In this document: piece after piece, positions 1-64,000 of the stretch
Numbering within the stretch: the stretch's first letter is position 1
Layout: each line of letters begins with the position of its first letter
Source: an uncultured Ignavibacteriota bacterium
GTDB lineage: Bacteria; Bacteroidota; Ignavibacteria; Palsa-1295
Length of the DNA stretch: 64,000 nt
Direction: 5' to 3'
Assembly (NCBI GenBank): GCA_903900335.1
Contig: CAIUMP010000007.1
Span: 1-64,000, forward strand
The notes under the pieces: generated by a model
What the model was told of the DNA's origin: nothing
The model's database searches: none
Seen by the model: only the letters and a program-made list of their open reading frames with translations
Program-made: the position numbers and the translations under genes

Positions 1-24
1 AGAATAGACACGAAATGGATAGGT

Positions 25-1185
25 ATGAAAGCAAACATGTATTTCGCGATTGCGGCATTCAGCGTTGTTACGCTGTGCGGGATAAGGACGATCTCCGCAC
101 AATCCCCTCGAAGTCGAGCAAGGATGCTCGACCTACGCGCTCTGGATATATCCGGTTGCGCAGATCGCGTCTGGAGCACTGGCACTACGGTCAATGCTCA
201 AGCATGGAGCGGCGGAATATCATATTCTGCCACCTCTGGTGCGGCACGCCTAAGCTGGATAGCCCCACCGACGGACATCGGCTGCGGAGAAGGGCGGGGA
301 GGAGCCGGAACTAAGAAAGGCTTAGACGCAAAGGTGAGTGGCGTCACCAATGATAGTTCAGATGCCTGCACGAATTCTTACATTGTAGGCTACTTAGCCG
401 CACGAAATTCTCAATGGCAGGTTGCACTCGATACACTCAAACGTTTCATTGAAACATGCCCGCACAATGAGAACGCACCTCGTGCAATAAGCTTCCTGGG
501 TGACGCGATGGCTCATCTCGACCATGGAGATAGTCTGTTTCGAGATAGCTACCTCCGTTGGTTGGAGTCCGTTCTTTATCTGAATACCACAAATTCTGAG
601 TACTTTTGTCAATGCGTGCAGCAAATTGCTGGTGCATTGCCTTTTCCCCGCGATAAAACGGCGGGTTATGTCTCTCGCAATACGAACATGAGCCTTGCCG
701 TTTATCGCTGGCTTATCTTGAACACAACATGCGACACACCTTATCTTTGGCAGTTGTACAGCCAATCGCGTGAGACTCAGCTCAGCCAATGGGAGAACAA
801 CCCCAACGCATACGTGCTTGACACCACGTTGCCTCCTCTGAGCAAGTGGGGCCTCGATACAGTGCTGGCGAAGCACTTCCAGTATGCGTTGGTAAAAGGT
901 GGCTCGGATAATTTCTCCAGCATCGTGCCTTCCTACAACGTTACGCAGAATCCGACCGACGGCGCAACGGAGCTTCGGTTCACCCTCGGCTCGGATGCGT
1001 ATGTTAACGTGGAGGTTCATGATGTTCTTGGCCGCCTCGTTTCCGGAGATGCTATTGGGAAGATACTCAGCGTCGGAGATCACCGTGTCCCCATAGACAT
1101 CAGCAATTATCCTGCTGGTACGTATTATCTCAGCATCACACTCGGCACCGGCGAAGTGCGCACGGTGAAGCTGGTGAAGAAATAA
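25..1185 (+). CDS. Secreted protein with T9SS C-terminal sorting domain
   Basis: A 386-residue exported protein of unknown function. Residues 1-25 form a signal peptide ending ISAQ. The middle (about 110-300) is predicted from composition to be helical and Cys-containing, with no domain I recognise. The last ~80 residues have the look of a T9SS type-A sorting domain: an NPTDGATELRFTL start, a VLGRLVS turn, NYPAGTYYLSI and a basic VKLVKK end. This implies Sec export, outer-membrane passage by the type IX system and surface attachment or release. The frame stays open upstream to base 1, so an earlier start is possible, but the signal peptide begins naturally at this ATG. A hairpin 17 bp after the stop probably ends transcription. 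Confidence 0.8.
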   Translation: MKANMYFAIAAFSVVTLCGIRTISAQSPRSRARMLDLRALDISGCADRVWSTGTTVNAQAWSGGISYSATSGAARLSWIAPPTDIGCGEGRGGAGTKKGLDAKVSGVTNDSSDACTNSYIVGYLAARNSQWQVALDTLKRFIETCPHNENAPRAISFLGDAMAHLDHGDSLFRDSYLRWLESVLYLNTTNSEYFCQCVQQIAGALPFPRDKTAGYVSRNTNMSLAVYRWLILNTTCDTPYLWQLYSQSRETQLSQWENNPNAYVLDTTLPPLSKWGLDTVLAKHFQYALVKGGSDNFSSIVPSYNVTQNPTDGATELRFTLGSDAYVNVEVHDVLGRLVSGDAIGKILSVGDHRVPIDISNYPAGTYYLSITLGTGEVRTVKLVKK

Positions 1186-1201
1186 TTCAGCTCGTTGCTA
1201 C

Positions 1202-1228
1202 GTGCCGGGAAGCGTACCTTCCCGGCAC
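1202..1228 (+). terminator. Hairpin downstream of the T9SS cargo gene
   Basis: A perfect 11-bp stem (1202-1212 with 1218-1228) with a 5-nt loop starts 17 bp after the stop codon of the upstream gene. There is no clear T-tract, so it is a hairpin terminator or mRNA-end stabiliser rather than a textbook intrinsic terminator. Its core GGGAAG-N5-CTTCCC recurs at 42646-42668. Confidence 0.55.
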
Positions 1229-1289
1229 CTTGGTCCGCTCTGCATTCCCTCCTCCGGCTTTGAGGAACGGGACTCCTACCCCGTAATCC

Positions 1290-1320
1290 TTGCAAATTCC
1301 CTGAAAAAGTTGTATCTTTG
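1290..1320 (+). promoter_or_regulatory. Bacteroidota-type promoter (TTG / TATCTTTG)
   Basis: TTG at 1290-1292, a 20-bp spacer and TATCTTTG at 1313-1320 match the Bacteroidota housekeeping consensus (TTG, about 19-21 nt, TAnnTTTG). Transcription would begin about 5-7 nt beyond the second box, at or next to the GTG at 1326, so the message would have essentially no leader. Confidence 0.65.
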
Positions 1321-1325
1321 TGGCA

Positions 1326-2300
1326 GTGATAACATCGTATGACCGGAGAACTCTCGTAGCCACACTGCTTTTGGCCTGCGCGGGGCTTGCTTTTTCCTCC
1401 TGCCGCACCTCTCAGCAAGAGGCTCGGCGCAATTCGAGCGCACACACGCAGCTTGCGCAGGGGCAGTCTCAGCTTGCCACGGGCCAGTCCGCGCTGAGCC
1501 ATGAGGTCGATTCTCTCTTGCTCGTCGAGCAAAAGCTTGTCGAGGTCATCGACTCCATGACGAGCCTGGTGGATGCCGACCACACGCGCATCCACAATCT
1601 TGAGCGCGAGATCGCAACACTTCGCGCGCGTGTGATGGGCACGCCGCCTCGTCCAGCGACCGGCTCGATGCTTCCGCCGCCTGCTTCGGATCCGCCGATC
1701 AATAGTTATCGTGGTGCGAGAAGTCCCGATCAGCCACAGATCGGCGACCCCTACCGCCAAAGCATTCCGCCGCCGCCCTCGCAGCAGCAATCTGCTCCGC
1801 CACCAACCATGCCGCAGCAGAACGGACAGAGCTATGCGCCGCAGCTTTCGACAATTCCGCCAGCGATACCTCCGACGGACACTGCCTCGTCTGCACCCTC
1901 GAATGCGGCTCCTCCGAATGGTGCGAATCTTCAGGATCGCTACGCCGCCGCGCTTCGCCTCTTCAACGACAACAGCTTCGATGCTTCACTGACGGCGTTC
2001 CAATCGCTGGAGCAGGACGATCCGAACGGCCCTTATGCAAGCAACTACAAGTACTGGCAAGGCGAGTGTTACTACGCTCAGAAGCGTTACAACCAGGCGC
2101 TGTCGGCGTTCGGGATCGTACTGGCGCAGTATCCGCACACGACCAAGGCACCGGCGTCGCAATTCAAAATTGGTGAGTGCTACGAGCGCATGAATCTTGT
2201 TTCCAGCGCGCGCGATGCCTATCAGCGGCTCATTGACGAGTATCCCACTTCCGAATTCCGCGCCCGCGCCCAAACGCGGCTCAAAGCATTGAAGCCATAA
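1326..2300 (+). CDS. CpoB/YbgF-like TPR lipoprotein
   Basis: A 324-residue envelope protein with the layout of the Tol-Pal coordinator CpoB (YbgF). It has a lipoprotein signal ending SSC (lipidated Cys about residue 26), a heptad-like coiled coil (about 35-95), a long Pro/Gln-rich linker (about 100-205) and three TPR units at the C-terminus (DRYAAALRLF..., YKYWQGECYY..., SQFKIGECYE...). The classical protein is periplasmic and not lipidated, so the lipobox is a difference. GTG at 1326 is preferred over GTG at 1320 because the latter overlaps the promoter box. The gene leads a compact group with the barrel gene at 2321 and a second TPR lipoprotein at 3226. Family likeness is good; the partner (TolA or other) is inferred. 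Confidence 0.75.
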   Translation: MITSYDRRTLVATLLLACAGLAFSSCRTSQQEARRNSSAHTQLAQGQSQLATGQSALSHEVDSLLLVEQKLVEVIDSMTSLVDADHTRIHNLEREIATLRARVMGTPPRPATGSMLPPPASDPPINSYRGARSPDQPQIGDPYRQSIPPPPSQQQSAPPPTMPQQNGQSYAPQLSTIPPAIPPTDTASSAPSNAAPPNGANLQDRYAAALRLFNDNSFDASLTAFQSLEQDDPNGPYASNYKYWQGECYYAQKRYNQALSAFGIVLAQYPHTTKAPASQFKIGECYERMNLVSSARDAYQRLIDEYPTSEFRARAQTRLKALKP

Positions 2301-2320
2301 CATCATAACAGGACGCCCAA

Positions 2321-3211
2321 TTGAACTCCATCATGATACGAGACATGCGTTCTCATTTTAGAACTTCAGCGGTGCTTATCGCGGCCTTCGCGTTCTTGGC
2401 CTTTGTATTGCCTGGCAAGAGTCTCGCACAGGAAACGGGGGAGATCATCGCTCCGGCCTTCGAGTTGCCAACCCTGCTCAGCGTCAAGGCTAGCGCAGGA
2501 TGGGGTGTAGGTCGCGCACGTCAACTCTATGGAATGGCAGGGAAGAACGAAGTGTGGTGGAGTAACGGTGAAGGCCTCAAGATGAACCTCGCGCTGGATC
2601 TTCCGCTCATCCCGGTCGATGTCGTTGATTCCATGGGAAGTAATAGCGGGATAGTCCCCGTCGTCGGACTTGAACTCGAAGCCGCAACTGGTTACCATCT
2701 TTCAACTGGCGGCACCACCACCGATCCGCTTGCTGGCGGTGCCAGTCAAACCACGACGCGCACCGTCGCCTTCATTCCTGTCACGCTCGGACTCAATGCC
2801 CGAACGAATTTTGGCGGTGGATTGCCATCCGTGTATGTCGGTGCTGGCGGTGGTGTCTATCTCGTAGGGATTTACGAGGAGAACGTCACCTTCTCTAACG
2901 ATGACAATGCGGGGTTTACCCGCAAGATGCATCCACCACTTCCGTTTGGAATCTATGGTGCCGTGGGTGTCGAACTTCCGCTTCTCTATGATCCGGAAAT
3001 TGCGAATAGCGCGATCGAGCTGTATGCGGAAGCTCGCTTGACGGAGATGAGCGCATACATTTATGACTACGATATCAACTACGTCTCTGCCGGTACACCG
3101 GCTGGTCGTGCGAACCCACAGAATGATCCTACGCAGCTTTATCTAAAGGACTCCCAGCGCTCTGCTTCGTCCGTAGCCATAACGATCGGTATCAAATTCA
3201 ATCTTTACTAA
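2321..3211 (+). CDS. Outer-membrane beta-barrel protein
   Basis: About 296 residues with a Sec signal peptide (hydrophobic AVLIAAFAFLAFVLPG, cleavage after SLAQ) and then alternating amphipathic strands rich in Gly/Tyr/Thr, ending in the strand SVAITIGIKFNLY with a terminal aromatic. This is typical of an 8-12-stranded outer-membrane barrel. No specific family is recognised. TTG at 2321 has AGGA seven bases upstream; ATG at 2333 or 2345 would also leave a complete signal peptide. It lies between two CpoB-like TPR lipoproteins with gaps of 20 and 14 bp, so the three probably form one envelope operon. Confidence 0.7.
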   Translation: MNSIMIRDMRSHFRTSAVLIAAFAFLAFVLPGKSLAQETGEIIAPAFELPTLLSVKASAGWGVGRARQLYGMAGKNEVWWSNGEGLKMNLALDLPLIPVDVVDSMGSNSGIVPVVGLELEAATGYHLSTGGTTTDPLAGGASQTTTRTVAFIPVTLGLNARTNFGGGLPSVYVGAGGGVYLVGIYEENVTFSNDDNAGFTRKMHPPLPFGIYGAVGVELPLLYDPEIANSAIELYAEARLTEMSAYIYDYDINYVSAGTPAGRANPQNDPTQLYLKDSQRSASSVAITIGIKFNLY

Positions 3212-3225
3212 GCCGAGGGATATCC

Positions 3226-3927
3226 ATGCGCAACACATTTCGCTTTATCATCTTCGGTCTCCTCGCGATTTCCATGCTTGGTATGGCTTCCTGCCGCTCG
3301 TCGCGAAATACAAAGCCGACAACCCGCAATAAGCAGACACTGCCCCCGGCTGCCGTTGCTCCGACGACGGTTGCACCAAGTGGCCCAACTGCGAAATCCG
3401 TTCTGGGTCATGCCGATAGCGCACTCATGCGCGTAAGTCATCTTGCAAACGAGGAGCGCGAAGCAGCTCCGCTCAGCGAACAGCCACCCATGGCAGAGCC
3501 GCCAACAATGCAAGAGCCTCCGCGCAACCCGTGGGGCACACCCTACACGCCGCAACCGAATCTAACGGACTACGGCATTTTCGAGGCTGCGCTTTCAGCA
3601 TACAATGCTGGCCGCTACGAAGAAGCGATCGGGTTATTCGGACAGGTCGTTAGCGCCGGACGCCCGGCAGAGCTTGTTCCTAATGCGTACTATTGGATGG
3701 GTGAGTCCTTCTATGCGATGAACCGGTACGCCGAAGCGATGCCGTATTTCGAATATGTCACTCGCGTGGGACCGCAATACAAACGCGAGATGTCGCTCTA
3801 CAAACTCTCTCGCGCCAATCTCCATCTCGAAAATCGCCAGGCCGCCAACATGTACTACGAACGCCTGCGGAATGAGTATCCGCACAGCTCGCATATCGCA
3901 ACACTGAGAAAACTGGGAGCGAGATAG
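3226..3927 (+). CDS. TPR lipoprotein (second CpoB-like protein)
   Basis: A 233-residue lipoprotein: signal MRNTFRFIIFGLLAISMLG, lipobox MASC, a Pro-rich linker (about 35-105) and a C-terminal TPR region (about 110-233: FEAALSAYNAGRYEEAIGLF, AYYWMGESFYAMNRYAEAMPYF, MYYERLRNEYP). It resembles the C-terminal half of the protein at 1326 but lacks its coiled coil. It has one of the few clear Shine-Dalgarno sequences here (GAGG about 8 nt before ATG). It is the last gene of the three-gene group, followed by a two-way terminator shared with metG. A role in envelope integrity or barrel-complex assembly is inferred. Confidence 0.7.
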   Translation: MRNTFRFIIFGLLAISMLGMASCRSSRNTKPTTRNKQTLPPAAVAPTTVAPSGPTAKSVLGHADSALMRVSHLANEEREAAPLSEQPPMAEPPTMQEPPRNPWGTPYTPQPNLTDYGIFEAALSAYNAGRYEEAIGLFGQVVSAGRPAELVPNAYYWMGESFYAMNRYAEAMPYFEYVTRVGPQYKREMSLYKLSRANLHLENRQAANMYYERLRNEYPHSSHIATLRKLGAR

Positions 3928-3945
3928 CGCGTCGTCGTGTCAGGG

Positions 3946-3972
3946 AGACGGAAGGTGTGCCTCCTTCCGTCT
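3946..3972. terminator. Bidirectional terminator between TPR gene and metG
   Basis: A perfect 10-bp stem (3946-3955 with 3963-3972) with a 7-nt loop lies in the 55-bp gap between two convergent genes. Being symmetric it can serve both. No strong T-tract on either side. Confidence 0.6.
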
Positions 3973-3982
3973 GCTCAAAGGG

Positions 3983-6190
3983 TTACCGAACCTCCAAACC
4001 CGCCTCCGCCTCCGGCGAAACGATGGTCACCACTCCCTTGGCATCATTGACTGCCAGAAGCATCCCATTCGACTCATTCCCCATCAGCTTCGCGGGCTGC
4101 AAATTTGCAACGACCACGATCGTCTTTCCAACCAGATCTTCCGGTGCGTATTTCTCACCGATTCCGGCGACGATCTGCCGTTTTTCGTCTGCACCTAAGG
4201 AGATCTGAAGCTTGATGAGCTTCTTGGATTTTGGAACGCGCTCGGCTTCCAGCACGGTCGCCGTGCGAAGCTTGATCTTCTTGAAGTCGTCGATGGTAAT
4301 TAGCTCGGAACCTGTAGCTGCGGGGTTTCCCTTCCCATCGCTCGACGCTTTCGCCACAGCGGTCGGCGCGGCGACAGCTCCACCGCGAGCAGCTCCACCG
4401 CGAGCAGCTCCACTGCGAGCAGCTGCTTCGACGGCCATCGTTCGGAGTCTGACCAATTCAGACTCCACCATCTCATCCTCGATCTTGCTAAAGAGGATGC
4501 CGATAGGCCCAAGCTCCGTTTGGCCATGCAATTTCGGCTCATGTGCGTTTGCCCAGGTCTCTTCTGTGAAACCATGACCAAGCGTGTTCATGATACTCGC
4601 GGATGCGGTCGGCGTAATAGGTGCGAAATATACGGCGAGTGCTCTTAGGGCTTCCAGGCACGTTCGGATCACTTTCGCCGCCTCTTCTTTGTTTTCCTTC
4701 GCAAGCTTCCAGGGCTCTGCATCGTTGAAGTACTTATTCGCCATGCGAGCGAGATCCATTGTCTCGGAGGTCGCCTCTCGCAGCCGGAATCGCTCATAGA
4801 GAGTAGCGATCTCGTTTGCGCGAACACCGAAGGCGGCCAGCAGCGCGTTGCCCGCATCATCGAGCTCCTTACGGTTGCCCATGATCTTGTTCTCGAAGTT
4901 GCGCGATGCAAACGTTAGAACACGGTTGGCGAAGTTGCCGAAAATGTCCGCAAGCTCATTGTTGATCCGAGCCTGGAATTCCTTCCATTGGAAATCCGAG
5001 TCTTTTTGCTCTGGCATCATTGTCGCCAATGCATAACGAATGACGTCAGAGGGATACCGCTCTAAGATCTCATGAAGTTCTATTACCCACCCTCGCGACT
5101 TCGAAAGTTTCTGCGATTCGAGATTCATAAACTCATTCGCTGGTACGTTCTCCGGGAGAATATACCCTGACCGTGGTGCGTCGGGCGAGGGCGCCCGACC
5201 TACGGAGGTAGACTCGTTGTGTGCCATCAGCATCGCCGGGAAGACGATGGTGTGAAAGACGATGTTGTCTTTGCCGAGGAATGCGATCCACCTGGTCTCG
5301 CTATCCTGCCACCACGTGCGCCAGTCGGCGGTATCTTCGGCTGCGTATCGGATTCCTGGATTGTTGATCGGGTCGAGACTTTCTTTGGTCGCGCTGATAT
5401 ATCCGATAGGGGCATCGAACCACACATACAGAACTTTGCCTTCTGCTCCTTCGAGCGGCACGGGGATCCCCCACGTCATGTCCCGAGTGATCGCGCGATC
5501 ATGAAGACCGGCCTTTAGCCAACTGCGGGCGCCTTGTAACACGTTGTCCTTCCATCCACTCTGATGGCTCTCGATCCAAGTTTCCAATTGCTGTTGAAAT
5601 CGCGAGAGTGCGAAGTACCAGTGCTTGGTAGCACGAACGACAGGCTTTGAGCCAGTCACCGACGAGCGCGGATTGATGAGCTCGGTTTGATTGAGATAGG
5701 TACCACAATTTTCGCACTGGTCACCGCGTGCATCTGGGTTGGAACAAACAGGACACGTGCCAGTGACGTACCGATCCGGCAGGAACATCTGCGCCTGTTC
5801 ATCATAGAACTGTGGTGCATCGTGCGGGACCAGGAAGCCGCCGTTGTACAGGTCGAGGAAGAACGCTTGTGCGGTCTCTCGGTGGACGTCGCTCGATGTC
5901 CGCGCATAGTAATCGAACGACATCCCCAGCTTTTCAAAGGAGCTTTTGGCCAGTGCATGATTACGATCGACGACAACCCGTGGCGGAACACCCTCCTTTT
6001 CGGCAGAGATCGTGATTGCTGCTCCGTGTTCGTCAGAACCACAGATGAAGAGCACGTCCTCGCCGGTCAACCGCTTATATCGCGCGAAGAGGTCAGCCGG
6101 AATGTAACAGCCCGCCAAATGGCCGATGTGGAGTGGAGCGTTAACCGACGGCAGTGCCGCAGTGATCAGTGTTCGTTTGAAATCTGGCAT
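3983..6190 (-). CDS. metG: Methionine--tRNA ligase
   Basis: Methionyl-tRNA synthetase, 735 residues from the ATG chosen at 6190 (upstream in-frame codons do not match the family). Class I signature HIGH at 21-24; KMSKS loop as KLSKSRG near residue 360; Zn knuckle CPVC...CENC; the WFDAPIGYIS block; a C-terminal tRNA-binding OB domain (last ~110 residues) as in the longer bacterial and archaeal-like forms. Two oddities are visible. About 16 extra residues (ESTSVGRAPSPDAPRS) sit between AMLMAHN and GYILPENVPANEF, blocks that are normally close together, and they are encoded by a palindrome. The linker before the OB domain contains a threefold 15-bp tandem repeat (about 4375-4425; AARGG-like residues). 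Essential for translation, so both insertions must be tolerated. Confidence 0.95.
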   Translation of the reverse strand: MPDFKRTLITAALPSVNAPLHIGHLAGCYIPADLFARYKRLTGEDVLFICGSDEHGAAITISAEKEGVPPRVVVDRNHALAKSSFEKLGMSFDYYARTSSDVHRETAQAFFLDLYNGGFLVPHDAPQFYDEQAQMFLPDRYVTGTCPVCSNPDARGDQCENCGTYLNQTELINPRSSVTGSKPVVRATKHWYFALSRFQQQLETWIESHQSGWKDNVLQGARSWLKAGLHDRAITRDMTWGIPVPLEGAEGKVLYVWFDAPIGYISATKESLDPINNPGIRYAAEDTADWRTWWQDSETRWIAFLGKDNIVFHTIVFPAMLMAHNESTSVGRAPSPDAPRSGYILPENVPANEFMNLESQKLSKSRGWVIELHEILERYPSDVIRYALATMMPEQKDSDFQWKEFQARINNELADIFGNFANRVLTFASRNFENKIMGNRKELDDAGNALLAAFGVRANEIATLYERFRLREATSETMDLARMANKYFNDAEPWKLAKENKEEAAKVIRTCLEALRALAVYFAPITPTASASIMNTLGHGFTEETWANAHEPKLHGQTELGPIGILFSKIEDEMVESELVRLRTMAVEAAARSGAARGGAARGGAVAAPTAVAKASSDGKGNPAATGSELITIDDFKKIKLRTATVLEAERVPKSKKLIKLQISLGADEKRQIVAGIGEKYAPEDLVGKTIVVVANLQPAKLMGNESNGMLLAVNDAKGVVTIVSPEAEAGLEVR

Positions 6191-6286
6191 TCTTGTAGCT
6201 TGCTTTCCTGGGTTGTTCGAACCCTTTAACAAGGGATTCCTTGGAAAGTTGTACAAAGCGAGCGGGGGACGAGGAGAAAGGGGTAT

Positions 6287-8035
6287 CTATCGCACCTCAA
6301 AGTCGATCTTCGACATTTCCCATCGTGGTCGCGTTGTGACTTCGCGAGGATAGTCCCCGCTTGGAAGACCCGGTTTCCATGGGGAGACCGTGCCAGACTC
6401 ATACTCCGAGGAGCCGCTGCGAGTATAGTAGCCCCGAACACGGAAGGTCCCATTCGGCACCTGCTCGAAGAAGTAATGCTTCGTCCCATGCGGCAAGACC
6501 ATCTGGCGGATGATATTCGCAGGGGTTTGGAAGACTTGAACGACAAGCGCACCTGCGGGATTTTGCGAGAAGAAGGAATCGGCGATCGTAATCTCCCCAC
6601 TCAGCTTGCCGAAATCACGTGCGCTTGTTGTTCGAAATCGAAAGCGGATCGTTGTGTCTTTTGCCGTGTCGCGAATTGCGGAAATCGGGCTCTGAATTCC
6701 GCCCTTACGAATGCGGATCGTATAGAGCACATTGGACAACAAGCTGTCTCTCGTGGTAAGGTACACATGCTGGTCATCGCTCCGCTGGAAATTCATCGCC
6801 ACGGCCCGCCCGCCCGAATCTATTAAGCAAATAGTGCTCTTTAGCGAATCCCAATTCACCGCGTCACTGAATGTTACGAGGATGGATGGCATCGTGGGGA
6901 TATCCAGCGCACTGTCGCGAATCCCAATGAACGAGAATTTAGGAGCAATTGCGCTGCGAAGCGTGAGGGGAGCGCTGAAGGTAACTTTGCACGCCGAGTC
7001 ACTTACTTCATTCATTCCCAGATCCCGGACGGAATCACGTCGTGCCTCCAAAGTATAGTTGGCGTTCGGGGCAAGCGGTGCCGCCGTAAGAAGCGTGATC
7101 TGGCCCGGCTTGCGCTCCGGGTTCTCGCGGAAGGCTGCTACTATCGGGATGCCGGACAATACGAAATTCCCGGCATGCACAGAATTACTATCGATCGCTT
7201 CTGAAAAATGCGCCCGCACATGAAAGGAGTCAACTACTTCCGCATCCTGAAGCTCCGGCGGAATCGTATCCTTCATCGGAGACATTCGGATAAAGACATT
7301 GCTCTTGCTCGCACTATCCAAAAACACATCACCAGTGGGTACACCGAAGGCGTCCACTCCTGGATCATACACATGATTGCGATACGCGTCCGCGACGGCA
7401 AAGACCCGATAATGATGGCCAACCTTCATTGAGAGGAATTGCCATGTACCCTGGTCGGATGGCTGCGTCAGAAGATCTGGTGCTGTATGCGAGAGATTCA
7501 GCGTGTCCGGATTGCGAACCGTGATGTCGTAGGCAAAAATGAAGATCTCACTCGCCTTCAGCTGTTGACCGGAAATGGGAGTTAGGAGGAAACCAGCGAG
7601 TGAACCTGTGTCAATGAGCGGTCCCGTGGCAAACGTGATTCGGGCCGGGTTAAGAAGTGTATTACCTCTGCGCGATTTTAGATCGCGTGTTAGCTGAACG
7701 GTATAGGTTGTGGAGTCTCGCAGCCGCTCAGGGAGCTCGACGATGACCTCTTTGTGCCCAGACCAATGATACTTCGGTGTACCATTCAGATAAGGTGTGA
7801 TCGAAAATGCCGACTGAAAGGATGCGCGATCAACATCGCGATCAAATCGAAAGTAGATGCGGGTGTCTGTCGGGACGTTGATCTGCCTGTCGTGCGGAGT
7901 TGTTGTGTCCACTTTCGGCGGAGTTTTGTCCTCGGGTCCGCCGGGGGGCGGGGCCTGTGCAGCGCACGACTCCAAAAGCAGCGTCACAGCGCACGATGCG
8001 AGTGCCAAGAAGTAAGAGACGTACGATCTTCTCAT
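6287..8035 (-). CDS. Ig-like domain (Big_5 type) lipoprotein
   Basis: A 582-residue lipoprotein with lipobox LLESC followed by AAQAPPPGGPEDKTPP, the start that Bacteroidota Big_5/SbsA-Ig-like lipoproteins usually have. At least three Ig-like modules are visible, each marked by P.D..I...FDRDVD, TYTVQL and FATG-type strands (about 45-145, 260-350, 375-470). They are followed by a C-terminal segment (about 480-582) resembling the usual carbohydrate-regulatory-like tail. Anchored in the outer membrane or surface; no enzyme motif is seen. ATG at 8035 is taken as start; GTG at 8047 is the alternative. The gene lies 30 bp after the epimerase gene, probably the same transcript. Confidence 0.75.
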   Translation of the reverse strand: MRRSYVSYFLALASCAVTLLLESCAAQAPPPGGPEDKTPPKVDTTTPHDRQINVPTDTRIYFRFDRDVDRASFQSAFSITPYLNGTPKYHWSGHKEVIVELPERLRDSTTYTVQLTRDLKSRRGNTLLNPARITFATGPLIDTGSLAGFLLTPISGQQLKASEIFIFAYDITVRNPDTLNLSHTAPDLLTQPSDQGTWQFLSMKVGHHYRVFAVADAYRNHVYDPGVDAFGVPTGDVFLDSASKSNVFIRMSPMKDTIPPELQDAEVVDSFHVRAHFSEAIDSNSVHAGNFVLSGIPIVAAFRENPERKPGQITLLTAAPLAPNANYTLEARRDSVRDLGMNEVSDSACKVTFSAPLTLRSAIAPKFSFIGIRDSALDIPTMPSILVTFSDAVNWDSLKSTICLIDSGGRAVAMNFQRSDDQHVYLTTRDSLLSNVLYTIRIRKGGIQSPISAIRDTAKDTTIRFRFRTTSARDFGKLSGEITIADSFFSQNPAGALVVQVFQTPANIIRQMVLPHGTKHYFFEQVPNGTFRVRGYYTRSGSSEYESGTVSPWKPGLPSGDYPREVTTRPRWEMSKIDFEVR

Positions 8036-8065
8036 AAATGGCGTCACTGTACTTCTGTGGGAAGA

Positions 8066-9004
8066 TTACGAGTTCTGCTTATTCTTGAAGAACTCAACGG
8101 TCTGTCTCAATCCGTCCTGAAGGCTTACCTCGGGTTTCCAACCAAGCATCTTTTCAGCGTGAGCGAAGGAGCAAACGCTGCGTTGCTGTTCGCCAGCTTT
8201 TGCGGGGCCATGCTTGGCGCTGGCCTTCCCGGCCGTAACGTGCGCGTTCAATACATTGAAGATCTCATTCACATCTGCTTCAATGCCGGTGGAAATGTTG
8301 ATGATATCAGAGCCTTGAAGCTTCTCCAACGTGAGCATGTGTGCGCGGACGAGATCCCCGACAAAGACATAATCCCGTGTTTGGGAGCCATCCCCATTGA
8401 TCACCGCCTCATCGCCACGGAGTAGCTTCTCTGTAAAGATCGCGACAACACCAGCCTCACCGTGTGGGCTTTGACGTGGCCCATAAACATTTGTGTAGCG
8501 AAACGCTACGTAGTCCATCCCATGCACCTCTTTGTAGTAGTGCAGGTAAAGCTCGATGCTTCTCTTTGCAACGCCATACGGAGAGATGGGGCGTGTGGGA
8601 TGCTGCTCGTCGGCGGGAAAGTAGTCCTGCTCACCGTAAATGGCACCGCCTGTCGAGGCAAACATGAATCGCTTCAGGCTGCCGGTCTCTTTCGCCGCCT
8701 CAAGCAGGTTTAGTGAGCCGATAATATTTTGTGTGCAGTCGAAGACAGGGTCGATCACGCTCTTTCGTAGGTCGAGTTGCGCAGCGTGGTGATTGACGAT
8801 CTCAAATTTATGCTTCTGGAAGAGGTCGCGCACAAGCGCGGCATCGGTCACATCGCCCAGAACAAATTCGGCCTTCGGATTCAGATTGCTACGGGAGCCA
8901 GAACTTAGGTTGTCTAGTATGACGACCTCGTCTCCGCGCTTGATGAACGCATCAACAATGTGGGATGCGATGAATCCTGCTCCTCCGGTGACTAAAACTT
9001 TCAT
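8066..9004 (-). CDS. NAD-dependent sugar-nucleotide epimerase (GalE-like)
   Basis: A 312-residue extended short-chain dehydrogenase. The Rossmann motif GGAGFIAS (7-14) binds NAD; catalytic Tyr143 and Lys147 lie in SPYGVAK; Ser/Thr at FASTGG (about 117). RYTNVYGPRQSPHGEAGVV and GDGSQTRDYVFVGDLV are typical of UDP-glucose/UDP-N-acetylglucosamine 4-epimerase subfamilies. It would make UDP-galactose or a related donor for envelope glycans, in line with the GT4 gene at 11182 and the glycan cluster after 52 kb. Substrate cannot be fixed from sequence. It is distinct from the UDP-glucuronate decarboxylase-like paralogue at 31955. Confidence 0.85.
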   Translation of the reverse strand: MKVLVTGGAGFIASHIVDAFIKRGDEVVILDNLSSGSRSNLNPKAEFVLGDVTDAALVRDLFQKHKFEIVNHHAAQLDLRKSVIDPVFDCTQNIIGSLNLLEAAKETGSLKRFMFASTGGAIYGEQDYFPADEQHPTRPISPYGVAKRSIELYLHYYKEVHGMDYVAFRYTNVYGPRQSPHGEAGVVAIFTEKLLRGDEAVINGDGSQTRDYVFVGDLVRAHMLTLEKLQGSDIINISTGIEADVNEIFNVLNAHVTAGKASAKHGPAKAGEQQRSVCSFAHAEKMLGWKPEVSLQDGLRQTVEFFKNKQNS

Positions 9005-9143
9005 GCGTTACGGCGTAAATCGGAATCTAAAACGAACAGTGTGCAGTAAACTGCGAATGGTGGGAAACCTCAATTTCCACGAAATCAAGCCGCATGAGCG
9101 AGGCAAAATTCGAATCCGGCGTTTCGCGATCTGCGGATACGCA

Positions 9144-9674
9144 CTACTCTCGTGGTTTGCCTAGCCGAACGAAGATACGAAGATACTTATCCGAGTGCGA
9201 TACTTCCGAAGTGCCATCCTCCGTCTCCCATCGGTGATACGTGATGGACTGATCCGTTAGTACCACACCGCGGCCGAAGTAGTGTTCGAGGTAGCTGTTT
9301 AGTTGGTCGCGCAAGTTCGTGTATCCGAGCCCACCCAGCGGATGCCAGTTGATCACGATCGTCCGCACACGATGATTGGCGATCTGCAGTTGAATGTACG
9401 CAGGCTGACCGAAGATAGAAACGGAATCGGATTCGAGTAATGTCAGCGAATCGGCATGAAGTGTGTCGCGTCGGGCAGCGATCCGTTTCATCACCAGCAT
9501 TGCGGAGTCCTCTTGCATCGCCACATGCAGCCCACCCGCGAACGGAGGGCGAGGAGGCACATACTGCGTGATCTTGGTGTGAATTCGAATTTGGCCATAG
9601 CTACTGCCAGCACTCAACATCAGGAGTGCGAGCAGGACAGAATAAAGAGAAAGTCGAGAAAAAAGCGAAGTCAA
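9144..9674 (-). CDS. Exported protein of unknown function
   Basis: A 176-residue protein with a clear signal peptide (YSVLLALLMLSAGSSYG, cleavage before QIRIH). The mature part has a Pro-rich start (ITQYVPPRPPFAGG) and then alpha/beta character without a motif I recognise. The start codon is TTG, chosen because it gives a full signal peptide; no ATG is available upstream in frame. It lies 19 bp after the stop of the propeller protein at 9694, probably co-transcribed, so both may act in the periplasm. Confidence 0.6.
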   Translation of the reverse strand: MTSLFSRLSLYSVLLALLMLSAGSSYGQIRIHTKITQYVPPRPPFAGGLHVAMQEDSAMLVMKRIAARRDTLHADSLTLLESDSVSIFGQPAYIQLQIANHRVRTIVINWHPLGGLGYTNLRDQLNSYLEHYFGRGVVLTDQSITYHRWETEDGTSEVSHSDKYLRIFVRLGKPRE

Positions 9675-9693
9675 ACCGAGTGGCGAATTAGAT

Positions 9694-11076
9694 TCAGGCC
9701 GGCTGTTTCACGGTGAGGAGTTTACCGTTGCGAATACCCGTAAATTGGACGAATTTACCATCTTCAGACCAACCAACGCGCCCAACATACTCGAACAGCC
9801 CGGACCGTTTGCCCCCGCTTACGACGAAAACCTTCTCATGTTCCCCGACGGCGACGAACGCCACCTTCGATTCATTCGGCGACCACACGCAGTCCAGAAT
9901 GTGGCTCGTCTTTGCAATCACCTTCTTGTCGAGATAGAACTTTGCCGAAGCGGCATCGAGGCTGTATGCAATATGGTTACCGCTCGGGCTCATGAACAGC
10001 TGAGCGATCTCGGGGTACGGCCCCGCCATAACTTTTCCATCGTAAACGACAACTGCCCTACGCTCGTCCACCCGTCCACCCGGCTTGACAACCGTTGGAT
10101 CTGCGGCGAGGTATGCGATGTGCTTGCCGGAGTCGTCGATCAGAATGGAATTGATCCACCTGTAGAGGCCGTGGTTTTTGCCCGCGTAACTGATGTACGA
10201 GCGAACCGTGTCCACCGCTTGTGATGAGTATGCAGTCCGATATCGTCGAGCGATATGCTCTTGTCGAAAATCATAATCGCGTCCTGCGAGCACGCTGCGG
10301 TTGAGCCGCAAATCTGGGGAGTACCGCCAAATGGTTGGATCCCAGTAGGTCCCGTCCTTTGCGGGAACGCTACGGTTGTACAGCAAAAGTGCGGAGTCCA
10401 TCACATCTGTTAGCAGCCGTTCATGTACACCCTCGGTGGACCGATAGGCCCAGTGCTGCTCGTCGTGCGAGAAGGAAAAAAGATGCGGATAGACCAAGTT
10501 CTTATGCGCTACTTTTCCATCAATAATGACGAAGTCTCGGTCGCCAGTCTGGGTTTCGTAGGCGTACGGCAAGAGGGCCGCCCAACGACGACCACTTGGT
10601 GAGAATTCAATGGACGGATAATCGGAGACATAACTGCCGATCAGCGAAGTATCTTTATAGAGATACGTACTCGTCGAATCGAATCCCACCTTCGTGTAGG
10701 CACGCAGTAGCCCGGTCCAGATGAGATAATCGCCTTTGGGGCTCAGCTTCGTCCCATTTGCAGAGATCTCGTGGAATTTTCCCGGAAACAAATGCCCATC
10801 GATCGTGATCTGCTGCCAGTTTGCGAAGGCATCGACAACAAACCAGTGTGAGCCATCGGGTGTGGCATCCATCAGTTTGGTCTGGCGTGCCTGATCGAGC
10901 GAGTAGAGCACTGTTTCTTCCGCGTGGGCGGCAGGAAAGAGCTTCTCTGTGGCGGCGCTCTTGCCCAGCGGCTTCAAGTTCTTCGCGGTCGGGAATTGTG
11001 CCGAGCCCAAGCGAGGGCTCAGCAAGAGCAAGCACAGAAGAAGGCCGGGCAGCGAGGGTCGAGTTAAAAGATTCAT
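9694..11076 (-). CDS. Exported beta-propeller (PD40/WD40-like) protein
   Basis: A 460-residue secreted protein: signal peptide GLLLCLLLLSPRLGSAQ, then repeated blade-like blocks with SP.G..IAY / W SPNESKVAFVA / VGWSEDGKFVQFTG patterns, as in TolB-type PD40 propellers (about 60-455). No catalytic residues of a peptidase of this type are seen and no T9SS tail is present, so it is probably periplasmic. Function unknown; binding of protein or glycan is the usual role. Probably first gene of a pair with 9144..9674. Confidence 0.65.
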   Translation of the reverse strand: MNLLTRPSLPGLLLCLLLLSPRLGSAQFPTAKNLKPLGKSAATEKLFPAAHAEETVLYSLDQARQTKLMDATPDGSHWFVVDAFANWQQITIDGHLFPGKFHEISANGTKLSPKGDYLIWTGLLRAYTKVGFDSTSTYLYKDTSLIGSYVSDYPSIEFSPSGRRWAALLPYAYETQTGDRDFVIIDGKVAHKNLVYPHLFSFSHDEQHWAYRSTEGVHERLLTDVMDSALLLYNRSVPAKDGTYWDPTIWRYSPDLRLNRSVLAGRDYDFRQEHIARRYRTAYSSQAVDTVRSYISYAGKNHGLYRWINSILIDDSGKHIAYLAADPTVVKPGGRVDERRAVVVYDGKVMAGPYPEIAQLFMSPSGNHIAYSLDAASAKFYLDKKVIAKTSHILDCVWSPNESKVAFVAVGEHEKVFVVSGGKRSGLFEYVGRVGWSEDGKFVQFTGIRNGKLLTVKQPA

Positions 11077-11181
11077 TAAACGCTTAACATTAAGGTGGCC
11101 TTCTACGCTCCTTTTCCCAATCAGTTGCAGGATGAACCGACTACGCTCCGGCGGAGCAATCTCCGGCCTTGCCCCACACTC

Positions 11182-12525
11182 CTACTGGGTTCGTAGCATC
11201 AGACGCAATTGGCGAGCGATCTCCTTCGTTAGCTCCCGACGGTTGAACGAACGCACAAATGGTATATTCACTTCCTGTGGGAGCGATTTGGACTTCCATT
11301 GACGATACAACCCCAGCAGTGCATCCGCAATTTGCTTGACATTTCGCGGCTCCGCCACAACTCCGGCCCCATATTCTACCAGCAGCTTCTCTGCGACACT
11401 TTGTCGCGGCACGAGCCCAAGGATCGGACGCCCCGTCCCGAAATACTCATACAGCTTGCCGGGCGCACTAAGATCATCCGACATCGTCATCCACAAGACA
11501 TCACTCGCAAGCAAGAGGGCGATGTTCTCGCGATGTGGTAGGTACCCGGTCGATACGATATTCTGGGTTAGCCCTATCTTATCTGCACTTCGCAAGTACT
11601 CCTTTTGAAGAATCCCGGCGAAGACCAATTCCAGATCGTCTTTGAGACGCGGTTCGATACTCATTGCGAGCCTGACGGCGTCGAACATAGGCTGCGGTGT
11701 GCGGCCGACATAGAACGCGCCGCCGTAGGTCACCAGAAATTTCTCTGGCTTGCGATATTTATCCGCGATCTCCCACGCGGCGGCGATGTCCTCCACATCA
11801 TAACCATGCGTGACGATGGTCACCTCTTCATGACTCAAGAAATTGTATCGCGCCAGTACCACTTCTTTCATCCGGCGGCTTGCAACCGTTATCGCGCTCG
11901 ATCCGCGAAGGCACATGTCTTCAAGTTTCGACGCGTACGCTTTGTGAAAGGGCGTTGCATAGAAATTCAGAACCGGGTTTGCAACCCAGGCATCGCGGTA
12001 GTCCATGAGGTAGGGAACGTCATGCTTTTTTCGCAGCTCATTGGCAATGAGGAAGTCGGTGTAAGGCGGAGCGGTCGAAAAAATGGCGTCGATCTGCTCT
12101 TCGGCAAAGATCTTTTCGGCCTCGGCCAAGGCAAATTTCTTCCACTTAATTCGGCTGTCTGGCTGGAGCACTGTCTGGATCACCTTGGAGCGTAATCTTT
12201 GATACCAGGCTTTCGGCAGCTTTAGTACTTTGCCCTCTTTCTTCGCGACCCTGGTGGCGGGCGCACCGCTCTCGGCCGTACGGACAATGCGCACCTGGCC
12301 TGACTCTATGAGTGGACTTAACTCTTCCAACAACGACTCATCATGCGCATAGTATGGCGTTTCGTCAGCCGTCAGTACGATCGGTCGCCAGCCGAATTCG
12401 GGAAGGTACTTTACGAACTTGAGCGTCCGCTGCACACCACTGAGCCCCATCGGAGGGAAGTAGTATGCAATGACGAGTACATTCAGAAGCGGAGCGCCTG
12501 TTGGCTGGGGTTGGTCGGTATTCAC
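11182..12525 (-). CDS. Glycosyltransferase, GT4-like
   Basis: A 447-residue cytoplasmic glycosyltransferase of the GT-B fold. The N-terminal domain begins LLNVLVIAYYFPPMGLSGVQRTLKFVKYLPEFGWRPIVLT, the acceptor-side signature of GT4-like enzymes from polysaccharide loci. The C-terminal domain has FLVTYGGAFYVGRTP, DVLWMTMSDDLSAPGKLYEYFGTGRPILGLV, with the K-x-x-E-Y-x-x-x-G-R-P donor-site motif. The start is GTG at 12525, exactly 5 nt after a TATCTTTG promoter box, so the message is probably leaderless. Donor and acceptor are unknown; likely a sugar added to a lipid-linked or protein glycan. Confidence 0.85.
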   Translation of the reverse strand: MNTDQPQPTGAPLLNVLVIAYYFPPMGLSGVQRTLKFVKYLPEFGWRPIVLTADETPYYAHDESLLEELSPLIESGQVRIVRTAESGAPATRVAKKEGKVLKLPKAWYQRLRSKVIQTVLQPDSRIKWKKFALAEAEKIFAEEQIDAIFSTAPPYTDFLIANELRKKHDVPYLMDYRDAWVANPVLNFYATPFHKAYASKLEDMCLRGSSAITVASRRMKEVVLARYNFLSHEEVTIVTHGYDVEDIAAAWEIADKYRKPEKFLVTYGGAFYVGRTPQPMFDAVRLAMSIEPRLKDDLELVFAGILQKEYLRSADKIGLTQNIVSTGYLPHRENIALLLASDVLWMTMSDDLSAPGKLYEYFGTGRPILGLVPRQSVAEKLLVEYGAGVVAEPRNVKQIADALLGLYRQWKSKSLPQEVNIPFVRSFNRRELTKEIARQLRLMLRTQ

Positions 12526-12530
12526 AGCGG

Positions 12531-12538
12531 CAAAGATA
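12531..12538 (-). promoter_or_regulatory. TATCTTTG promoter box of the GT4 gene
   Basis: On the minus strand TATCTTTG (12538-12531) is followed by five bases and then the GTG start codon. The arrangement is identical to those at 1313 and 46319. The -33 box is weak (a TTA about 18 nt upstream), so the call rests mainly on the -7 box and its spacing. Confidence 0.55.
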
Positions 12539-12634
12539 CGGACAATCGTGCCGCTAACATCCGAGAGGTACTGGGCAGTTGCCTATCCACAGCAATGAAC
12601 TCGGTGATTCCACAACAGTGAATCAAATTGTTCT

Positions 12635-12660
12635 GTCATTCCTGCGTCCGCGGGAATGAC
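12635..12660. repeat. Palindromic GTCATTCC-type repeat / terminator
   Basis: A 12-bp stem with one G-T wobble and a 2-nt loop (12635-12646 with 12649-12660). It matches the widespread bacterial palindromic repeat that reads CATTCC...GGAATG. It lies 15 bp beyond the stop of the TPR-HTH regulator and about 100 bp before the GT4 promoter, so it may separate the two minus-strand transcripts. Confidence 0.6.
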
Positions 12661-12675
12661 ACTGTGCACTATCCA

Positions 12676-14451
12676 CTACTTCCCATCCAACTTCCTCAAC
12701 AACTCCGCCAAATCCTCACCCTTCTTCACATCCAGCTTCTTGCGGATATTCTCGCGGTGCTTCTCGACGGTGCGCTCCGAGAGGCACATCAGCCGAGCAA
12801 CTGCGGGCGTTTTGAGATTGACATGAATGAGCATGCACATCTTCACTTCTTGTGGGGTAAGATCAGGATATGTCGTCTCCAACTTCGCGCGGAACTCCGG
12901 ATGTACGGTGGCGAACTGCCCCTCGAACTTGGAGAAGTCGATCATCTCGCACGGCAGTTCTTTCAGCTTTGCCTTAACTTGACGGATAATGTCCTCCGGC
13001 TCATAGCGGTCAGGACGCAGCACGATCTTCCGCAAATCCGCCCGGAAATTACCGAGCAGCTCCGTCTGCGCCGCGAGCGAGGATGCGGTGTTGGCGAGGT
13101 CGCGCTCTTTGAGGCGAAGAGCGGCTTCGGCTTGTTCTTTTTCTAAGCGGGCGAGCTTTAGGTCGCGCTCTTTGTTTGCAGTGGCCACACGGAAATTGAA
13201 GGCTTCCACGCGTTTGCGGGTGTCGTCACTGAAAATTTCTTCTTTGAGAGCGTGATATTTTTCGGTATGCTCTAAGGTATTTGCGCTGTCGCCAACTTTC
13301 TTGTAGATGGTGGCAAGCTCTTTATGTGCCTCGGATGCCTCCCTCCTTTCGCCTAATTTCTCAGCCAATGCAAGCCCCTCTTCCAATTTTTCTATCGCTT
13401 CGCCAAACTGCTCCTCTTCCGCGAGCAAGGATCCGATAGAAATAAGAGTCGCTGAAGCGCCTTCGTCGAGTTTTATTTCTTCGCGCATCATTTTTAACGA
13501 GCGTTGAAAGTATTCCTTAGCTTCCTGTGTCCTGCCGAGCTTGTGCAGGATATCGCCAATATTTGAGAGCTCAAAGCAAACGGACCACTTGTCGCCGATC
13601 TCCTCTGAAAGTGTAAGCGCCATCTCGCAGTACTCGAGTGCTTTCGCGTATTGGGAAAGTAGACGGTACACCCCCCCAATGTTGTCCGTGTGTCGCGCAA
13701 CGCCGTTTTTGTCTCCGAGTTCTTCACATAGCCCAACGGCCTTATTGAGGTATTCGAGTGCTTTGGCATATTCGGAAAGGTAGGCATATACAATCCCGAT
13801 GTCGGCGGTATTTTTCGCAACTCCTGGCTTGTAATCGATTTCCTCATTGAGCGCAAGGGCCTGCTCGTAAAACGAGAGCGATTTTGCGTACTCGGAAATC
13901 CCCCGGTAGGTAACACCAATTACGCCAATGGTATACGCGATGCCAGTTTTGTCGCCGACTTCTTCATAAAGCGCGAGTGCCTTCTCGTAATACTCTAGCG
14001 ATTTTGCATATTGGAAATCCTTTAGATACAAAGTTGCGATTCCCGCGATGGCGTACGCTACGCCTGCTCTTTTACCGAGCTCTTCATAGCGCGCAATCGA
14101 CCTCTCGTAATATTTTAGTGCGTCGGCATTTTGGGAAAGCATCCCGTACGCACTCCCGACGCGGCCAAGAGCTTTCGCTCCTAAGTCTCCTATCACCGAA
14201 CCAGCGGAGCATTCCGTTAGTAAAAAAGCTCGTTCTGCAATTGGTAGCGCCTCCTTCGCCATGTGGCGGCCCAAAAGCGATTCTGACATGACGAGCAATG
14301 CTCGAATATGCAGTGCCTCATTGCCCGGGGACTTACCCAGCTCGAGAAGGTCAATCGCTTCACGCGTCAGCCTCTCAGCATTTACGAAGCCGCCTCGCTT
14401 AATGTCTTCTTCCGCCGCAAGGACTAATGCTTCAATTTCGTTCGTGGTCAT
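12676..14451 (-). CDS. TPR protein with C-terminal LuxR-type HTH
   Basis: A 591-residue probable transcription regulator. At least nine TPR units, many with a near-identical 40-residue pattern (YAKSLEYYEKALALYEEVGDKTGIAYTIGVIG), fill about 35-400. A coiled coil follows (about 410-480; KERDLKLARLEKEQAEAALRLKERD). The C-terminal 110 residues carry a LuxR-like helix-turn-helix (LTPQEVKMCMLIHVNL..AVARLMCLSERTVEKHRENIRKKLDV). Bacteroidota relatives usually have a transmembrane helix between TPR and coiled coil and an export signal; none is seen here, so this one should be cytosolic and may sense a protein partner. ATG at 14451 is chosen; the frame is open to 14505. A TATATTGG box ends 8 nt before the start. 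Confidence 0.8.
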   Translation of the reverse strand: MTTNEIEALVLAAEEDIKRGGFVNAERLTREAIDLLELGKSPGNEALHIRALLVMSESLLGRHMAKEALPIAERAFLLTECSAGSVIGDLGAKALGRVGSAYGMLSQNADALKYYERSIARYEELGKRAGVAYAIAGIATLYLKDFQYAKSLEYYEKALALYEEVGDKTGIAYTIGVIGVTYRGISEYAKSLSFYEQALALNEEIDYKPGVAKNTADIGIVYAYLSEYAKALEYLNKAVGLCEELGDKNGVARHTDNIGGVYRLLSQYAKALEYCEMALTLSEEIGDKWSVCFELSNIGDILHKLGRTQEAKEYFQRSLKMMREEIKLDEGASATLISIGSLLAEEEQFGEAIEKLEEGLALAEKLGERREASEAHKELATIYKKVGDSANTLEHTEKYHALKEEIFSDDTRKRVEAFNFRVATANKERDLKLARLEKEQAEAALRLKERDLANTASSLAAQTELLGNFRADLRKIVLRPDRYEPEDIIRQVKAKLKELPCEMIDFSKFEGQFATVHPEFRAKLETTYPDLTPQEVKMCMLIHVNLKTPAVARLMCLSERTVEKHRENIRKKLDVKKGEDLAELLRKLDGK

Positions 14452-14469
14452 AATCTCACCCAATATACA

Positions 14470-14502
14470 AAACCCTCGCATGCAGTGGGTTTGCGAGGGT
14501 TT
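14470..14502 (-). terminator. Intrinsic-like terminator after the PD40 lipoprotein
   Basis: A perfect 11-bp stem (14470-14480 with 14492-14502), 11-nt loop, ending in TTTT on the minus strand, 10 bp after the stop of the gene at 14512. It also lies just upstream of the TPR-HTH regulator start, so the promoter of that gene must overlap or follow the hairpin. Confidence 0.75.
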
Positions 14503-14511
14503 CAATACACA

Positions 14512-15549
14512 TTACCTCTTCCAGTTCAAACTATTTCCGCCAGCCGACGAGCTAATTGTCGTGATTGACGACGTAAACGGCACGACCTTTTTCAGCCCGG
14601 AATTTACGAACATAATTCCGCTATTGTTCGGCGACCAGGTCGGCGAGCCGGCAACGACGGAATTCGTCGTCGGGGTCGAGCCGGTTGTGGGCGCAACATA
14701 ATACAGTTCGTATGGCGTGGAGCTATTTGGTGTGTAGAGATACACGAGTTCGTTCATACCGCTGCGCGACCATTCGAGCGATGTCACTCCGCCCGCAAGC
14801 GGAATCGAATCGAGCGCCGCACCGCTTGACGCATCATAGATCATGACGGTGCTGTGTTGGATCGTGTCTTCTCTGATAACGGCGATCTTCGCATCATCTG
14901 GACTCCATGTGGGCGAAGTGTAATGGCTCATGACAATGTGATTCGTATTCAACTTCGAATACGACGCGAGCACTGTCACCGTTCCGCCACTCTGCGAAAC
15001 GGTGCAGAGTTCGGAGAGTCCCAATTGTGAGCCGAGATGATTGCGCGTGAAAGCGATCTTTCCCGTCGATGACGTCGCGCACCAGGCCGGTCCGCTTTGG
15101 ATAGTAGCCGAATCGCTGGTGGTCAGTGCGTAAATCGTCCGCACATTGCTTCCGACCGGCACGCCGCTCGAATTGACACTCACATCGACAGCCTTGATGG
15201 AGCTTGCCGTCCCCGCGATGTCCTTATAGGTAATCGAGGCGCCGGAGTAATTCCAGCTTGGGCTCATAAGGTTCTCCGTACTATTGCTTGAGCCTGCCGT
15301 AACGACGTTTGTCTGATGCCCTGCGTCGGTGTCCATCACGCCGATGGTGGCGTAGGTGACGTTGTGGCTAACAGTTGTTGCTGCGTAAGTTATCGCCGGA
15401 TGTGCGGTCGAAGTTCCACCCCCCGCGCTGTTTTTGAAGGCGAACGGAGTTCCGCTGCTGGTTGGTGATGATGGATCCTGCTGGCACGAAGAAAGAAGCG
15501 AAGCCGCAAGGAGAAATCCTCCAAGACGGCGAGAAAGTAGCTGGTTCAT
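14512..15549 (-). CDS. PD40-type beta-propeller lipoprotein
   Basis: A 345-residue lipoprotein: MNQLLSRRLGGFLLAASLLSSC with lipidated Cys about residue 22, a short Ser/Pro linker, then TolB-like propeller blades (LMSPSWNYSGASITYKD, SPTWSPDDAKIAVIRED, TSLEWSRSGMNELVYL, SPTWSPNNSGIMFVNSG). Probably anchored in the outer membrane, facing the periplasm or the surface. The family is broad and binds proteins or glycans; no enzyme motif. The frame extends upstream to 15609 but that part runs into a palindromic repeat, so ATG at 15549 is taken. Monocistronic: repeat-rich DNA upstream and a terminator downstream. Confidence 0.7.
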   Translation of the reverse strand: MNQLLSRRLGGFLLAASLLSSCQQDPSSPTSSGTPFAFKNSAGGGTSTAHPAITYAATTVSHNVTYATIGVMDTDAGHQTNVVTAGSSNSTENLMSPSWNYSGASITYKDIAGTASSIKAVDVSVNSSGVPVGSNVRTIYALTTSDSATIQSGPAWCATSSTGKIAFTRNHLGSQLGLSELCTVSQSGGTVTVLASYSKLNTNHIVMSHYTSPTWSPDDAKIAVIREDTIQHSTVMIYDASSGAALDSIPLAGGVTSLEWSRSGMNELVYLYTPNSSTPYELYYVAPTTGSTPTTNSVVAGSPTWSPNNSGIMFVNSGLKKVVPFTSSITTISSSAGGNSLNWKR

Positions 15550-15579
15550 GATCGTAGTTGTTTTTGTATTCCGATGATC

Positions 15580-15651
15580 CCCGTGTAGCGCAGACTTTAG
15601 TCTGCGCACCCCCAGACGGGGGACCCCAGACTAAAGTCTGGGCTACACGGG
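15580..15651. repeat. Nested palindromic repeat element
   Basis: A 72-bp composite palindrome. Outer arms CCCGTGTAGC / GCTACACGGG (15580-15589 and 15642-15651) enclose two inner palindromes CAGACTTTAGTCTG (15591-15604) and CAGACTAAAGTCTG (15627-15640), with a central CCCCCAGACGGGGG. CAGACTAAAGTCTG repeats are known as intergenic palindromes in several phyla. It lies directly upstream of the PD40 lipoprotein gene. Confidence 0.8.
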
Positions 15652-15746
15652 AGTTTGTTAAACTCTGGATACAAAGCTACGGGGCGGGGACGGAAAAAGG
15701 GTACGTAGAAAAGTACGTAAGTTGGGAATCACCCAATCAAAACGAA

Positions 15747-15769
15747 GGGACACGCCGTTGGCGTGTCCC
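15747..15769. repeat. Perfect palindromic hairpin
   Basis: A perfect 10-bp stem (15747-15756 with 15760-15769), 3-nt loop. A second, imperfect palindrome (about 15794-15814, GGTCACGCCATCGGCGCGCC) follows just before the oxidoreductase stop codon. Both look like dispersed palindromic repeats and may act as transcript ends for the minus-strand gene at 15821. Confidence 0.65.
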
Positions 15770-15820
15770 ATTTCGGTCGAATCTTTTGGGGGAGGTCACG
15801 CCATCGGCGCGCCCCTACAA

Positions 15821-18007
15821 TCAGAAGCGGATGACTTCTCCGGTCGCGAGCGACTCCCGCGCCGCGAAAGTTACGAGCGTCGTCGCCATCAACGAATCAA
15901 AGGGAATGGGCGCTTCGCCAGAGGCACCAAGCGATTTCAAAAATGCCTTCACTTCCTCCGCGTGTCCTTTGCCAGAGCCGCTTTCGGTTTTAGGCTTGCC
16001 GCCGCCGGACCATAACTCCAGCTCGGTGAAGTTCTTCATGATGGCAGTGCGGCCGTTGGAGAATACCTGAATCTCTTCCTTCGGCAACGTCTTGTCACCA
16101 TTGGCTATATACATGATCGTCGCGACGCTACCATCTTCGTAATCGACGGTGATAGAGACGGTGTCGCGGTCAACGGTGTCGGCGCGGCCTGTGGAGATGG
16201 AACGCGCAAAGACGCTGCGTGGCATTGCATCGCCAGTCAGATAGGTTGCGGTGTCGAGGAAATGACATCCTTCGCCGATAATGCGTCCTCCGCCATCGAC
16301 TTCATCCTGTGTCCAATGCGAGAGCGGCAGCGGTCCAGCATTGACGCGATAGAAGATCATCTTCGGCGAGACATCATCGAAGAACGCTTTCGTCTTAACG
16401 ACAAGCTGTGAGAAGCGGCGGTTGAATCCAACCATGAACTTCACATCGCCCGTCTTCCGCGCTTCCTCATATGCTGATGCTACCAGCGTGAGTTGCTCAC
16501 GATTCAGTGCCATCGGCTTTTCGACAAATACATGCTTGCCGGTGCGCAGTGCATCAGCGGCGAGCTTTGCATGGTCGCCGTGCCGCGTTGCGATGAAGAC
16601 GGTGTTGATGTCGGTGGCGGCGGTTACGTCCTTCGCATCGGTGGAGATTCTTGCAAAGCCGAACTTGCTCTGTGCATCCTGTGCGCTCGCGCCTGTTTGG
16701 TTTGCGACGGCGATGAGCTTGGCGTTCTCTTTGAGAGTTGGTAGGAGAAATCCTTGTGCGAAATTTCCTGCGCCAATGAAGCCAACGGCAGCCTCTCCTT
16801 TGACAACAGCCTTTGATTGTGGTAGTGCGCTCGGAGTATTACCACGCGCCTCCACCCCCCAGCCCCCTCCTCGTTCCGAGGTGGGGGAGTAGGTTAGTAC
16901 CATGCCAAGGTATCGCTCTTTCTTTTCACCGGCAATGATCGCATACGCTTCGCCCGCTTGCTCGATAGGGAAGGTGTGCGTGGTGATCACTTTCGGATCG
17001 ATCTTCTTCTCAGCAACGAGGCGAACAAATTCCTGCATGTTGCGGCGTTCCGTCCAGCGGACATAGCCGATGGGATAGTCCACGCCGCGGTCTTCGTAGG
17101 ATGGATCGTAGCGTCCTGGACCATACGAGCGCGAAAGCTTAAACTCTAACTCCTTCACGAAATAAATATCGCGCGGAAGATTCATCTCGCTTACGCCGAC
17201 CATGATAATGCGCGCGCGGTCTCGGGCGATGTCGGCGGAGAAGGTGATGGGATCGTTGGACTTCGTCCCGGCGCAGATAATTACGGCGTCAGCACCGTAG
17301 CCGCCTGTCAGAGACTTGATTGTCTCGACTACTCCGGCCTGGTTGCGATTGAACGCATACGTGGCCGTATTCTTCCGTGCGACTTCGACATGATGATCGT
17401 CGAGATCCACACCTATTGTCACGCATCCCGCTGCTTTCGAGATAGCGCACGCAAGTTGACCAACGAGGCCGAGTCCGATAACGACGACTGTCTCGCCGAA
17501 TGTCACATTCGCTTGGCGAAGGCCCTGCATTGCAATCGCACCGAGTGTGGTGTAGCACGCTTCCTCGAACGGCACTTCGTCGGGGATCTTCACGCACAGA
17601 TTACGGAGCACGCTTACCACTTCCGCGTGGCTCGCGCCTTGTCCGCCGCAAGCGACGCGGTCGCCGGGTTTCAGGTCGGTGACATCCTCGCTGACGGCGA
17701 TGACCTCACCCGCGCAAGAATATCCGAGCGGGCCGGGAGTATCGAGCTTGCGCATCACGCGCTGGTACGTTGCCCAGAATCCTTGCTGCTTTACGTCGGC
17801 GAGGACTTTCTTCACATCCTCCGGTCGCTGCCGCGCTTTGTCGAGCATGGATGCCCGTGCAAGATCGACCTTCGTCTTCTCTGTGCCTGCGGAGATGAGG
17901 CTCGCATGGACGTGCACGAGCACACCGGCGCGCTTCGGCTCTGTCGGCGAAGGCACGTCGCTAATGGTAATGGCGCCGGAGCGCATGGATTGGAGGAGTT
18001 GCTTCAC
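15821..18007 (-). CDS. Two-domain oxidoreductase (Zn-ADH-like + Gfo/Idh/MocA)
   Basis: A 728-residue fusion known from polysaccharide gene clusters as a bi-domain oxidoreductase. Residues 1-360 are a zinc-type alcohol dehydrogenase-like domain (GPLGYSCAGEVIAVSEDV, GDRVACGG, Rossmann VIGLGLVGQLA). Residues about 405-728 are a Gfo/Idh/MocA domain (VGFIGAGNFAQGFLLPTL; catalytic-type EKPMALN; GFNRRFS; GGGRIIGEGCHFLD). The pair is thought to oxidise and re-reduce a sugar-nucleotide or glycoside. The inter-domain linker SPTSERGGGWGVEARGNTPS is encoded by a palindrome of the dispersed-repeat type (16863-16887). Start codon GTG. Possibly linked to the glycan genes elsewhere in the window. Confidence 0.85.
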   Translation of the reverse strand: MKQLLQSMRSGAITISDVPSPTEPKRAGVLVHVHASLISAGTEKTKVDLARASMLDKARQRPEDVKKVLADVKQQGFWATYQRVMRKLDTPGPLGYSCAGEVIAVSEDVTDLKPGDRVACGGQGASHAEVVSVLRNLCVKIPDEVPFEEACYTTLGAIAMQGLRQANVTFGETVVVIGLGLVGQLACAISKAAGCVTIGVDLDDHHVEVARKNTATYAFNRNQAGVVETIKSLTGGYGADAVIICAGTKSNDPITFSADIARDRARIIMVGVSEMNLPRDIYFVKELEFKLSRSYGPGRYDPSYEDRGVDYPIGYVRWTERRNMQEFVRLVAEKKIDPKVITTHTFPIEQAGEAYAIIAGEKKERYLGMVLTYSPTSERGGGWGVEARGNTPSALPQSKAVVKGEAAVGFIGAGNFAQGFLLPTLKENAKLIAVANQTGASAQDAQSKFGFARISTDAKDVTAATDINTVFIATRHGDHAKLAADALRTGKHVFVEKPMALNREQLTLVASAYEEARKTGDVKFMVGFNRRFSQLVVKTKAFFDDVSPKMIFYRVNAGPLPLSHWTQDEVDGGGRIIGEGCHFLDTATYLTGDAMPRSVFARSISTGRADTVDRDTVSITVDYEDGSVATIMYIANGDKTLPKEEIQVFSNGRTAIMKNFTELELWSGGGKPKTESGSGKGHAEEVKAFLKSLGASGEAPIPFDSLMATTLVTFAARESLATGEVIRF

Positions 18008-18137
18008 GGGAGAATGGGCGCTTTTTTAGCTGTGAAAGTTGTGAGAAACAAGAACGCGAGCCGAGGGAAGTTCGTCCCAGCCATCACCTTACGCGATTTC
18101 GCATCGTTGGATTCAATCCCCAAGTATGTTTTGGCGA

Positions 18138-18647
18138 CTAATGGTATCCTTTGGTGAGAGAATAGATGAACCAGACCTCAAGTCCGATAAGAATCGCAAC
18201 GGGTGCAATGGCCTGAGCATAGCCATCGAGATAATTCTTCTCAATGATAGGAGGACCGCTGCCAGGTGAAAGCTCCACAATAATCGGATTAGGTTTGATC
18301 GTGAATGCACTTCCAGTAAGGATGTCCACGGGCATTCCAAGGATACTCCATGGTGCCCACAAGTTAGCAAAGAACCAAGCCGAAACGTTATTGCCAGTTT
18401 GTATCCTTGAGGTTCGATACCCTTCCTTAGAAACCTCGATGATGTGTGTGGAACCGCGTTTGAGCTTCGAGCGGAAGAACCCATCAGCGTGGAAAATACT
18501 ATCAATCGTTATTCGGGCGTCCGCAGGTCTCGCGATGATTGAGACATCCTCCAATTCACTATTGAGCATCGCCCCGCATCCGGAAGTCGAAACGCACAGG
18601 GCGAGGAAACCGAGGAGAGTAAAGGAGAGATTTGTTCGATACCTCAT
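18138..18647 (-). CDS. PEGA-like lipoprotein
   Basis: A 169-residue lipoprotein with lipobox STSGC (Cys about residue 24). Residues 35-85 resemble a PEGA domain (SIIARPADARITIDSIFH..GFFRSKLKRGSTHIIEVSKEGYRT). One hydrophobic segment near the C-terminus (IAPVAILIGLEVWFIYSL) may be membrane-embedded. PEGA modules are found on surface-layer and envelope proteins and may bind other surface structures. It follows the GIY-YIG gene by 49 bp and the PDZ repeat gene, so the three may be one transcript. Confidence 0.65.
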   Translation of the reverse strand: MRYRTNLSFTLLGFLALCVSTSGCGAMLNSELEDVSIIARPADARITIDSIFHADGFFRSKLKRGSTHIIEVSKEGYRTSRIQTGNNVSAWFFANLWAPWSILGMPVDILTGSAFTIKPNPIIVELSPGSGPPIIEKNYLDGYAQAIAPVAILIGLEVWFIYSLTKGYH

Positions 18648-18696
18648 CTATGTCTAACCGACAAACAGGGCCATTCGTTTGGGCGGGAATGTCTCT

Positions 18697-19053
18697 TCAT
18701 CGCCGCTTATTATATCCCTTCTCCTCAAAGGGTTGCACATCCTCGATCGTCAACGCTTCCAGTGCGACCAACTCGGCTCGCTCATCTACTGCGGGATCAT
18801 CCGATTGCTTCAACTCATGCAGTACCTCAAACGCGAAATTCTCAGCCCCAAATTGCTTCCAGTCTGCCTGCAATGCAGTGTTTGGATGCCCGCCGGAATC
18901 GAGCTTGAATTTCTCTCGATTCCAGATCAGATCTAAGTTCGTTGCCTTCGCGACATAGACTTTGCCATTGACGAGATTCCGAATGGCGAAGATGCCCATT
19001 CGGAATTTCATTTGCCTGTATTCTTCTTTGAGTTCTTTACGTGTCTTGCTCAT
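18697..19053 (-). CDS. Degenerate GIY-YIG-like small protein
   Basis: 118 residues. Residues 19-75 fit the GIY-YIG fold: MGIFAIRNLVNGKVYVAKATNL in place of GIY...YIG, then HPNTALQADWKQFGAENFAFEVLHEL and a terminal EKGYNK. Small free-standing GIY-YIG relatives with this order (KELKEEY start, LQ.DW..FG) are known in Firmicutes and Bacteroidota and their function is unclear. The second motif is YVA rather than YIG, so DNA cleavage is doubtful. ATG at 19053 overlaps the TGA of the upstream PDZ gene by one base (TGATG), which implies translational coupling. Confidence 0.7.
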   Translation of the reverse strand: MSKTRKELKEEYRQMKFRMGIFAIRNLVNGKVYVAKATNLDLIWNREKFKLDSGGHPNTALQADWKQFGAENFAFEVLHELKQSDDPAVDERAELVALEALTIEDVQPFEEKGYNKRR

Positions 19054-21473
19054 CACTTCTTCTCCGGTATTCCGTCATCGTATAGAATGCCACGCTGACT
19101 CTTCACGACTGCCTCGCCCTGCTTCGCGCGCGGGTCGATATAGAAGTCATCGCCGTGGCCTAAGTCAATGAGCATACCAAGTGAACCACTGTGGCGGGGT
19201 GGGATGAAGTTACCGCCGCCCTGGGAGTTGGTGGTGTCCGTCATATTAATATAGTAGTGATCATCGCCGTGACTGTCAAGCAAGTATGCGAAGGACACGA
19301 AGAAGCCACAGCCTTGCGAAGCGCCCGATGAGCGGTAAGTGTCCTTGCCTTCGAAATCCTCCAAGCAGCCGCTGGACCAATCATGTGCGTTGCCCTGCTC
19401 AAGCCAGGCGTATGCATCGTAACTATCATCGCCAGAGTCATCGAGGAGCGCCCCGAACGAAAGATGAATGCCGCTGCCCTGGGAATATTGTCCAGCCGAA
19501 TAGCGATCTGAACCTTGCCAATCATGGAGGATACCAAGTGAGTACCAGTAGCTACCACCCTGACTGAAAATGCCAGCGTCATATACATCATCGCCGTATC
19601 TGTCGCTCAGTAGCCCAATTCCCCCATCTGTTCCGATGCCGGTGCTCCAGGGACGCATACCATAGCCGAATCCCTGGGACATTGCGAGATGCGCGCGCTT
19701 CGGCCAGCGCTCATCGGGATATTTCCATCCAGCGCGGTAAGAATCGTTGCCAGATCGTTCGAGGAGCATCCCGAATCCCTTCGTGTAAGCGAAGCCCTGT
19801 GAATAGACGTCGGCGATATAGTGGTCAGAGCCAGAGTGATCGTAGAGCAAGCCGATCCCGAGCATTGCGGCACCCTGGGAGCACCAATGCGACGTGTAAA
19901 TATCATCGCCATCGAAATCGGCAAGAATTCCAACGCCCAAGCAGCCCGCACCTTGCGTCCAGCTTGTGCCGCGATAGGTGTCATTGCCTTTGCAATCAAC
20001 GAGAACGTCTACGCAGCCCACTCCCGAGGCGACACTTCCATTATATAGATCATTGCCTGACATGTCGGCAATAAAGCGATATTGACCGGGCTTACAGCGT
20101 GGGAGGTTCTGATCATAGACATCGTCGCCACCTAGATCGAGGATGAATGCAAAATCCCCATAGTAATGATTCGGTCCGGGGCCGCCGACTACGCAGCGTC
20201 TTCCGTCCTTTGTTTTCCATTCGAGAATCACTTCGCCATCAACCCCAAGCACTGGTCCCTTTGCGCTGGCGTGAGGTACGGTTGCAAACGTTTTCGCGAA
20301 CATTGTTAGCCAATTGGTGTCCGCGAGCGTGGCAAGCATTCGCGATGCGCTTACAATGTCCGCGAGATGAACTTTGTCAGCGCTACCCAGCAGGTTTGTT
20401 AACCACTTCTCTGTGCTGGTTCGAGCCTTCAATTGGGAAAACGGATCGTGGTTTGAGGAGTCCAGCGCGTCCTCCCAATTGTGATCAACGTCAAGCAATT
20501 CGGAAAGTCTGTTCGGCAGTGTGTCGAGATTGCCGCGTACAGGGGCATACCCCCTATCGAGAAGATCTTGAACCTTCGCGAGATAGTCTTTGAGTTGCTC
20601 GATATTTGTGGGAAGTGTGAAGCGAGGTAAATCTCTCGGTAGGCAGCCAAGTTGATATGCGGCCGCGCCTATTGCTCCACTCATTCCCTGCCCCGCGGCA
20701 AGGGAGTCCCACACACTTTGATCGATCAATCGGGATAACGCACCGACCCTCATGGGATAATGATCCAGATAGGTTACAGCGTTCAAGCGAAATGGATTTG
20801 GCCGATCCGTGAATGGTAGATCGCAAAAGTCCAGATCAGCAACTCCGGCGATCTGCTCGGCGATCGTGTCCGCCCATCCTGTCAGATGCTTCTCGGCGAG
20901 GGTGCGTTGCATCCAGGAGTCCTTGCGAACTGCACCGAGCCCTCCGGGTTCGACGTAAGGCATTTTCGTTCGCTGGCCAGTGAAGAGCGGGACTGGAATC
21001 TCTCGCAACTCTCCTTTTCGCAAAAATTGGACGCGAAGCGTATCGCCATGAACACCTCCCGCGCTTGTTGGTGAAACCCCGTGCATGGTGCTCAGCCGTG
21101 TGTTCAGTACATCATCTGGTCCATATACCGAGTCTTCCAGAGTTTGGCCATTTACGCGCAGAATCACATCGTCCATCATGAGACCAGCGCGATCAGCGGA
21201 CCAATACGGAGCGATATGCCAGATGCGATTTCCCTTTATCGTATCCTTGCCGTGGGTGAGAATTCGTACGGAGTCAGCAGGGAAGTTATTCATATAGACT
21301 CCAAAGCGAGGCTTCAGGTCTGGCACCGGGCCTTTTCGCACAAACGGTGGATAATCGACGTAACTCAGTGAGTGATTGATCAGACTGTCCGTGCTTGCTT
21401 GTGCCCAGCCGAACGATGGAGCAAAAGCAGTTGCCGCAAGAAGGAGCACAGTTGGAAAAGAATATTTCTGCAT
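19053..21473 (-). CDS. Exported PDZ protein with ~12 Asp/Tyr/SQG repeats
   Basis: An 806-residue exported protein. Signal peptide ends FGWAQ (about 25). A PDZ-like domain spans about 55-165 (RFGVYMNNFPADSV...IAPYWSADRAGLMMDDVILRVNGQ). The middle (about 180-410) looks alpha-helical and unfamiliar. From about 437 to the end there are about twelve units of 24-40 residues with consensus G-[ILF]-L-x-D-x-x-G-[DNS]-D-x-Y-x(4-8)-SQG, for example LADFDGDDIYTSHWCSQG and LLYDHSGSDHYIADVYSQG. The regular Asp pairs suggest a calcium-binding beta-solenoid, reminiscent of but different from RTX repeats. No T9SS tail. Translationally coupled to a GIY-YIG-like gene. I do not recognise the repeat family. Confidence 0.7.
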   Translation of the reverse strand: MQKYSFPTVLLLAATAFAPSFGWAQASTDSLINHSLSYVDYPPFVRKGPVPDLKPRFGVYMNNFPADSVRILTHGKDTIKGNRIWHIAPYWSADRAGLMMDDVILRVNGQTLEDSVYGPDDVLNTRLSTMHGVSPTSAGGVHGDTLRVQFLRKGELREIPVPLFTGQRTKMPYVEPGGLGAVRKDSWMQRTLAEKHLTGWADTIAEQIAGVADLDFCDLPFTDRPNPFRLNAVTYLDHYPMRVGALSRLIDQSVWDSLAAGQGMSGAIGAAAYQLGCLPRDLPRFTLPTNIEQLKDYLAKVQDLLDRGYAPVRGNLDTLPNRLSELLDVDHNWEDALDSSNHDPFSQLKARTSTEKWLTNLLGSADKVHLADIVSASRMLATLADTNWLTMFAKTFATVPHASAKGPVLGVDGEVILEWKTKDGRRCVVGGPGPNHYYGDFAFILDLGGDDVYDQNLPRCKPGQYRFIADMSGNDLYNGSVASGVGCVDVLVDCKGNDTYRGTSWTQGAGCLGVGILADFDGDDIYTSHWCSQGAAMLGIGLLYDHSGSDHYIADVYSQGFAYTKGFGMLLERSGNDSYRAGWKYPDERWPKRAHLAMSQGFGYGMRPWSTGIGTDGGIGLLSDRYGDDVYDAGIFSQGGSYWYSLGILHDWQGSDRYSAGQYSQGSGIHLSFGALLDDSGDDSYDAYAWLEQGNAHDWSSGCLEDFEGKDTYRSSGASQGCGFFVSFAYLLDSHGDDHYYINMTDTTNSQGGGNFIPPRHSGSLGMLIDLGHGDDFYIDPRAKQGEAVVKSQRGILYDDGIPEKK

Positions 21474-21954
21474 GATTCAGAGGATATGATGCCGGATCAG
21501 TTTTACAGCCACGAAGACGTTGGACATATGAAATTCGCCTGTATTGTGCAAAACTACGAACAATTAACAGTTGCAACATAAAGAAGTAAGAGGCGACGGC
21601 TATTTTGTGAGTAAAATTCGATGCTGCTGGGTCCGAATTCTGAACCGAAAACTTGAACTCTTCCATGTCAGCTGGACCGTTTTCAATTGGCTGTTTCGAC
21701 GACTTTCTGCCAGTTAGAGCTTATTTTGACGCGCAAGGCTGAGAAAGAATTGGATTTTACTGGATGGGCAAAAACATTGCGTATATTCGAGCCTGTTCTT
21801 CGACCCCCCCACAGGGAAGAAGATGAAGTCTCAAGGCTGTTCCTGTATTCCAATTATCCTGTGTCGCATCCTTGTCAATATTTTCTTCCAATTAGGTTCG
21901 TCAACATCGCTAATTCTGTACTACAAGTTACTTTCTCACACAACTTAGTCGTCA
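21474..21954. other. Divergent intergenic region without a supported gene
   Basis: 481 bp between the divergent PDZ gene and the giant collagen-Kelch gene. AT-richer than its surroundings. A small plus-strand frame (21687-21971) overlaps the giant gene start, has no conserved look and is not called. The only signals I see are two promoter-like boxes for the plus strand: TATATTCG at 21782-21789 and TAGGTTCG at 21893-21900. Confidence 0.6.
21872..21900 (+). promoter_or_regulatory. Candidate promoter of the giant surface protein
   Basis: TTG at 21872-21874, an 18-bp spacer and TAGGTTCG at 21893-21900, one mismatch from the Bacteroidota TAnnTTTG box. Transcription would start near 21906, giving a leader of about 48 nt before the ATG at 21955. 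Confidence 0.4.
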
Positions 21955-24900
21955 ATGAAACTCACACATAGTGTTGTGGCGCTTGCGATGGCGTCCAGTC
22001 TCCTATTTGGGTCCATTTCGCATGGCCAGACTCCATCTCACACTGGAGCGATGCCGAAAACGCTCTCCTACCAAGCGCAGGTTCGCTCGTCCGAAGGCGC
22101 GGCTATCCTTGATGGCGAGTACAGCGTTACGATTCGCCTCTATTCAGACGCGCAAGGAACTGCGGAGGTCTGGCGAGACACATACACCACCACCATTCAG
22201 AATGGCGTTCTGAATCTGATGTTGGGCTCTGGTGCCAAGCCGCTTCCAGAACCTGCCGCAATGGACCAGGCCCTGTGGCTAAGTGTACAGGTCGGCGACG
22301 GCTTGGAAATGCGGCCGTTTACGCAGCTTTCCGCTTCACCTTACGCGCTTAATGTTCCAGACCAGTCGATCACGGCCCAGAAGATCAACGCCGACTATGT
22401 GAAGTCTATCACGGTCAATGGTGAGAAACTCTCAGGGAACGGGCAAAATGTTTCCATTGAGACGGGTGCTGGCATTACCGCCGCTCTCGATCCTACCACA
22501 AATACCATTCTTCTTTCGAGCGCTAGTGCGAACGGTAGGACAAATTCAAAGGGAAGTCAGGCCCAGGCCAATGTGACCAATCCCAATGAGGGCGGAACGG
22601 GGATCACATCCTATACGACTGGTGATATTCTTTACGCATCGGGTTCGACCACGCTTTCTAAGCGGGCTATTGGTACCACGGGCCAGGTCCTGACTGTGTC
22701 TGGTGGAGTTCCAGTATGGGCCAGCGGTACTCCAGGACCAACCGGACCGACTGGTAGCGCTGGCGCAACAGGTTCGCAAGGCCCTCAGGGTAACACCGGT
22801 GCGACAGGTGCCCAGGGACCACAAGGTACTGCTGGCGCAACGGGCGCTCAGGGTCCGCAAGGAAATGCCGGAGCAACCGGCGCTCAAGGTCAGCAAGGGG
22901 CCGCTGGAACGCGTGGTGCCACGGGTCCGACTGGTGCACAAGGTAACACTGGCGCGCAGGGAGCTCAAGGAAACACCGGAGCTACTGGAAGCCAGGGGGC
23001 TCAAGGAAACGCCGGAGCAACCGGAGCCCAAGGCCCACAGGGCAACACTGGCGCGGCAGGCGCACGTGGTGCTACCGGTGCACAGGGGCCACAAGGTAAC
23101 ACCGGAGCAACGGGTCCACAGGGTAATGACGGTAGGACAGGGGCCAAGGGTGACAAAGGCGATAAGGGTGATAAAGGAGATAGAGGAGACAGCGGCGCGA
23201 AGGGCGACAAAGGGGACCGTGGCGACCATGGAGACAAGGGTGATGAAGGTGACATCAAGCTCCCCGACAACAACTTCGACCGAGATGACATGCTCGGCGA
23301 CTCAACGCATTATTGGTGGAAAGTCTATGCCGATAGCATAATCACCGACCGAGGTGCTGGCGTAATCTATAACCCAGGACCCGGCAAGGCCTTTACACCT
23401 ATTCAAAATGGTACCATCGGACAGGTGCTCACGATGGACACCGGAGGTACTCCGAAGTGGTCAACGAGCTTCATTCCGCATACAGACATCGTCGCATCAC
23501 TCGGTGACCCACAACACAGATTTAGCGATCTGTTCCTCGGACCACACTCCTTGTCGATCAGCAACAGTTCGCTCTTCACAACCACAAGCATCACTGCGCC
23601 AATTCAGACAGGCACGGATGGTTGCACCGATTGTGAAGCGCTCGTGATCTCTGTGACGACAGATCCGAACGCTACTCCAGCTCCGGCAATGTCGATCGAG
23701 TCAGGTGGCAATGTCCAAGTTACAGGGGACGTGCAAACCGGCGGTGGAGTCTCTGTTAATGGTGGCGACTTGAATGTTACCAACGGAGGCGGTCTCAACG
23801 TTGGTGGTGACGCAGCTCTTGATGGAGGTCTTGCTGTGGGAGGTGCAGTCTCCTTGGCAAGTGGACTTTCGACTGATGCGATTATCACTCCCTCATCGGA
23901 CATTTCGGTGCCCCTCGGTGACCCGCAGCATAGATTTAGCGATCTTTACCTTGGGCCACATTCATTGTCAATCAGCAACAGCTCGCTATTCACAACGACA
24001 AGTATTACTGCCCCTATTCAGACCGGCACGGACGGTTGCACCGATTGCGAAGCGCTCGTTATCTCGGTAACGACCGATCCCAACGCAAAGCCCGAGCCGG
24101 CACTCTCCATTGAGAATGGTGGAAACGTGCAGGTTACTGGTGATGTCCAGACTGGCGGTGGTGTGTCGGTTAATGGCGGTGACTTGAACGTTACCAATGG
24201 TGGTGGTCTCAATGTCGGTGGCGACGCGGCTCTAAATGGTGGGCTCAGTGTCACTGGTGGTACGAGCATCGGCGGCGATTTGAGCCTGACGGGTGGTGCT
24301 GTCCTTGGTGGGACGGTCCAGGCTCTCGGAGGCGTGCAATTTGGTGTGGACGCATCCACGTTCGCGGACAACCCAGCGATGAATGATGCGCACGTTGACA
24401 TCAAGTACTATTGGCCGATGGCGCCGCCTGCCAGCACGGATCTCTACTTAAAGTCAGCAGGCACAACAACCGGAAACGGATTCTACCAGCTTGAGTGGGG
24501 TGCGCTGACAGCCAGCGATATTGCGGATGGCTCAATTTCTAACGCGAAGCTTACGAATTCTACGATCGGACTAACGAGCGTGGATGGGTCATTGAACGTC
24601 CCGGCAAGCGCCCTTGCGCTCGGCACTGCGGGAAGTATTACGCTCGCTCTCGGGCACAGCAACACGTGGACTGCTGACCAGCTTCTACCATCAAGCTCAT
24701 CCCAGGGCGATAACGTGATCTCAGCGATCAATGCTGGCTCTACTGCCTTGACTCAAGTGACATCCGAGGCGTCCACGCGGGCCGCAGCAGTCTCAGCCGA
24801 GACCTCGCGTGCCACCGGCGTCGAAGCGACAAAGGCGGATGATAACACCGTCGTCCATCTTGCAGGTACGGAGACGATCGGCGGCGCGAAGAGCTTCGCC

Positions 24901-27900
24901 TCGAGCCTAGCAGCAGGTGCTGGTGTCAACGTGACGGGCGGCACATATCAAATCGGTGGAAGTACTGTTCTGACAAACCCAGGCACAGGTAATCTCTTCC
25001 TCGGCAATGGTGCTGGCGCGAGCAATACAACGGGCGCAACAAACGCATTTTCTGGCTTCCAAGCTGGCAATCATAACACGACAGGTTCGCAGAATACCTA
25101 TTCTGGATATCAGGCGGGTGTGAGCAATACGACAGGTAGCAACAACACCTTCACTGGACAGTGGGCTGGTTCCAGCAACACCACGGCCAATAACAACACC
25201 TTTAATGGCAACCAGGCCGGCGCGTCCACGACGACAGGTGCAAACAACACCTTCATGGGCTTCCAGTCCGGTGGCAACAATACCACGGGTGGCAACAATA
25301 CATTCGTTGGACAGCAGTCCGGTAGTTTCAACACCACTGGCGGCAACAACCAGTTCAGTGGATTTCAAGCGGGCTTGAGAAACCTGACAGGAGCTAGCAA
25401 CGCGTTCTCCGGATTCCAGGCGGGCTCCTTCAATACGTCAGGAAATAGCAATACCTTCTCCGGTAATCAGGCCGGTGCTACTAATACGACAGGATCCAAT
25501 AACACACTTCTTGGCGCTGCTTCCGACGTGGCCTCGAACAACCTCACGAATGCCACAGCAGTTGGTAATGGCGCGATCGTCAGTTCGAGCAATACCATGC
25601 AGCTTGGCAACTCTAGTGTTACTTCAGTCACATCGAACGGGAGCTTCAACGCTGTTGCTGGCGGATTGCAAACCAATAGTTTGACACGAATCGATAATTC
25701 GGGTAATGCAACATTAGGAGCGGGATCCTTCGCTGGTGCAATCAATATGCACTTGCACCCAATCGACAGTGTAACCGATCCGGTCTCGGCGCAGGATGCT
25801 GCAACGAAACACTATGTTGATAACGCCCTGACGACAGGCCATCTTCCGCTCTCGGGCGGCTCAATGTCCGGAAGCATCGACATGCGCTCCAACACGATTC
25901 GCAGCACCACCGGCGGCCTTACATTGCAAGAGACAGGCGACACTTATGGCACAACATCCATTGCATTACGTGATGGAGTCGGGACTAATGGTCTCGTGAT
26001 CTCGCAAACATGGAATGGCACTGCTGCTGGTGGTGGTCCATCGGTTGATATCGCCTTTGTGCCGGGCGGTGGTGTTCAGTCGAACATCAACTTGGAGCAA
26101 CGCTCCGGTTCACTGCGGAACAGCGCAAACACGACCGGCGAATTCCAATTCGTTGATAATATTCTCAACTTCAGCACATCCAAGCTCACGTTTGCGGTCG
26201 GCAATACGTCGGCTTATTTTGGAGAGAATCTCGGCATTGGCGTTGCCGCACCTGCACAGGCTTTGGACGTAAGCGGTGTGGTTAACGCCTCCAGCGGATA
26301 CCGGGTTGGCAATGCAAGCGCCGCTGCGGGGAGCTATCTTCGTGGCAATGGGACGAATTTCGTCTCTGGCGCAATTCAGGCATCTGATCTTCCTTCGCTG
26401 GCTGCAGGCTACATCCAAAATGGATCTACACAGCAAGCGAACGCAAACTTCAATGTGTCCGGCTCAGGTACCGTTGGAACTTCGCTTACGGTTGGCACCA
26501 CGCTTGGTGTCACGGGATCGACGACGACGAACGGTGTTACGAACACTGGGGATGTTTCCACCTCAACGCTCCACACCACAGGCCAAGCGACAATGGGTTC
26601 GGCCTCCGTTACGAACAATGAGTTGGTAGGTGGTACGATGACTGTTATGGGTAACTCGACGTTGACCGGCGCGGCGACAATCGGCGGCAATCTTTCAACT
26701 GCCGGCACGCTTAACGTTGGCAATGGTGCACTTGTGGTCAATCAATTTGCACAACCTTCCTTCTCGCTCACCACGCTCGGTGGCAGTGTTGTTGTCTATA
26801 TGGATGGCAGACTGGAGGGCAGTTCGAATATTTCGGCGGCAGGCACGCTATTCGCTAATCTCGGTCTCTTCATCGCTGGTGGCCTTACAACAGTCGACAA
26901 TATGGGTAATCTCTTTACCCAGCGCACGATCAATACCAACACTGGCTATCAGGTATCCGGCGCAGCGGCCGCTGGACAATATCTCCGCGGCAACGGGACG
27001 AACTTTGTATCGAGCGGAATCCAGGAATCGGATGTACCCGACCTTTCTGCAAGCTACATCAAGAATGGCACCTCGCGGCAGGCCAGCGCAAGTTTCAATA
27101 TCAGTGGCGATGGCATTGTGGGCGGTAATGTGGGCATTGGTGTAGCGACCGCTTCGCAAAAGCTTGATGTGGCAGGTAATGTGAAGTTCTCCGGAGCCAT
27201 CATGCCTTCGGGCAGCGCGGGTACGTCTGGTCAGGTATTGACCTCGGCAGGCGCAGGTGCACCACCAACCTGGAGTTCTGCAATTCCAAGCGGAGCGGTA
27301 ATGACGTTCGTTTCGAACGGGAGTCATCCTGGATTCACCTATCTCAACTACTTCCAGATCCTTGGCAATAATAACGGGTGGTCGAATTTGAGCGCGGATC
27401 CTGTGCAGCGCTACTATACCGCGACAGCGGCCGTTAACGGGAAGATTTATGTCATTGGTGGATACCGACTTGATTCCAGCACCTATACACCACTGTGTGA
27501 GGAGTACAACCCATCGACTGATACGTGGACGACGAAAGCTCCAATGCCTGCCGCGAAATATGGTGCAGGCGCGGCAGTAATCAACGGTAAGATCTATGTT
27601 GCTGGTGGTTACAACGGAAGCTACCTGAGCACATTGTATGCGTACGATCCATCCACGGATACTTGGACAACGCTTGCTTCTATGTCAACACCTCGCTACT
27701 TGCTCGGGGTTGCTGCAGATAGCGGGAAACTCTACGCAATCGGTGGATTCGGCAGTGGGACTACCAATACGGTGGTTGAACAGTACGATCCAACGACGAA
27801 CGCGTGGGCCTCAAAGGCAAGCCATCCACGTGGAGTTGATTACCCAACAACAGTCGAGGCCGGAGGGAAAATCTACACGTTTTACGATGGCAACGGTACG

Positions 27901-28221
27901 TACGCGTATACCCCAAGCACCGATAGCTGGGCAGCAAAGGCAACCCAACCTTCGAGTGTCTCATTGTATGGTGGCGCGGTTCTCAATGGATCCATCTATT
28001 GTTTCTCGTCGACTACGACGGGAGCCAATGCGATCTATGATCCCACGACCGATTCGTGGGTGACCTTTGGTGCTACGCACAGTAGCCATACGACATACTA
28101 CTGTCCGCCAGTCGTCGTGGGATCCAAGCTGTACCTACTGCAACCCTACCCAAACACAACACCAAGCGAGGTGTATGACCCAACGAGCGAAGTTAGGCTC
28201 TACTATTACTCGAAGGACTAA
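21955..28221 (+). CDS. Giant exported collagen/tail-fibre/Kelch protein
   Basis: A 2088-residue exported protein. Order: signal peptide (1-25, ISHGQ); an N-terminal beta domain (about 35-130, [13 protein letters not shown]...[15 protein letters not shown]) of the kind that precedes tail-fibre-like proteins in this phylum; about 59 collagen-like G-x-y triplets (about 257-435) ending in charged [11 protein letters not shown]; a duplicated ~110-residue block (about 515-622 and 653-760); Gly/Asn-rich stalk; about eleven 16-residue repeats NTTGxNNTFxGxQAG (about 1016-1190) as seen in YadA-head-like and tail-fibre-like proteins; tail-fibre modules ([41 protein letters not shown]); and five to six Kelch blades (about 1820-2075, [17 protein letters not shown]). 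It ends without the usual endosialidase-chaperone peptide or a T9SS tail. Probably a trimeric surface fibre with a Kelch tip. Confidence 0.85.
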
Positions 28222-28273
28222 GTGTAAAGGTCGGAATCCAGCACGCATCACGTAGGGACAGATACATAAGAAC

Positions 28274-28315
28274 GACAAGAGCAAGGTGGACAGCGAAGTC
28301 AATCTTGCTCTTGTC
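28274..28315 (+). terminator. Hairpin after the giant gene
   Basis: A perfect 12-bp stem GACAAGAGCAAG / CTTGCTCTTGTC (28274-28285 with 28304-28315) with an 18-nt loop, 52 bp beyond the stop codon. The T-tract is weak (TGTTACTGC). It separates the giant gene from the STAND gene, about 120 bp further on. Confidence 0.6.
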
Positions 28316-28435
28316 TGTTACTGCACCTCCGCCAGCAAGAGAGCCGCTATTCCGAACTGCTGCCGGGTTCTCCCTTCGTACCTTGCGACGTCGTATGCGG
28401 AACTCGATGCTTGAATGTGAACCTTTTAATTGGGC

Positions 28436-31400
28436 ATGACGCACTCACCCCTGGGCTCATTCGTAAAGCATCACGCTCATCCCGCGATAGAGGTGGCGCA
28501 CGGAGATACCGTTCAGCCCACGGTGCCTACGCGCTCGACAGCGACCGAACTTCGCCTCTTCATTTCTTCCACCTTTGTTGATTTCCTTGCCGAACGTGAT
28601 ACCTTGGCTAAGCGCGTTTTTCCAGCGCTACGCCGACTGTGCAGAGAACGTGGTATCGAGTTTACAGAGATTGATCTTCGATGGGGGCTGACAACGGAAG
28701 ATAGCCAAAATGGGCGCATCATCCGAACCTGTCTTGAGGAGATCGATAATTGCAGACCATTCTTCATCGGTCTGATCGGACAGCGATACGGTTGGGTGCC
28801 TCCGATAGAAGAGCTGCGGAAAGATCCAGAATTGATGACCGAACAGCCATGGCTAGAGCCCGCCGCTCTCGCCGGTCAGAGTGTCACCGAAATGGAATTT
28901 CGGCATGGATTTCTGAACAACGGATTTGGCAGTACCAAGCCTTTAGTATATGCTCGTGCCCTGCCGACGGATTATGTGGAGGACCCCAGAATTTCAGCAC
29001 TTAAGCAGGAAGTGGTTCACTCCCTGCGAGCAGACATTCCACAATTCGCAACCCCGGATGAGCTCGCAACGCTGATCGAGCGAGACCTTACCGAGCTGAT
29101 CGACCACCACTGGCCGCAGCAAGAGAAGCAGTCATGGTTGGAAGAAGAACGAACGGGCCACGCAGCTTTTGCTCAAAGCAGACGCAAAGCCTACGTCCCA
29201 AACCCAACCCTTTCTGCCGCACTCGAAACGCAATTGGCGGACCCAGAGGCGCCAGTCATTATTCTGACAGGCGAATCAGGATCCGGCAAGAGCTCCTTGC
29301 TTGCATATTGGGCTGAGGAAGTACGCCGCGCCAAGGGAAAGAAGTCCAGAAAGAAGGCGCCTTCAAAGAATGCGTTCGTCATTGAGCACTTCATCGGGGT
29401 AACTCCAGCGAGCACGGATGCGGACACACTCGTCCGCCGGATCATTGAGGAGATCCGAGAGCGGACTGGTGCGGACGAACCTGTACCGTTGTCCGCCGAG
29501 GAGCGAGAAGCCGCGCTGCCATCTTGGCTCGCCCGTCTTTCGGAAGAACGACTCATTGTTGTTGTTGACGCGATCAATCAACTTAGCCCTGATGGACAGC
29601 TTCTTCGGTGGTTGCCGGAGTACCTTCCTGCAAACATACAGTGGGTATTCTCCGCCCTGGAAGGAACAGCACTTTCTGGGCTAAGGGCGCGGGCCAGAAG
29701 TGCTGGACAGAGGTGGCCCGAGATCGCAGTGAAGCCACTACGCGTTCAGGAGCGACGGAAGGTATTGCGAGCATTTCTCGCGGATTATCAGAAGAAGCTG
29801 CATAAGGGTCAGGAAGATACCATCGTTCATGACAAGAAGGCGTCGAGTCCGCTCTTTCTACGTACACTGCTTGAAGAGCTTCGCCTACAGGGAAAGCATG
29901 AAGAGCTGGATCATCAGATAGGCCACTACCTTGCATCAGCAGATATTCCGGATCTCTTTACAAGGATCCTGGAACGAGTGGAGACTGACTATGGTCCTTC
30001 TGACGTGCAAGTCCTGCTTGCGCGTTTGTGGGCCGCTCCGCATGGTCTCTCGGAATCGGAGATCATCGAGTCCTGCCAGATGGATCGCGCGGGGCTGTCG
30101 TTGCTGCTTCACGCGTTCGATTTCCACTTTGTCCGAACGAGTGGGCGCCTCAGCTTCTTTCATGATCACTTGCGGTCGGCCGTCGAGCGTCGCTATCTTC
30201 CGGCAGCATCGGACAAGAAGGCCGCCTGGTCACAGCTTGCCACGTACTTCCAAGGTGCAGATGCTTCGGCCATAAAAGCACATTCGTTACCATGGCTGTG
30301 GAATAAAGCCGAAGACTGGGGTGCGTTGCAACAATCGTTGTTGGATATTGACCTGGTGCTCTATCTGGCGGAAGGTTCGAGAAGTTACGATCTGCTCGGC
30401 TACTGGCTGACGCTCAATAAGCAAACACTGGGCGATGAGGATGGCCTTGCACAAGCGCAGGCAACAGCGCAGGCTGCGGGTGGTGGTATGAAGCAGTGGA
30501 GCATTGACGTACCCGCTGCCTACGAAGGCGCGCTTGTAGAGCGATCTGTGCTCCTGACCCCCGACGAGGAACGCAGTATTCGGCATGCACTTTCCGTCTT
30601 CTTCAATAATGCAGGATGGTTTGGCGGGGCGATCTCCAATGCGAGACGTGCCATCGAACTCTGCTACGATGGAGAGCACGTACACGCGGAGCTGCGCGAC
30701 CAGGCCATTGATCTTTCGCTTGAACTGGGGTTGTCCTGCAGAGACAGCGGTGACTTCAATAGTGCCGCTGAGGCGTTGACAAACGCCGTTGCCTTTATGG
30801 AAGAGCGGCATGATGTGCTCGATCTTCGCGAGCTCCGTGTTAAGGCAGAGTACGGTAAGATCTTGCAGCAGCAAGGGAAGTATCCGGAAGCGGAGAATAT
30901 CCTTCGAGTGACACTAGGCTCGGCCATCGAGAGATATGGGCAGGCACACCCCATCGCTCAACGTGCGATGCGCTACCTTGCAGATGTCCTTGCGCTCGAA
31001 CGAAAGCTTCAGGAGGCGGAGGAGTTCTATCGGGCCATTCTCACCAGAACCGAACTCACCCTTGGGCAGGAGAGCCTGGACACCGCCGAGGCTGCACACG
31101 AACTCGCTCACTTCCTGATGCGCTTCGGTGGCGACTACCAAGAGTCACTAAGCCTATTCGAACGTTGCCTGGGGATCATGCAGAGTCGGCTTGGCGAGAA
31201 TCATCCTGATCTGGGAACGGTATTCAACAACATGGGCTCGCTGCATATGCAGAATGGATTCCCGTCACTGGCAGAACCGCTACTTCTACGAAGCGTACAA
31301 ATTGGTGAGCAAGCTCACGGGCCTGACCATCCAAAGACAGCAACAAGTCTCGATAACTACGCGAACCTACTGAGTCGCCAAGGGAAGCTCGATGTTGCCG

Positions 31401-31912
31401 AGCCAATTTACCGTCGGGCACTTGCCATTCGGCGAGGAGCACTCGGGGAGGATCATCCTGTAACCGCGATCAGCTATAACAATCTCGCCAATAATCTCTC
31501 GAGGCAGCAGATAATGAAAGAGCAGCCGAGTTATGACGAGGCGAGGCACTGTTACGAGCGCTCATGCGAAATCTTGATAGCGACGCTGGGTCCGAAGCAT
31601 CTCTATACAGGACACACTCTGGCATCGCTGGGCCGCTTGCTGAGGACGATGGATGATCCTGTGAGCGCCGCAAACAATCTTCGGCGTGGTTATGAAATTG
31701 AAAAGGCAGGTCAAGTCCACGGAGGGTTCGACGCGATATCCACAGGGATTGACCTTACCGAAGTGCTACTTGCAATCTCCCCTACCGAGGACGTCACAGA
31801 ACTTCTAAAAGAACTGCGCGCTTCGGCGCAGGGAATAATACTAAGACCTGACCTCGCACTGCGACTGAATAACCTCTTGGAGCGATCAGGTCTTGAACAG
31901 GGGGTCGCGTAG
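28436..31912 (+). CDS. STAND NTPase: DUF4062 - NACHT-like - TPR
   Basis: A 1158-residue cytoplasmic protein. Residues about 35-150 form a DUF4062 domain (RLFISSTFVDFLAERDTLAKRVFP, FTEIDLRWGLT, CLEEIDNCRPFFIGLIGQRYGW), the N-terminal module of nephrocystin-3, TEP1 and bacterial STAND proteins. A P-loop NTPase follows: Walker A GESGSGKSS at 279-287, Walker B LIVVVDAINQLS near 373, then winged-helix-like sequence (LLARLWAAPHGLSESEIIE) to about 600. From about 720 to 1130 there are kinesin-light-chain-type 42-residue TPRs (LGENHPDLGTVFNNMGSLHMQNG...). This fits a signal-dependent switch that oligomerises on ligand binding; roles in defence, regulation or cell death are known for the class but none is shown here. 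No effector domain beyond DUF4062 is apparent. ATG 28436 is preferred to TTG 28430. Confidence 0.85.
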   Translation: MTHSPLGSFVKHHAHPAIEVAHGDTVQPTVPTRSTATELRLFISSTFVDFLAERDTLAKRVFPALRRLCRERGIEFTEIDLRWGLTTEDSQNGRIIRTCLEEIDNCRPFFIGLIGQRYGWVPPIEELRKDPELMTEQPWLEPAALAGQSVTEMEFRHGFLNNGFGSTKPLVYARALPTDYVEDPRISALKQEVVHSLRADIPQFATPDELATLIERDLTELIDHHWPQQEKQSWLEEERTGHAAFAQSRRKAYVPNPTLSAALETQLADPEAPVIILTGESGSGKSSLLAYWAEEVRRAKGKKSRKKAPSKNAFVIEHFIGVTPASTDADTLVRRIIEEIRERTGADEPVPLSAEEREAALPSWLARLSEERLIVVVDAINQLSPDGQLLRWLPEYLPANIQWVFSALEGTALSGLRARARSAGQRWPEIAVKPLRVQERRKVLRAFLADYQKKLHKGQEDTIVHDKKASSPLFLRTLLEELRLQGKHEELDHQIGHYLASADIPDLFTRILERVETDYGPSDVQVLLARLWAAPHGLSESEIIESCQMDRAGLSLLLHAFDFHFVRTSGRLSFFHDHLRSAVERRYLPAASDKKAAWSQLATYFQGADASAIKAHSLPWLWNKAEDWGALQQSLLDIDLVLYLAEGSRSYDLLGYWLTLNKQTLGDEDGLAQAQATAQAAGGGMKQWSIDVPAAYEGALVERSVLLTPDEERSIRHALSVFFNNAGWFGGAISNARRAIELCYDGEHVHAELRDQAIDLSLELGLSCRDSGDFNSAAEALTNAVAFMEERHDVLDLRELRVKAEYGKILQQQGKYPEAENILRVTLGSAIERYGQAHPIAQRAMRYLADVLALERKLQEAEEFYRAILTRTELTLGQESLDTAEAAHELAHFLMRFGGDYQESLSLFERCLGIMQSRLGENHPDLGTVFNNMGSLHMQNGFPSLAEPLLLRSVQIGEQAHGPDHPKTATSLDNYANLLSRQGKLDVAEPIYRRALAIRRGALGEDHPVTAISYNNLANNLSRQQIMKEQPSYDEARHCYERSCEILIATLGPKHLYTGHTLASLGRLLRTMDDPVSAANNLRRGYEIEKAGQVHGGFDAISTGIDLTEVLLAISPTEDVTELLKELRASAQGIILRPDLALRLNNLLERSGLEQGVA

Positions 31913-31954
31913 TGTTACTCGCTGCTATCGTCCGGCCTAGGGAAGTCACGCTCA

Positions 31955-32902
31955 CTAGTTTCCAGCGGCGATAGCGCGCTCGAAATACTTCATTGTCCGC
32001 GTCAATCCCTCTGCCCGCTGCACTTTCGGCTCCCAACCGAGCAACGATTTTGCCAACGAAATATCCGGTTGCCGCACGCGGGGATCATCCTGAGGTAGTG
32101 CTTCGAAAATGATCTTGCTCTTGCTCTCAGGCACCATCGCTAGAATTTCCTCCGCGAGTTGCAGCATGGTCACCTCATCCGGATTTCCAATATTGACCGG
32201 GAAATTGTAGTCCGACATGAGCAGGCGATAGATGCCTTCGATCAAGTCGCTGACATAGCAGACGGAACGCGTTTGCGAACCATCACCAAAAACCGTGATC
32301 GGCTCATTACGCAGTGCTTGCGACATGAATGCCGGAATTGCACGGCCATCGTGCAGGCGCATTCGCTCGCCGTACGTATTGAAGATGCGGATGATGCGCG
32401 TATCGACCTGATGATAGCGATGATACGCCATCGTCAGCGCCTCTGCAAATCGCTTTGCCTCATCATATACCCCTCGAATACCGATAGGATTGACATTACC
32501 CCAATAACTCTCCTTCTGAGGGTGCTGATCGGGGTCACCATACGTCTCACTCGTCGACGCAATTAGGAAGCGCGCATTCTTGGCCTTTGCTAATCCCAGC
32601 GTTTTGTGCGTTCCGAGTGAGCCGACCTTCATCGTCTGTATAGGCAGCTTGAGGTAGTCGATCGGTGACGCGGGCGACGCGAAGTGAAGAATGTAATCTA
32701 GCGGGCCATCCACATAGACGTACTCCGTCACATTGTAGTGGATGAACTGAAAGTTCGGAAGCCCAAGCAGGTGCGAGATATTCTCCATGGACCCCGTGCA
32801 GAGGTTATCCATGCAGATGACGTCATGACCCTCGGCGACAAAGCGGTCGCAGAGGTGGCTTCCGAGAAATCCGGCACCGCCGGTAATGAGTGTTCGTGGC
32901 AT
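31955..32902 (-). CDS. UDP-glucuronate decarboxylase-like epimerase
   Basis: A 315-residue extended SDR. NAD motif [10 protein letters not shown] (8-17), [48 protein letters not shown] and the catalytic pair Tyr146/Lys150 in VYDEAKR. The ASPASP and YDEAKR signatures are those of UDP-xylose synthase (UDP-glucuronate decarboxylase), which makes UDP-xylose for surface glycans. The length matches the single-domain form. It converges on the STAND gene with a 42-bp gap and lies 95 bp from the PfkB gene start side. Confidence 0.88.
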
Positions 32903-32997
32903 TAAGACTGAATCGAATTTGATTTGAAGAGTGAGATGAGGTGGTCTAATGGATCGAAGTCCAGCAGCGCGTTTTCGACCTGCGGATCATTACATGT

Positions 32998-33939
32998 TCA
33001 ACCAATCTCCTCCAAATCAAAAGAAGACAGCTCCTTCAATAACCTGAACCGTGCATAGATTTCAGCCATTGTCAGGTCCTCGATTCCCTCCGTAGAAAAC
33101 TTCGAGCAGCAGTAACTGGCGAGTACAGTGCCATAGATTACCGCACGCTTTGCATCCTCATAGCTGACCGATCCGCGCTTGGCGAGGTAGCCAATGAATC
33201 CACCCATGAAGGTGTCACCGGCTCCGGTGGGATCGAAGATGTCCTCCAGCGGGAATGCAGGCGCAGAGAAGACGTGATCGTTGTAGAACAGCAGCGCACC
33301 ATGTTCGCCCTTCTTTATCACCACTATTCGTAGTGGATCATCCGCCAACATGTTTTGCAGTCTTCGACCCGCGACGATGAGGCTCGGATGCTCAACCAAC
33401 AGACGCGCTTCACTATCATTAACAACGAGCGCATTCACGTTGCTCAGTGTCTTGTCCAATGATTCGCGAGCACCGGTGATCCAGAAGTTCATTGTATCGA
33501 GCAAGATCAAGCGCGGTCTCCGTTCGAGCTGCTGGATCACGTCGAATTGAAGGTCGGGCACGATATTGCCAAGTACAAGGAAGTCCGGATTGAGGAAGTG
33601 CTCTGGGACGACAGGTTTGAATTCCGCAAAGACGTTCAAGTTTGTCGCAAGCGTGTCGCGCGTGTTCATGTCGTAATGATAGCGACCATGCCACGAGAAG
33701 GTCTTGCCATCTGGGACAACTTCGATACCACTCGTATCAATGGAGCGCGAGCGGAACAACTCCCAGGCGCGCTCCGGAAAGTCATCTCCAACCACGCCCA
33801 CTACGCCGACGCGGTCAGGGCTGAAGTAGCTGGCGGCAAGCGAGATGAACGTGGCGCTTCCGCCAAGCGCTTGATCACGTGTAGCGAACGGTGTTTCAAT
33901 GATATCCAGTGCAAGTGAACCGACTACGAGTAATGACAT
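32998..33939 (-). CDS. PfkB-family sugar/nucleoside kinase
   Basis: A 313-residue ribokinase-fold kinase. N-terminal GGSATFISLAASYF (substrate-side signature) and the C-terminal ATP/anion-hole motif FDPTGAGDTFMGGFIGYLAKRG with the catalytic Asp of GAGD near residue 238. The subgroup has an inserted MNTRDTLATNLNVFAEFKPVVPEHF stretch seen in sugar kinases of uncertain substrate. Probably phosphorylates a ribose-, fructose- or adenosine-like compound. Divergent from the patatin gene with a 142-bp gap; no convincing promoter box was found on either side. Confidence 0.85.
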   Translation of the reverse strand: MSLLVVGSLALDIIETPFATRDQALGGSATFISLAASYFSPDRVGVVGVVGDDFPERAWELFRSRSIDTSGIEVVPDGKTFSWHGRYHYDMNTRDTLATNLNVFAEFKPVVPEHFLNPDFLVLGNIVPDLQFDVIQQLERRPRLILLDTMNFWITGARESLDKTLSNVNALVVNDSEARLLVEHPSLIVAGRRLQNMLADDPLRIVVIKKGEHGALLFYNDHVFSAPAFPLEDIFDPTGAGDTFMGGFIGYLAKRGSVSYEDAKRAVIYGTVLASYCCSKFSTEGIEDLTMAEIYARFRLLKELSSFDLEEIG

Positions 33940-34081
33940 TCCGTTGAAGATGGAGTTGTATGGCTAACGATTAAGCGCCAGGTGTGGCCGCCGGGGCCTC
34001 TGCCTCCTTGAACTTCCAGGCCGCTGATTCGGAAATCCTCTTCTCAGCACTTAGCACCGGGCACTCCTGTTCTATATACCC

Positions 34082-36670
34082 ATGAACGTCCGAACTCCCT
34101 GGTTTGTGCTTCTCTTTTTGCTTTCCTGCGCTGAAATAGTGCTCGGGCAGTCTCGTGTGGATGAACATCCATCCAGAATTCCGGAAGCAAGCCGCTTAGT
34201 GAACCCTCCTGGTCTGGCACTAGTGCTTTCTGGAGGTGCGGCGAAGGGTTTTGCCCACATCGGGGTGCTGGAGATTCTCGATTCTGCCCATGTTCCTATC
34301 GACCTCATCGTAGGCACCAGCATTGGTGCAGCGATCGGTGGTCTATATGCAGCGGGTTACACGCCAGCACAGTTGGAGCACTTCGCGGAGACCACGAATT
34401 GGAATGATGTACTTGACCTGGAGGACGAAGCTCACCGAACTGAACGGGTGTTGAGCCAAAAGGACGCAGATAATGCCCTCCTATCGTTACGATTCACCGG
34501 ATTCTTCCACCCTGTCATCCCGCAGGCGGTCTCCAGCGGCCAACGGTTGACAATGCTCTTGAATTCGATGGTTTTGAATGCGCCATTCGGCGTGCCTGAG
34601 GATTTCCTTCGCGATCTTCGAGTACCGTTCGTTGCAGTGACCACCGACATTGTCAGCGGGGAATGTCGCTTAGTGACACACGGTGATCTGACGGAAGCGA
34701 TGCGTGCTAGCGCTACACTCCCGTTGCGGTTCAGTCCACTTCCTCAGGATTCGGCGATTCTCATGGATGGGGGTCTCCTCGCAAATATTCCAGTGGATAT
34801 CGCGCGGTCGTTCGGCGCTTTGCGGGTAGTGGTCTCAAATACGACAGCGAAACTACTCGGCAGGGATGCCCTCAATACTCCGTGGGATGTAGCCGACCAG
34901 GTCATTTCCCTAATGATGCAACGGCAGAACGCAGAGCAGTTGAAGCATGCTGACCTAATCATAGCGCCACAGGTCAATCAATTGGGGAACAACGATTTTT
35001 CTTCGATCCCCCCAGCGATCGAAGCCGGGAGGGAAGCGGCCCGGCTGTTACTTCCAGAGATCCAGCAATTACTCGCAGCACAGAATCGGATCCCATCAGA
35101 TCCCGGAGGAAAAAAGGATACGTTACTTTCAGTTTTGCGAGAGGTGCGAGTAATTGGGACGCTGAGTACCAAATCTGCAACTAGATTTCGTGATACGGTG
35201 CGTTGGTTTGCTAGAGAGTATTTGAACAAAGCCTTGATAAGGAGTGGCAACATAAAGGACTTGGAGCGTGCCCTGCTGCAGGTATACAGGTCAACAGGAT
35301 TCAGCCTTGCGAGGATCGACAGCGTCATTATTCGGCCCTCCGTCGGCCGTGCAGATTTTTTCATTGACGAAGGGCATATTGGCTCGATCCAAGTCCACAG
35401 TGATAACTCCGTTCCTACCGAATTCGCGCTGCACGAAATTCCCTTGTCCACAGGCGATGTATTCCGAGCGCGGTATGGCGAGGAGGCACTTCGCAATTTG
35501 ACGGGGACTGGCCTCTTCGACTTCGCAACGCTTCAGATATCCTATGACTCACTGTGGCCGGGTACACGCTACTTTACCCGCGAGGATACATTGGTTGTCC
35601 CATCCTTGACACTACCTTCCTATACGCCGAAGGTCCAGGTGACAGTTCGAGGCAGAGCGCGAAGCGTTATCCGTCTGGGTGTGCTGGCCGATAACGAATT
35701 TGGAGCACAGTTCTCATCAGAGTTTGCATCCGAGGATATCGCGGGCTCTGGCATCGAAGCGTCGCTAAAGGGTGGGGTCGGCCCGTTGTCTCGCTTCGCG
35801 TCCTTTCGGATCGATGCCCCACGCCTTCTCTCCTCTTTTGCCCTACTCCGAGGGGAAGTTTACTCGAGCTACAAAGACATCAATCTCTATTCCTTGGAGA
35901 CGATAACTCTCGACAACAGAATTACGAGCAGTGTTGCGGACGTCGTTCGGGAATCGCGAAATTTTGGAGTCAAGTTGCAAGCAGGTGGGCAGATTGAGCG
36001 ATTGGGGGCCGTTACTGCCGAGATCCGCCATGAAGATCAGGAGTGGTTCTCTGTGCGAACAGGCAGTGCAGGCATTGACCACCTGCAACTCACTGCGGTT
36101 CGTGGGGATCTTGTCGTGGACTCTCGCAATGATGCTGCATACCCTCACACTGGCACGCTTGTTCGCGGCTATATCGAAGAAGGTATCCCAGCTCTCGGCG
36201 GTCAAGCGAGTTACACCAAGGTAGATGTCCAAGTCCAACAGGCACTCCCCCTATCCAGGCTTCACACGGTCATTCCTCGTGTCAGGATTGGTTTTGGAGA
36301 CTCCCCGATTCCTCGGCTCGAGCAATTCGAGCTAGGTGGAATGGAATCCTTCTATGGATTGAATGAGTACGAGCTTCGGGGGAAACAGATGGTTGAAGGC
36401 AGCTTGACGTATCAGATCGCAATTCCCCATGTGCTGTTCTTCCCTACGTTCGTTTCTGTTCGATATGACTTAGGCGCCATGTGGCCCAAACCTGAGCAAA
36501 TTAAGTTTGAATCATTACTACATGGAATTGGGGCACAAGTCGGAGTGAAGACCCCCGTGGGATTGACTCGTTTCGGAATTGGAGAGAACTTTCGATTCAA
36601 CGCCGACAAACCTCACCCGATCGATTTGAACAGCCCGCGATTCTACTTTTCCATCGGATCAAATCTGTAA
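34082..36670 (+). CDS. Patatin-like phospholipase fused to Omp85 barrel
   Basis: An 862-residue exported protein. Signal peptide FVLLFLLSCAEIVLGQ. Patatin domain about 40-330: oxyanion loop SGGAAKGFAHIGVL, nucleophile Ser80 in GTSIG, catalytic Asp229 in DGG. A POTRA-like region follows (about 350-470, DEGHIGSIQVHSDNSVPTEFALHEIPLSTGDVF), then a 16-strand Omp85/D15-type barrel (about 500-862) ending RFYFSIGSNL. This is the PlpD/FplA layout of type Vd autotransporters, in which the barrel carries the lipase to the surface. Here there is no obvious release site, so it may remain attached. Confidence 0.88.
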   Translation: MNVRTPWFVLLFLLSCAEIVLGQSRVDEHPSRIPEASRLVNPPGLALVLSGGAAKGFAHIGVLEILDSAHVPIDLIVGTSIGAAIGGLYAAGYTPAQLEHFAETTNWNDVLDLEDEAHRTERVLSQKDADNALLSLRFTGFFHPVIPQAVSSGQRLTMLLNSMVLNAPFGVPEDFLRDLRVPFVAVTTDIVSGECRLVTHGDLTEAMRASATLPLRFSPLPQDSAILMDGGLLANIPVDIARSFGALRVVVSNTTAKLLGRDALNTPWDVADQVISLMMQRQNAEQLKHADLIIAPQVNQLGNNDFSSIPPAIEAGREAARLLLPEIQQLLAAQNRIPSDPGGKKDTLLSVLREVRVIGTLSTKSATRFRDTVRWFAREYLNKALIRSGNIKDLERALLQVYRSTGFSLARIDSVIIRPSVGRADFFIDEGHIGSIQVHSDNSVPTEFALHEIPLSTGDVFRARYGEEALRNLTGTGLFDFATLQISYDSLWPGTRYFTREDTLVVPSLTLPSYTPKVQVTVRGRARSVIRLGVLADNEFGAQFSSEFASEDIAGSGIEASLKGGVGPLSRFASFRIDAPRLLSSFALLRGEVYSSYKDINLYSLETITLDNRITSSVADVVRESRNFGVKLQAGGQIERLGAVTAEIRHEDQEWFSVRTGSAGIDHLQLTAVRGDLVVDSRNDAAYPHTGTLVRGYIEEGIPALGGQASYTKVDVQVQQALPLSRLHTVIPRVRIGFGDSPIPRLEQFELGGMESFYGLNEYELRGKQMVEGSLTYQIAIPHVLFFPTFVSVRYDLGAMWPKPEQIKFESLLHGIGAQVGVKTPVGLTRFGIGENFRFNADKPHPIDLNSPRFYFSIGSNL

Positions 36671-36685
36671 TCCAACGTCCGCGTT

Positions 36686-37402
36686 ATGCACGTACTTATT
36701 ACCGGCGCTTCAAAGGGTATCGGTTTGGCAATCGCTAGGCGGTTTGCAATAGAGTCCAATGTGAGCCTTTCTCTGTGTGCGCGGAAAGAATCCGATATTT
36801 TTACGATGCTTTCCGAAATTGAGCAGCTCTCCCCGGGACTCTCAAGTCTGGGCGTGGTCTGTGATGTCTCCCACGAAGCGGAGGTGGCCAAGTTCGCCGC
36901 TCGCGCCGAATCGGAACATGGTCCAGTCGATGTGCTGGTCAACAATGCGGGCTTTGGTCGCTTCGGTCCCGTTCTTGAGATGCGCACCGAGACGTTCGAT
37001 GACCAACTCGCAACGAACCTCCGTGGAGTATTTCTGATGACCCAGGCCGTTCTGCCCGCGATGAAACGCAGCTCTCGAGGTACAATTGTTACCGTTAGCT
37101 CGCTAGCCGGGAAGAATGGGCTCGTCGGAGGTAGCGCCTATTGTGCTTCGAAATTTGGCGTTCGAGGCTTAATGCAATCGCTATTTCTGGATGTGCGAGA
37201 GTTTGGCATTCGCGTGATAACCATATTCCCAGGTAGCGTTGACACTGCATTTTTTGATTCTGGAAGCACTGCAAGCCAGCTTAGGTCGAAGAATGCACTC
37301 AGGGCCGAGGCCGTCGCAGACTCCATCTTCGCAGCTGTAACTTTGCCAGAGGATGCTACAATTTCGGAGATCGACATTCGTCCGACGAATCCCAAGCGAT
37401 AA
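36686..37402 (+). CDS. Short-chain dehydrogenase/reductase
   Basis: A 238-residue classical SDR. Cofactor motif TGASKGIG (6-13), NNAG (about 87-90), Ser near 139 in VSSLAG, Tyr152 and Lys156 in YCASK. The Arg/Lys pattern after strand 2 (CARKES) suggests NADP(H). Substrate unknown; the closest general resemblance is to 3-ketoacyl-reductase-like members. It begins 15 bp after the patatin stop without a Shine-Dalgarno sequence, so it is probably co-transcribed, and ends at a strong two-way terminator. Confidence 0.85.
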   Translation: MHVLITGASKGIGLAIARRFAIESNVSLSLCARKESDIFTMLSEIEQLSPGLSSLGVVCDVSHEAEVAKFAARAESEHGPVDVLVNNAGFGRFGPVLEMRTETFDDQLATNLRGVFLMTQAVLPAMKRSSRGTIVTVSSLAGKNGLVGGSAYCASKFGVRGLMQSLFLDVREFGIRVITIFPGSVDTAFFDSGSTASQLRSKNALRAEAVADSIFAAVTLPEDATISEIDIRPTNPKR

Positions 37403-37417
37403 CCTCTAAAAATGAAG

Positions 37418-37441
37418 AGCCCCCTGATCACTCAGGGGGCT
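37418..37441. terminator. Strong symmetric terminator
   Basis: A perfect 10-bp GC-rich stem (37418-37427 with 37432-37441), 4-nt loop, 15 bp after the SDR stop. On the plus strand it is followed by a pyrimidine-rich tract; on the minus strand by CTTCATTTTT, so it can end transcripts from either side. Confidence 0.8.
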
Positions 37442-37949
37442 ATGTTCTTCTCTCTTTCTCTTAAGGAGCTCGTTTAAAAGTAGACGAGCCAGTCGGACCG
37501 CTATAGTTGTGATTTATGTGAGATAAGCGGCCCCGAAAATCATGTCTACAATATAAGATTTACTCTGTCAACGACACTGACAGCAGAGCATTATTTTTGA
37601 TAATTTCTAAAAAAATCTCAAACATTGCGAAATATCGCTGCATTCGCTGGTTTTTAGCGTTGGCCGACTTGGGTTTGGTTGGTTGCAAAATTCGTACTTG
37701 CGTCACGGCATTGCATAATGCAACGAAGAGCGATAAGCCGTACGATAGTGAATAAACGGTGTCCCATAGTAGGTCAGAAACGATCGCACTGCAAAATAAC
37801 GAAGGATATTAACCGATTTCACTATTATCTGCTCGTCGCCGAAGCTGTCGCTTGTGCGAAAACGGGTCGTATCTCCGTAGCAGGGCAAAAGCCTTTAGAT
37901 TGCTTGTTGGTTGGGAGTAGCATCTGAAGCTGAATCATGGATTGGGCAC
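37442..37949. other. AT-rich intergenic region with a two-part motif
   Basis: About 500 bp without a supported gene (a plus-strand frame at 37679-37927 has no conserved features). Notable content: TACAATATAA at 37547-37556 and, 18 bp from its start, the inverted repeat CTGTCA-N7-TGACAG (37565-37583). The same arrangement occurs at 39405-39441. A minus-strand transcript starting near 37545 would run into the symmetric terminator at 37418 and give an RNA of about 125 nt with a hairpin CTCGT...ACGAG. Confidence 0.5.
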
Positions 37950-37980
37950 AAAAAAACCGTCCTCGCAAGCGCGAGGACGG
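37950..37980 (-). terminator. Intrinsic terminator of the lipoprotein gene
   Basis: A perfect 10-bp stem (37957-37966 with 37971-37980), AAGC loop, followed on the minus strand by seven T (37956-37950). It lies 43 bp after the stop of the gene at 38024. Textbook rho-independent terminator. Confidence 0.9.
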
Positions 37981-38023
37981 TATGAGATTCTCGTTGAGTG
38001 TTTCAGCTACACAAGTCCTAACC

Positions 38024-38989
38024 TCAGTGGTTATGGGTGAGTGATGTTAGCACACGGGTGAAGTCGTGCTTGGTGAAGCTCTGACCATCAGAAGTCACGT
38101 ACCACCAGTCATACTGCTTCACAGGGCCGGTACCCACAGAGTACCACTTGTACTCACGATTGAAGTCATGATCGTCGATCTCATTCGTCCTGATACGCAT
38201 CTCAGCGGCATGTGAGTATGTGCCGGTTGGAACGGTAACCGAAGTGCTAGGATCCTGAACCACCGAGTAAGTGGTCGACTGTGACGGATTCGTCAGGTCA
38301 TAGATCCATGAGTTGCCCTGCGTGAAGTTGCGAGTGAACACGCAACGCTCCTTTTGCAGTGGGCTGCCAGGATTGAATCGCTCCCAGATGAAAACGGAAT
38401 CGAGGTGACCCGTCGTCCAAAGGGTGTCGATCTGCCAAACATAATCGCCGTTGTTCGTGAAGTCGTCACAGACAGAACGGATTCTACCAGCGATGCCGGC
38501 AAGAATTGTATCCGTAGAGACGGGACGAGGACGCTTCTGCATCAGAACCGCACCGGAAACGGTGGTCGGGTCGCCATCAACAAAGGCACCGTGGGTGTCA
38601 TCGTCACCAGTAGCTCCAACGTACCAGATATCGACGCCAGGACGACCGGCGTAATCGGTCAGCACTCTGTAATGGATTTCATAACGGAATAGGGAGTCCC
38701 CGCCTGGAGCATAGCCGTCGAAGCCAAGGGTCTTCACTGTGTCAGGCGCGCCAGTAAGGGTCGTAACCGAACCGTCACTGTTGTAGATCTTTTCGGTGTT
38801 CGAGAACGTGTACGTCCAGCCAGCATCTGACTTGTAGTAGTAATCAGACATGTCCTTTGAAGCCAGCGCTCCATGGGAGGCACCGGACATCGCAGGTCCA
38901 TCGGTACTTACGGAACACGAACTAAGCGCGGCACCCGCAATAGCCAGGATTGCACACGCTCTCAGCCACATGGTATGAGGAGAGTTCAT
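38024..38989 (-). CDS. Lipoprotein of unknown function
   Basis: A 321-residue lipoprotein: signal MWLRACAILAIAGAALSSC with lipidated Cys about residue 24, then a Ser/Gly linker and a beta-rich domain with many Tyr/Trp/Asp (DYYYKSDAGWTYTFSNTEKIY, EYKWYSVGTGPVKQYDWWYVTSDGQ). No family recognised. The WTYTFSNTE and GTGPVKQYDWW patterns recall lipoproteins that carry a jelly-roll-like or calycin-like fold, but I cannot confirm that. Monocistronic with its own strong terminator. Confidence 0.65.
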   Translation of the reverse strand: MNSPHTMWLRACAILAIAGAALSSCSVSTDGPAMSGASHGALASKDMSDYYYKSDAGWTYTFSNTEKIYNSDGSVTTLTGAPDTVKTLGFDGYAPGGDSLFRYEIHYRVLTDYAGRPGVDIWYVGATGDDDTHGAFVDGDPTTVSGAVLMQKRPRPVSTDTILAGIAGRIRSVCDDFTNNGDYVWQIDTLWTTGHLDSVFIWERFNPGSPLQKERCVFTRNFTQGNSWIYDLTNPSQSTTYSVVQDPSTSVTVPTGTYSHAAEMRIRTNEIDDHDFNREYKWYSVGTGPVKQYDWWYVTSDGQSFTKHDFTRVLTSLTHNH

Positions 38990-39025
38990 CTTGATGAATA
39001 GGTATTTAAACTGAAAGTCAACGAA

Positions 39026-39304
39026 TCAATTAAAATCAATTTCCGAAGCGTTGAAGAACGCGCCCAAAATTAATGGCGCAGACGTGTCATGGCTTCGAAG
39101 CACTCTATTGTAGCAGCGAGCAACAGCGGAAATCGGGGATTTGCGCGAACCCACGAGGCTCCGCGTTCCTGATGTACCGATTATTGCCTCGTCCGTAAAT
39201 CCACCGCGACGTGGTCTGCCCGCGGCGAGATCTGCTTTGCAAAACGGACACACATGCTCACCATCATTACCGATGTACGAGCACGAGGGGCAAGATTTTA
39301 GCAT
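39026..39304 (-). CDS. Small zinc-ribbon protein
   Basis: 92 residues. The N-terminus MLKSCPSCSYIGNDGEHVCPFCKADL has a C5-x2-C8...C19-x2-C22 zinc ribbon. The rest is basic and low in predicted structure. Zinc ribbons of this kind occur in small regulators and in membrane proteins of unknown role. It reads away from a structured AT-rich region (39305-39441) that may be its leader. The C-terminal half shows no conservation I can judge, so the exact extent is less certain than the ribbon. Confidence 0.5.
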   Translation of the reverse strand: MLKSCPSCSYIGNDGEHVCPFCKADLAAGRPRRGGFTDEAIIGTSGTRSLVGSRKSPISAVARCYNRVLRSHDTSAPLILGAFFNASEIDFN

Positions 39305-39743
39305 CGTTTGTTAAGCGAATGTAAGAACAATTACCAGGGCACGGGATCACAAAATAGCGATCGTTTCTGCCTCGCTACCTGTCGCGAGTGCCCTTTTTCA
39401 TTCATACAATATAATCTTACCACTGACAATCACACTGACACCTACAAGAGTTTCCTCTTTTTTTTCGAAAGTTTTTTTAAAATGTTGAAAACCGAATCAA
39501 AAATGGCAGTAGTAACTGATGAAATTCTTCACCAAAGTTCGTGGCGCATCAACTCCCTAAAGACGGCGAATTGCATATTGCAATTTGGCTGTGTCGCAGT
39601 GTGCTGTTTCGAAGCGCACTGTCCCGTTTCGAGTCGCATAAATAAGTTTCGAGCAGGCAGCCGCCGAAGGCGTTTTCCCCACAAATTGCGCATATTAGCC
39701 ACACTGCCCCACTTCAGATTGAACCGCCGACCACATTCAGAAC
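39305..39743. other. AT-rich intergenic region with structured element
   Basis: About 440 bp. A plus-strand frame runs through it (39308-40021) but overlaps the inositol-phosphatase gene and looks spurious. Content: an RNA-like stem GGGCAC (39337-39342) / GTGCCC (39388-39393) enclosing AGCGA (39356-39360) / TCGCT (39372-39376) and followed by TTTTT (39394-39398) on the plus strand; and the two-part motif TACAATATAA (39405-39414) plus CTGACAATCACACTGACAC (39423-39441). The remainder, to 39743, holds T-rich tracts and nothing recognised. Confidence 0.5.
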
Positions 39744-40532
39744 TCATTCTGCGAGAACAGCTAAAATCATTCCATGCTGTTTGCCGTTCGTCGCGACAAT
39801 TGATTTGCGGTAAATATCGTATTCGCTGCCATCGTAGTGAGTTACGACCCCACCAGCTTCCCGAACGAGTAGCTGGCCAGCCGCGCTGTCCCACGGGGAT
39901 AGCCCTCCTTCAAAGAACCCGTCGAAACGGCCACATGCCACATAGGCGAGATCTAATGCCGCGCTACCCAGACGTCGAACTAATAAGCCAAGCCTCAAGA
40001 ACTTCTCAAATTGTTCGATAACGCGACCGGGGTTCTCGTTGACATTGTACGGGAAGCCGGTTACAAATAGCGCTTTCTGTGGATTCTCCTGTTTCGATAC
40101 CTGGATGGTCTTACCATTCAAGAACGCCCCAACTCCGCGGACTGCCGTGAATAATTCCTTCATGTTTGGATTATAGATCACTCCGCACTCCACCACCCCA
40201 TTAACCTCCACCCCGATCGAAACGCACCATATTGGCAGCCCGTGTGCAAAATTCACGGTTCCGTCCACGGGATCAACTACCCACTTTACGCTCCCTTCTG
40301 CGCTGCTTCCGTTGGCGCCCATCTCCTCACCGAGGAATGAATGGTCTGGAAAGCGAGATAGAACAGTTTCTCGAATGACCGTTTCGTTTCGAGTATCCAC
40401 CTGTGTAACGGTATCCATCTCGTTGGTCTTCGATCCTATCACTAGGTCGCTCGTGTGCACGCTATATGCGTAGTCCCCGGCTTCGATAGCGACCTGGACC
40501 GCTAGTTCTAAGAATTCGTTAATGTTATGCAA
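39744..40532 (-). CDS. suhB: Inositol monophosphatase family phosphatase
   Basis: A 262-residue Mg-dependent sugar/inositol phosphatase. Motifs: FLGEEMG (Glu metal ligand), WVVDPVDGTVNFAHGLP (motif A, two Asp ligands) and SPWDSAAGQLLVREAGG (motif B). It hydrolyses inositol-1-phosphate or similar sugar phosphates; family members also act as SuhB, which affects rRNA transcription. The start codon is TTG, giving MHNINEFLELAVQVA, a normal family start. Divergent from plsY across 152 bp. Confidence 0.88.
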   Translation of the reverse strand: MHNINEFLELAVQVAIEAGDYAYSVHTSDLVIGSKTNEMDTVTQVDTRNETVIRETVLSRFPDHSFLGEEMGANGSSAEGSVKWVVDPVDGTVNFAHGLPIWCVSIGVEVNGVVECGVIYNPNMKELFTAVRGVGAFLNGKTIQVSKQENPQKALFVTGFPYNVNENPGRVIEQFEKFLRLGLLVRRLGSAALDLAYVACGRFDGFFEGGLSPWDSAAGQLLVREAGGVVTHYDGSEYDIYRKSIVATNGKQHGMILAVLAE

Positions 40533-40684
40533 AGTACTACGTCTGGATTGTTATCAGAGCTCCGGAGGAAGTGGCAGCCGCGAAAGTATTCAGATCCCCA
40601 CCGGAATTAACTGTCCGCGTTTTTCGTAATTTCCTCCGACGAGTGAAGAACGTGCTCGGGTAATTCATAATTCGTGTTTTCAGA

Positions 40685-41317
40685 TTGAATCTCCATTCCC
40701 TCTTCCTTGGCGGTCTCACCGGTTACCTAATCGGCTCTATCCCGTTCGCCTACATAATCACCAAGCGGCGCGTGGGGCTTGACGTGCGCAGGCACGGCAG
40801 CGGCAACGTCGGCGCAACGAATGCCTATGAAGTAAGCGGCAAGAAATCGGTAGGTGGAACGGTCTTCGCTCTGGATTTTCTAAAGGGGCTAATCCCGGTT
40901 CTTTGCTTTGCTTGGTTAGGATGGTATGATCCAATGCTCGTGCTACTGCCAGCGCTCATCCTCGGACACTGTTACCCGGTGTGGTTGGGCTTTCATGGTG
41001 GAAGGGGACTCGCAACGACCGCTGGTGCGATCCTCGTTGTCAATCCCGCGATGCTCGCGATATGGTGTGGCGTCTTTCTGCTGACAAAGAAAGTAAAGAA
41101 CCAAGTTCATTTTGCGGCAACCGTAGCAACGCTCTTCTCGATAGGCTTACTAGTGCTCCTTCCGTCCGAACTCCTGCAAGCTACGACGCTGCAGTTCAGC
41201 GGATTGGCGCAGCAGCCCTCCGATCTAACCCGCTCCGCGATCGTAACGCTTGTACTCATCCTCTCTCGGCACATAGAACCGCTGCTTAGCCTAATGAAAC
41301 AGCGCAAGAACTCCTAA
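40685..41317 (+). CDS. plsY: Glycerol-3-phosphate acyltransferase PlsY
   Basis: A 210-residue integral membrane enzyme with about five transmembrane helices. It transfers the acyl group of acyl-phosphate to glycerol-3-phosphate, the first step in phospholipid synthesis. Conserved blocks: TGYLIGSIPFAYIITK, RRHGSGNVGATNAYEVSGKKSVGGTVFALDFLKG and GHCYPVWLGFHGGRGLATTAG. The start codon is TTG and fits the family N-terminus exactly. The C-terminus is slightly longer than in short homologues. Likely monocistronic or leading the HtrA gene 95 bp downstream. Confidence 0.93.
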   Translation: MNLHSLFLGGLTGYLIGSIPFAYIITKRRVGLDVRRHGSGNVGATNAYEVSGKKSVGGTVFALDFLKGLIPVLCFAWLGWYDPMLVLLPALILGHCYPVWLGFHGGRGLATTAGAILVVNPAMLAIWCGVFLLTKKVKNQVHFAATVATLFSIGLLVLLPSELLQATTLQFSGLAQQPSDLTRSAIVTLVLILSRHIEPLLSLMKQRKNS

Positions 41318-41412
41318 GCCACCGGGTTACGCCGAAACTCCGTTCGAAAAATTCCGTTTGTCACAACTCACCATCACCTTCCGGGCTGCCTCGCACCCAA
41401 TGTCGAACATTG

Positions 41413-42633
41413 ATGTACATGAAACGACGAATGCAATTTCTACTAATTCATCTACTCGGCTTCCTTTCATTCACGACGCCACTTAGCTCCTGCAACCGCC
41501 ACGAGGGCGATCCTCCCGCGAATATCTACACCGTTAGCCAGCATGGGCAGGATCGAGATTCCGTCAACGCCACGCTCACTGGCTCGAGACGCAATGCCAT
41601 CACGGTGGCCGTGGCGAAGGCTAGCCCTGCTGTGGTTGGGATAAACGTGACGGCGGTACAGACGATACAATACCAGGAGTGGGATCCGTTTGGGATGTTC
41701 AACGATCCATTTATGAGGCAATTGATGCCTAATATGGGCGGCACCCGCACTCGCAAATTTCCTGTAAAGGCACTTGGTTCTGGCTTCATAATTTCATCTG
41801 ACGGGTATATCCTAACCAACGATCACGTCGCAGGGAAGGCAACAAAGATCATCGTCACGACGACAAGCGGCTCCGAATACGATGCCAAACTGGTTGGCAC
41901 CGATCCCAACTCCGACATATCACTTTTGAAGATCGAAGGAAAAGACTTTCCATTCTTGAAGCTTGGTAACTCCGGCGAGTTGGCGGTAGGGGAGTGGGCA
42001 ATCGCAATGGGCAATCCGTTCGGTCTATTCTCAATAAATGACAAGCCGACGGTTACAGTGGGAGTTGTAAGCAATACGGGGGTTAACTACGGATACTTCG
42101 ATGGGCACAATTATCGGGATATGATCCAAACCGATGCTGCCATCTCCAGCGGTAATTCTGGTGGGCCACTGCTCGACGCCAATGGGGAAGTGATCGGAAT
42201 GAATGCGATCATTCATTCGACGGCTCAAAGCAATGAAGGCGCGGGTTCGATCGGATTAGGATTTGCGATCCCGATCAACAAGATCAAGTCGGTGGTCGAT
42301 CGTTTGCGAACAGGAGAAAAGGTTGATCACAACATTACTGATCTCGGGATGGGCTTCGTCGACATTTCACAGTTGAGTGACGAGGACAAAGAATCTCTGA
42401 AGATAACGAATGAAATAGGAGTAGTCGTGCAGCGCATCTTCAGAAATAGTCCAGGAGACAGAGCAGGCATCCTGCCGGGTGACGTGATCCTTAGCCTCGA
42501 CAATGAGAAAGTGAGGAGTACTACTGCGTTTGAGAGCGCCCTCGCGGATCATGAAGTCGGCGACAAAGTAACTTTCCACATTCTTCGGAATGGAAAGAAC
42601 GTCGATGTGTCGATGAAGTTGGCTGGGAAGTAA
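41413..42633 (+). CDS. HtrA/DegQ-type serine protease, one PDZ domain
   Basis: A 406-residue periplasmic protease-chaperone of the Deg family. N-terminal hydrophobic signal with a possible lipobox (FTTPLSSC), so it may be lipid-anchored. Catalytic triad visible: His138 (TNDHV), Asp168 (NSDISLLKI), Ser249 (SSGNSGGPL). One PDZ domain at the C-terminus (about 320-405, GVVVQRIFRNSPGDRAGILPGDVILSLDNEKV), as in DegS/HhoA rather than two as in DegP. It degrades or refolds damaged envelope proteins. Start at ATG 41413, or ATG 41422; TTG 41410 is less likely. Confidence 0.92.
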   Translation: MYMKRRMQFLLIHLLGFLSFTTPLSSCNRHEGDPPANIYTVSQHGQDRDSVNATLTGSRRNAITVAVAKASPAVVGINVTAVQTIQYQEWDPFGMFNDPFMRQLMPNMGGTRTRKFPVKALGSGFIISSDGYILTNDHVAGKATKIIVTTTSGSEYDAKLVGTDPNSDISLLKIEGKDFPFLKLGNSGELAVGEWAIAMGNPFGLFSINDKPTVTVGVVSNTGVNYGYFDGHNYRDMIQTDAAISSGNSGGPLLDANGEVIGMNAIIHSTAQSNEGAGSIGLGFAIPINKIKSVVDRLRTGEKVDHNITDLGMGFVDISQLSDEDKESLKITNEIGVVVQRIFRNSPGDRAGILPGDVILSLDNEKVRSTTAFESALADHEVGDKVTFHILRNGKNVDVSMKLAGK

Positions 42634-42645
42634 GCTCGCTCGTGT

Positions 42646-42668
42646 GCAGGGAAGAGCCGCTTCCCTGC
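42646..42668. terminator. Bidirectional hairpin between htrA-like gene and purD
   Basis: A perfect 9-bp stem (42646-42654 with 42660-42668), 5-nt loop, in the 74-bp gap between convergent genes. The core GGGAAG-N5-CTTCCC is the same as in the hairpin at 1202-1228. Confidence 0.6.
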
Positions 42669-42707
42669 CTCGCGTTGAGGAGAGCCAGTCGTTGACTGTA
42701 GGCGGCC

Positions 42708-44009
42708 TTAGTTCTTTAGCCCCTTCTTTCCGATGTCACTGCGATAGTACGCTCCGTTGAACCCGATCTGTGCTACGGCATTGTACGCTTGGGTGATCGT
42801 GCGGCGTAAGTCATCCTCATAACCAACGGCTGTAACCGCGAGCACACGACCGCCCGAAGTTGCGAACTGCCCGTGTTCGTTCAGCTTTGTCGCACCATGG
42901 AAGATGGCAATCCCTTCCTCGATCTCTCGTTTCTGGGTGAAGCTTTCAAGCCCGCTGATCAGCTCGCCGGTTTGGTAGCTTTCAGGATAGCCCTGGCTTG
43001 CAATGACGACCGTCACTGCAGTTGCGGGAAACGCCTTGATAGGCAGTACCGAAGACAAATGCCCCTCTGCGCAGGCCAGAAATATTTCCGCGAGGTCTCC
43101 GTCAATTAGCGGTAACACTACTTCGGCTTCGGGGTCACCGAAGCGAACGTTGAACTCCACAACGCGTGCGCGGCCATCGGCAATCATCAGTCCGCAATAG
43201 AGTACGCCGCGATACAGCCGGCTCTCTTCTCGCATTCCTTTTAGTACTGGCTCAATGACTTCGCGCTTCACCTGCTCAATGATCTCCGGCGTTACCAGAG
43301 CAGTTGGTGCATACGCTCCCATGCCACCAGTGTTCTTTCCGCGGTCACCATCTAGGATGCGCTTATGATCCTGCGCTGGAGCAAGCACCGCATAATCCAC
43401 ACCATCAGTGATAGCGAAGACACTTGCTTCTTCGCCCTCCATGAACTCCTCGATCACAATGCGTTGGCCAGCCTCACCGAAGATACGATGGGTAAAGATT
43501 TCGTCAAGCGCATGCGTGGCCTCTGCCTCGGTCTCACAGATGACGACCCCCTTACCGGCCGCAAGTCCATCTGCTTTGATCACGGCAGGGTAGCTCACGT
43601 GTCGTAAAAAAGCCCGACACTCTACGGTCTCTTCAAACGAGAATACCGCGTAGCGTGCAGTTGGAATATCATGCCTATGCATGAATTCCTTCGCGAATGC
43701 CTTCGAGCTTTCGAGCAGGGCAGCGTTTCGTCTTGGTCCGAATACCGGGATTCGTTCTTTGTCGAGCGCGTCCGCAACACCTGCTGCCAGCGGCCCCTCG
43801 GAGCCAACGACTACCAGATCGATTCGCTCACGCATCGCAAAGCCAGCGACGGCCTTCACGTCAGTGGGAATTAGCTCGGCGAGCTCCGCCACCTGCGCGA
43901 TTCCGGCGTTACCAGGCGCGCAGAATATCTTCGCGACACGGGGAGATTGCTTCAGCTTCCAACAGATCGCGTGCTCGCGAGCACCGCCTCCAAGAACAAG
44001 TATTCGCAT
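42708..44009 (-). CDS. purD: Phosphoribosylamine--glycine ligase
   Basis: GAR synthetase, 433 residues, the ATP-grasp enzyme of the second step of purine synthesis. Start MRILVLGGGAREHAICWKL is the family start, so ATG 44009 is used although the frame is open to 44039. Other signatures: HDIPTARYAVFSF, YPAVIKADGLAAGKGV, EEFMEGEEASVFAITDG, NTGGMGAYAPTALV, EFNVRFGDPEAEVVLPL. Standard length, no oddity. It lies alone, with no purine neighbours. The upstream gap contains a palindromic element. Confidence 0.96.
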   Translation of the reverse strand: MRILVLGGGAREHAICWKLKQSPRVAKIFCAPGNAGIAQVAELAELIPTDVKAVAGFAMRERIDLVVVGSEGPLAAGVADALDKERIPVFGPRRNAALLESSKAFAKEFMHRHDIPTARYAVFSFEETVECRAFLRHVSYPAVIKADGLAAGKGVVICETEAEATHALDEIFTHRIFGEAGQRIVIEEFMEGEEASVFAITDGVDYAVLAPAQDHKRILDGDRGKNTGGMGAYAPTALVTPEIIEQVKREVIEPVLKGMREESRLYRGVLYCGLMIADGRARVVEFNVRFGDPEAEVVLPLIDGDLAEIFLACAEGHLSSVLPIKAFPATAVTVVIASQGYPESYQTGELISGLESFTQKREIEEGIAIFHGATKLNEHGQFATSGGRVLAVTAVGYEDDLRRTITQAYNAVAQIGFNGAYYRSDIGKKGLKN

Positions 44010-44049
44010 TAAGTTCGGGTAACGAGTAGTGAGTATCAAGTAACGAGTC

Positions 44050-44093
44050 GCAGGGGCGAGTTCGAGCCGCTAGAGCTCGTGGCTCGCTACCCA
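44050..44093. repeat. Palindromic repeat-like element upstream of purD
   Basis: A short imperfect palindrome in the purD 5' region: GAGCC...GGCTC arms around GCTAGAGCTC (about 44066-44087), with CGAG/CTCG flanks. It resembles the other dispersed palindromes of this window in GC content and symmetry. The purD promoter is not evident. Confidence 0.35.
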
Positions 44094-44236
44094 TCTCTCA
44101 TTACTTCCTGCAAATTTACGACGGAATGTGGTGAGAAGTGGGGAAAAGGAGGTTTTTTGCTTATTTTAAAACATTTATTTGTAACCGGGAGGCGTTTCTG
44201 CGTTTCTATTACATGAGGCCTTGATAAATTGAAAGA

Positions 44237-46315
44237 ATGAAGTACTTCATTTTCGCGGTAGTGTTCGTGCTCGCATTCTCCTTCTCGGCGGCACGGTCCC
44301 AATGGATTCCCACAAATGGCCCTGAGCCTTCGCTGATACTCTCCGCTGGAACAGCTGGTAATATCTTCCTAGCAGGTACAGATTTGTATGGACCATATCG
44401 CTCGACCGACTCGGGGCTGAGCTGGACTTCCATTCCTCTTGGAGTTAGTCCGTTTCAACGTCCTCAAGTATTCTCCATCACTCAGATCGGGCGCTACACA
44501 CTTGCTGGTTCATCCGATTTCATCTTTCGCTCGACCGACAGCGGGCTAACGTGGACTCTCCCAGACAGCGAGCGTTTTGGGTCGGCCAATTTCAGTCGTC
44601 TACTCAGCCTTAACGGCAGCGTATATGCGATTGCCTATTTCAACGAAGAGACGGGCATTTTTCGCTCAACCGACAGCGGCTCAACTTGGAAATGGGAAAA
44701 ACTGAACTTGGGGTACTATACACGAATTTTTGAGATGTGCGTGGTTGATACGCAGATCGTTGTCAGTACAGACAGCAGTTTCTACTATTTGGATGATCGT
44801 GCCGCGTCATGGAAACCTATGCCCCGAGGTCCGACCTCGTTAGGAAGCCCAATTTCCTCCATAGGGCATTATCTTTTCGCTGGGGGCGGGTTGGGGATCG
44901 CGCGAACGTCCGATCTTGGTAAGACCTGGACGATTTGCGATTCGGTTAAGAGCGATTATTTTTCCCTGTTTTATTCCGACAGCTCTGGTATCTACTCCGT
45001 TCGCTCCAAGGGTCGGATTTTCCATTCATCCGATTCAGGCAATACGTGGCTGGAGACAGACGCAGGTCTTACGGCAGAGGAAATCTACTCTCTGCAATCT
45101 CATGGTTCGATGCTGATTGCAGCGACCGATCTCGGCATATTCCGTTCGTCCGACGCCGGACATTCCTGGGTTGCATCGAACAACGGAATGCCAATGCCAG
45201 AAGTCAGTTCCGTGCTCGTGAACGACTCGCAGCTATTTGCGTTAAGCCCGAGAAGCGGTGCATTCTTTTCAAGCGATTATGGGAATCACTGGAAGAATGT
45301 AAGCTATGCTCTGGGTGCGAATGGATACCGGTTCTCCGCGCTCGTACAGGTTGGCAATCGTGTGTTTTTGAGTAGCACCTTCGCGACCTATTCAACTCAG
45401 GATCAAGGCCAAAGCTGGAGCACCCAGCCAAGTAAAATACAGGTTGCAAGTTTTGGTCTTCATGGCAGTACGTTGCTAGCGGGTTGTTACGACGGTGTGA
45501 TTCGATCAACGGACAGCGGAAGAACATGGGGGGACACCACGATCTTCTTGTTTCCCAATGTCGGCCACACAGAGGTTAACGGATTCGCATTCTCCGGTTC
45601 GATGGCCTTTATTGCCACGGATGGTGGAGTTGGTGTTTCTTCAGACGATGGTCGCACATGGGGACTGACCCTGAATTGGCCTCAGCCCTACGTCCATTCC
45701 GTCGCAGCAGATCACTACGCCGTTTACGCTGCAACACAAAGAGGGCTGTATCGCTCAACGGACAGTGGACAGCATTGGAGCAGAGCGGATGCGTCGTTTA
45801 ACTATGGGTATGCTGACACATCTGTACGGGCACTCTCCATCGTGGACGGCAATGTGTTTGCTTCCACCGATTACGATGTCTATGTGTCGCGGGATCACGG
45901 TGAGAGATGGATTTCGGCAGGTTCGGGTCTCGCGGCTGTGGCAGAGTCATTTGCAGTTTCAAAGACAGACCTTTTTGCTGGTACCAGTCATGGTGTGTGG
46001 CGGCGACCGCTTTCGGAAATTATTAGACCGGAATCCGTTCGGTCGCCTGAGGCCACACCAACCTCCATCACTTGTTATCCGAATCCACTTGTGTCAGCGG
46101 TAACAATCATGCTAAATTCCGATGTGGCTTCACACGTGGATATTGCAATTGTGAATTCTCTTGGAGTCGAGGCAGCTCACGTATTTAGCGGTGCCGTCAA
46201 AGCAGGATTGTCTTCATTCCGCTGGCAAGCACCGATCGGGTTGCCAGCGGGCGTGTATCAGTGTCGCGCCCGTCTGAACGATGTGCAGGTATCCGCAGGT
46301 ATGATCGTCGAATGA
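44237..46315 (+). CDS. Asp-box propeller protein with T9SS sorting domain
   Basis: A 692-residue secreted protein. Signal peptide FAVVFVLAFSFSAARSQ. About ten Asp-box (BNR) turns of the type S-T-D-S-G-x-x-W (RSTDSGLSWTS, RSTDSGLTWTL, SSDSGNTWLE, RSTDSGQHWSRA) spread through residues 50-600 indicate one or two beta-propellers, as in photosystem-stability factor Ycf48-like and sialidase-like folds, without sialidase catalytic residues that I can identify. The last 80 residues (CYPNPLVSAVTIMLN...VNSLGVEAAHVF...LPAGVYQCRA) form a T9SS type-A sorting domain. Surface-exposed or released. It reads into the leaderless-looking gene at 46332. Confidence 0.82.
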   Translation: MKYFIFAVVFVLAFSFSAARSQWIPTNGPEPSLILSAGTAGNIFLAGTDLYGPYRSTDSGLSWTSIPLGVSPFQRPQVFSITQIGRYTLAGSSDFIFRSTDSGLTWTLPDSERFGSANFSRLLSLNGSVYAIAYFNEETGIFRSTDSGSTWKWEKLNLGYYTRIFEMCVVDTQIVVSTDSSFYYLDDRAASWKPMPRGPTSLGSPISSIGHYLFAGGGLGIARTSDLGKTWTICDSVKSDYFSLFYSDSSGIYSVRSKGRIFHSSDSGNTWLETDAGLTAEEIYSLQSHGSMLIAATDLGIFRSSDAGHSWVASNNGMPMPEVSSVLVNDSQLFALSPRSGAFFSSDYGNHWKNVSYALGANGYRFSALVQVGNRVFLSSTFATYSTQDQGQSWSTQPSKIQVASFGLHGSTLLAGCYDGVIRSTDSGRTWGDTTIFLFPNVGHTEVNGFAFSGSMAFIATDGGVGVSSDDGRTWGLTLNWPQPYVHSVAADHYAVYAATQRGLYRSTDSGQHWSRADASFNYGYADTSVRALSIVDGNVFASTDYDVYVSRDHGERWISAGSGLAAVAESFAVSKTDLFAGTSHGVWRRPLSEIIRPESVRSPEATPTSITCYPNPLVSAVTIMLNSDVASHVDIAIVNSLGVEAAHVFSGAVKAGLSSFRWQAPIGLPAGVYQCRARLNDVQVSAGMIVE

Positions 46316-46318
46316 TCG

Positions 46319-46326
46319 TATCTTTG
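46319..46326 (+). promoter_or_regulatory. TATCTTTG promoter box 5 nt before a start codon
   Basis: TATCTTTG directly followed by five bases and ATG at 46332. The same arrangement as at 1313 and 12538. No good TTG box is visible 19-21 nt upstream, and the box lies only 4 bp after the stop of the upstream gene, so read-through could also supply this gene. Confidence 0.5.
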
Positions 46327-46331
46327 TGCCA

Positions 46332-47189
46332 ATGATATCCTCATTCCGCCGCTCATCCCTTTCCCCTTCCTGGACACTCGAAACTCGAACCCACAACGAG
46401 ATTATCTGGCGTCTCCTAATCTCCCCTTCCGGCGTCCTCGTCGGAGAGGAGCGGGATATAGAGGCAAAGACGGCCTCGCTGTTCGCGATTGATCTACTAG
46501 CGGGAAAGACGCTCTGGCGTCACGTTACGCTTGACGAACCGTGGTGGTTTGCCTCAGAAAAGGCAACGGAGGAGACACTCTTCCTTCAAACGTATCGCAA
46601 GCCCGATCTGCCTGAACCGAAGGGGATTATTGCGATAGACCTCAAAACCGGGAATGTGCGGTGGCAGCAACACGAATTCAGCCTTTTTCGCATTGATCGA
46701 GATAAAGTATTTGCCACGCGGCTGGGGTTTAGCCGTCGGGACTATCTATCACTTGATCCCAGAACAGGGGGCATAGTTGAAGAGCTCGGTGATACCGCTC
46801 CCGCGCTCAAGCAGCTCAACGTCTCGAGTACAGAGCCTGATACCAACACCCTAAATTCAAACCCCCTCAGGAGCAATGATCCGGCTTGTGAGATGTTTTA
46901 CGCCGTTGTTGACCCCACGGATATTCGAGGGCCAGTTGAGTACCTTGAGTTCAAGGACTACAATATGTACTGCTACCACGCCCGTGTGCGGGGTGGGGCT
47001 GATGCAATGCTTCAGAATATGCTCACCAACGAGCTTGTGGTGCTCGGCAGGAAATCCGGCAAGGTCATCTTTCGCGAAACCTTACATCGGGAAACGCCCT
47101 TTCCGCTTCCGGACAATTTTTTCGTCACTCACGATACCCTGATCTATGTCAAAGAAAAACGCGAGCTGGTTGGCGTTAAGCTGCTGTAG
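46332..47189 (+). CDS. DUF4905-like beta-propeller protein
   Basis: A 285-residue cytoplasmic protein without signal peptide. Repeated strand pairs (LLISPSGVLVGEERD, ASLFAIDLLAGKTLWRHV, GIIAIDLKTGNVRWQQHE, YLSLDPRTGGIVEEL, ELVVLGRKSGKVIFRETL) look like a PQQ/WD-type propeller. The PWWFASEKATEETLFLQ block recalls the Bacteroidota family that Pfam calls DUF4905; this is from memory and not checked. ATG at 46332 is preferred to GTG at 46326 because the latter lies in the promoter box. Its 3' end overlaps the next gene by 44 bp. Confidence 0.7.
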   Translation: MISSFRRSSLSPSWTLETRTHNEIIWRLLISPSGVLVGEERDIEAKTASLFAIDLLAGKTLWRHVTLDEPWWFASEKATEETLFLQTYRKPDLPEPKGIIAIDLKTGNVRWQQHEFSLFRIDRDKVFATRLGFSRRDYLSLDPRTGGIVEELGDTAPALKQLNVSSTEPDTNTLNSNPLRSNDPACEMFYAVVDPTDIRGPVEYLEFKDYNMYCYHARVRGGADAMLQNMLTNELVVLGRKSGKVIFRETLHRETPFPLPDNFFVTHDTLIYVKEKRELVGVKLL

Positions 47190-47628
47190 TCTCTTCCTTT
47201 TTTGCATTTCGCTCGCGGGCTGCGACCGGGGTGCGTCAAATCAGATAGGCGTTGCCCGCAAATTTGCGGATGCGGTTACACGTAATCAGGTGGGCGCGCG
47301 GGATTCAATGATCGCAACGGTGAAATTCAGGGAGTACTTCTCAAATGCGTATGTCTCGAAGGACATGATCACCTGGTTCAGAAGCTTTTACAGTTACAAG
47401 GATGGACACTTCATTGGTGAGTCGTCCGCGGATGTTGACCGCAGTCTTGCCAAAGAGCTCGAAGGCACGTTGATAGATACCAATCATGTGGAGGAGACGG
47501 GCATCGTAAAGGTCAAGTCGCCAACGCCAGGTGAAGAGTCCGCCTATTTCTGGATGGTACGGCAATCAGGAAAACCGTGGAGAGTCGCAATCGTAACAAA
47601 AGGCGAAGCGGCCGTTGATTTTAGATAA
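47146..47628 (+). CDS. Small lipoprotein of unknown function
   Basis: A 160-residue lipoprotein: signal SWLALSCCSLFLFCISLAGC with lipidated Cys about residue 26. The mature domain (GVARKFADAVTRNQVGARDSMIATVKFREYF...AYFWMVRQSGKPWRVAIVTKGEAAVDF) has the helix-then-sheet look of an NTF2-like or DUF4878-like fold with a final strand W.V..V. Not identified further. The start overlaps the preceding gene by 44 bp, and the bcp gene follows after 5 bp, so it is part of the 46332-48749 transcript. Confidence 0.65.
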   Translation: MSKKNASWLALSCCSLFLFCISLAGCDRGASNQIGVARKFADAVTRNQVGARDSMIATVKFREYFSNAYVSKDMITWFRSFYSYKDGHFIGESSADVDRSLAKELEGTLIDTNHVEETGIVKVKSPTPGEESAYFWMVRQSGKPWRVAIVTKGEAAVDFR

Positions 47629-47633
47629 CAGCT

Positions 47634-48095
47634 ATGTTACAAGAAGGAGACAAGGCGCCGGATTTTTCGGCGAAAGACGATAAAGGCAACGACGTATCCC
47701 TCAAGGATTTTCGTGGCAAGAAACTCGTCCTCTATTTTTATCCGAAGGATGACACCACGGGCTGCACCGCCGAAGCCTGCGATTTTCGCGACAATCTTGC
47801 GCGGGTCAAACGGAAAGGTGCCATCGTCGTTGGTGTCAGTCCCGACAGCGAGAAGAAGCACGCGAAGTTCAAGACGAAGTATGAGCTGACATTCCCGCTT
47901 CTCGCAGATGAAGAGAAGAAGATCGTAACCGATTACGGCGTGTGGAAAGAGAAATCCATGTATGGGCGAAAGTACATGGGCGTAGAGCGCACAACATTCA
48001 TCATTGATGAGAAGGGGAAGATCGAGAAGATCTTTTCGAAGGTGAAGGTTGCGGGTCACGTCGATGAAGTGCTCGCGGCACTGTCTCCAATGTAA
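47634..48095 (+). CDS. bcp: Thioredoxin-dependent thiol peroxidase (Bcp/PrxQ)
   Basis: A 153-residue atypical 2-Cys peroxiredoxin of the Bcp/PrxQ group, which reduces peroxides with thioredoxin. Peroxidatic Cys44 in TTGCTAEACDFRD and resolving Cys49, five residues later, are both present. Length and the GVSPDSEKKHAKFKTKYELTFPLLAD block are standard. Cytoplasmic. It lies 5 bp after a lipoprotein gene and 6 bp before a GNAT gene. Confidence 0.95.
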   Translation: MLQEGDKAPDFSAKDDKGNDVSLKDFRGKKLVLYFYPKDDTTGCTAEACDFRDNLARVKRKGAIVVGVSPDSEKKHAKFKTKYELTFPLLADEEKKIVTDYGVWKEKSMYGRKYMGVERTTFIIDEKGKIEKIFSKVKVAGHVDEVLAALSPM

Positions 48096-48101
48096 CCGCC
48101 G

Positions 48102-48749
48102 ATGAGCCCGCTCGACGCATTTGAACCACCCGAGCGAATTCCGAAGTCGATTCGATCGGAGCGGCTTGTCTTGCGTCAGTATCGCTTGGAAGACGCGGAA
48201 GAATTTGCCAAGCTCTACACTGATTCATTTCCGGGGCATCTCGAACCGTGGTCACCCCCCGCGTCTGTTGGATATGCAGATGCAAGCACACGGATTGCGG
48301 CACGCGATCACATATTAGCCGCTATTGACTTCTGGGAGGAAGGGCGCGACTACCGCTTCTTCATTACGCTGCGTGTGACCGGCGAGATTCTTGGTCAGAT
48401 CGGTTTGACACAGGTAATACGCGGTGTTTCGCAATCGTGCTTCATCGGTTATTGGATTGGCAAACCGTTCATAAATCAAGGCTATGCAACGGAAGCGGTT
48501 GTTCTAATAATGGAGTTTGCCTTCGAGCAGTTAATGCTTCACCGTGTCACACTCTGGATCGCAACCGGGAATGCGTCGAGTCTTCGCATTCCAAAGAAGC
48601 TGGGGCTGCGCTCTGAAGGCATCGCAATTCGCGCGCTCTATCTTGGAAATGAGTGGCGCGATACGGAAATCTTTGCGATGACGCTCGAAGAGTGGATCGA
48701 GCGAAAAGAGGAGTTGAAACGCACCTTCGCTCCCGGAATTTATCCTTGA
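48102..48749 (+). CDS. GNAT acetyltransferase, RimJ/RimL-like
   Basis: A 215-residue acetyl-CoA transferase. Sequence order is that of ribosomal-protein or amino-acid N-acetyltransferases of the Acetyltransf_3 type: ERLVLRQYRLEDAEEFAKLY, FFITLRVTGEILGQIGLTQV, YWIGKPFINQGYATEAVVLIMEFAF (acetyl-CoA loop) and RVTLWIATGNASSLRIPKKLGLRSEG. Target unknown. Last gene of the 46332 group; its end overlaps the convergent DUF5916 gene by 10 bp, with no terminator between them. Confidence 0.85.
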   Translation: MSPLDAFEPPERIPKSIRSERLVLRQYRLEDAEEFAKLYTDSFPGHLEPWSPPASVGYADASTRIAARDHILAAIDFWEEGRDYRFFITLRVTGEILGQIGLTQVIRGVSQSCFIGYWIGKPFINQGYATEAVVLIMEFAFEQLMLHRVTLWIATGNASSLRIPKKLGLRSEGIAIRALYLGNEWRDTEIFAMTLEEWIERKEELKRTFAPGIYP

Positions 48750-51013
48750 ATCAAATACTGCACCTTCGCGAAGAACTGCCGCGCTGTCGGCTGCAAATTC
48801 CTCGTTCCACCGATAGTCGCGAAGTCATGCGTCGAACCAAAATAGAAGCTCGAAAACGGATTCAGCTTATACGTAACAAGTGGGTCGAACTCAAACTGCT
48901 GTGAGAACCCGTCATACTGCGCGACTATCCTCGCATCAAGTTCTCTGGTGAATTGGTAGGTAAACCTCGAACGATAGATCGAACCATTGTAATACACCGA
49001 GCCATCATCCTTCTTGAGTTGCGAAAAGATATACGAGGGTTCGATGAGAAGGCTGCCGATAGGCTTGAGTGTTGCGGTCGCGCTTACATCTATTCCCTCA
49101 CCCGCGAATGGGATAGCGGCATTGCGCGCAATTGTCCTGCCCGCCGTGATCTCACCATAGAGCGATAGGTGCGCATCGAACGATGTCTGACCGCCAACAT
49201 CCCATTGCTTCATGTTGTCAAAGACAATGCCATGGAATTGCTCAGTGTAGAACCGTTCAAAATACCAGATGCTGGATTGCGCTGTGAGATCGAGATGGAG
49301 GAGTGGCTTTAACTCCCGTAGTTTTGTTTCATGCTGGTAGTTCCAATCATACTCGGCGCTGAGCATCGGGTCAGCTTCAACAAGCCATTTCAGCCACGAG
49401 GGCGGATCGATGATCGGAAATTTATACTTCGCCATAGCGACGGCGATCTGGAGATCGTTGTTGAAGAACGACCCATTGCCCGCACGGAACGCGGGGTTGG
49501 TTGCTTGATATCCAATGTGCGCATCCAAGGTTGGAGTGAGGCGTTCGATCTGAACGAATGCCGCGGTGCCACCGAATCGCTCCCCGTCATACTCTGTCGT
49601 GTGAAGTCCGTTGTCGAACGTGCTGGAGTCGCCTACCGTATGTGTGTTGGGTTCGACAGTGCCACTCCACAATCCCTGGCCAATCACTGCCACGTTCTCG
49701 AAAAGCCGAAGTCGCCCGTCGATACCGGCAACAGTGTTGGAGCCTTTGTCATCGTATCGCCTGTCCGTCACAAGTGCGCCGAGGTAGGTATCCGAGCCGA
49801 GCGTTTTTGACACTCGGATAATATTAGAATAGGACTTACCAACATCCGGCAAAACGATGCTCCGTTCTTCGAGTGGAATAATGACAGGTGAATGCAGATC
49901 GTAGCCGCCAAGATACGCGACGCTCAGCGTCGGATCGCGATGGAGTAGTTTGACTGCTGCAAGCGGATCATCAATGGAGCGAGTGTAGATCGCGCTCAGA
50001 TAGGTATTGAAGAGATCACTTCCATCCTGGAAGAACGGGCGATGCTCCGGGTAGAACAACGCGAAGGTTGTATTCACACTTACTCGCGCAGCATCGGACT
50101 CCACTTGACTAAAATCAGGATTGATGGTTGCCTCTATCGAACTGGCAGTTCCCAAACTATAATCCAATCCAAGCGAGGGTTTGAGCTTGACTGGATCATT
50201 GATGAGGTGCGAACCCGCCGCGCCGGACGGCGCTGTGAGCGCAGCGGATTGTGTGGACGCGAGCGATGGAAGCAACTCGAACGAACCCGAGTGTGGAATA
50301 TTCTCGATGCCCGTCAGTGGCCCCAACTGGCAAAACCAACATGGCTGACGAAAATCTATCGGACTCGACCCCATTTTATAGACGACATCACGCGGATAAC
50401 TTCGCCAAAAGGATACGTGAAAGTTTTGGACCGCCACACTGGGAAACCGCAGACTGCGAAATGGTATGCGCAACTCTGTTTGCCATCCATCAGCAGTGAT
50501 CTTCGATTCGCCATCGTAGATGAGGTCGTAGGTGATGTCCTCGTTCGTCGCTGTCCAGAAGAGATCGCCTTGCACACCTTGTGGGTTGATGTAGATCTCG
50601 AACGCCTTCTTAGCGTCTCCATACGTGTCCAATATCAACCCCATAAAATCGTCGGAGAAGATATTATCACGGCCGATCATCGTGTGCCGAATGTTCTCGG
50701 GGTGCGGATCGTGGGCGATCATTGCAACATAGAGGTAGTCATCGTCGTATGTGACGAGTGCATCGGTCGTCACGGGTGGCCGGAGCATCGGATGAGGGAA
50801 GCAGAGCGTGAACGTACTTGTTCGAGCGGCGTGCTCCCAACCTGGGTCGGAGAGATCTCCATCGAGGGTGATCGCACCAACACGGCGGGTGACATTCAAG
50901 CTTGGATTCAACACCGGATGGTACGCTGTATCGGCGGAGGTACTCTGCGCACTCCCGACTCGTGGTGAAAGAAGCAGTGTTAGTGCGAGAAGAACCAGTA
51001 ACAATCGCATCAT
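48740..51013 (-). CDS. DUF5916 protein: CBM9-like + outer-membrane barrel
   Basis: A 757-residue exported protein. Signal peptide LLLVLLALTLLLSPRVGSAQ. Residues about 35-230 form a family-9 carbohydrate-binding-like module (ITLDGDLSDPGWEHAA, TYDDDYLYVAMIAHDP, GLILDTYGDAKKAFEIYINPQGVQGDL). The rest is the C-terminal DUF5916 region, a strand-rich part with aromatic girdles that is expected to be an outer-membrane barrel, ending RQFFAKVQYLIQG. Members are common in Bacteroidota and may bind glycans or peptides at the surface; the function is not established. Divergent from lolA by 36 bp. Confidence 0.85.
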   Translation of the reverse strand: MMRLLLVLLALTLLLSPRVGSAQSTSADTAYHPVLNPSLNVTRRVGAITLDGDLSDPGWEHAARTSTFTLCFPHPMLRPPVTTDALVTYDDDYLYVAMIAHDPHPENIRHTMIGRDNIFSDDFMGLILDTYGDAKKAFEIYINPQGVQGDLFWTATNEDITYDLIYDGESKITADGWQTELRIPFRSLRFPSVAVQNFHVSFWRSYPRDVVYKMGSSPIDFRQPCWFCQLGPLTGIENIPHSGSFELLPSLASTQSAALTAPSGAAGSHLINDPVKLKPSLGLDYSLGTASSIEATINPDFSQVESDAARVSVNTTFALFYPEHRPFFQDGSDLFNTYLSAIYTRSIDDPLAAVKLLHRDPTLSVAYLGGYDLHSPVIIPLEERSIVLPDVGKSYSNIIRVSKTLGSDTYLGALVTDRRYDDKGSNTVAGIDGRLRLFENVAVIGQGLWSGTVEPNTHTVGDSSTFDNGLHTTEYDGERFGGTAAFVQIERLTPTLDAHIGYQATNPAFRAGNGSFFNNDLQIAVAMAKYKFPIIDPPSWLKWLVEADPMLSAEYDWNYQHETKLRELKPLLHLDLTAQSSIWYFERFYTEQFHGIVFDNMKQWDVGGQTSFDAHLSLYGEITAGRTIARNAAIPFAGEGIDVSATATLKPIGSLLIEPSYIFSQLKKDDGSVYYNGSIYRSRFTYQFTRELDARIVAQYDGFSQQFEFDPLVTYKLNPFSSFYFGSTHDFATIGGTRNLQPTARQFFAKVQYLIQG

Positions 51014-51049
51014 GCGGTCAGAATTGAACGATTCGAGGTAACGACGACA

Positions 51050-51736
51050 ATGAATGAAAACTCATATTGCTACGACGGGAATTCGGGCTTGTTACAGCTT
51101 CGGCTTGGCCCGTTGGTCGGCATCGCTCTCGTGATTGTCACATTCCTTCCAGTGCCAATCTTTGCTCAGGATACAATGCCTGCCAACGTACTTGCGCAGC
51201 GAATCGAAAAGAAGCTGCTCGCTAGCCCCGCAGTCTCCATGCAATTCGATCTCTTGGGCGAAGGCAAAGTCACCCTAACTGCGGACACGAAGAATCACCG
51301 CGTCCGAATCGAGAGCCCATCTATGCTCGTCATATCGGATGGGGAGAAGATCTGGAATTATCAGAAGCAAACTGAGCGTGTAACAATCGATGCGGTAAGT
51401 GCTTCATCACCGTTCAAGGAGCCGTCCAGCATTTTTCAGTTTTCGAAGAACTACGGTGCGAGTATCGTTAAGCACAACGGTGAGCAATACCAATTGGAGT
51501 TAAAGCCAAACGTGCACCTTCAATCACTTCTGAAATCAGCGGGGGATATTCAAGCCATCGTTTTGGATGTAAAGGCTCATGACAAAGACATTACAATCCA
51601 AAAGGCGACTGCAACAAGCGCGAAAGGGGAGATTCGGACGAATACTCTAACCATCAAATCACTGAAGAGCGTAAGGGCATCTGACTTTGTTCTGAAGATG
51701 ACGAACAAGATGAAAGTGCTCGATCTCCGAGAATAA
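51050..51736 (+). CDS. lolA: Outer-membrane lipoprotein carrier LolA
   Basis: A 228-residue periplasmic carrier. Signal peptide around residues 18-40 (GIALVIVTFLPVPIFAQ), longer N-terminal than usual. The beta-baglet fold is indicated by VTLTADTKNHRVRIESPSMLVISDGEKIWNYQKQTERVTI, then the helix-strand order of LolA. It moves lipoproteins from the inner-membrane LolCDE complex to the outer membrane, which fits the many lipoproteins in this window. A 2Fe-2S ferredoxin gene follows 17 bp later. Confidence 0.85.
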   Translation: MNENSYCYDGNSGLLQLRLGPLVGIALVIVTFLPVPIFAQDTMPANVLAQRIEKKLLASPAVSMQFDLLGEGKVTLTADTKNHRVRIESPSMLVISDGEKIWNYQKQTERVTIDAVSASSPFKEPSSIFQFSKNYGASIVKHNGEQYQLELKPNVHLQSLLKSAGDIQAIVLDVKAHDKDITIQKATATSAKGEIRTNTLTIKSLKSVRASDFVLKMTNKMKVLDLRE

Positions 51737-51753
51737 CATAGGACTTGACACGT

Positions 51754-52098
51754 ATGCGTTTCAACCATCACATCTTCATTTGCGAAAATCTCCGCGCGGA
51801 AGACGACCCCAAAGGCTGCTGCGCCGCGAAAGGCTCGGCGGCAATTCGCCACGCGATGAAGTCGGAAATCAAAAAGCGAGGACTACGAGCCGAGGTCCGC
51901 GCTAATGCTGCAGGCTGTTTGGATGCATGTGAGTTCGGCCCCTCGATTGTTGTCTATCCAGAGGGAGTCTGGTATGGCGGAGTGACAGAAGGGGATGTGA
52001 CGGAGATATTGGAGTCGCATATTATTGGGGGGAGGCCGGTGGAGCGATTGCTGATTCGCGATACGAAATACAATCAGGAGCTGAAACTAGGCAAATAA
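51754..52098 (+). CDS. Thioredoxin-like [2Fe-2S] ferredoxin
   Basis: A 114-residue ferredoxin of the thioredoxin-like (NuoE/Shethna-type) class. Candidate cluster ligands are Cys10, Cys22/Cys23, Cys55 and Cys59 (FICENLRAED.. GCC..AAGCLDAC). The order C-x(10-12)-C-x(30+)-C-x3-C is the family pattern. Electron partner unknown. ATG 51754 is chosen; TTG 51745 is an alternative. The stop codon TAA lies at 52096-52098, immediately before a terminator that serves the opposite strand. Confidence 0.9.
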   Translation: MRFNHHIFICENLRAEDDPKGCCAAKGSAAIRHAMKSEIKKRGLRAEVRANAAGCLDACEFGPSIVVYPEGVWYGGVTEGDVTEILESHIIGGRPVERLLIRDTKYNQELKLGK

Positions 52099-52129
52099 AA
52101 AAGTGGTGCAACCCGAAGGATTGCACCAC
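52097..52129 (-). terminator. Intrinsic terminator of the RRM gene
   Basis: A perfect 9-bp stem (52103-52111 with 52121-52129), 9-nt loop, followed on the minus strand by six T (52102-52097). It is 43 bp after the RRM stop codon and overlaps the 2Fe-2S stop codon. Confidence 0.88.
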
Positions 52130-52171
52130 CTGATAATAACTCTCGCTGAACGAGGTTAGCCGAAACTCAGC

Positions 52172-52561
52172 TCACCACCATCCACGGCGATTACCGTACG
52201 TGCGGCCTGATGTATCCGTGAAATCCGCGTTGTCGTTCGAATGGATATAGCGTTCGCGCTGCGGGCGCTCCGGTGAGAATGTGCGTTCGACATGTGGACG
52301 TGCCTCGCGAACCGATAGGTTGCGGCCTTCGATTTCCTTGCCATTAAGCTCGGTCATCGCCTTCTTGGCGGCATCCTGCGACTCGAATTCTACGAATCCG
52401 AATCCTTTAGAGCGCCGCGTGACCTGATCCGATACGATCGCTGCGCTTGTGATGCGACCGTATGGCTTGAACATCTCTTCAAGATTTTCGGCGGTATAGC
52501 TATACGGCAAGCTACCGACATAGAGTTTGGTTTGGGAAGCTGCTTGTGTTTCGTTTTCCAT
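52172..52561 (-). CDS. RRM-domain RNA-binding protein
   Basis: A 129-residue single-RRM protein, the bacterial type similar to cyanobacterial Rbp and common in Bacteroidota and Chlorobi. RNP2 is KLYVGSLPY (about 12-20) and RNP1 KGFGFVEF (about 51-58). The tail (about 95-129) is short and rich in Arg/Ser/Gly/Trp (RGWW end). It binds single-stranded RNA; often cold- or stress-related. ATG 52561 has AGGA 7 nt upstream; the in-frame extension to 52624 is unlikely. Own terminator. Confidence 0.92.
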   Translation of the reverse strand: MENETQAASQTKLYVGSLPYSYTAENLEEMFKPYGRITSAAIVSDQVTRRSKGFGFVEFESQDAAKKAMTELNGKEIEGRNLSVREARPHVERTFSPERPQRERYIHSNDNADFTDTSGRTYGNRRGWW

Positions 52562-52716
52562 TCGTGATCCTTTGGTGCCCTTGTGACCCGCCAAAACCGA
52601 TGACGGAGAGCTAAATTCGAACATTTCTCCCCTTCTGGGCCGGGATTAGCGAATGGCCCCGAAGTTAGAGATGGGCGCTAACAGCGCGGGATTTCAAGAA
52701 GTTCGTGGATAACTTT

Positions 52717-52761
52717 GAGCGCTCACCGCACCTTCCATTCGAGTGCTCACCGCACCTTCCA
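52717..52761. repeat. Tandem 21-bp repeat over a stop codon
   Basis: Two copies, 20 of 21 bases identical, at 52717-52737 and 52741-52761, period 24. The right copy holds the last codons and stop of the membrane-protein gene (minus strand, WKVR-stop); the left copy repeats the same codons and stop in the same frame beyond it. A local duplication. Confidence 0.8.
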
Positions 52762-54825
52762 GATGCATACCTCAGAATCGTGGAATACTATTCTGCCTAT
52801 TCCGTTCGCTGGCCAGATTGGCGCTTGACTTTTCCCGGTTTCCTGAATCACGTACCTTATGGTGCCTTTACTAATGGCGTTGCGGACCGCCCGTGCGTCA
52901 CTCGAGACAAAAACGGTATCCAGAAGTTCGCGTCTTTCGCCTAGCAGGCGCTGTGCAGCCAGGGTTGGGTGAAGGCCTTTCTCAGAATTCGTATCGCTGA
53001 CCGCTCCGAGCAACGATCCGTACTTGGCACCTTCCGATAAAACGGGGTGGCCCGAAATAGCTGCATACCAGTAGTAGGATTCATCTCCCGATGTGTCAAG
53101 ATCGAATCGGCGTGATGCCAAAACGGTCTGGTTTTCGTCTATTTTCGCAAGCTCCTTCAGGCCTAATACCAGTCCAGCCTTGACAACTCGTGGATTGGAA
53201 TTGCAATCTCTAATTGTATTCTGTGCAGTTCGCGCGAAGCCCATGATAAGCGCAATTCCGCCGACGACAAGTGTCACCTTTGAACGAAAAGTGCGCTCAG
53301 AACTCCAAATGACAGGAAGTGTAATTGATATCAATATCAATGCTGCCTGCGTGGAGATCAGAGGTGCATAGAATGACAGAGCAAGCGGATACCAAGCCGG
53401 GGAGTAGGCCACGGGCAAAAGCAGTCCAATCGGAAGCAAAGAAAATAGGACGAACCGAACCTCTTGCGAGACACCCGACCTATACCACTTGCGATTCATC
53501 GCCGCCATTAAAATCAGCGAGGTAAAGATCTTCGGGTCAAGAATAGCCCACCGAAGTAGGTGAAAAATTGAGTACGGAACAAGAAGCCAGCTTCGAAGCG
53601 CTACGTGCAGACCTTGCGAAACAGGATTCAGCGATGCAACAGGAAGATGCAGTGCCGCAGCAAGGTGATTGCCATAACCCATGAGAGGCGCGCCGATAAG
53701 GAAATCGCCTCCAGGCATCAATGGGTTGGCAGGCAGGGATTGGATAATGACAATTGCAAAGCAGAGAGCAAGTACAGTAAGTAGTTCGGCGGCCAGTATT
53801 CTGTCCCTTCGCAGGAGCCAAACGGAAAGTAGGATCGTAGCTCCAGCAAACGCGAGGAAAGTAGAAACCTTCGTTTCTGTAAGTTCGGCGAAGAGAACGA
53901 GAATAAGGATGGACAGCACTGTTCCTTCGCGCCTCCGCCGCAGTTCTCGATTCATCGCCGGGTTGGAGCGGACATCCAGCAATAGTAGAAGATTGAGAGC
54001 AACCAGACTTCCGAAGACGAAGGAAGGGCTAAGCGCGTAACTGCCAAGCTCGGTACCAGAAATGCCGCTGACAAGAAACCACACGGCCACTGCTGCCGAC
54101 CCTACCACACGGTTCTTCGTGAATCGCACAATAAGGGTGAAAAGTGAGAATCCAAGGAGGGAATACCCAACAAGCGGTGCCGCGAAAGCGAGATCCTCCA
54201 ATGTCCGGTCTCGTGGAAGGAGCGAGAGCAGTTGGTAAATGGCGTCGTGGTAGTGCCACGGCTGCGCTGCCTGGTGCAGATCATGAAGAGAGCCGAAGTT
54301 GCGAATGCCATGGACCTCTCCGGCTAGAAATGGAATATCCACTCCGAATAGTGCGTGCGTTAGAATCGCACCATCAGAGGTAAAGTGGAATTGGGGAAGA
54401 CTATACGCGCCGATCAGAACAAGTGCAAAAATCACACACTTCCAAAGATCATTCAGTAATTCAGCCCAACTTTTCCATGAGCCGGCGAGGGTGTCGGTTC
54501 GATGCCGGAAGTAACTGGCGGATCCGATCACTCCAATCCCTATTAAAATGAAGTAAATCGCTACGGTGGGCAGGCCAGTTACCCGTAGTAGGCAAAGTAT
54601 TAGCAGGACTGTCCCAATTCCAACCGAACTCGCAAGCGAGAGTACTTCGTGCTTTGACAGATCGATGCCGGCATACCTCTTCAGTGCAAGTAAGACCGCC
54701 AGCCCTGGTAGAAGGGTTATCGCAGCCAGGGCAAGCGCATCCATTCCAACCAACAACGAATAATGGAAGACCGCACACTCGATCAGAAACAGTACACTGG
54801 CGATCACCGGCAATAGGACGGCCAT
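52747..54825 (-). CDS. Polytopic membrane protein, glycan-cluster associated
   Basis: 692 residues with about 12-14 hydrophobic helices (for example VIASVLFLIECAVFHYSLLVGMDALALAAITLLPG) and a large extracytoplasmic part (about 150-230 and the last 150). The loop DIPFLAGEVHGIRNFGSLHDLHQAAQPWHYHDAI is Asp/Glu/His-rich, as in GT-C enzymes. The C-terminal domain (VLASRRFDLDTSGDESYYWYAAISGHPVLSEG) resembles the soluble domain of ArnT/PMT-like proteins. No family is recognised. It follows the DegT gene by 7 bp and is the last gene of that operon. Confidence 0.65.
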   Translation of the reverse strand: MAVLLPVIASVLFLIECAVFHYSLLVGMDALALAAITLLPGLAVLLALKRYAGIDLSKHEVLSLASSVGIGTVLLILCLLRVTGLPTVAIYFILIGIGVIGSASYFRHRTDTLAGSWKSWAELLNDLWKCVIFALVLIGAYSLPQFHFTSDGAILTHALFGVDIPFLAGEVHGIRNFGSLHDLHQAAQPWHYHDAIYQLLSLLPRDRTLEDLAFAAPLVGYSLLGFSLFTLIVRFTKNRVVGSAAVAVWFLVSGISGTELGSYALSPSFVFGSLVALNLLLLLDVRSNPAMNRELRRRREGTVLSILILVLFAELTETKVSTFLAFAGATILLSVWLLRRDRILAAELLTVLALCFAIVIIQSLPANPLMPGGDFLIGAPLMGYGNHLAAALHLPVASLNPVSQGLHVALRSWLLVPYSIFHLLRWAILDPKIFTSLILMAAMNRKWYRSGVSQEVRFVLFSLLPIGLLLPVAYSPAWYPLALSFYAPLISTQAALILISITLPVIWSSERTFRSKVTLVVGGIALIMGFARTAQNTIRDCNSNPRVVKAGLVLGLKELAKIDENQTVLASRRFDLDTSGDESYYWYAAISGHPVLSEGAKYGSLLGAVSDTNSEKGLHPTLAAQRLLGERRELLDTVFVSSDARAVRNAISKGTIRYVIQETGKSQAPIWPANGIGRIVFHDSEVCIWKVR

Positions 54826-54832
54826 GGGGTCG

Positions 54833-55987
54833 CTATGCCTTGGTCGATAGGTTTGCAGCGCACTCCCTAACCGATTCCTTGACCTGTGCGATCACGTGAT
54901 CGATCTCGGCATCACTTAGCTTTGTGTAAAGCGGAAGAGTGATCGTGGAATCTCCGATATGCTCCGCACTGGGAAAGGTACCATCTGGCATATCGAAGTG
55001 CTCCTTGTAATACGAGAGCCGATTGATCGAGCGAAAGTTCACGGCAACCCCTATACCTCTATCTTGTAGATCGGACAAGACAATATCCCGAATCTCCGGA
55101 TCGACCCAGATCGTGAACAAATGACGTCCGTGTACGGAGTTAGGAAGAACAGGTGGGAGAGCAATGCCTTCTGCATTCTTAAATCCCTCCTCATATCGAT
55201 TGCATACATACTCCCGGCGTTCTAACCGTTCTGCCAGATGTGGAATCTGGGGAAGCAGTATCGCTGCTTGAATATCGAACATGTTGCACTTATATCCAAG
55301 CATCTCCATGTCGTAGTGCTTGAACCGAGCCGAGTAACGATCGGCAGCAGACTTGTTCATACCATGCTGGCGAAGAACCATCAGCTTCTCAAAAAGGGAC
55401 TTGTCATTTGTTGTGATCGCTCCGCCTTCGCCAGATGCCAAATTCTTCGTTGCATAAAAGCTGAAGACAGCCATCTCGGAAAGCTCCCCCGGTTTGATAC
55501 CGTCCCGCTCACTCTCGACAGAGTGTGCGCAGTCTTCGACAATGGCAAGTCCGTGTTCTTTTGCAATTGCGCTCATTCGGCGCATGTCACACATCTGGCC
55601 ATAAAGATGCACAGGGAGGATCGCCTTCGTTCGCGGGGTGATGGCAGCTTCAATTGCATCGCAGGAAATATTTCCCGTCTCCGGCTCTACATCGACGAAC
55701 ACGGGAGTCGCTCCGCATTCGATGATGATATTGGATGTCGCCATGAAGGTCATCGGTGTTGTGATGACCTCATCGCCAGGACGAATACCCAGCGCCTTCA
55801 GTGCGATGAACCCGCCCATTGTCCAACTTGTGACGCCCACGCAATACTGGGCACGCATGTACTCGGCAAACTTCGCTTCGAAATCCTTCGTCCGCGGGCC
55901 AGTGGTTAGGAACGTGGAATGAATCACATCGGCAAGCGCTGTGATCTCCTCTTCTCCGAGCGGGTGTTTGTAAAATTCTACTTTCAT
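54833..55987 (-). CDS. DegT/DnrJ/EryC1-type sugar aminotransferase
   Basis: A 384-residue PLP enzyme that aminates a keto-sugar nucleotide. PLP Lys181 in FSFYATKNLASGEGGAI; further family blocks: GVTSWTMGGFIALKALGIRPGDEVITTPMTFMATSNIIIECGATPVFVDV, VHLYGQMCDMRRMSAIAKEHGLAIVEDCAHS, YKCNMFDIQAAILLPQI. It provides an amino-sugar (for example a 4-amino-4,6-dideoxyhexose) for the surface glycan. The start ATG overlaps the stop TGA of the upstream glycosyltransferase gene (ATGA), so the two are translationally coupled. Confidence 0.93.
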   Translation of the reverse strand: MKVEFYKHPLGEEEITALADVIHSTFLTTGPRTKDFEAKFAEYMRAQYCVGVTSWTMGGFIALKALGIRPGDEVITTPMTFMATSNIIIECGATPVFVDVEPETGNISCDAIEAAITPRTKAILPVHLYGQMCDMRRMSAIAKEHGLAIVEDCAHSVESERDGIKPGELSEMAVFSFYATKNLASGEGGAITTNDKSLFEKLMVLRQHGMNKSAADRYSARFKHYDMEMLGYKCNMFDIQAAILLPQIPHLAERLERREYVCNRYEEGFKNAEGIALPPVLPNSVHGRHLFTIWVDPEIRDIVLSDLQDRGIGVAVNFRSINRLSYYKEHFDMPDGTFPSAEHIGDSTITLPLYTKLSDAEIDHVIAQVKESVRECAANLSTKA

Positions 55988-57846
55988 TTCTTAATCAAAA
56001 TCCATCCTCCAGCGCGGATGGGATCCATGAGTGTGTCGCTGGGCAATGAGCGTTCCTCGCTTCTAAACACGCGCGCGATTTCAAAGTTCTTGAGAGGCAA
56101 TTGTAAGAACATTGGAGGGGCGTCCTCCTTTCGAACCTTCTCGAGAATGGGTTCGCCCTGCACATCACGAATGCCACTTTCCATCACCAGGAGGGATCCT
56201 GCGGGAATGGCGTCACTCGACATGTAATCCATTGTCGGTCGTAGTGGTGCATTGTGCGCGCTTCTGGATATACGGCGTGCGGAGTCTATGAACTGTTGCG
56301 GGTGCTGGAGGAGCTGCCTGGCGCTCCATGTTCGGAGTAGCCTACGCACGGCAAGCACGCCATAGTCCGGAGTCTTACTCTCATACGGTACCGACTGTTG
56401 CTCGAAGTAATTGGATGGTAGTCCGTCCGAGTAGGATGGTCCCTTGATCGTGCTCCGGGAATAGTGTCTGGTGTAGCCCAGATAGTATGCGGCGATGGGT
56501 TCCGGGCAATACCAGTAGCCCGAGCGGCCCTGCTGTTCCAAGCTACGGGCATTGTTGGCAAGCGCCTCGTGGTCGTAGTCATTACGGAGATACTGATGGT
56601 AACTCTGATACGACTGTGTCACACCCGCAAGAAAGACAATTGCGAGCCCAACTGTGAAGAGCACAATGCCAACTTGAGCCCAACGTGTCAACACTTGGAA
56701 CATCCGGGAATATAGATAGAGAACGACCGCGGAAACCAGCAGGCATCCGATAGGCACAGTAATCAACAGGTATCTCTCAAAACTTCGGCCAAGGAGCGAA
56801 ATCGTCCCGAGATAGAGCAAGAGGAATGTTGTAAGGTGGGCAAAGCACGAAGCGGTTCGACCGCGATTCGAGAAGCCGAAAACCAGACCTAGAACGAGCA
56901 CTAGTTCTGTTGCACCGTAGAACACAAGATGGATCTTTGAGGTGAAGTACACAATCGCGTACCGCAAATCATAACTTCCGCCTTTTTCCAAAAACGCTGC
57001 AAGCCAAACGGGTGCATCAAAGGGCCATAATAGGAGTGTGAAGATGGCGCCTGTGGTCATAGCAACGAAAGCTACCATAGCGGAGCCTATCGAATATCGG
57101 CGTCCTAACACACCTGCCAAAAGCCACAGCGCTCCAGGGACGACAGCGTTATACTTCATCAAAAATGCCCCGGCCCAAATGAGCGCGATTATCAGGGTCA
57201 GTACTCGTCGACCCCGTTGTGCCTTCCAAGGCCGGGCAGCCAGCTGATCGAAGGCCAAGAATCCGCACAGGATACAGAATACTTGAAAGGGATCGGCGAA
57301 TAGTACCCGGCTGAAGGCCACCGCGAACGGATGGAGTGCGAAGAGAAATGCTGCAATAATAGCGACCTGCCTCCCTAGCAATCGGGAAGCAAGGAGGTAT
57401 AGCGGGAGAATGGAAGCAGCTCCGATGAGCGCGGCCGGGAATCTCAGCCAGAACGTACTTTCTATTCCTGCCCTTCCGAGCCCATGGGCGACGAGCCAAA
57501 CGAACGGTGCGTTCGATATCGCGTCCCACATGGGTGTGCTGTTGAGCAGCATATCACGAGCACCAATGGCAACGAACGCTTCATCGAGCAAGAGAGAATG
57601 CGAGGAGAGCAGCAGAAGCCGTGCGGTTAACCCTACGGCAAGTGCTACTCCGAGCAGCCAGTGGGTGCTCGCAAATCGAAGAAAGTCATTCTGCTTTGAT
57701 GTAATGATACAGCTCGAGTTCTTTTGAGTGTCCGATTTGTTAGTGTCGCTCAGGTCGTAAGTCGCAGCGAGGCACGATGCACTATCGCTCCAGTGTTGGC
57801 TCGACAATGGTTGTTGGCGTCGGAAGGCGCGCGCGAAGCACTGCAC
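55984..57846 (-). CDS. GT-C glycosyltransferase, ArnT/PMT-like
   Basis: A membrane glycosyltransferase of up to 620 residues. About ten to eleven helices begin near residue 65 (HWLLGVALAVGLTARLLLL); the first extracytoplasmic loop holds SLLLDEAFVAIGARDMLL, with the Asp-Glu pair typical of GT39/GT83. A soluble C-terminal domain (about 450-620) follows. It would transfer a sugar from a polyprenyl phosphate. The first ~60 residues are unlike the family and extend to within 40 bp of the divergent gene at 57886, so the true start is probably further in; no in-frame ATG fits. Coupled to the DegT gene. Confidence 0.82.
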   Translation of the reverse strand: MQCFARAFRRQQPLSSQHWSDSASCLAATYDLSDTNKSDTQKNSSCIITSKQNDFLRFASTHWLLGVALAVGLTARLLLLSSHSLLLDEAFVAIGARDMLLNSTPMWDAISNAPFVWLVAHGLGRAGIESTFWLRFPAALIGAASILPLYLLASRLLGRQVAIIAAFLFALHPFAVAFSRVLFADPFQVFCILCGFLAFDQLAARPWKAQRGRRVLTLIIALIWAGAFLMKYNAVVPGALWLLAGVLGRRYSIGSAMVAFVAMTTGAIFTLLLWPFDAPVWLAAFLEKGGSYDLRYAIVYFTSKIHLVFYGATELVLVLGLVFGFSNRGRTASCFAHLTTFLLLYLGTISLLGRSFERYLLITVPIGCLLVSAVVLYLYSRMFQVLTRWAQVGIVLFTVGLAIVFLAGVTQSYQSYHQYLRNDYDHEALANNARSLEQQGRSGYWYCPEPIAAYYLGYTRHYSRSTIKGPSYSDGLPSNYFEQQSVPYESKTPDYGVLAVRRLLRTWSARQLLQHPQQFIDSARRISRSAHNAPLRPTMDYMSSDAIPAGSLLVMESGIRDVQGEPILEKVRKEDAPPMFLQLPLKNFEIARVFRSEERSLPSDTLMDPIRAGGWILIKK

Positions 57847-57885
57847 TACGAGATTTTGTAAGGAACTTGAGCGAAGAAGAGTTTA

Positions 57886-59361
57886 GTGAGAATAGATAAT
57901 TTCTATCGGCAAACGGCCAGGTGGGGTCCTTGGGGGTATGCTCTGTTGCTTTTGGGATCCGCAGCGCTGTCTCAATTCGCGGTGCTAAGCAACGATAGCT
58001 TTCCTTTGCGCTGGCAAGCCGAACATCTTTCCCTTTCAGCACCCTCTACGTTCTATGATGGCTTCTTTCCCATTGCTTATCCGCTACTGCTAAGGGCAGC
58101 CCAAGCGATTGGCAGTCCCTTCCGCGTATTAGAGTTTCTGCAAATACTGTTCGCAATTCTATATTTTACGAAGGCGACCCGCTTTGCTACTTCCAATCTC
58201 GATGAGCCATCCGCGCTGATCGCCCTTCCGTTTCTCATCTTCGCCCCGCAACTCATACGGGCGATCCTCAGCGCTGTACCCGACTTCTTCGCTGCTCTCT
58301 GTGTGCTCATTGCGTTTGTCTCCTGGACTGACAACAAGGACAACGGACGATGGTCGGGTCTCTGGCTTGGGGTAGGAATTCTGTTCCGAACGCACGTCTT
58401 TGCGCTTGCCATCGCGCTGACCCTTGCCTTGCTGATAATGGAACGAAGTGCGGCGCTAAGACGAACCGCAACACTGTGGTTGGGTGTGGCACCATTCGTT
58501 GTTCTCCATGGCATCGTCCAAACATGGGCGGGTCACGGTTTTTTCGAGACTGGGCAGGCATTCAACCTGTGGAAGACAATGCATGGTGTTGACTGGTCCG
58601 ATCCACCACTGCAGTTTGCCTCCACGCTTCCTCAAGTGATTCTCGACGAGCCGCAGCTATTCGTGCGGACGTATATTCAGTTAGTGCTTAATCAACTCTA
58701 TTTGCTTCTTCCGTTATCGTTGTATCTCGGCTCGACGATGCTGAAGGGCGGGCGCCCGAAGCCGCTGGCTTCGCTTTCCCTGGCAACCATCTTTTACTTG
58801 CTAGCCACGGTCGCCGGGGGTAGTGCCAGAGCACTGATCCCGATCCTTCCGGTTGTCATCTTATGCGTCATTGCACTTTTTAGGTGGGTATCACCGAGTG
58901 AGCGGTCATCTCGACATGGTGACCGTCTGGCGATTATTCTGACGGTCTCCTTAATGGGCCTTTCGGTCGCGGCCTTGTTCTACGGGGCTATCCGGGCGCG
59001 AAATAGGATGGAGCTATATCAACGCTTGCAATCAAGGCTTGGCCTAGTCCAATCAGATGACGTTAGATCTGTTTATTCAGACGACTACGCATTATACTTC
59101 CCTGCTCTTCGCGAAACCGCTCCGCGTCGAAGCGGTGGCTGGGCCGAGATCGGACTTCCAAACTACGTCAAGGAGAATCCTCACATCCCAGACAGCACAC
59201 CTACTGTGTGGTACCAGGGACTACAGTCGCATCATATTCGCTTTGTTGCCTTGCGTGTACCACCCATAAATCCGAGAGTTGCATCTTTTGCGGAAATTGA
59301 CACCGCGCATTTTGTCAAAACGCCTTTCAGCGGTCCTTATTCTGTGTACATCGTGAGGTAG
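57886..59361 (+). CDS. Polytopic glycosyltransferase-like membrane protein
   Basis: 491 residues, about ten hydrophobic helices (YALLLLGSAALSQFAVL, PSALIALPFLIFAPQLI, LYLLLPLSLYLG) and a soluble C-terminal part from about 370 (NRMELYQRLQSRLGLVQSDDVRSVYSDDYALYFPALRETAPRRSGGW). The general plan is that of GT-C enzymes (ArnT/PMT), but the usual Asp-Glu pair in the first loop is replaced by STFYDGFFPIAYPLLL, so activity is uncertain. GTG start. It is the only plus-strand gene in the glycan block and converges on the next gene with 14 bp between them. Confidence 0.7.
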   Translation: MRIDNFYRQTARWGPWGYALLLLGSAALSQFAVLSNDSFPLRWQAEHLSLSAPSTFYDGFFPIAYPLLLRAAQAIGSPFRVLEFLQILFAILYFTKATRFATSNLDEPSALIALPFLIFAPQLIRAILSAVPDFFAALCVLIAFVSWTDNKDNGRWSGLWLGVGILFRTHVFALAIALTLALLIMERSAALRRTATLWLGVAPFVVLHGIVQTWAGHGFFETGQAFNLWKTMHGVDWSDPPLQFASTLPQVILDEPQLFVRTYIQLVLNQLYLLLPLSLYLGSTMLKGGRPKPLASLSLATIFYLLATVAGGSARALIPILPVVILCVIALFRWVSPSERSSRHGDRLAIILTVSLMGLSVAALFYGAIRARNRMELYQRLQSRLGLVQSDDVRSVYSDDYALYFPALRETAPRRSGGWAEIGLPNYVKENPHIPDSTPTVWYQGLQSHHIRFVALRVPPINPRVASFAEIDTAHFVKTPFSGPYSVYIVR

Positions 59362-59375
59362 GTAGAATTGGACTC

Positions 59376-60839
59376 TTACTTTGCCATGCTGAAGTGTGAT
59401 CGAACATCGGCAGCGTAGCGGCTTTCTGCATTCACGTAGATTCCCAGTGTATAGGGAAATGCGGGAAATGATCCAACCAATGAAAACTGGCTGGTCCGGG
59501 CTAGGCCGTAGGCATCCTCCACGAGCACCTGACCGGTATCAGCTAAACGAACAGGAAGCAGCAGAATATCCGGTCGCTCCGCTCGTACAATTGCCGCTCG
59601 CTCCTCTTTCGACTTCGCGTGCGCAATGCGTGAGTCGTTCAGACCGAACAGATCAAGGTGTTGTATCCCAGTCCTGTACACAACATATCCGGCATCGCCA
59701 TAGCCAAGCAATATTGAATCGCGATGAGGAAGGCGATTGATCTCGTCAACGATTTTGTCCATGCTCACATCCCAGACATCCTCGTGTGCCGCAAACACTT
59801 GGTTGGTTCGAGGGGAGACTCTCATAAGTAAACAATTTGCGGCAAGGAGAAGAATGGCTGGATAGGCCATTCCTACTCTGTATCGAGACACGGCATCGGA
59901 TACTCCTACCGATGCCGTCAAGCATAATACTGTAAACGCTGGCCAAAGAAAGCGGTCGTATAATCCTTCGAGCGGAGTGACAAAGAGATAGAACAGAATC
60001 AGCATCACAACCCAAAGTATGGCAGCGAGAAGAGCAGGCTCCCGAACGTGCCGACTTGTCAACGATGCAGCAACCAGTGCAAGGACGCTCGTCACGAATA
60101 ATCGAACATACTGGAGACCGGGCAACACCGAATGGCTCTTGTCCAGGACTTTGATGTAGAAGGAGTTCGGCAGTAATTGCCCGAAGTAGAGATACTTCCA
60201 CACCGCGTATATCAAGCACGGAATCGCAAACCAGATCAGCCAATTCTTGACAGCCCGCGGAATTGAAGTCCTGTCGGTTAATTGTAGGATCAGGATCAAT
60301 GCCGCCAGCAGAGCCCCCTCCGGCCGTGTCAAAGTTGCCAGAAATGCGAAGACAAGCGCTGGGCGAATGCGGTTCTTCGCGACACTTGTAAGGGTTGCCA
60401 CTACAAGCAATACAAAGAGACTTGTCTCCATTCCGCTCAGCCCGTTGACCCACGTAAGGGGAGCGGTATAGTAGAGAACCGCAGCCAGCAATCCCACTGG
60501 CGAACTCCGAAGCGTGCGTCCACTTTCGTAGAGGAGCAGCCCCGTTGTGATCGTGCACACCATTCCGATCAGTTGGGCCGCGAATAACAGATTGTTGGTC
60601 ACGAAACGGGCAGCGGAGAGGAGAAGAATGAACAGGAAATTAGTGTAGCCCTCAGTAGGAGGTCCACCAATGTTCCAGACCAATCCGTGGCCCTTCGCAA
60701 GGTGTTCTGCATATCGAAACGAAATGAATGTGTCGTCAAACGGAAAACGAGAATGGAATTGCCACAGCGTCGCCACAGTAATAAGGGCACACAGTGTAAG
60801 CCAAACACCGGGCCGTTTGAAGAAGCTACTTACCGCCAT
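59376..60839 (-). CDS. GT-C-type glycosyltransferase, AftB-like signature
   Basis: 487 residues from ATG 60839, about ten helices, with a first-loop block FPFDDTFISFRYAEHLAKGHGLVWNIGGPPTEGYTNFL. This DD-x-[FY]-I-[ST]-FRY...G.G.V.N.G...EGYT pattern is shared with mycobacterial arabinofuranosyltransferase AftB-type GT-C proteins and their many uncharacterised relatives, so the Asp-Asp pair is the likely catalytic or metal site. The C-terminal soluble domain is about 110 residues. Start overlaps the upstream GT gene by 14 bp. The N-terminal extension open to 60908 is not used. Confidence 0.8.
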   Translation of the reverse strand: MAVSSFFKRPGVWLTLCALITVATLWQFHSRFPFDDTFISFRYAEHLAKGHGLVWNIGGPPTEGYTNFLFILLLSAARFVTNNLLFAAQLIGMVCTITTGLLLYESGRTLRSSPVGLLAAVLYYTAPLTWVNGLSGMETSLFVLLVVATLTSVAKNRIRPALVFAFLATLTRPEGALLAALILILQLTDRTSIPRAVKNWLIWFAIPCLIYAVWKYLYFGQLLPNSFYIKVLDKSHSVLPGLQYVRLFVTSVLALVAASLTSRHVREPALLAAILWVVMLILFYLFVTPLEGLYDRFLWPAFTVLCLTASVGVSDAVSRYRVGMAYPAILLLAANCLLMRVSPRTNQVFAAHEDVWDVSMDKIVDEINRLPHRDSILLGYGDAGYVVYRTGIQHLDLFGLNDSRIAHAKSKEERAAIVRAERPDILLLPVRLADTGQVLVEDAYGLARTSQFSLVGSFPAFPYTLGIYVNAESRYAADVRSHFSMAK

Positions 60840-62451
60840 AATTGATCCTGAAGAGCAGCAGCGTGTCCATCCAATCGGAACGACAAAAATGATCCCGACC
60901 CACATCACCGGATGTGCCGATGATCGTTGCCTCCAGCGAACCCAATCGAACTACTTCACGATAGAACGGATCGTCGCGTTGGCGGTTCTTGGGATACGTA
61001 GGGGAATCGTAAAGCACGAAGTAATCGATGTGGTGTCGCAGAATGAACGAATCGAGAGGTTCTTCGCGTGTCGGAAACGAGATAAAGTGATCTGTCATCG
61101 TTTCGATCGAAGAAATTTGACTTAGCCGACTGAGAGATGTCGGTTCCGTACACACTCTGGGCTTTCCCTTTCCGCGCCATGTTTGCGCAACGGCACTTCC
61201 GATCTGTGCGATTGCCCTTTCGTTCGAACGATCTATGTTGCGCGCGGTGCTCCGCACTGGTAGGGCATCGCGCACTCCTAATCCACCAACGCTGAGGGCC
61301 AGAAGTACTATTAGAGAGTACTTGATTCGCGGGGAGTGCTCTGTCAATCGTGAAAAAAGGATCGCGACGGCAAGCAAAAGCAGGGGTAGGATTTGCACCA
61401 GATAATTCACTTCTGAACCTTCAAGGAATAACCAGCTACAAATGACGATGCTGATGGGGAATGCGATGGAACTGGGACTGAGCAGTCGCTGCCGAGAGGA
61501 TCGCATGGCTACGGCCAGCAAGGGTACGATCAAATAGACCTGAGGAGCCTCTATGGCGATCTGCTTCATTCGGATCACAAGATTGGAGACCTGCACCGAG
61601 CGAGAAAATGGACGTAGGATAGGAATGCTGGAGAGTACATCATGAAACTGGGAGTGGCCTGCCGAGGTGGGGGTAAAGAGCGTTAGATTGCCAATGGCCA
61701 CATAGTATGCACTCACAAGTATTATAAAGACCGCTAAGCTTCCTGCCAATGCGAAGTACACGTTGCGGCTTCGCGATAACGCGCCTAAGCGCCAAACAAA
61801 GTACGTCGAGACAGGCAGCAGAAGTGTGAGCAAATGCACAGAAGAACTCACCGAGAGAAACGCGATGACGGCCCCGAATAAGAGCCACCATCGTCCACTC
61901 GGTTGGGTAGACTGTTTGGCTCGGAGCATGAGCAGCGTGACGGTCACCAAGACGATCAATCCTGCGAGAAGGTCGGTCCTACACGAGTGACTTGAGTAAA
62001 AAAAAGATCTTGAACAAACCAGTAGCAATACGGCAAGCGCTGCTGACGAATGACTCGCACCCAACTTTCTCGCGCAGACAAAAAGTGAAGCACAGAGCAG
62101 CACACCAAGAGCTGCGGTCACAGACCGGCCGATTTCGATCGGGTCGCCCGGTATCAGCGCACTTGGCGCTCCGTAAAGGCAGGACGAGAGCCATGTCATG
62201 CTTAGAACCAGACCCTTCGATTGCTCAAGCGTAGATCCAAGAGCAAGCGGGTACCGAACCACGCCTGTGGTGATCTGCGACTTCGCCTCGCTCATCAGCC
62301 AGGTTTCATCACCGAACCAGCGGAGCCCGTTCGGTTGCGGGAATATGAAAAGCGATGAGAGCTGGAGCGCAAGTACTGACAAAGCGATGGCTACAAGACC
62401 GACCGCAAGTTGTCTATCCAACCTAAAAGATCGCGCGTCCACTTCAATCAT
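60826..62451 (-). CDS. GT-C glycosyltransferase, paralogue of the next gene
   Basis: 541 residues from ATG 62451 (the frame is open to 62484). About eleven helices; the first loop has RWFGDETWLMSEAKSQITTGVVRYPLALGS with the Asp-Glu pair of PMT/ArnT enzymes. It is clearly related to the protein at 62444 in the same positions (GDE[ST]WLM, Y[AP]LGS, G.L..... , GRSVTA.L, SRSF), so the two arose by tandem duplication. The start codon overlaps the previous stop (ATGATTGA). Presumed to transfer different sugars of one glycan. Confidence 0.82.
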   Translation of the reverse strand: MIEVDARSFRLDRQLAVGLVAIALSVLALQLSSLFIFPQPNGLRWFGDETWLMSEAKSQITTGVVRYPLALGSTLEQSKGLVLSMTWLSSCLYGAPSALIPGDPIEIGRSVTAALGVLLCASLFVCARKLGASHSSAALAVLLLVCSRSFFYSSHSCRTDLLAGLIVLVTVTLLMLRAKQSTQPSGRWWLLFGAVIAFLSVSSSVHLLTLLLPVSTYFVWRLGALSRSRNVYFALAGSLAVFIILVSAYYVAIGNLTLFTPTSAGHSQFHDVLSSIPILRPFSRSVQVSNLVIRMKQIAIEAPQVYLIVPLLAVAMRSSRQRLLSPSSIAFPISIVICSWLFLEGSEVNYLVQILPLLLLAVAILFSRLTEHSPRIKYSLIVLLALSVGGLGVRDALPVRSTARNIDRSNERAIAQIGSAVAQTWRGKGKPRVCTEPTSLSRLSQISSIETMTDHFISFPTREEPLDSFILRHHIDYFVLYDSPTYPKNRQRDDPFYREVVRLGSLEATIIGTSGDVGRDHFCRSDWMDTLLLFRINYGGK

Positions 62452-64000
62452 ACAGGTGGTACAGTTGAAGTGTGTCAGGCGCATTGTTGCAGGACTCGAA
62501 ATACGAGCGTCCGACGTCGGTGAATACTCCGGCCTGTTGCCAGACCATCAGGCCCAGGTGCTTCGCAGCAATGGATAGTGGGCCTATCTCTCGCATATAA
62601 TCAGGCTTCAGCCCGCTTTGATAGAGGAGAATGTACCGCACATGTGCCTTCTTGATGGCATACTCTAATGGTGATAATTCTCCGTGGCTTGTACCGTCCT
62701 GCGGGAATTCAACCAGATGCGTTGTCATCAGTTGCACACTGGTGTCGAGCAAGATACAATGAATTGACGGATTGCTAGCCAGGACAATGGGTCGAGGTTC
62801 TGCGCTACCGTGAACGACCTGACCTAGCGCGTCAGTAACTGCATGGTCGTTAGCTTTGGAAATATTTCGGCCAATTGTACGCACGTTCCATGCGTCGGTT
62901 AGCCCGAAGATCCCCAGCGCCGCAGCCGCCGAAAGAATGATCCAGGGTCTTCCCACAACCGGGAGAAGACGCCAGGCAATAAGCGCAATCTCCACGCTCA
63001 ACACTGGCAACACATGTATCAGATAACTGGTGGGTGCCGCGCTTTCAAATTCAAACCAACACACCACAATCATTGCGGCAACCACATGCCGCCATTCTAA
63101 GCCGATCTGCGCCTGCCTTCGAACAAGAGCGATCATAGTGAGACCAACCCCGGTGATTATGGCAACGGCATATCCTAGGGCCAGAGAAGAAAGCGTCTTC
63201 CACTTTTGTATCGCGTTGGCGGATTGCACAGAGCGCGAAAACAGCCGGAGTGCAGGTATATCCGATAGATTTAGAAGAAATGCGTTCGATCGCCCACCAC
63301 CCAGCAGTGTTGCGTGCCCTTGTAACATTGCGACGCCGATCAGTAGGAGTGCGACAGCACCGCTACCGGCCAGATACGAGGCCACAATGCTGATCGTGCG
63401 ACTCTTTTCAGACCGTAGCACGCAAACAAAAGTAGCGATCCAGATGGCAAGCGCGACATGGATTGTAATAAGTACACTGCCGGTCGCCAGTGCCCCGGCC
63501 AGCACTGCAGTTGAAGACACTTGTCGCTTAAGTCGTTCTTGTTTGGTCCCAGCCTTCGTGTTAATTCTAAGAAGTAAGGATAGCCCAAGCAATATTGAAA
63601 GCGATGTAAGGATGTCGTACCGAGCAGAGTGGCCAGTAAGTAGGAATGAGCGAGAACTAAGCAGAAGAAGTACCGAGAACAGAGAGAGAACGCGGTCGCC
63701 AGTAAGTCTGCGCGTGACTTCAAAGAGTGCAATTAAGAGTGTAGCGCTTAGCAATGCGGTTACCGAACGGCCGACGAGGATGATGTCTGTTCCACCTTTG
63801 AACAGAGCCGCAGGAAGGCCATAGAGCAGCGCGGGTATCCACATGTTGCCAAAGAGTAAACCACTTCCGTGTTGCAGATTTGATCCGAGAGCATACGGAT
63901 GGCGGAAGACTCCTTCCATGATTTGCGTCCGGAATTCGATCATCAGCCAACTCTCGTCACCCCACCACAGATAGGAGTCTTGCACCGGGGTCGTATAGAG
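62444..64000 (-). CDS. GT-C glycosyltransferase, partial at window edge
   Basis: The 5' end lies beyond base 64000; the frame is open to the edge and the visible part begins just before the first-loop block YLWWGDESWLMIEFRTQIMEGVFRHPYALGS. An N-terminal signal-anchor of about 40 residues, as in the paralogue at 60826, is therefore missing. About ten helices and a C-terminal soluble domain (VRYILLYQSGLKPDYMREIGPLSIAAKHLGLM) are visible. Family PMT/ArnT-like GT-C. First visible gene of a three-gene minus-strand operon. Confidence 0.82.
   Translation of the reverse strand, partial: LYTTPVQDSYLWWGDESWLMIEFRTQIMEGVFRHPYALGSNLQHGSGLLFGNMWIPALLYGLPAALFKGGTDIILVGRSVTALLSATLLIALFEVTRRLTGDRVLSLFSVLLLLSSRSFLLTGHSARYDILTSLSILLGLSLLLRINTKAGTKQERLKRQVSSTAVLAGALATGSVLITIHVALAIWIATFVCVLRSEKSRTISIVASYLAGSGAVALLLIGVAMLQGHATLLGGGRSNAFLLNLSDIPALRLFSRSVQSANAIQKWKTLSSLALGYAVAIITGVGLTMIALVRRQAQIGLEWRHVVAAMIVVCWFEFESAAPTSYLIHVLPVLSVEIALIAWRLLPVVGRPWIILSAAAALGIFGLTDAWNVRTIGRNISKANDHAVTDALGQVVHGSAEPRPIVLASNPSIHCILLDTSVQLMTTHLVEFPQDGTSHGELSPLEYAIKKAHVRYILLYQSGLKPDYMREIGPLSIAAKHLGLMVWQQAGVFTDVGRSYFESCNNAPDTLQLYHLYD

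Follow-up and report, generated by a model that had tools for sequence, protein, structure and literature searches.

The stretch of DNA analysed here (64,000 nucleotides, henceforth the window) carries on its minus strand the essential gene metG, whose product is a full-length methionine--tRNA ligase (MetRS; NF001100, 792 bits) that probably starts at 'MPDFKRT', residue 23 of the open reading frame. Within this gene lies a short palindromic segment resembling the REP elements of other bacteria, and a second copy of it is found elsewhere in the window. The features are as follows:

3983 to 6256, minus strand: metG, methionine--tRNA ligase (MetRS), recognised as an open reading frame with a profile match
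5165 to 5212, minus strand: expanded MetRS loop, 48 nt between AACGAG and TAT, as against 18 nt in G004, a congener
5180 to 5203, minus strand: REP core of 24 bp, GTAG + GTCGGGCG CCCT CGCCCGAC in the coding-strand reading
5200 to 5203, minus strand: GTAG tetranucleotide tag (CTAC on the plus strand)
5192 to 5199, minus strand: 5' arm of the REP hairpin (coding strand)
5180 to 5187, minus strand: 3' arm of the REP hairpin (coding strand)
113 to 132, minus strand: another REP copy, lying in frame directly behind the signal peptide in a putative secreted protein, SAQSPR[SRARMLD]LRA

The residues inserted in MetRS are STSVGRAPSPDAPRS. A perfect hairpin joining 5180-5187 with 5192-5199 had been predicted from the letters alone, and its arms are exact: each is 8 bp long, they are 100% complementary and they enclose a 4-nt loop. 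On the coding strand the tetranucleotide GTAG, which the original prediction lacked, sits 5' of this hairpin, and the copy in metG is a single unit. The 26-mer at 5180-5205 is unique in the window, and shuffles of the window give an expectation of 0 matches with up to three mismatches. As RNA the hairpin folds at -17.1 kcal/mol (z of -3.0 for 33 nt; z of -1.65 for the 56-nt segment). An AlphaFold2 model of the protein (28 sequences, mean pLDDT 80) presents the insert as a low-confidence loop after the helix at residues 329-351 in the numbering of the open reading frame, and pLDDT falls below 50 over residues 356-361; the modelled loop would lie on the surface, distant from the active site. Separately, metG holds at 4371-4424 a 15-bp tandem repeat of 3.7 copies, in the linker preceding the C-terminal tRNA-binding domain, and aligned congeners are about 10 residues shorter at this linker.

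The original prediction had likened the palindrome to intergenic elements, and a census of the source genome (G000) by pattern and model searches bears this out. A degenerate form of the palindrome recovered 33 places in the 4.0-Mb genome, while the same pattern read backwards, used as a control, recovered 0. A covariance model, built from 26 places with the metG copy among them, recovered 55 places at E<0.05, of which many are intergenic and several intragenic; this figure may be a lower bound, as 150 of the 1890 first-look candidates were scored. The GTAG tag is present in all 26 aligned copies, an invariance to be expected because the copies were picked partly for bearing TAG. Covariation at one stem pair was not forced by the search pattern: this pair is G-C in 14 copies, A-U in 11 and unpaired in 1. 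Both a tag at one end of the palindrome and many dispersed copies in the genome, two marks of a GTAG-tagged REP, are present. Inverted pairs also occur (e.g. C38:2517/2581), recalling REPINs and BIMEs, from which the metG copy differs in being single. No Rfam family was found at the metG insert. Pattern matches at three further loci (L008, L014 and L088) are without the tag and have a poor or no model score, and are not relied on here.

Comparison with the MetRS of six congeners places the insertion in time. Four of them (G001, G004, G005 and G006) are without any insert and have 21 residues from the FP to the PANE motif, as against 31 in the source genome; the remaining two carry different repeats at the site. 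The insert of about 16 residues proposed originally is therefore real but smaller in net terms, as the congeners already have 6 residues there: the gain is 10 residues, or 30 bp, in frame. With the residues absent from congeners and the element multi-copy in its genome, the insert is, as had been anticipated, neither a conserved part of the family's MetRS nor a sequence without further copies. The best explanation is that the REP, a palindromic repeat of the non-autonomous kind, entered metG in the lineage of the source species after its split from the sampled congeners. A near-match search of plasmids found no near match to metG.

Four further species of this family also have a long MetRS loop, of 37 (G002), 32 (G003), 28 (G008) and 52 residues (G012), and each loop contains a distinct sequence with further copies elsewhere in that genome. 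Counting the metG copy, TTCATCC-type units occur at 30 places in G002, CCCTCTC...GAGAGGG at 2 in G003, AAGTCCG-type units at 3 in G008 and GTCATTGCGAGCGAAGCGAAGCAATCTC at 7 in G012, and the backwards controls for all four gave 0. Support is thinnest for G003 and G008, with 2 and 3 places respectively; kindred forms of the G003 repeat are also found in G002 and G006, and more widely within G003 itself. The TTCATCC and AAGTCCG units are simple-repeat-like, so that slippage, as opposed to insertion, could have produced them. All five metG inserts preserve the reading frame, with the proviso that the genomes with named records come from metagenome binning and the remainder are mostly fragmented, such that misassembly is possible for any single one. 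Taken together, these loops suggest that this site in metG tolerates repeated invasion by dispersed repeats.

A survey of the class shows how unusual such loops are. Of about 137 other genomes in the class, nearly all have a loop of 15-16 or 20-22 residues, as read from matched spans (span length alone for genomes whose sequences were not fetched), and the fetched outliers from outside the family have 15 to 21 residues, with the exception of G015. Among 80 further named loci, 75 of the 76 readable loops have 15, 16 or 20 residues; the lone exception, L238 from Ignavibacteriae bacterium palsa_1295, shares its insert with G003 and was taken to be the same genome. Within the family itself most sampled members are without any insert in this loop. 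The MetRS of G015 (L194), from outside the family, has about 30 residues in this loop, GYNHYVSSKGGGSDKSGES.

REP copies are not confined to metG. At least five further ones lie in frame in other genes of the source genome, the best supported being those in ispH, metH and a FAD/Fe-S oxidoreductase. The first two of these are missing in congeners. The oxidoreductase repeats the pattern of MetRS: one loop holds the REP in the source genome and other repeats in G001, G002 and G003, i.e. four types in four congeners. These inserts recur elsewhere in the genome set, the other listed places of the G001 insert being in G002 and G006. REP copies are likewise present in two TIR-TPR genes, the comparison being clearer for the second, and a copy in a putative LD-carboxypeptidase is based on an alignment with solved structures only. 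Three candidates were set aside: the ABC transporter copy (L010), as the shortfall in two congeners is only 2 residues; the copy in an aldehyde dehydrogenase (L178, E 0.11), which is weak and has no clear extra stretch relative to solved structures; and the acyl-CoA ligase copy (L173), also weak, with a small excess only. In the family of putative secreted proteins (window 113-132; L003, L103, L104 and L171) a REP in the opposite orientation stands right after the signal peptide, SAQSP[CRARTPD]LRA, and the mature parts of these proteins are widely divergent.

The genome contains six Y1_Tnp matches that might account for mobility. The gene at C1:48435 scores best against the REP-associated tyrosine transposase profile (REP_Tyr_transpos) at 53 bits, short of the curated cut-off of 80, and REP-like sequences are found near it at 47712, 47771 and 48966. 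Judged by its sequence it is a candidate REP-type transposase gene, whose product may have moved the metG copy. Three other Y1 proteins pass the IS200/IS605 cut-off, among them that at C44:208008, which has a REP within 300 bp.

The empty sites, the kept frame and the unrelated repeats together fit repeated insertion, with survival only where the protein tolerates it. We envisage that an HUH (Y1) REP-associated transposase would mobilise REPs at the single-strand level, and that insertions into genes would mostly be purged by selection. The survivors would be insertions that lengthen the gene by a multiple of three nucleotides, bring no stop codon and fall in a flexible surface loop, amounting to near-neutral peptide additions; in MetRS the permissive site would be the loop that links the helix following FHTIxFPAM to the strand ILPxNVPANE. 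The surviving insertions would be neutral, and the MetRS would work normally. On the best reading, then, a few permissive surface loops are where selection lets near-neutral in-frame insertions persist; jointly with this mechanism, we put the probability that the metG segment is a GTAG-tagged REP element inserted in frame at about 85%.

Three other explanations were weighed. The loop DNA might be a sequence-specific target, the hotspot then arising from targeting and not from survival. Several elements do use one codon neighbourhood (around CAY AAY GAR), but the repeat families differ, so that a shared target is not expected, and a second gene of unrelated sequence displays the same pattern; we regard targeting as unlikely. 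It is more doubtful still that the insert is selected, its mRNA hairpin or extra peptide regulating or modifying MetRS: the stability of the hairpin and the use of the same loop in five species would fit such a role, whereas the peptides added in the five show no relation in sequence or length (about 8 to 32 residues), two of the other repeats lack a hairpin of the REP kind, and most sampled relatives in the family do without any insert. Ordinary lineage-specific expansion of a loop that happens to be palindromic deserves hardly any credence, for although MetRS loops vary, as in G015, a 24-nt match, GTAG included, to a genome-wide family refutes chance for the REP core, and 0 matches would arise by chance in the window.

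Intragenic GTAG and CGTC REPs, some of them in tRNA synthetases, are known in other bacteria (Di Nocera et al. 2013, PMC3733652), and the GTAG REPs described there have in common with the source genome the tag, the short palindrome, a mostly intergenic distribution with some copies in frame in genes, and RAYT-type transposases, for which the gene at C1:48435 is the candidate here. In that study recB of two Xanthomonas species holds different REPs at about the same site, with different sites in other genes; here a single loop of MetRS holds five types of repeat across one family, and a second loop holds four. The original prediction had drawn an analogy with Rickettsia palindromic elements, which are about 150 bp long, insert in frame in unrelated genes and add a peptide (review PMC10969869). 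The analogy holds, in that palindromic repeats lie in frame in unrelated genes here too and add peptide. The element itself is another: its anatomy is that of a GTAG-tagged REP of 24-30 bp with a net gain of 30 bp, whereas the Rickettsia kind measures about 150 bp and encodes a conserved peptide, a separation made by the description of those elements and not by their sequence. R. conorii RPE-4 and RPE-6 have themselves been placed among the intragenic CGTC repeats (PMC3733652). The closest known kind is hence the intragenic GTAG REP, rather than the Rickettsia element. A literature search that covered few subscription papers returned nothing on point for metG with palindromic elements or for Kapabacteria with REPs.

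The source genome adds a lineage of Bacteroidota, with relatives named Ignavibacteriae and Kapaibacterium, to the groups with intragenic REPs. Beyond this, it seems reasonably probable that single permissive loops of housekeeping proteins in one family serve as recurrent landing sites for several unrelated classes of dispersed repeats, with orthologues diverging by convergent insertion of different mobile repeats at matching residues. A loop with several independent insertions, together with the empty sites of sister species, provides a comparative test of how repeats enter coding sequence, and the comparison can address the choice of site as against survival, and the cost of the added peptides.
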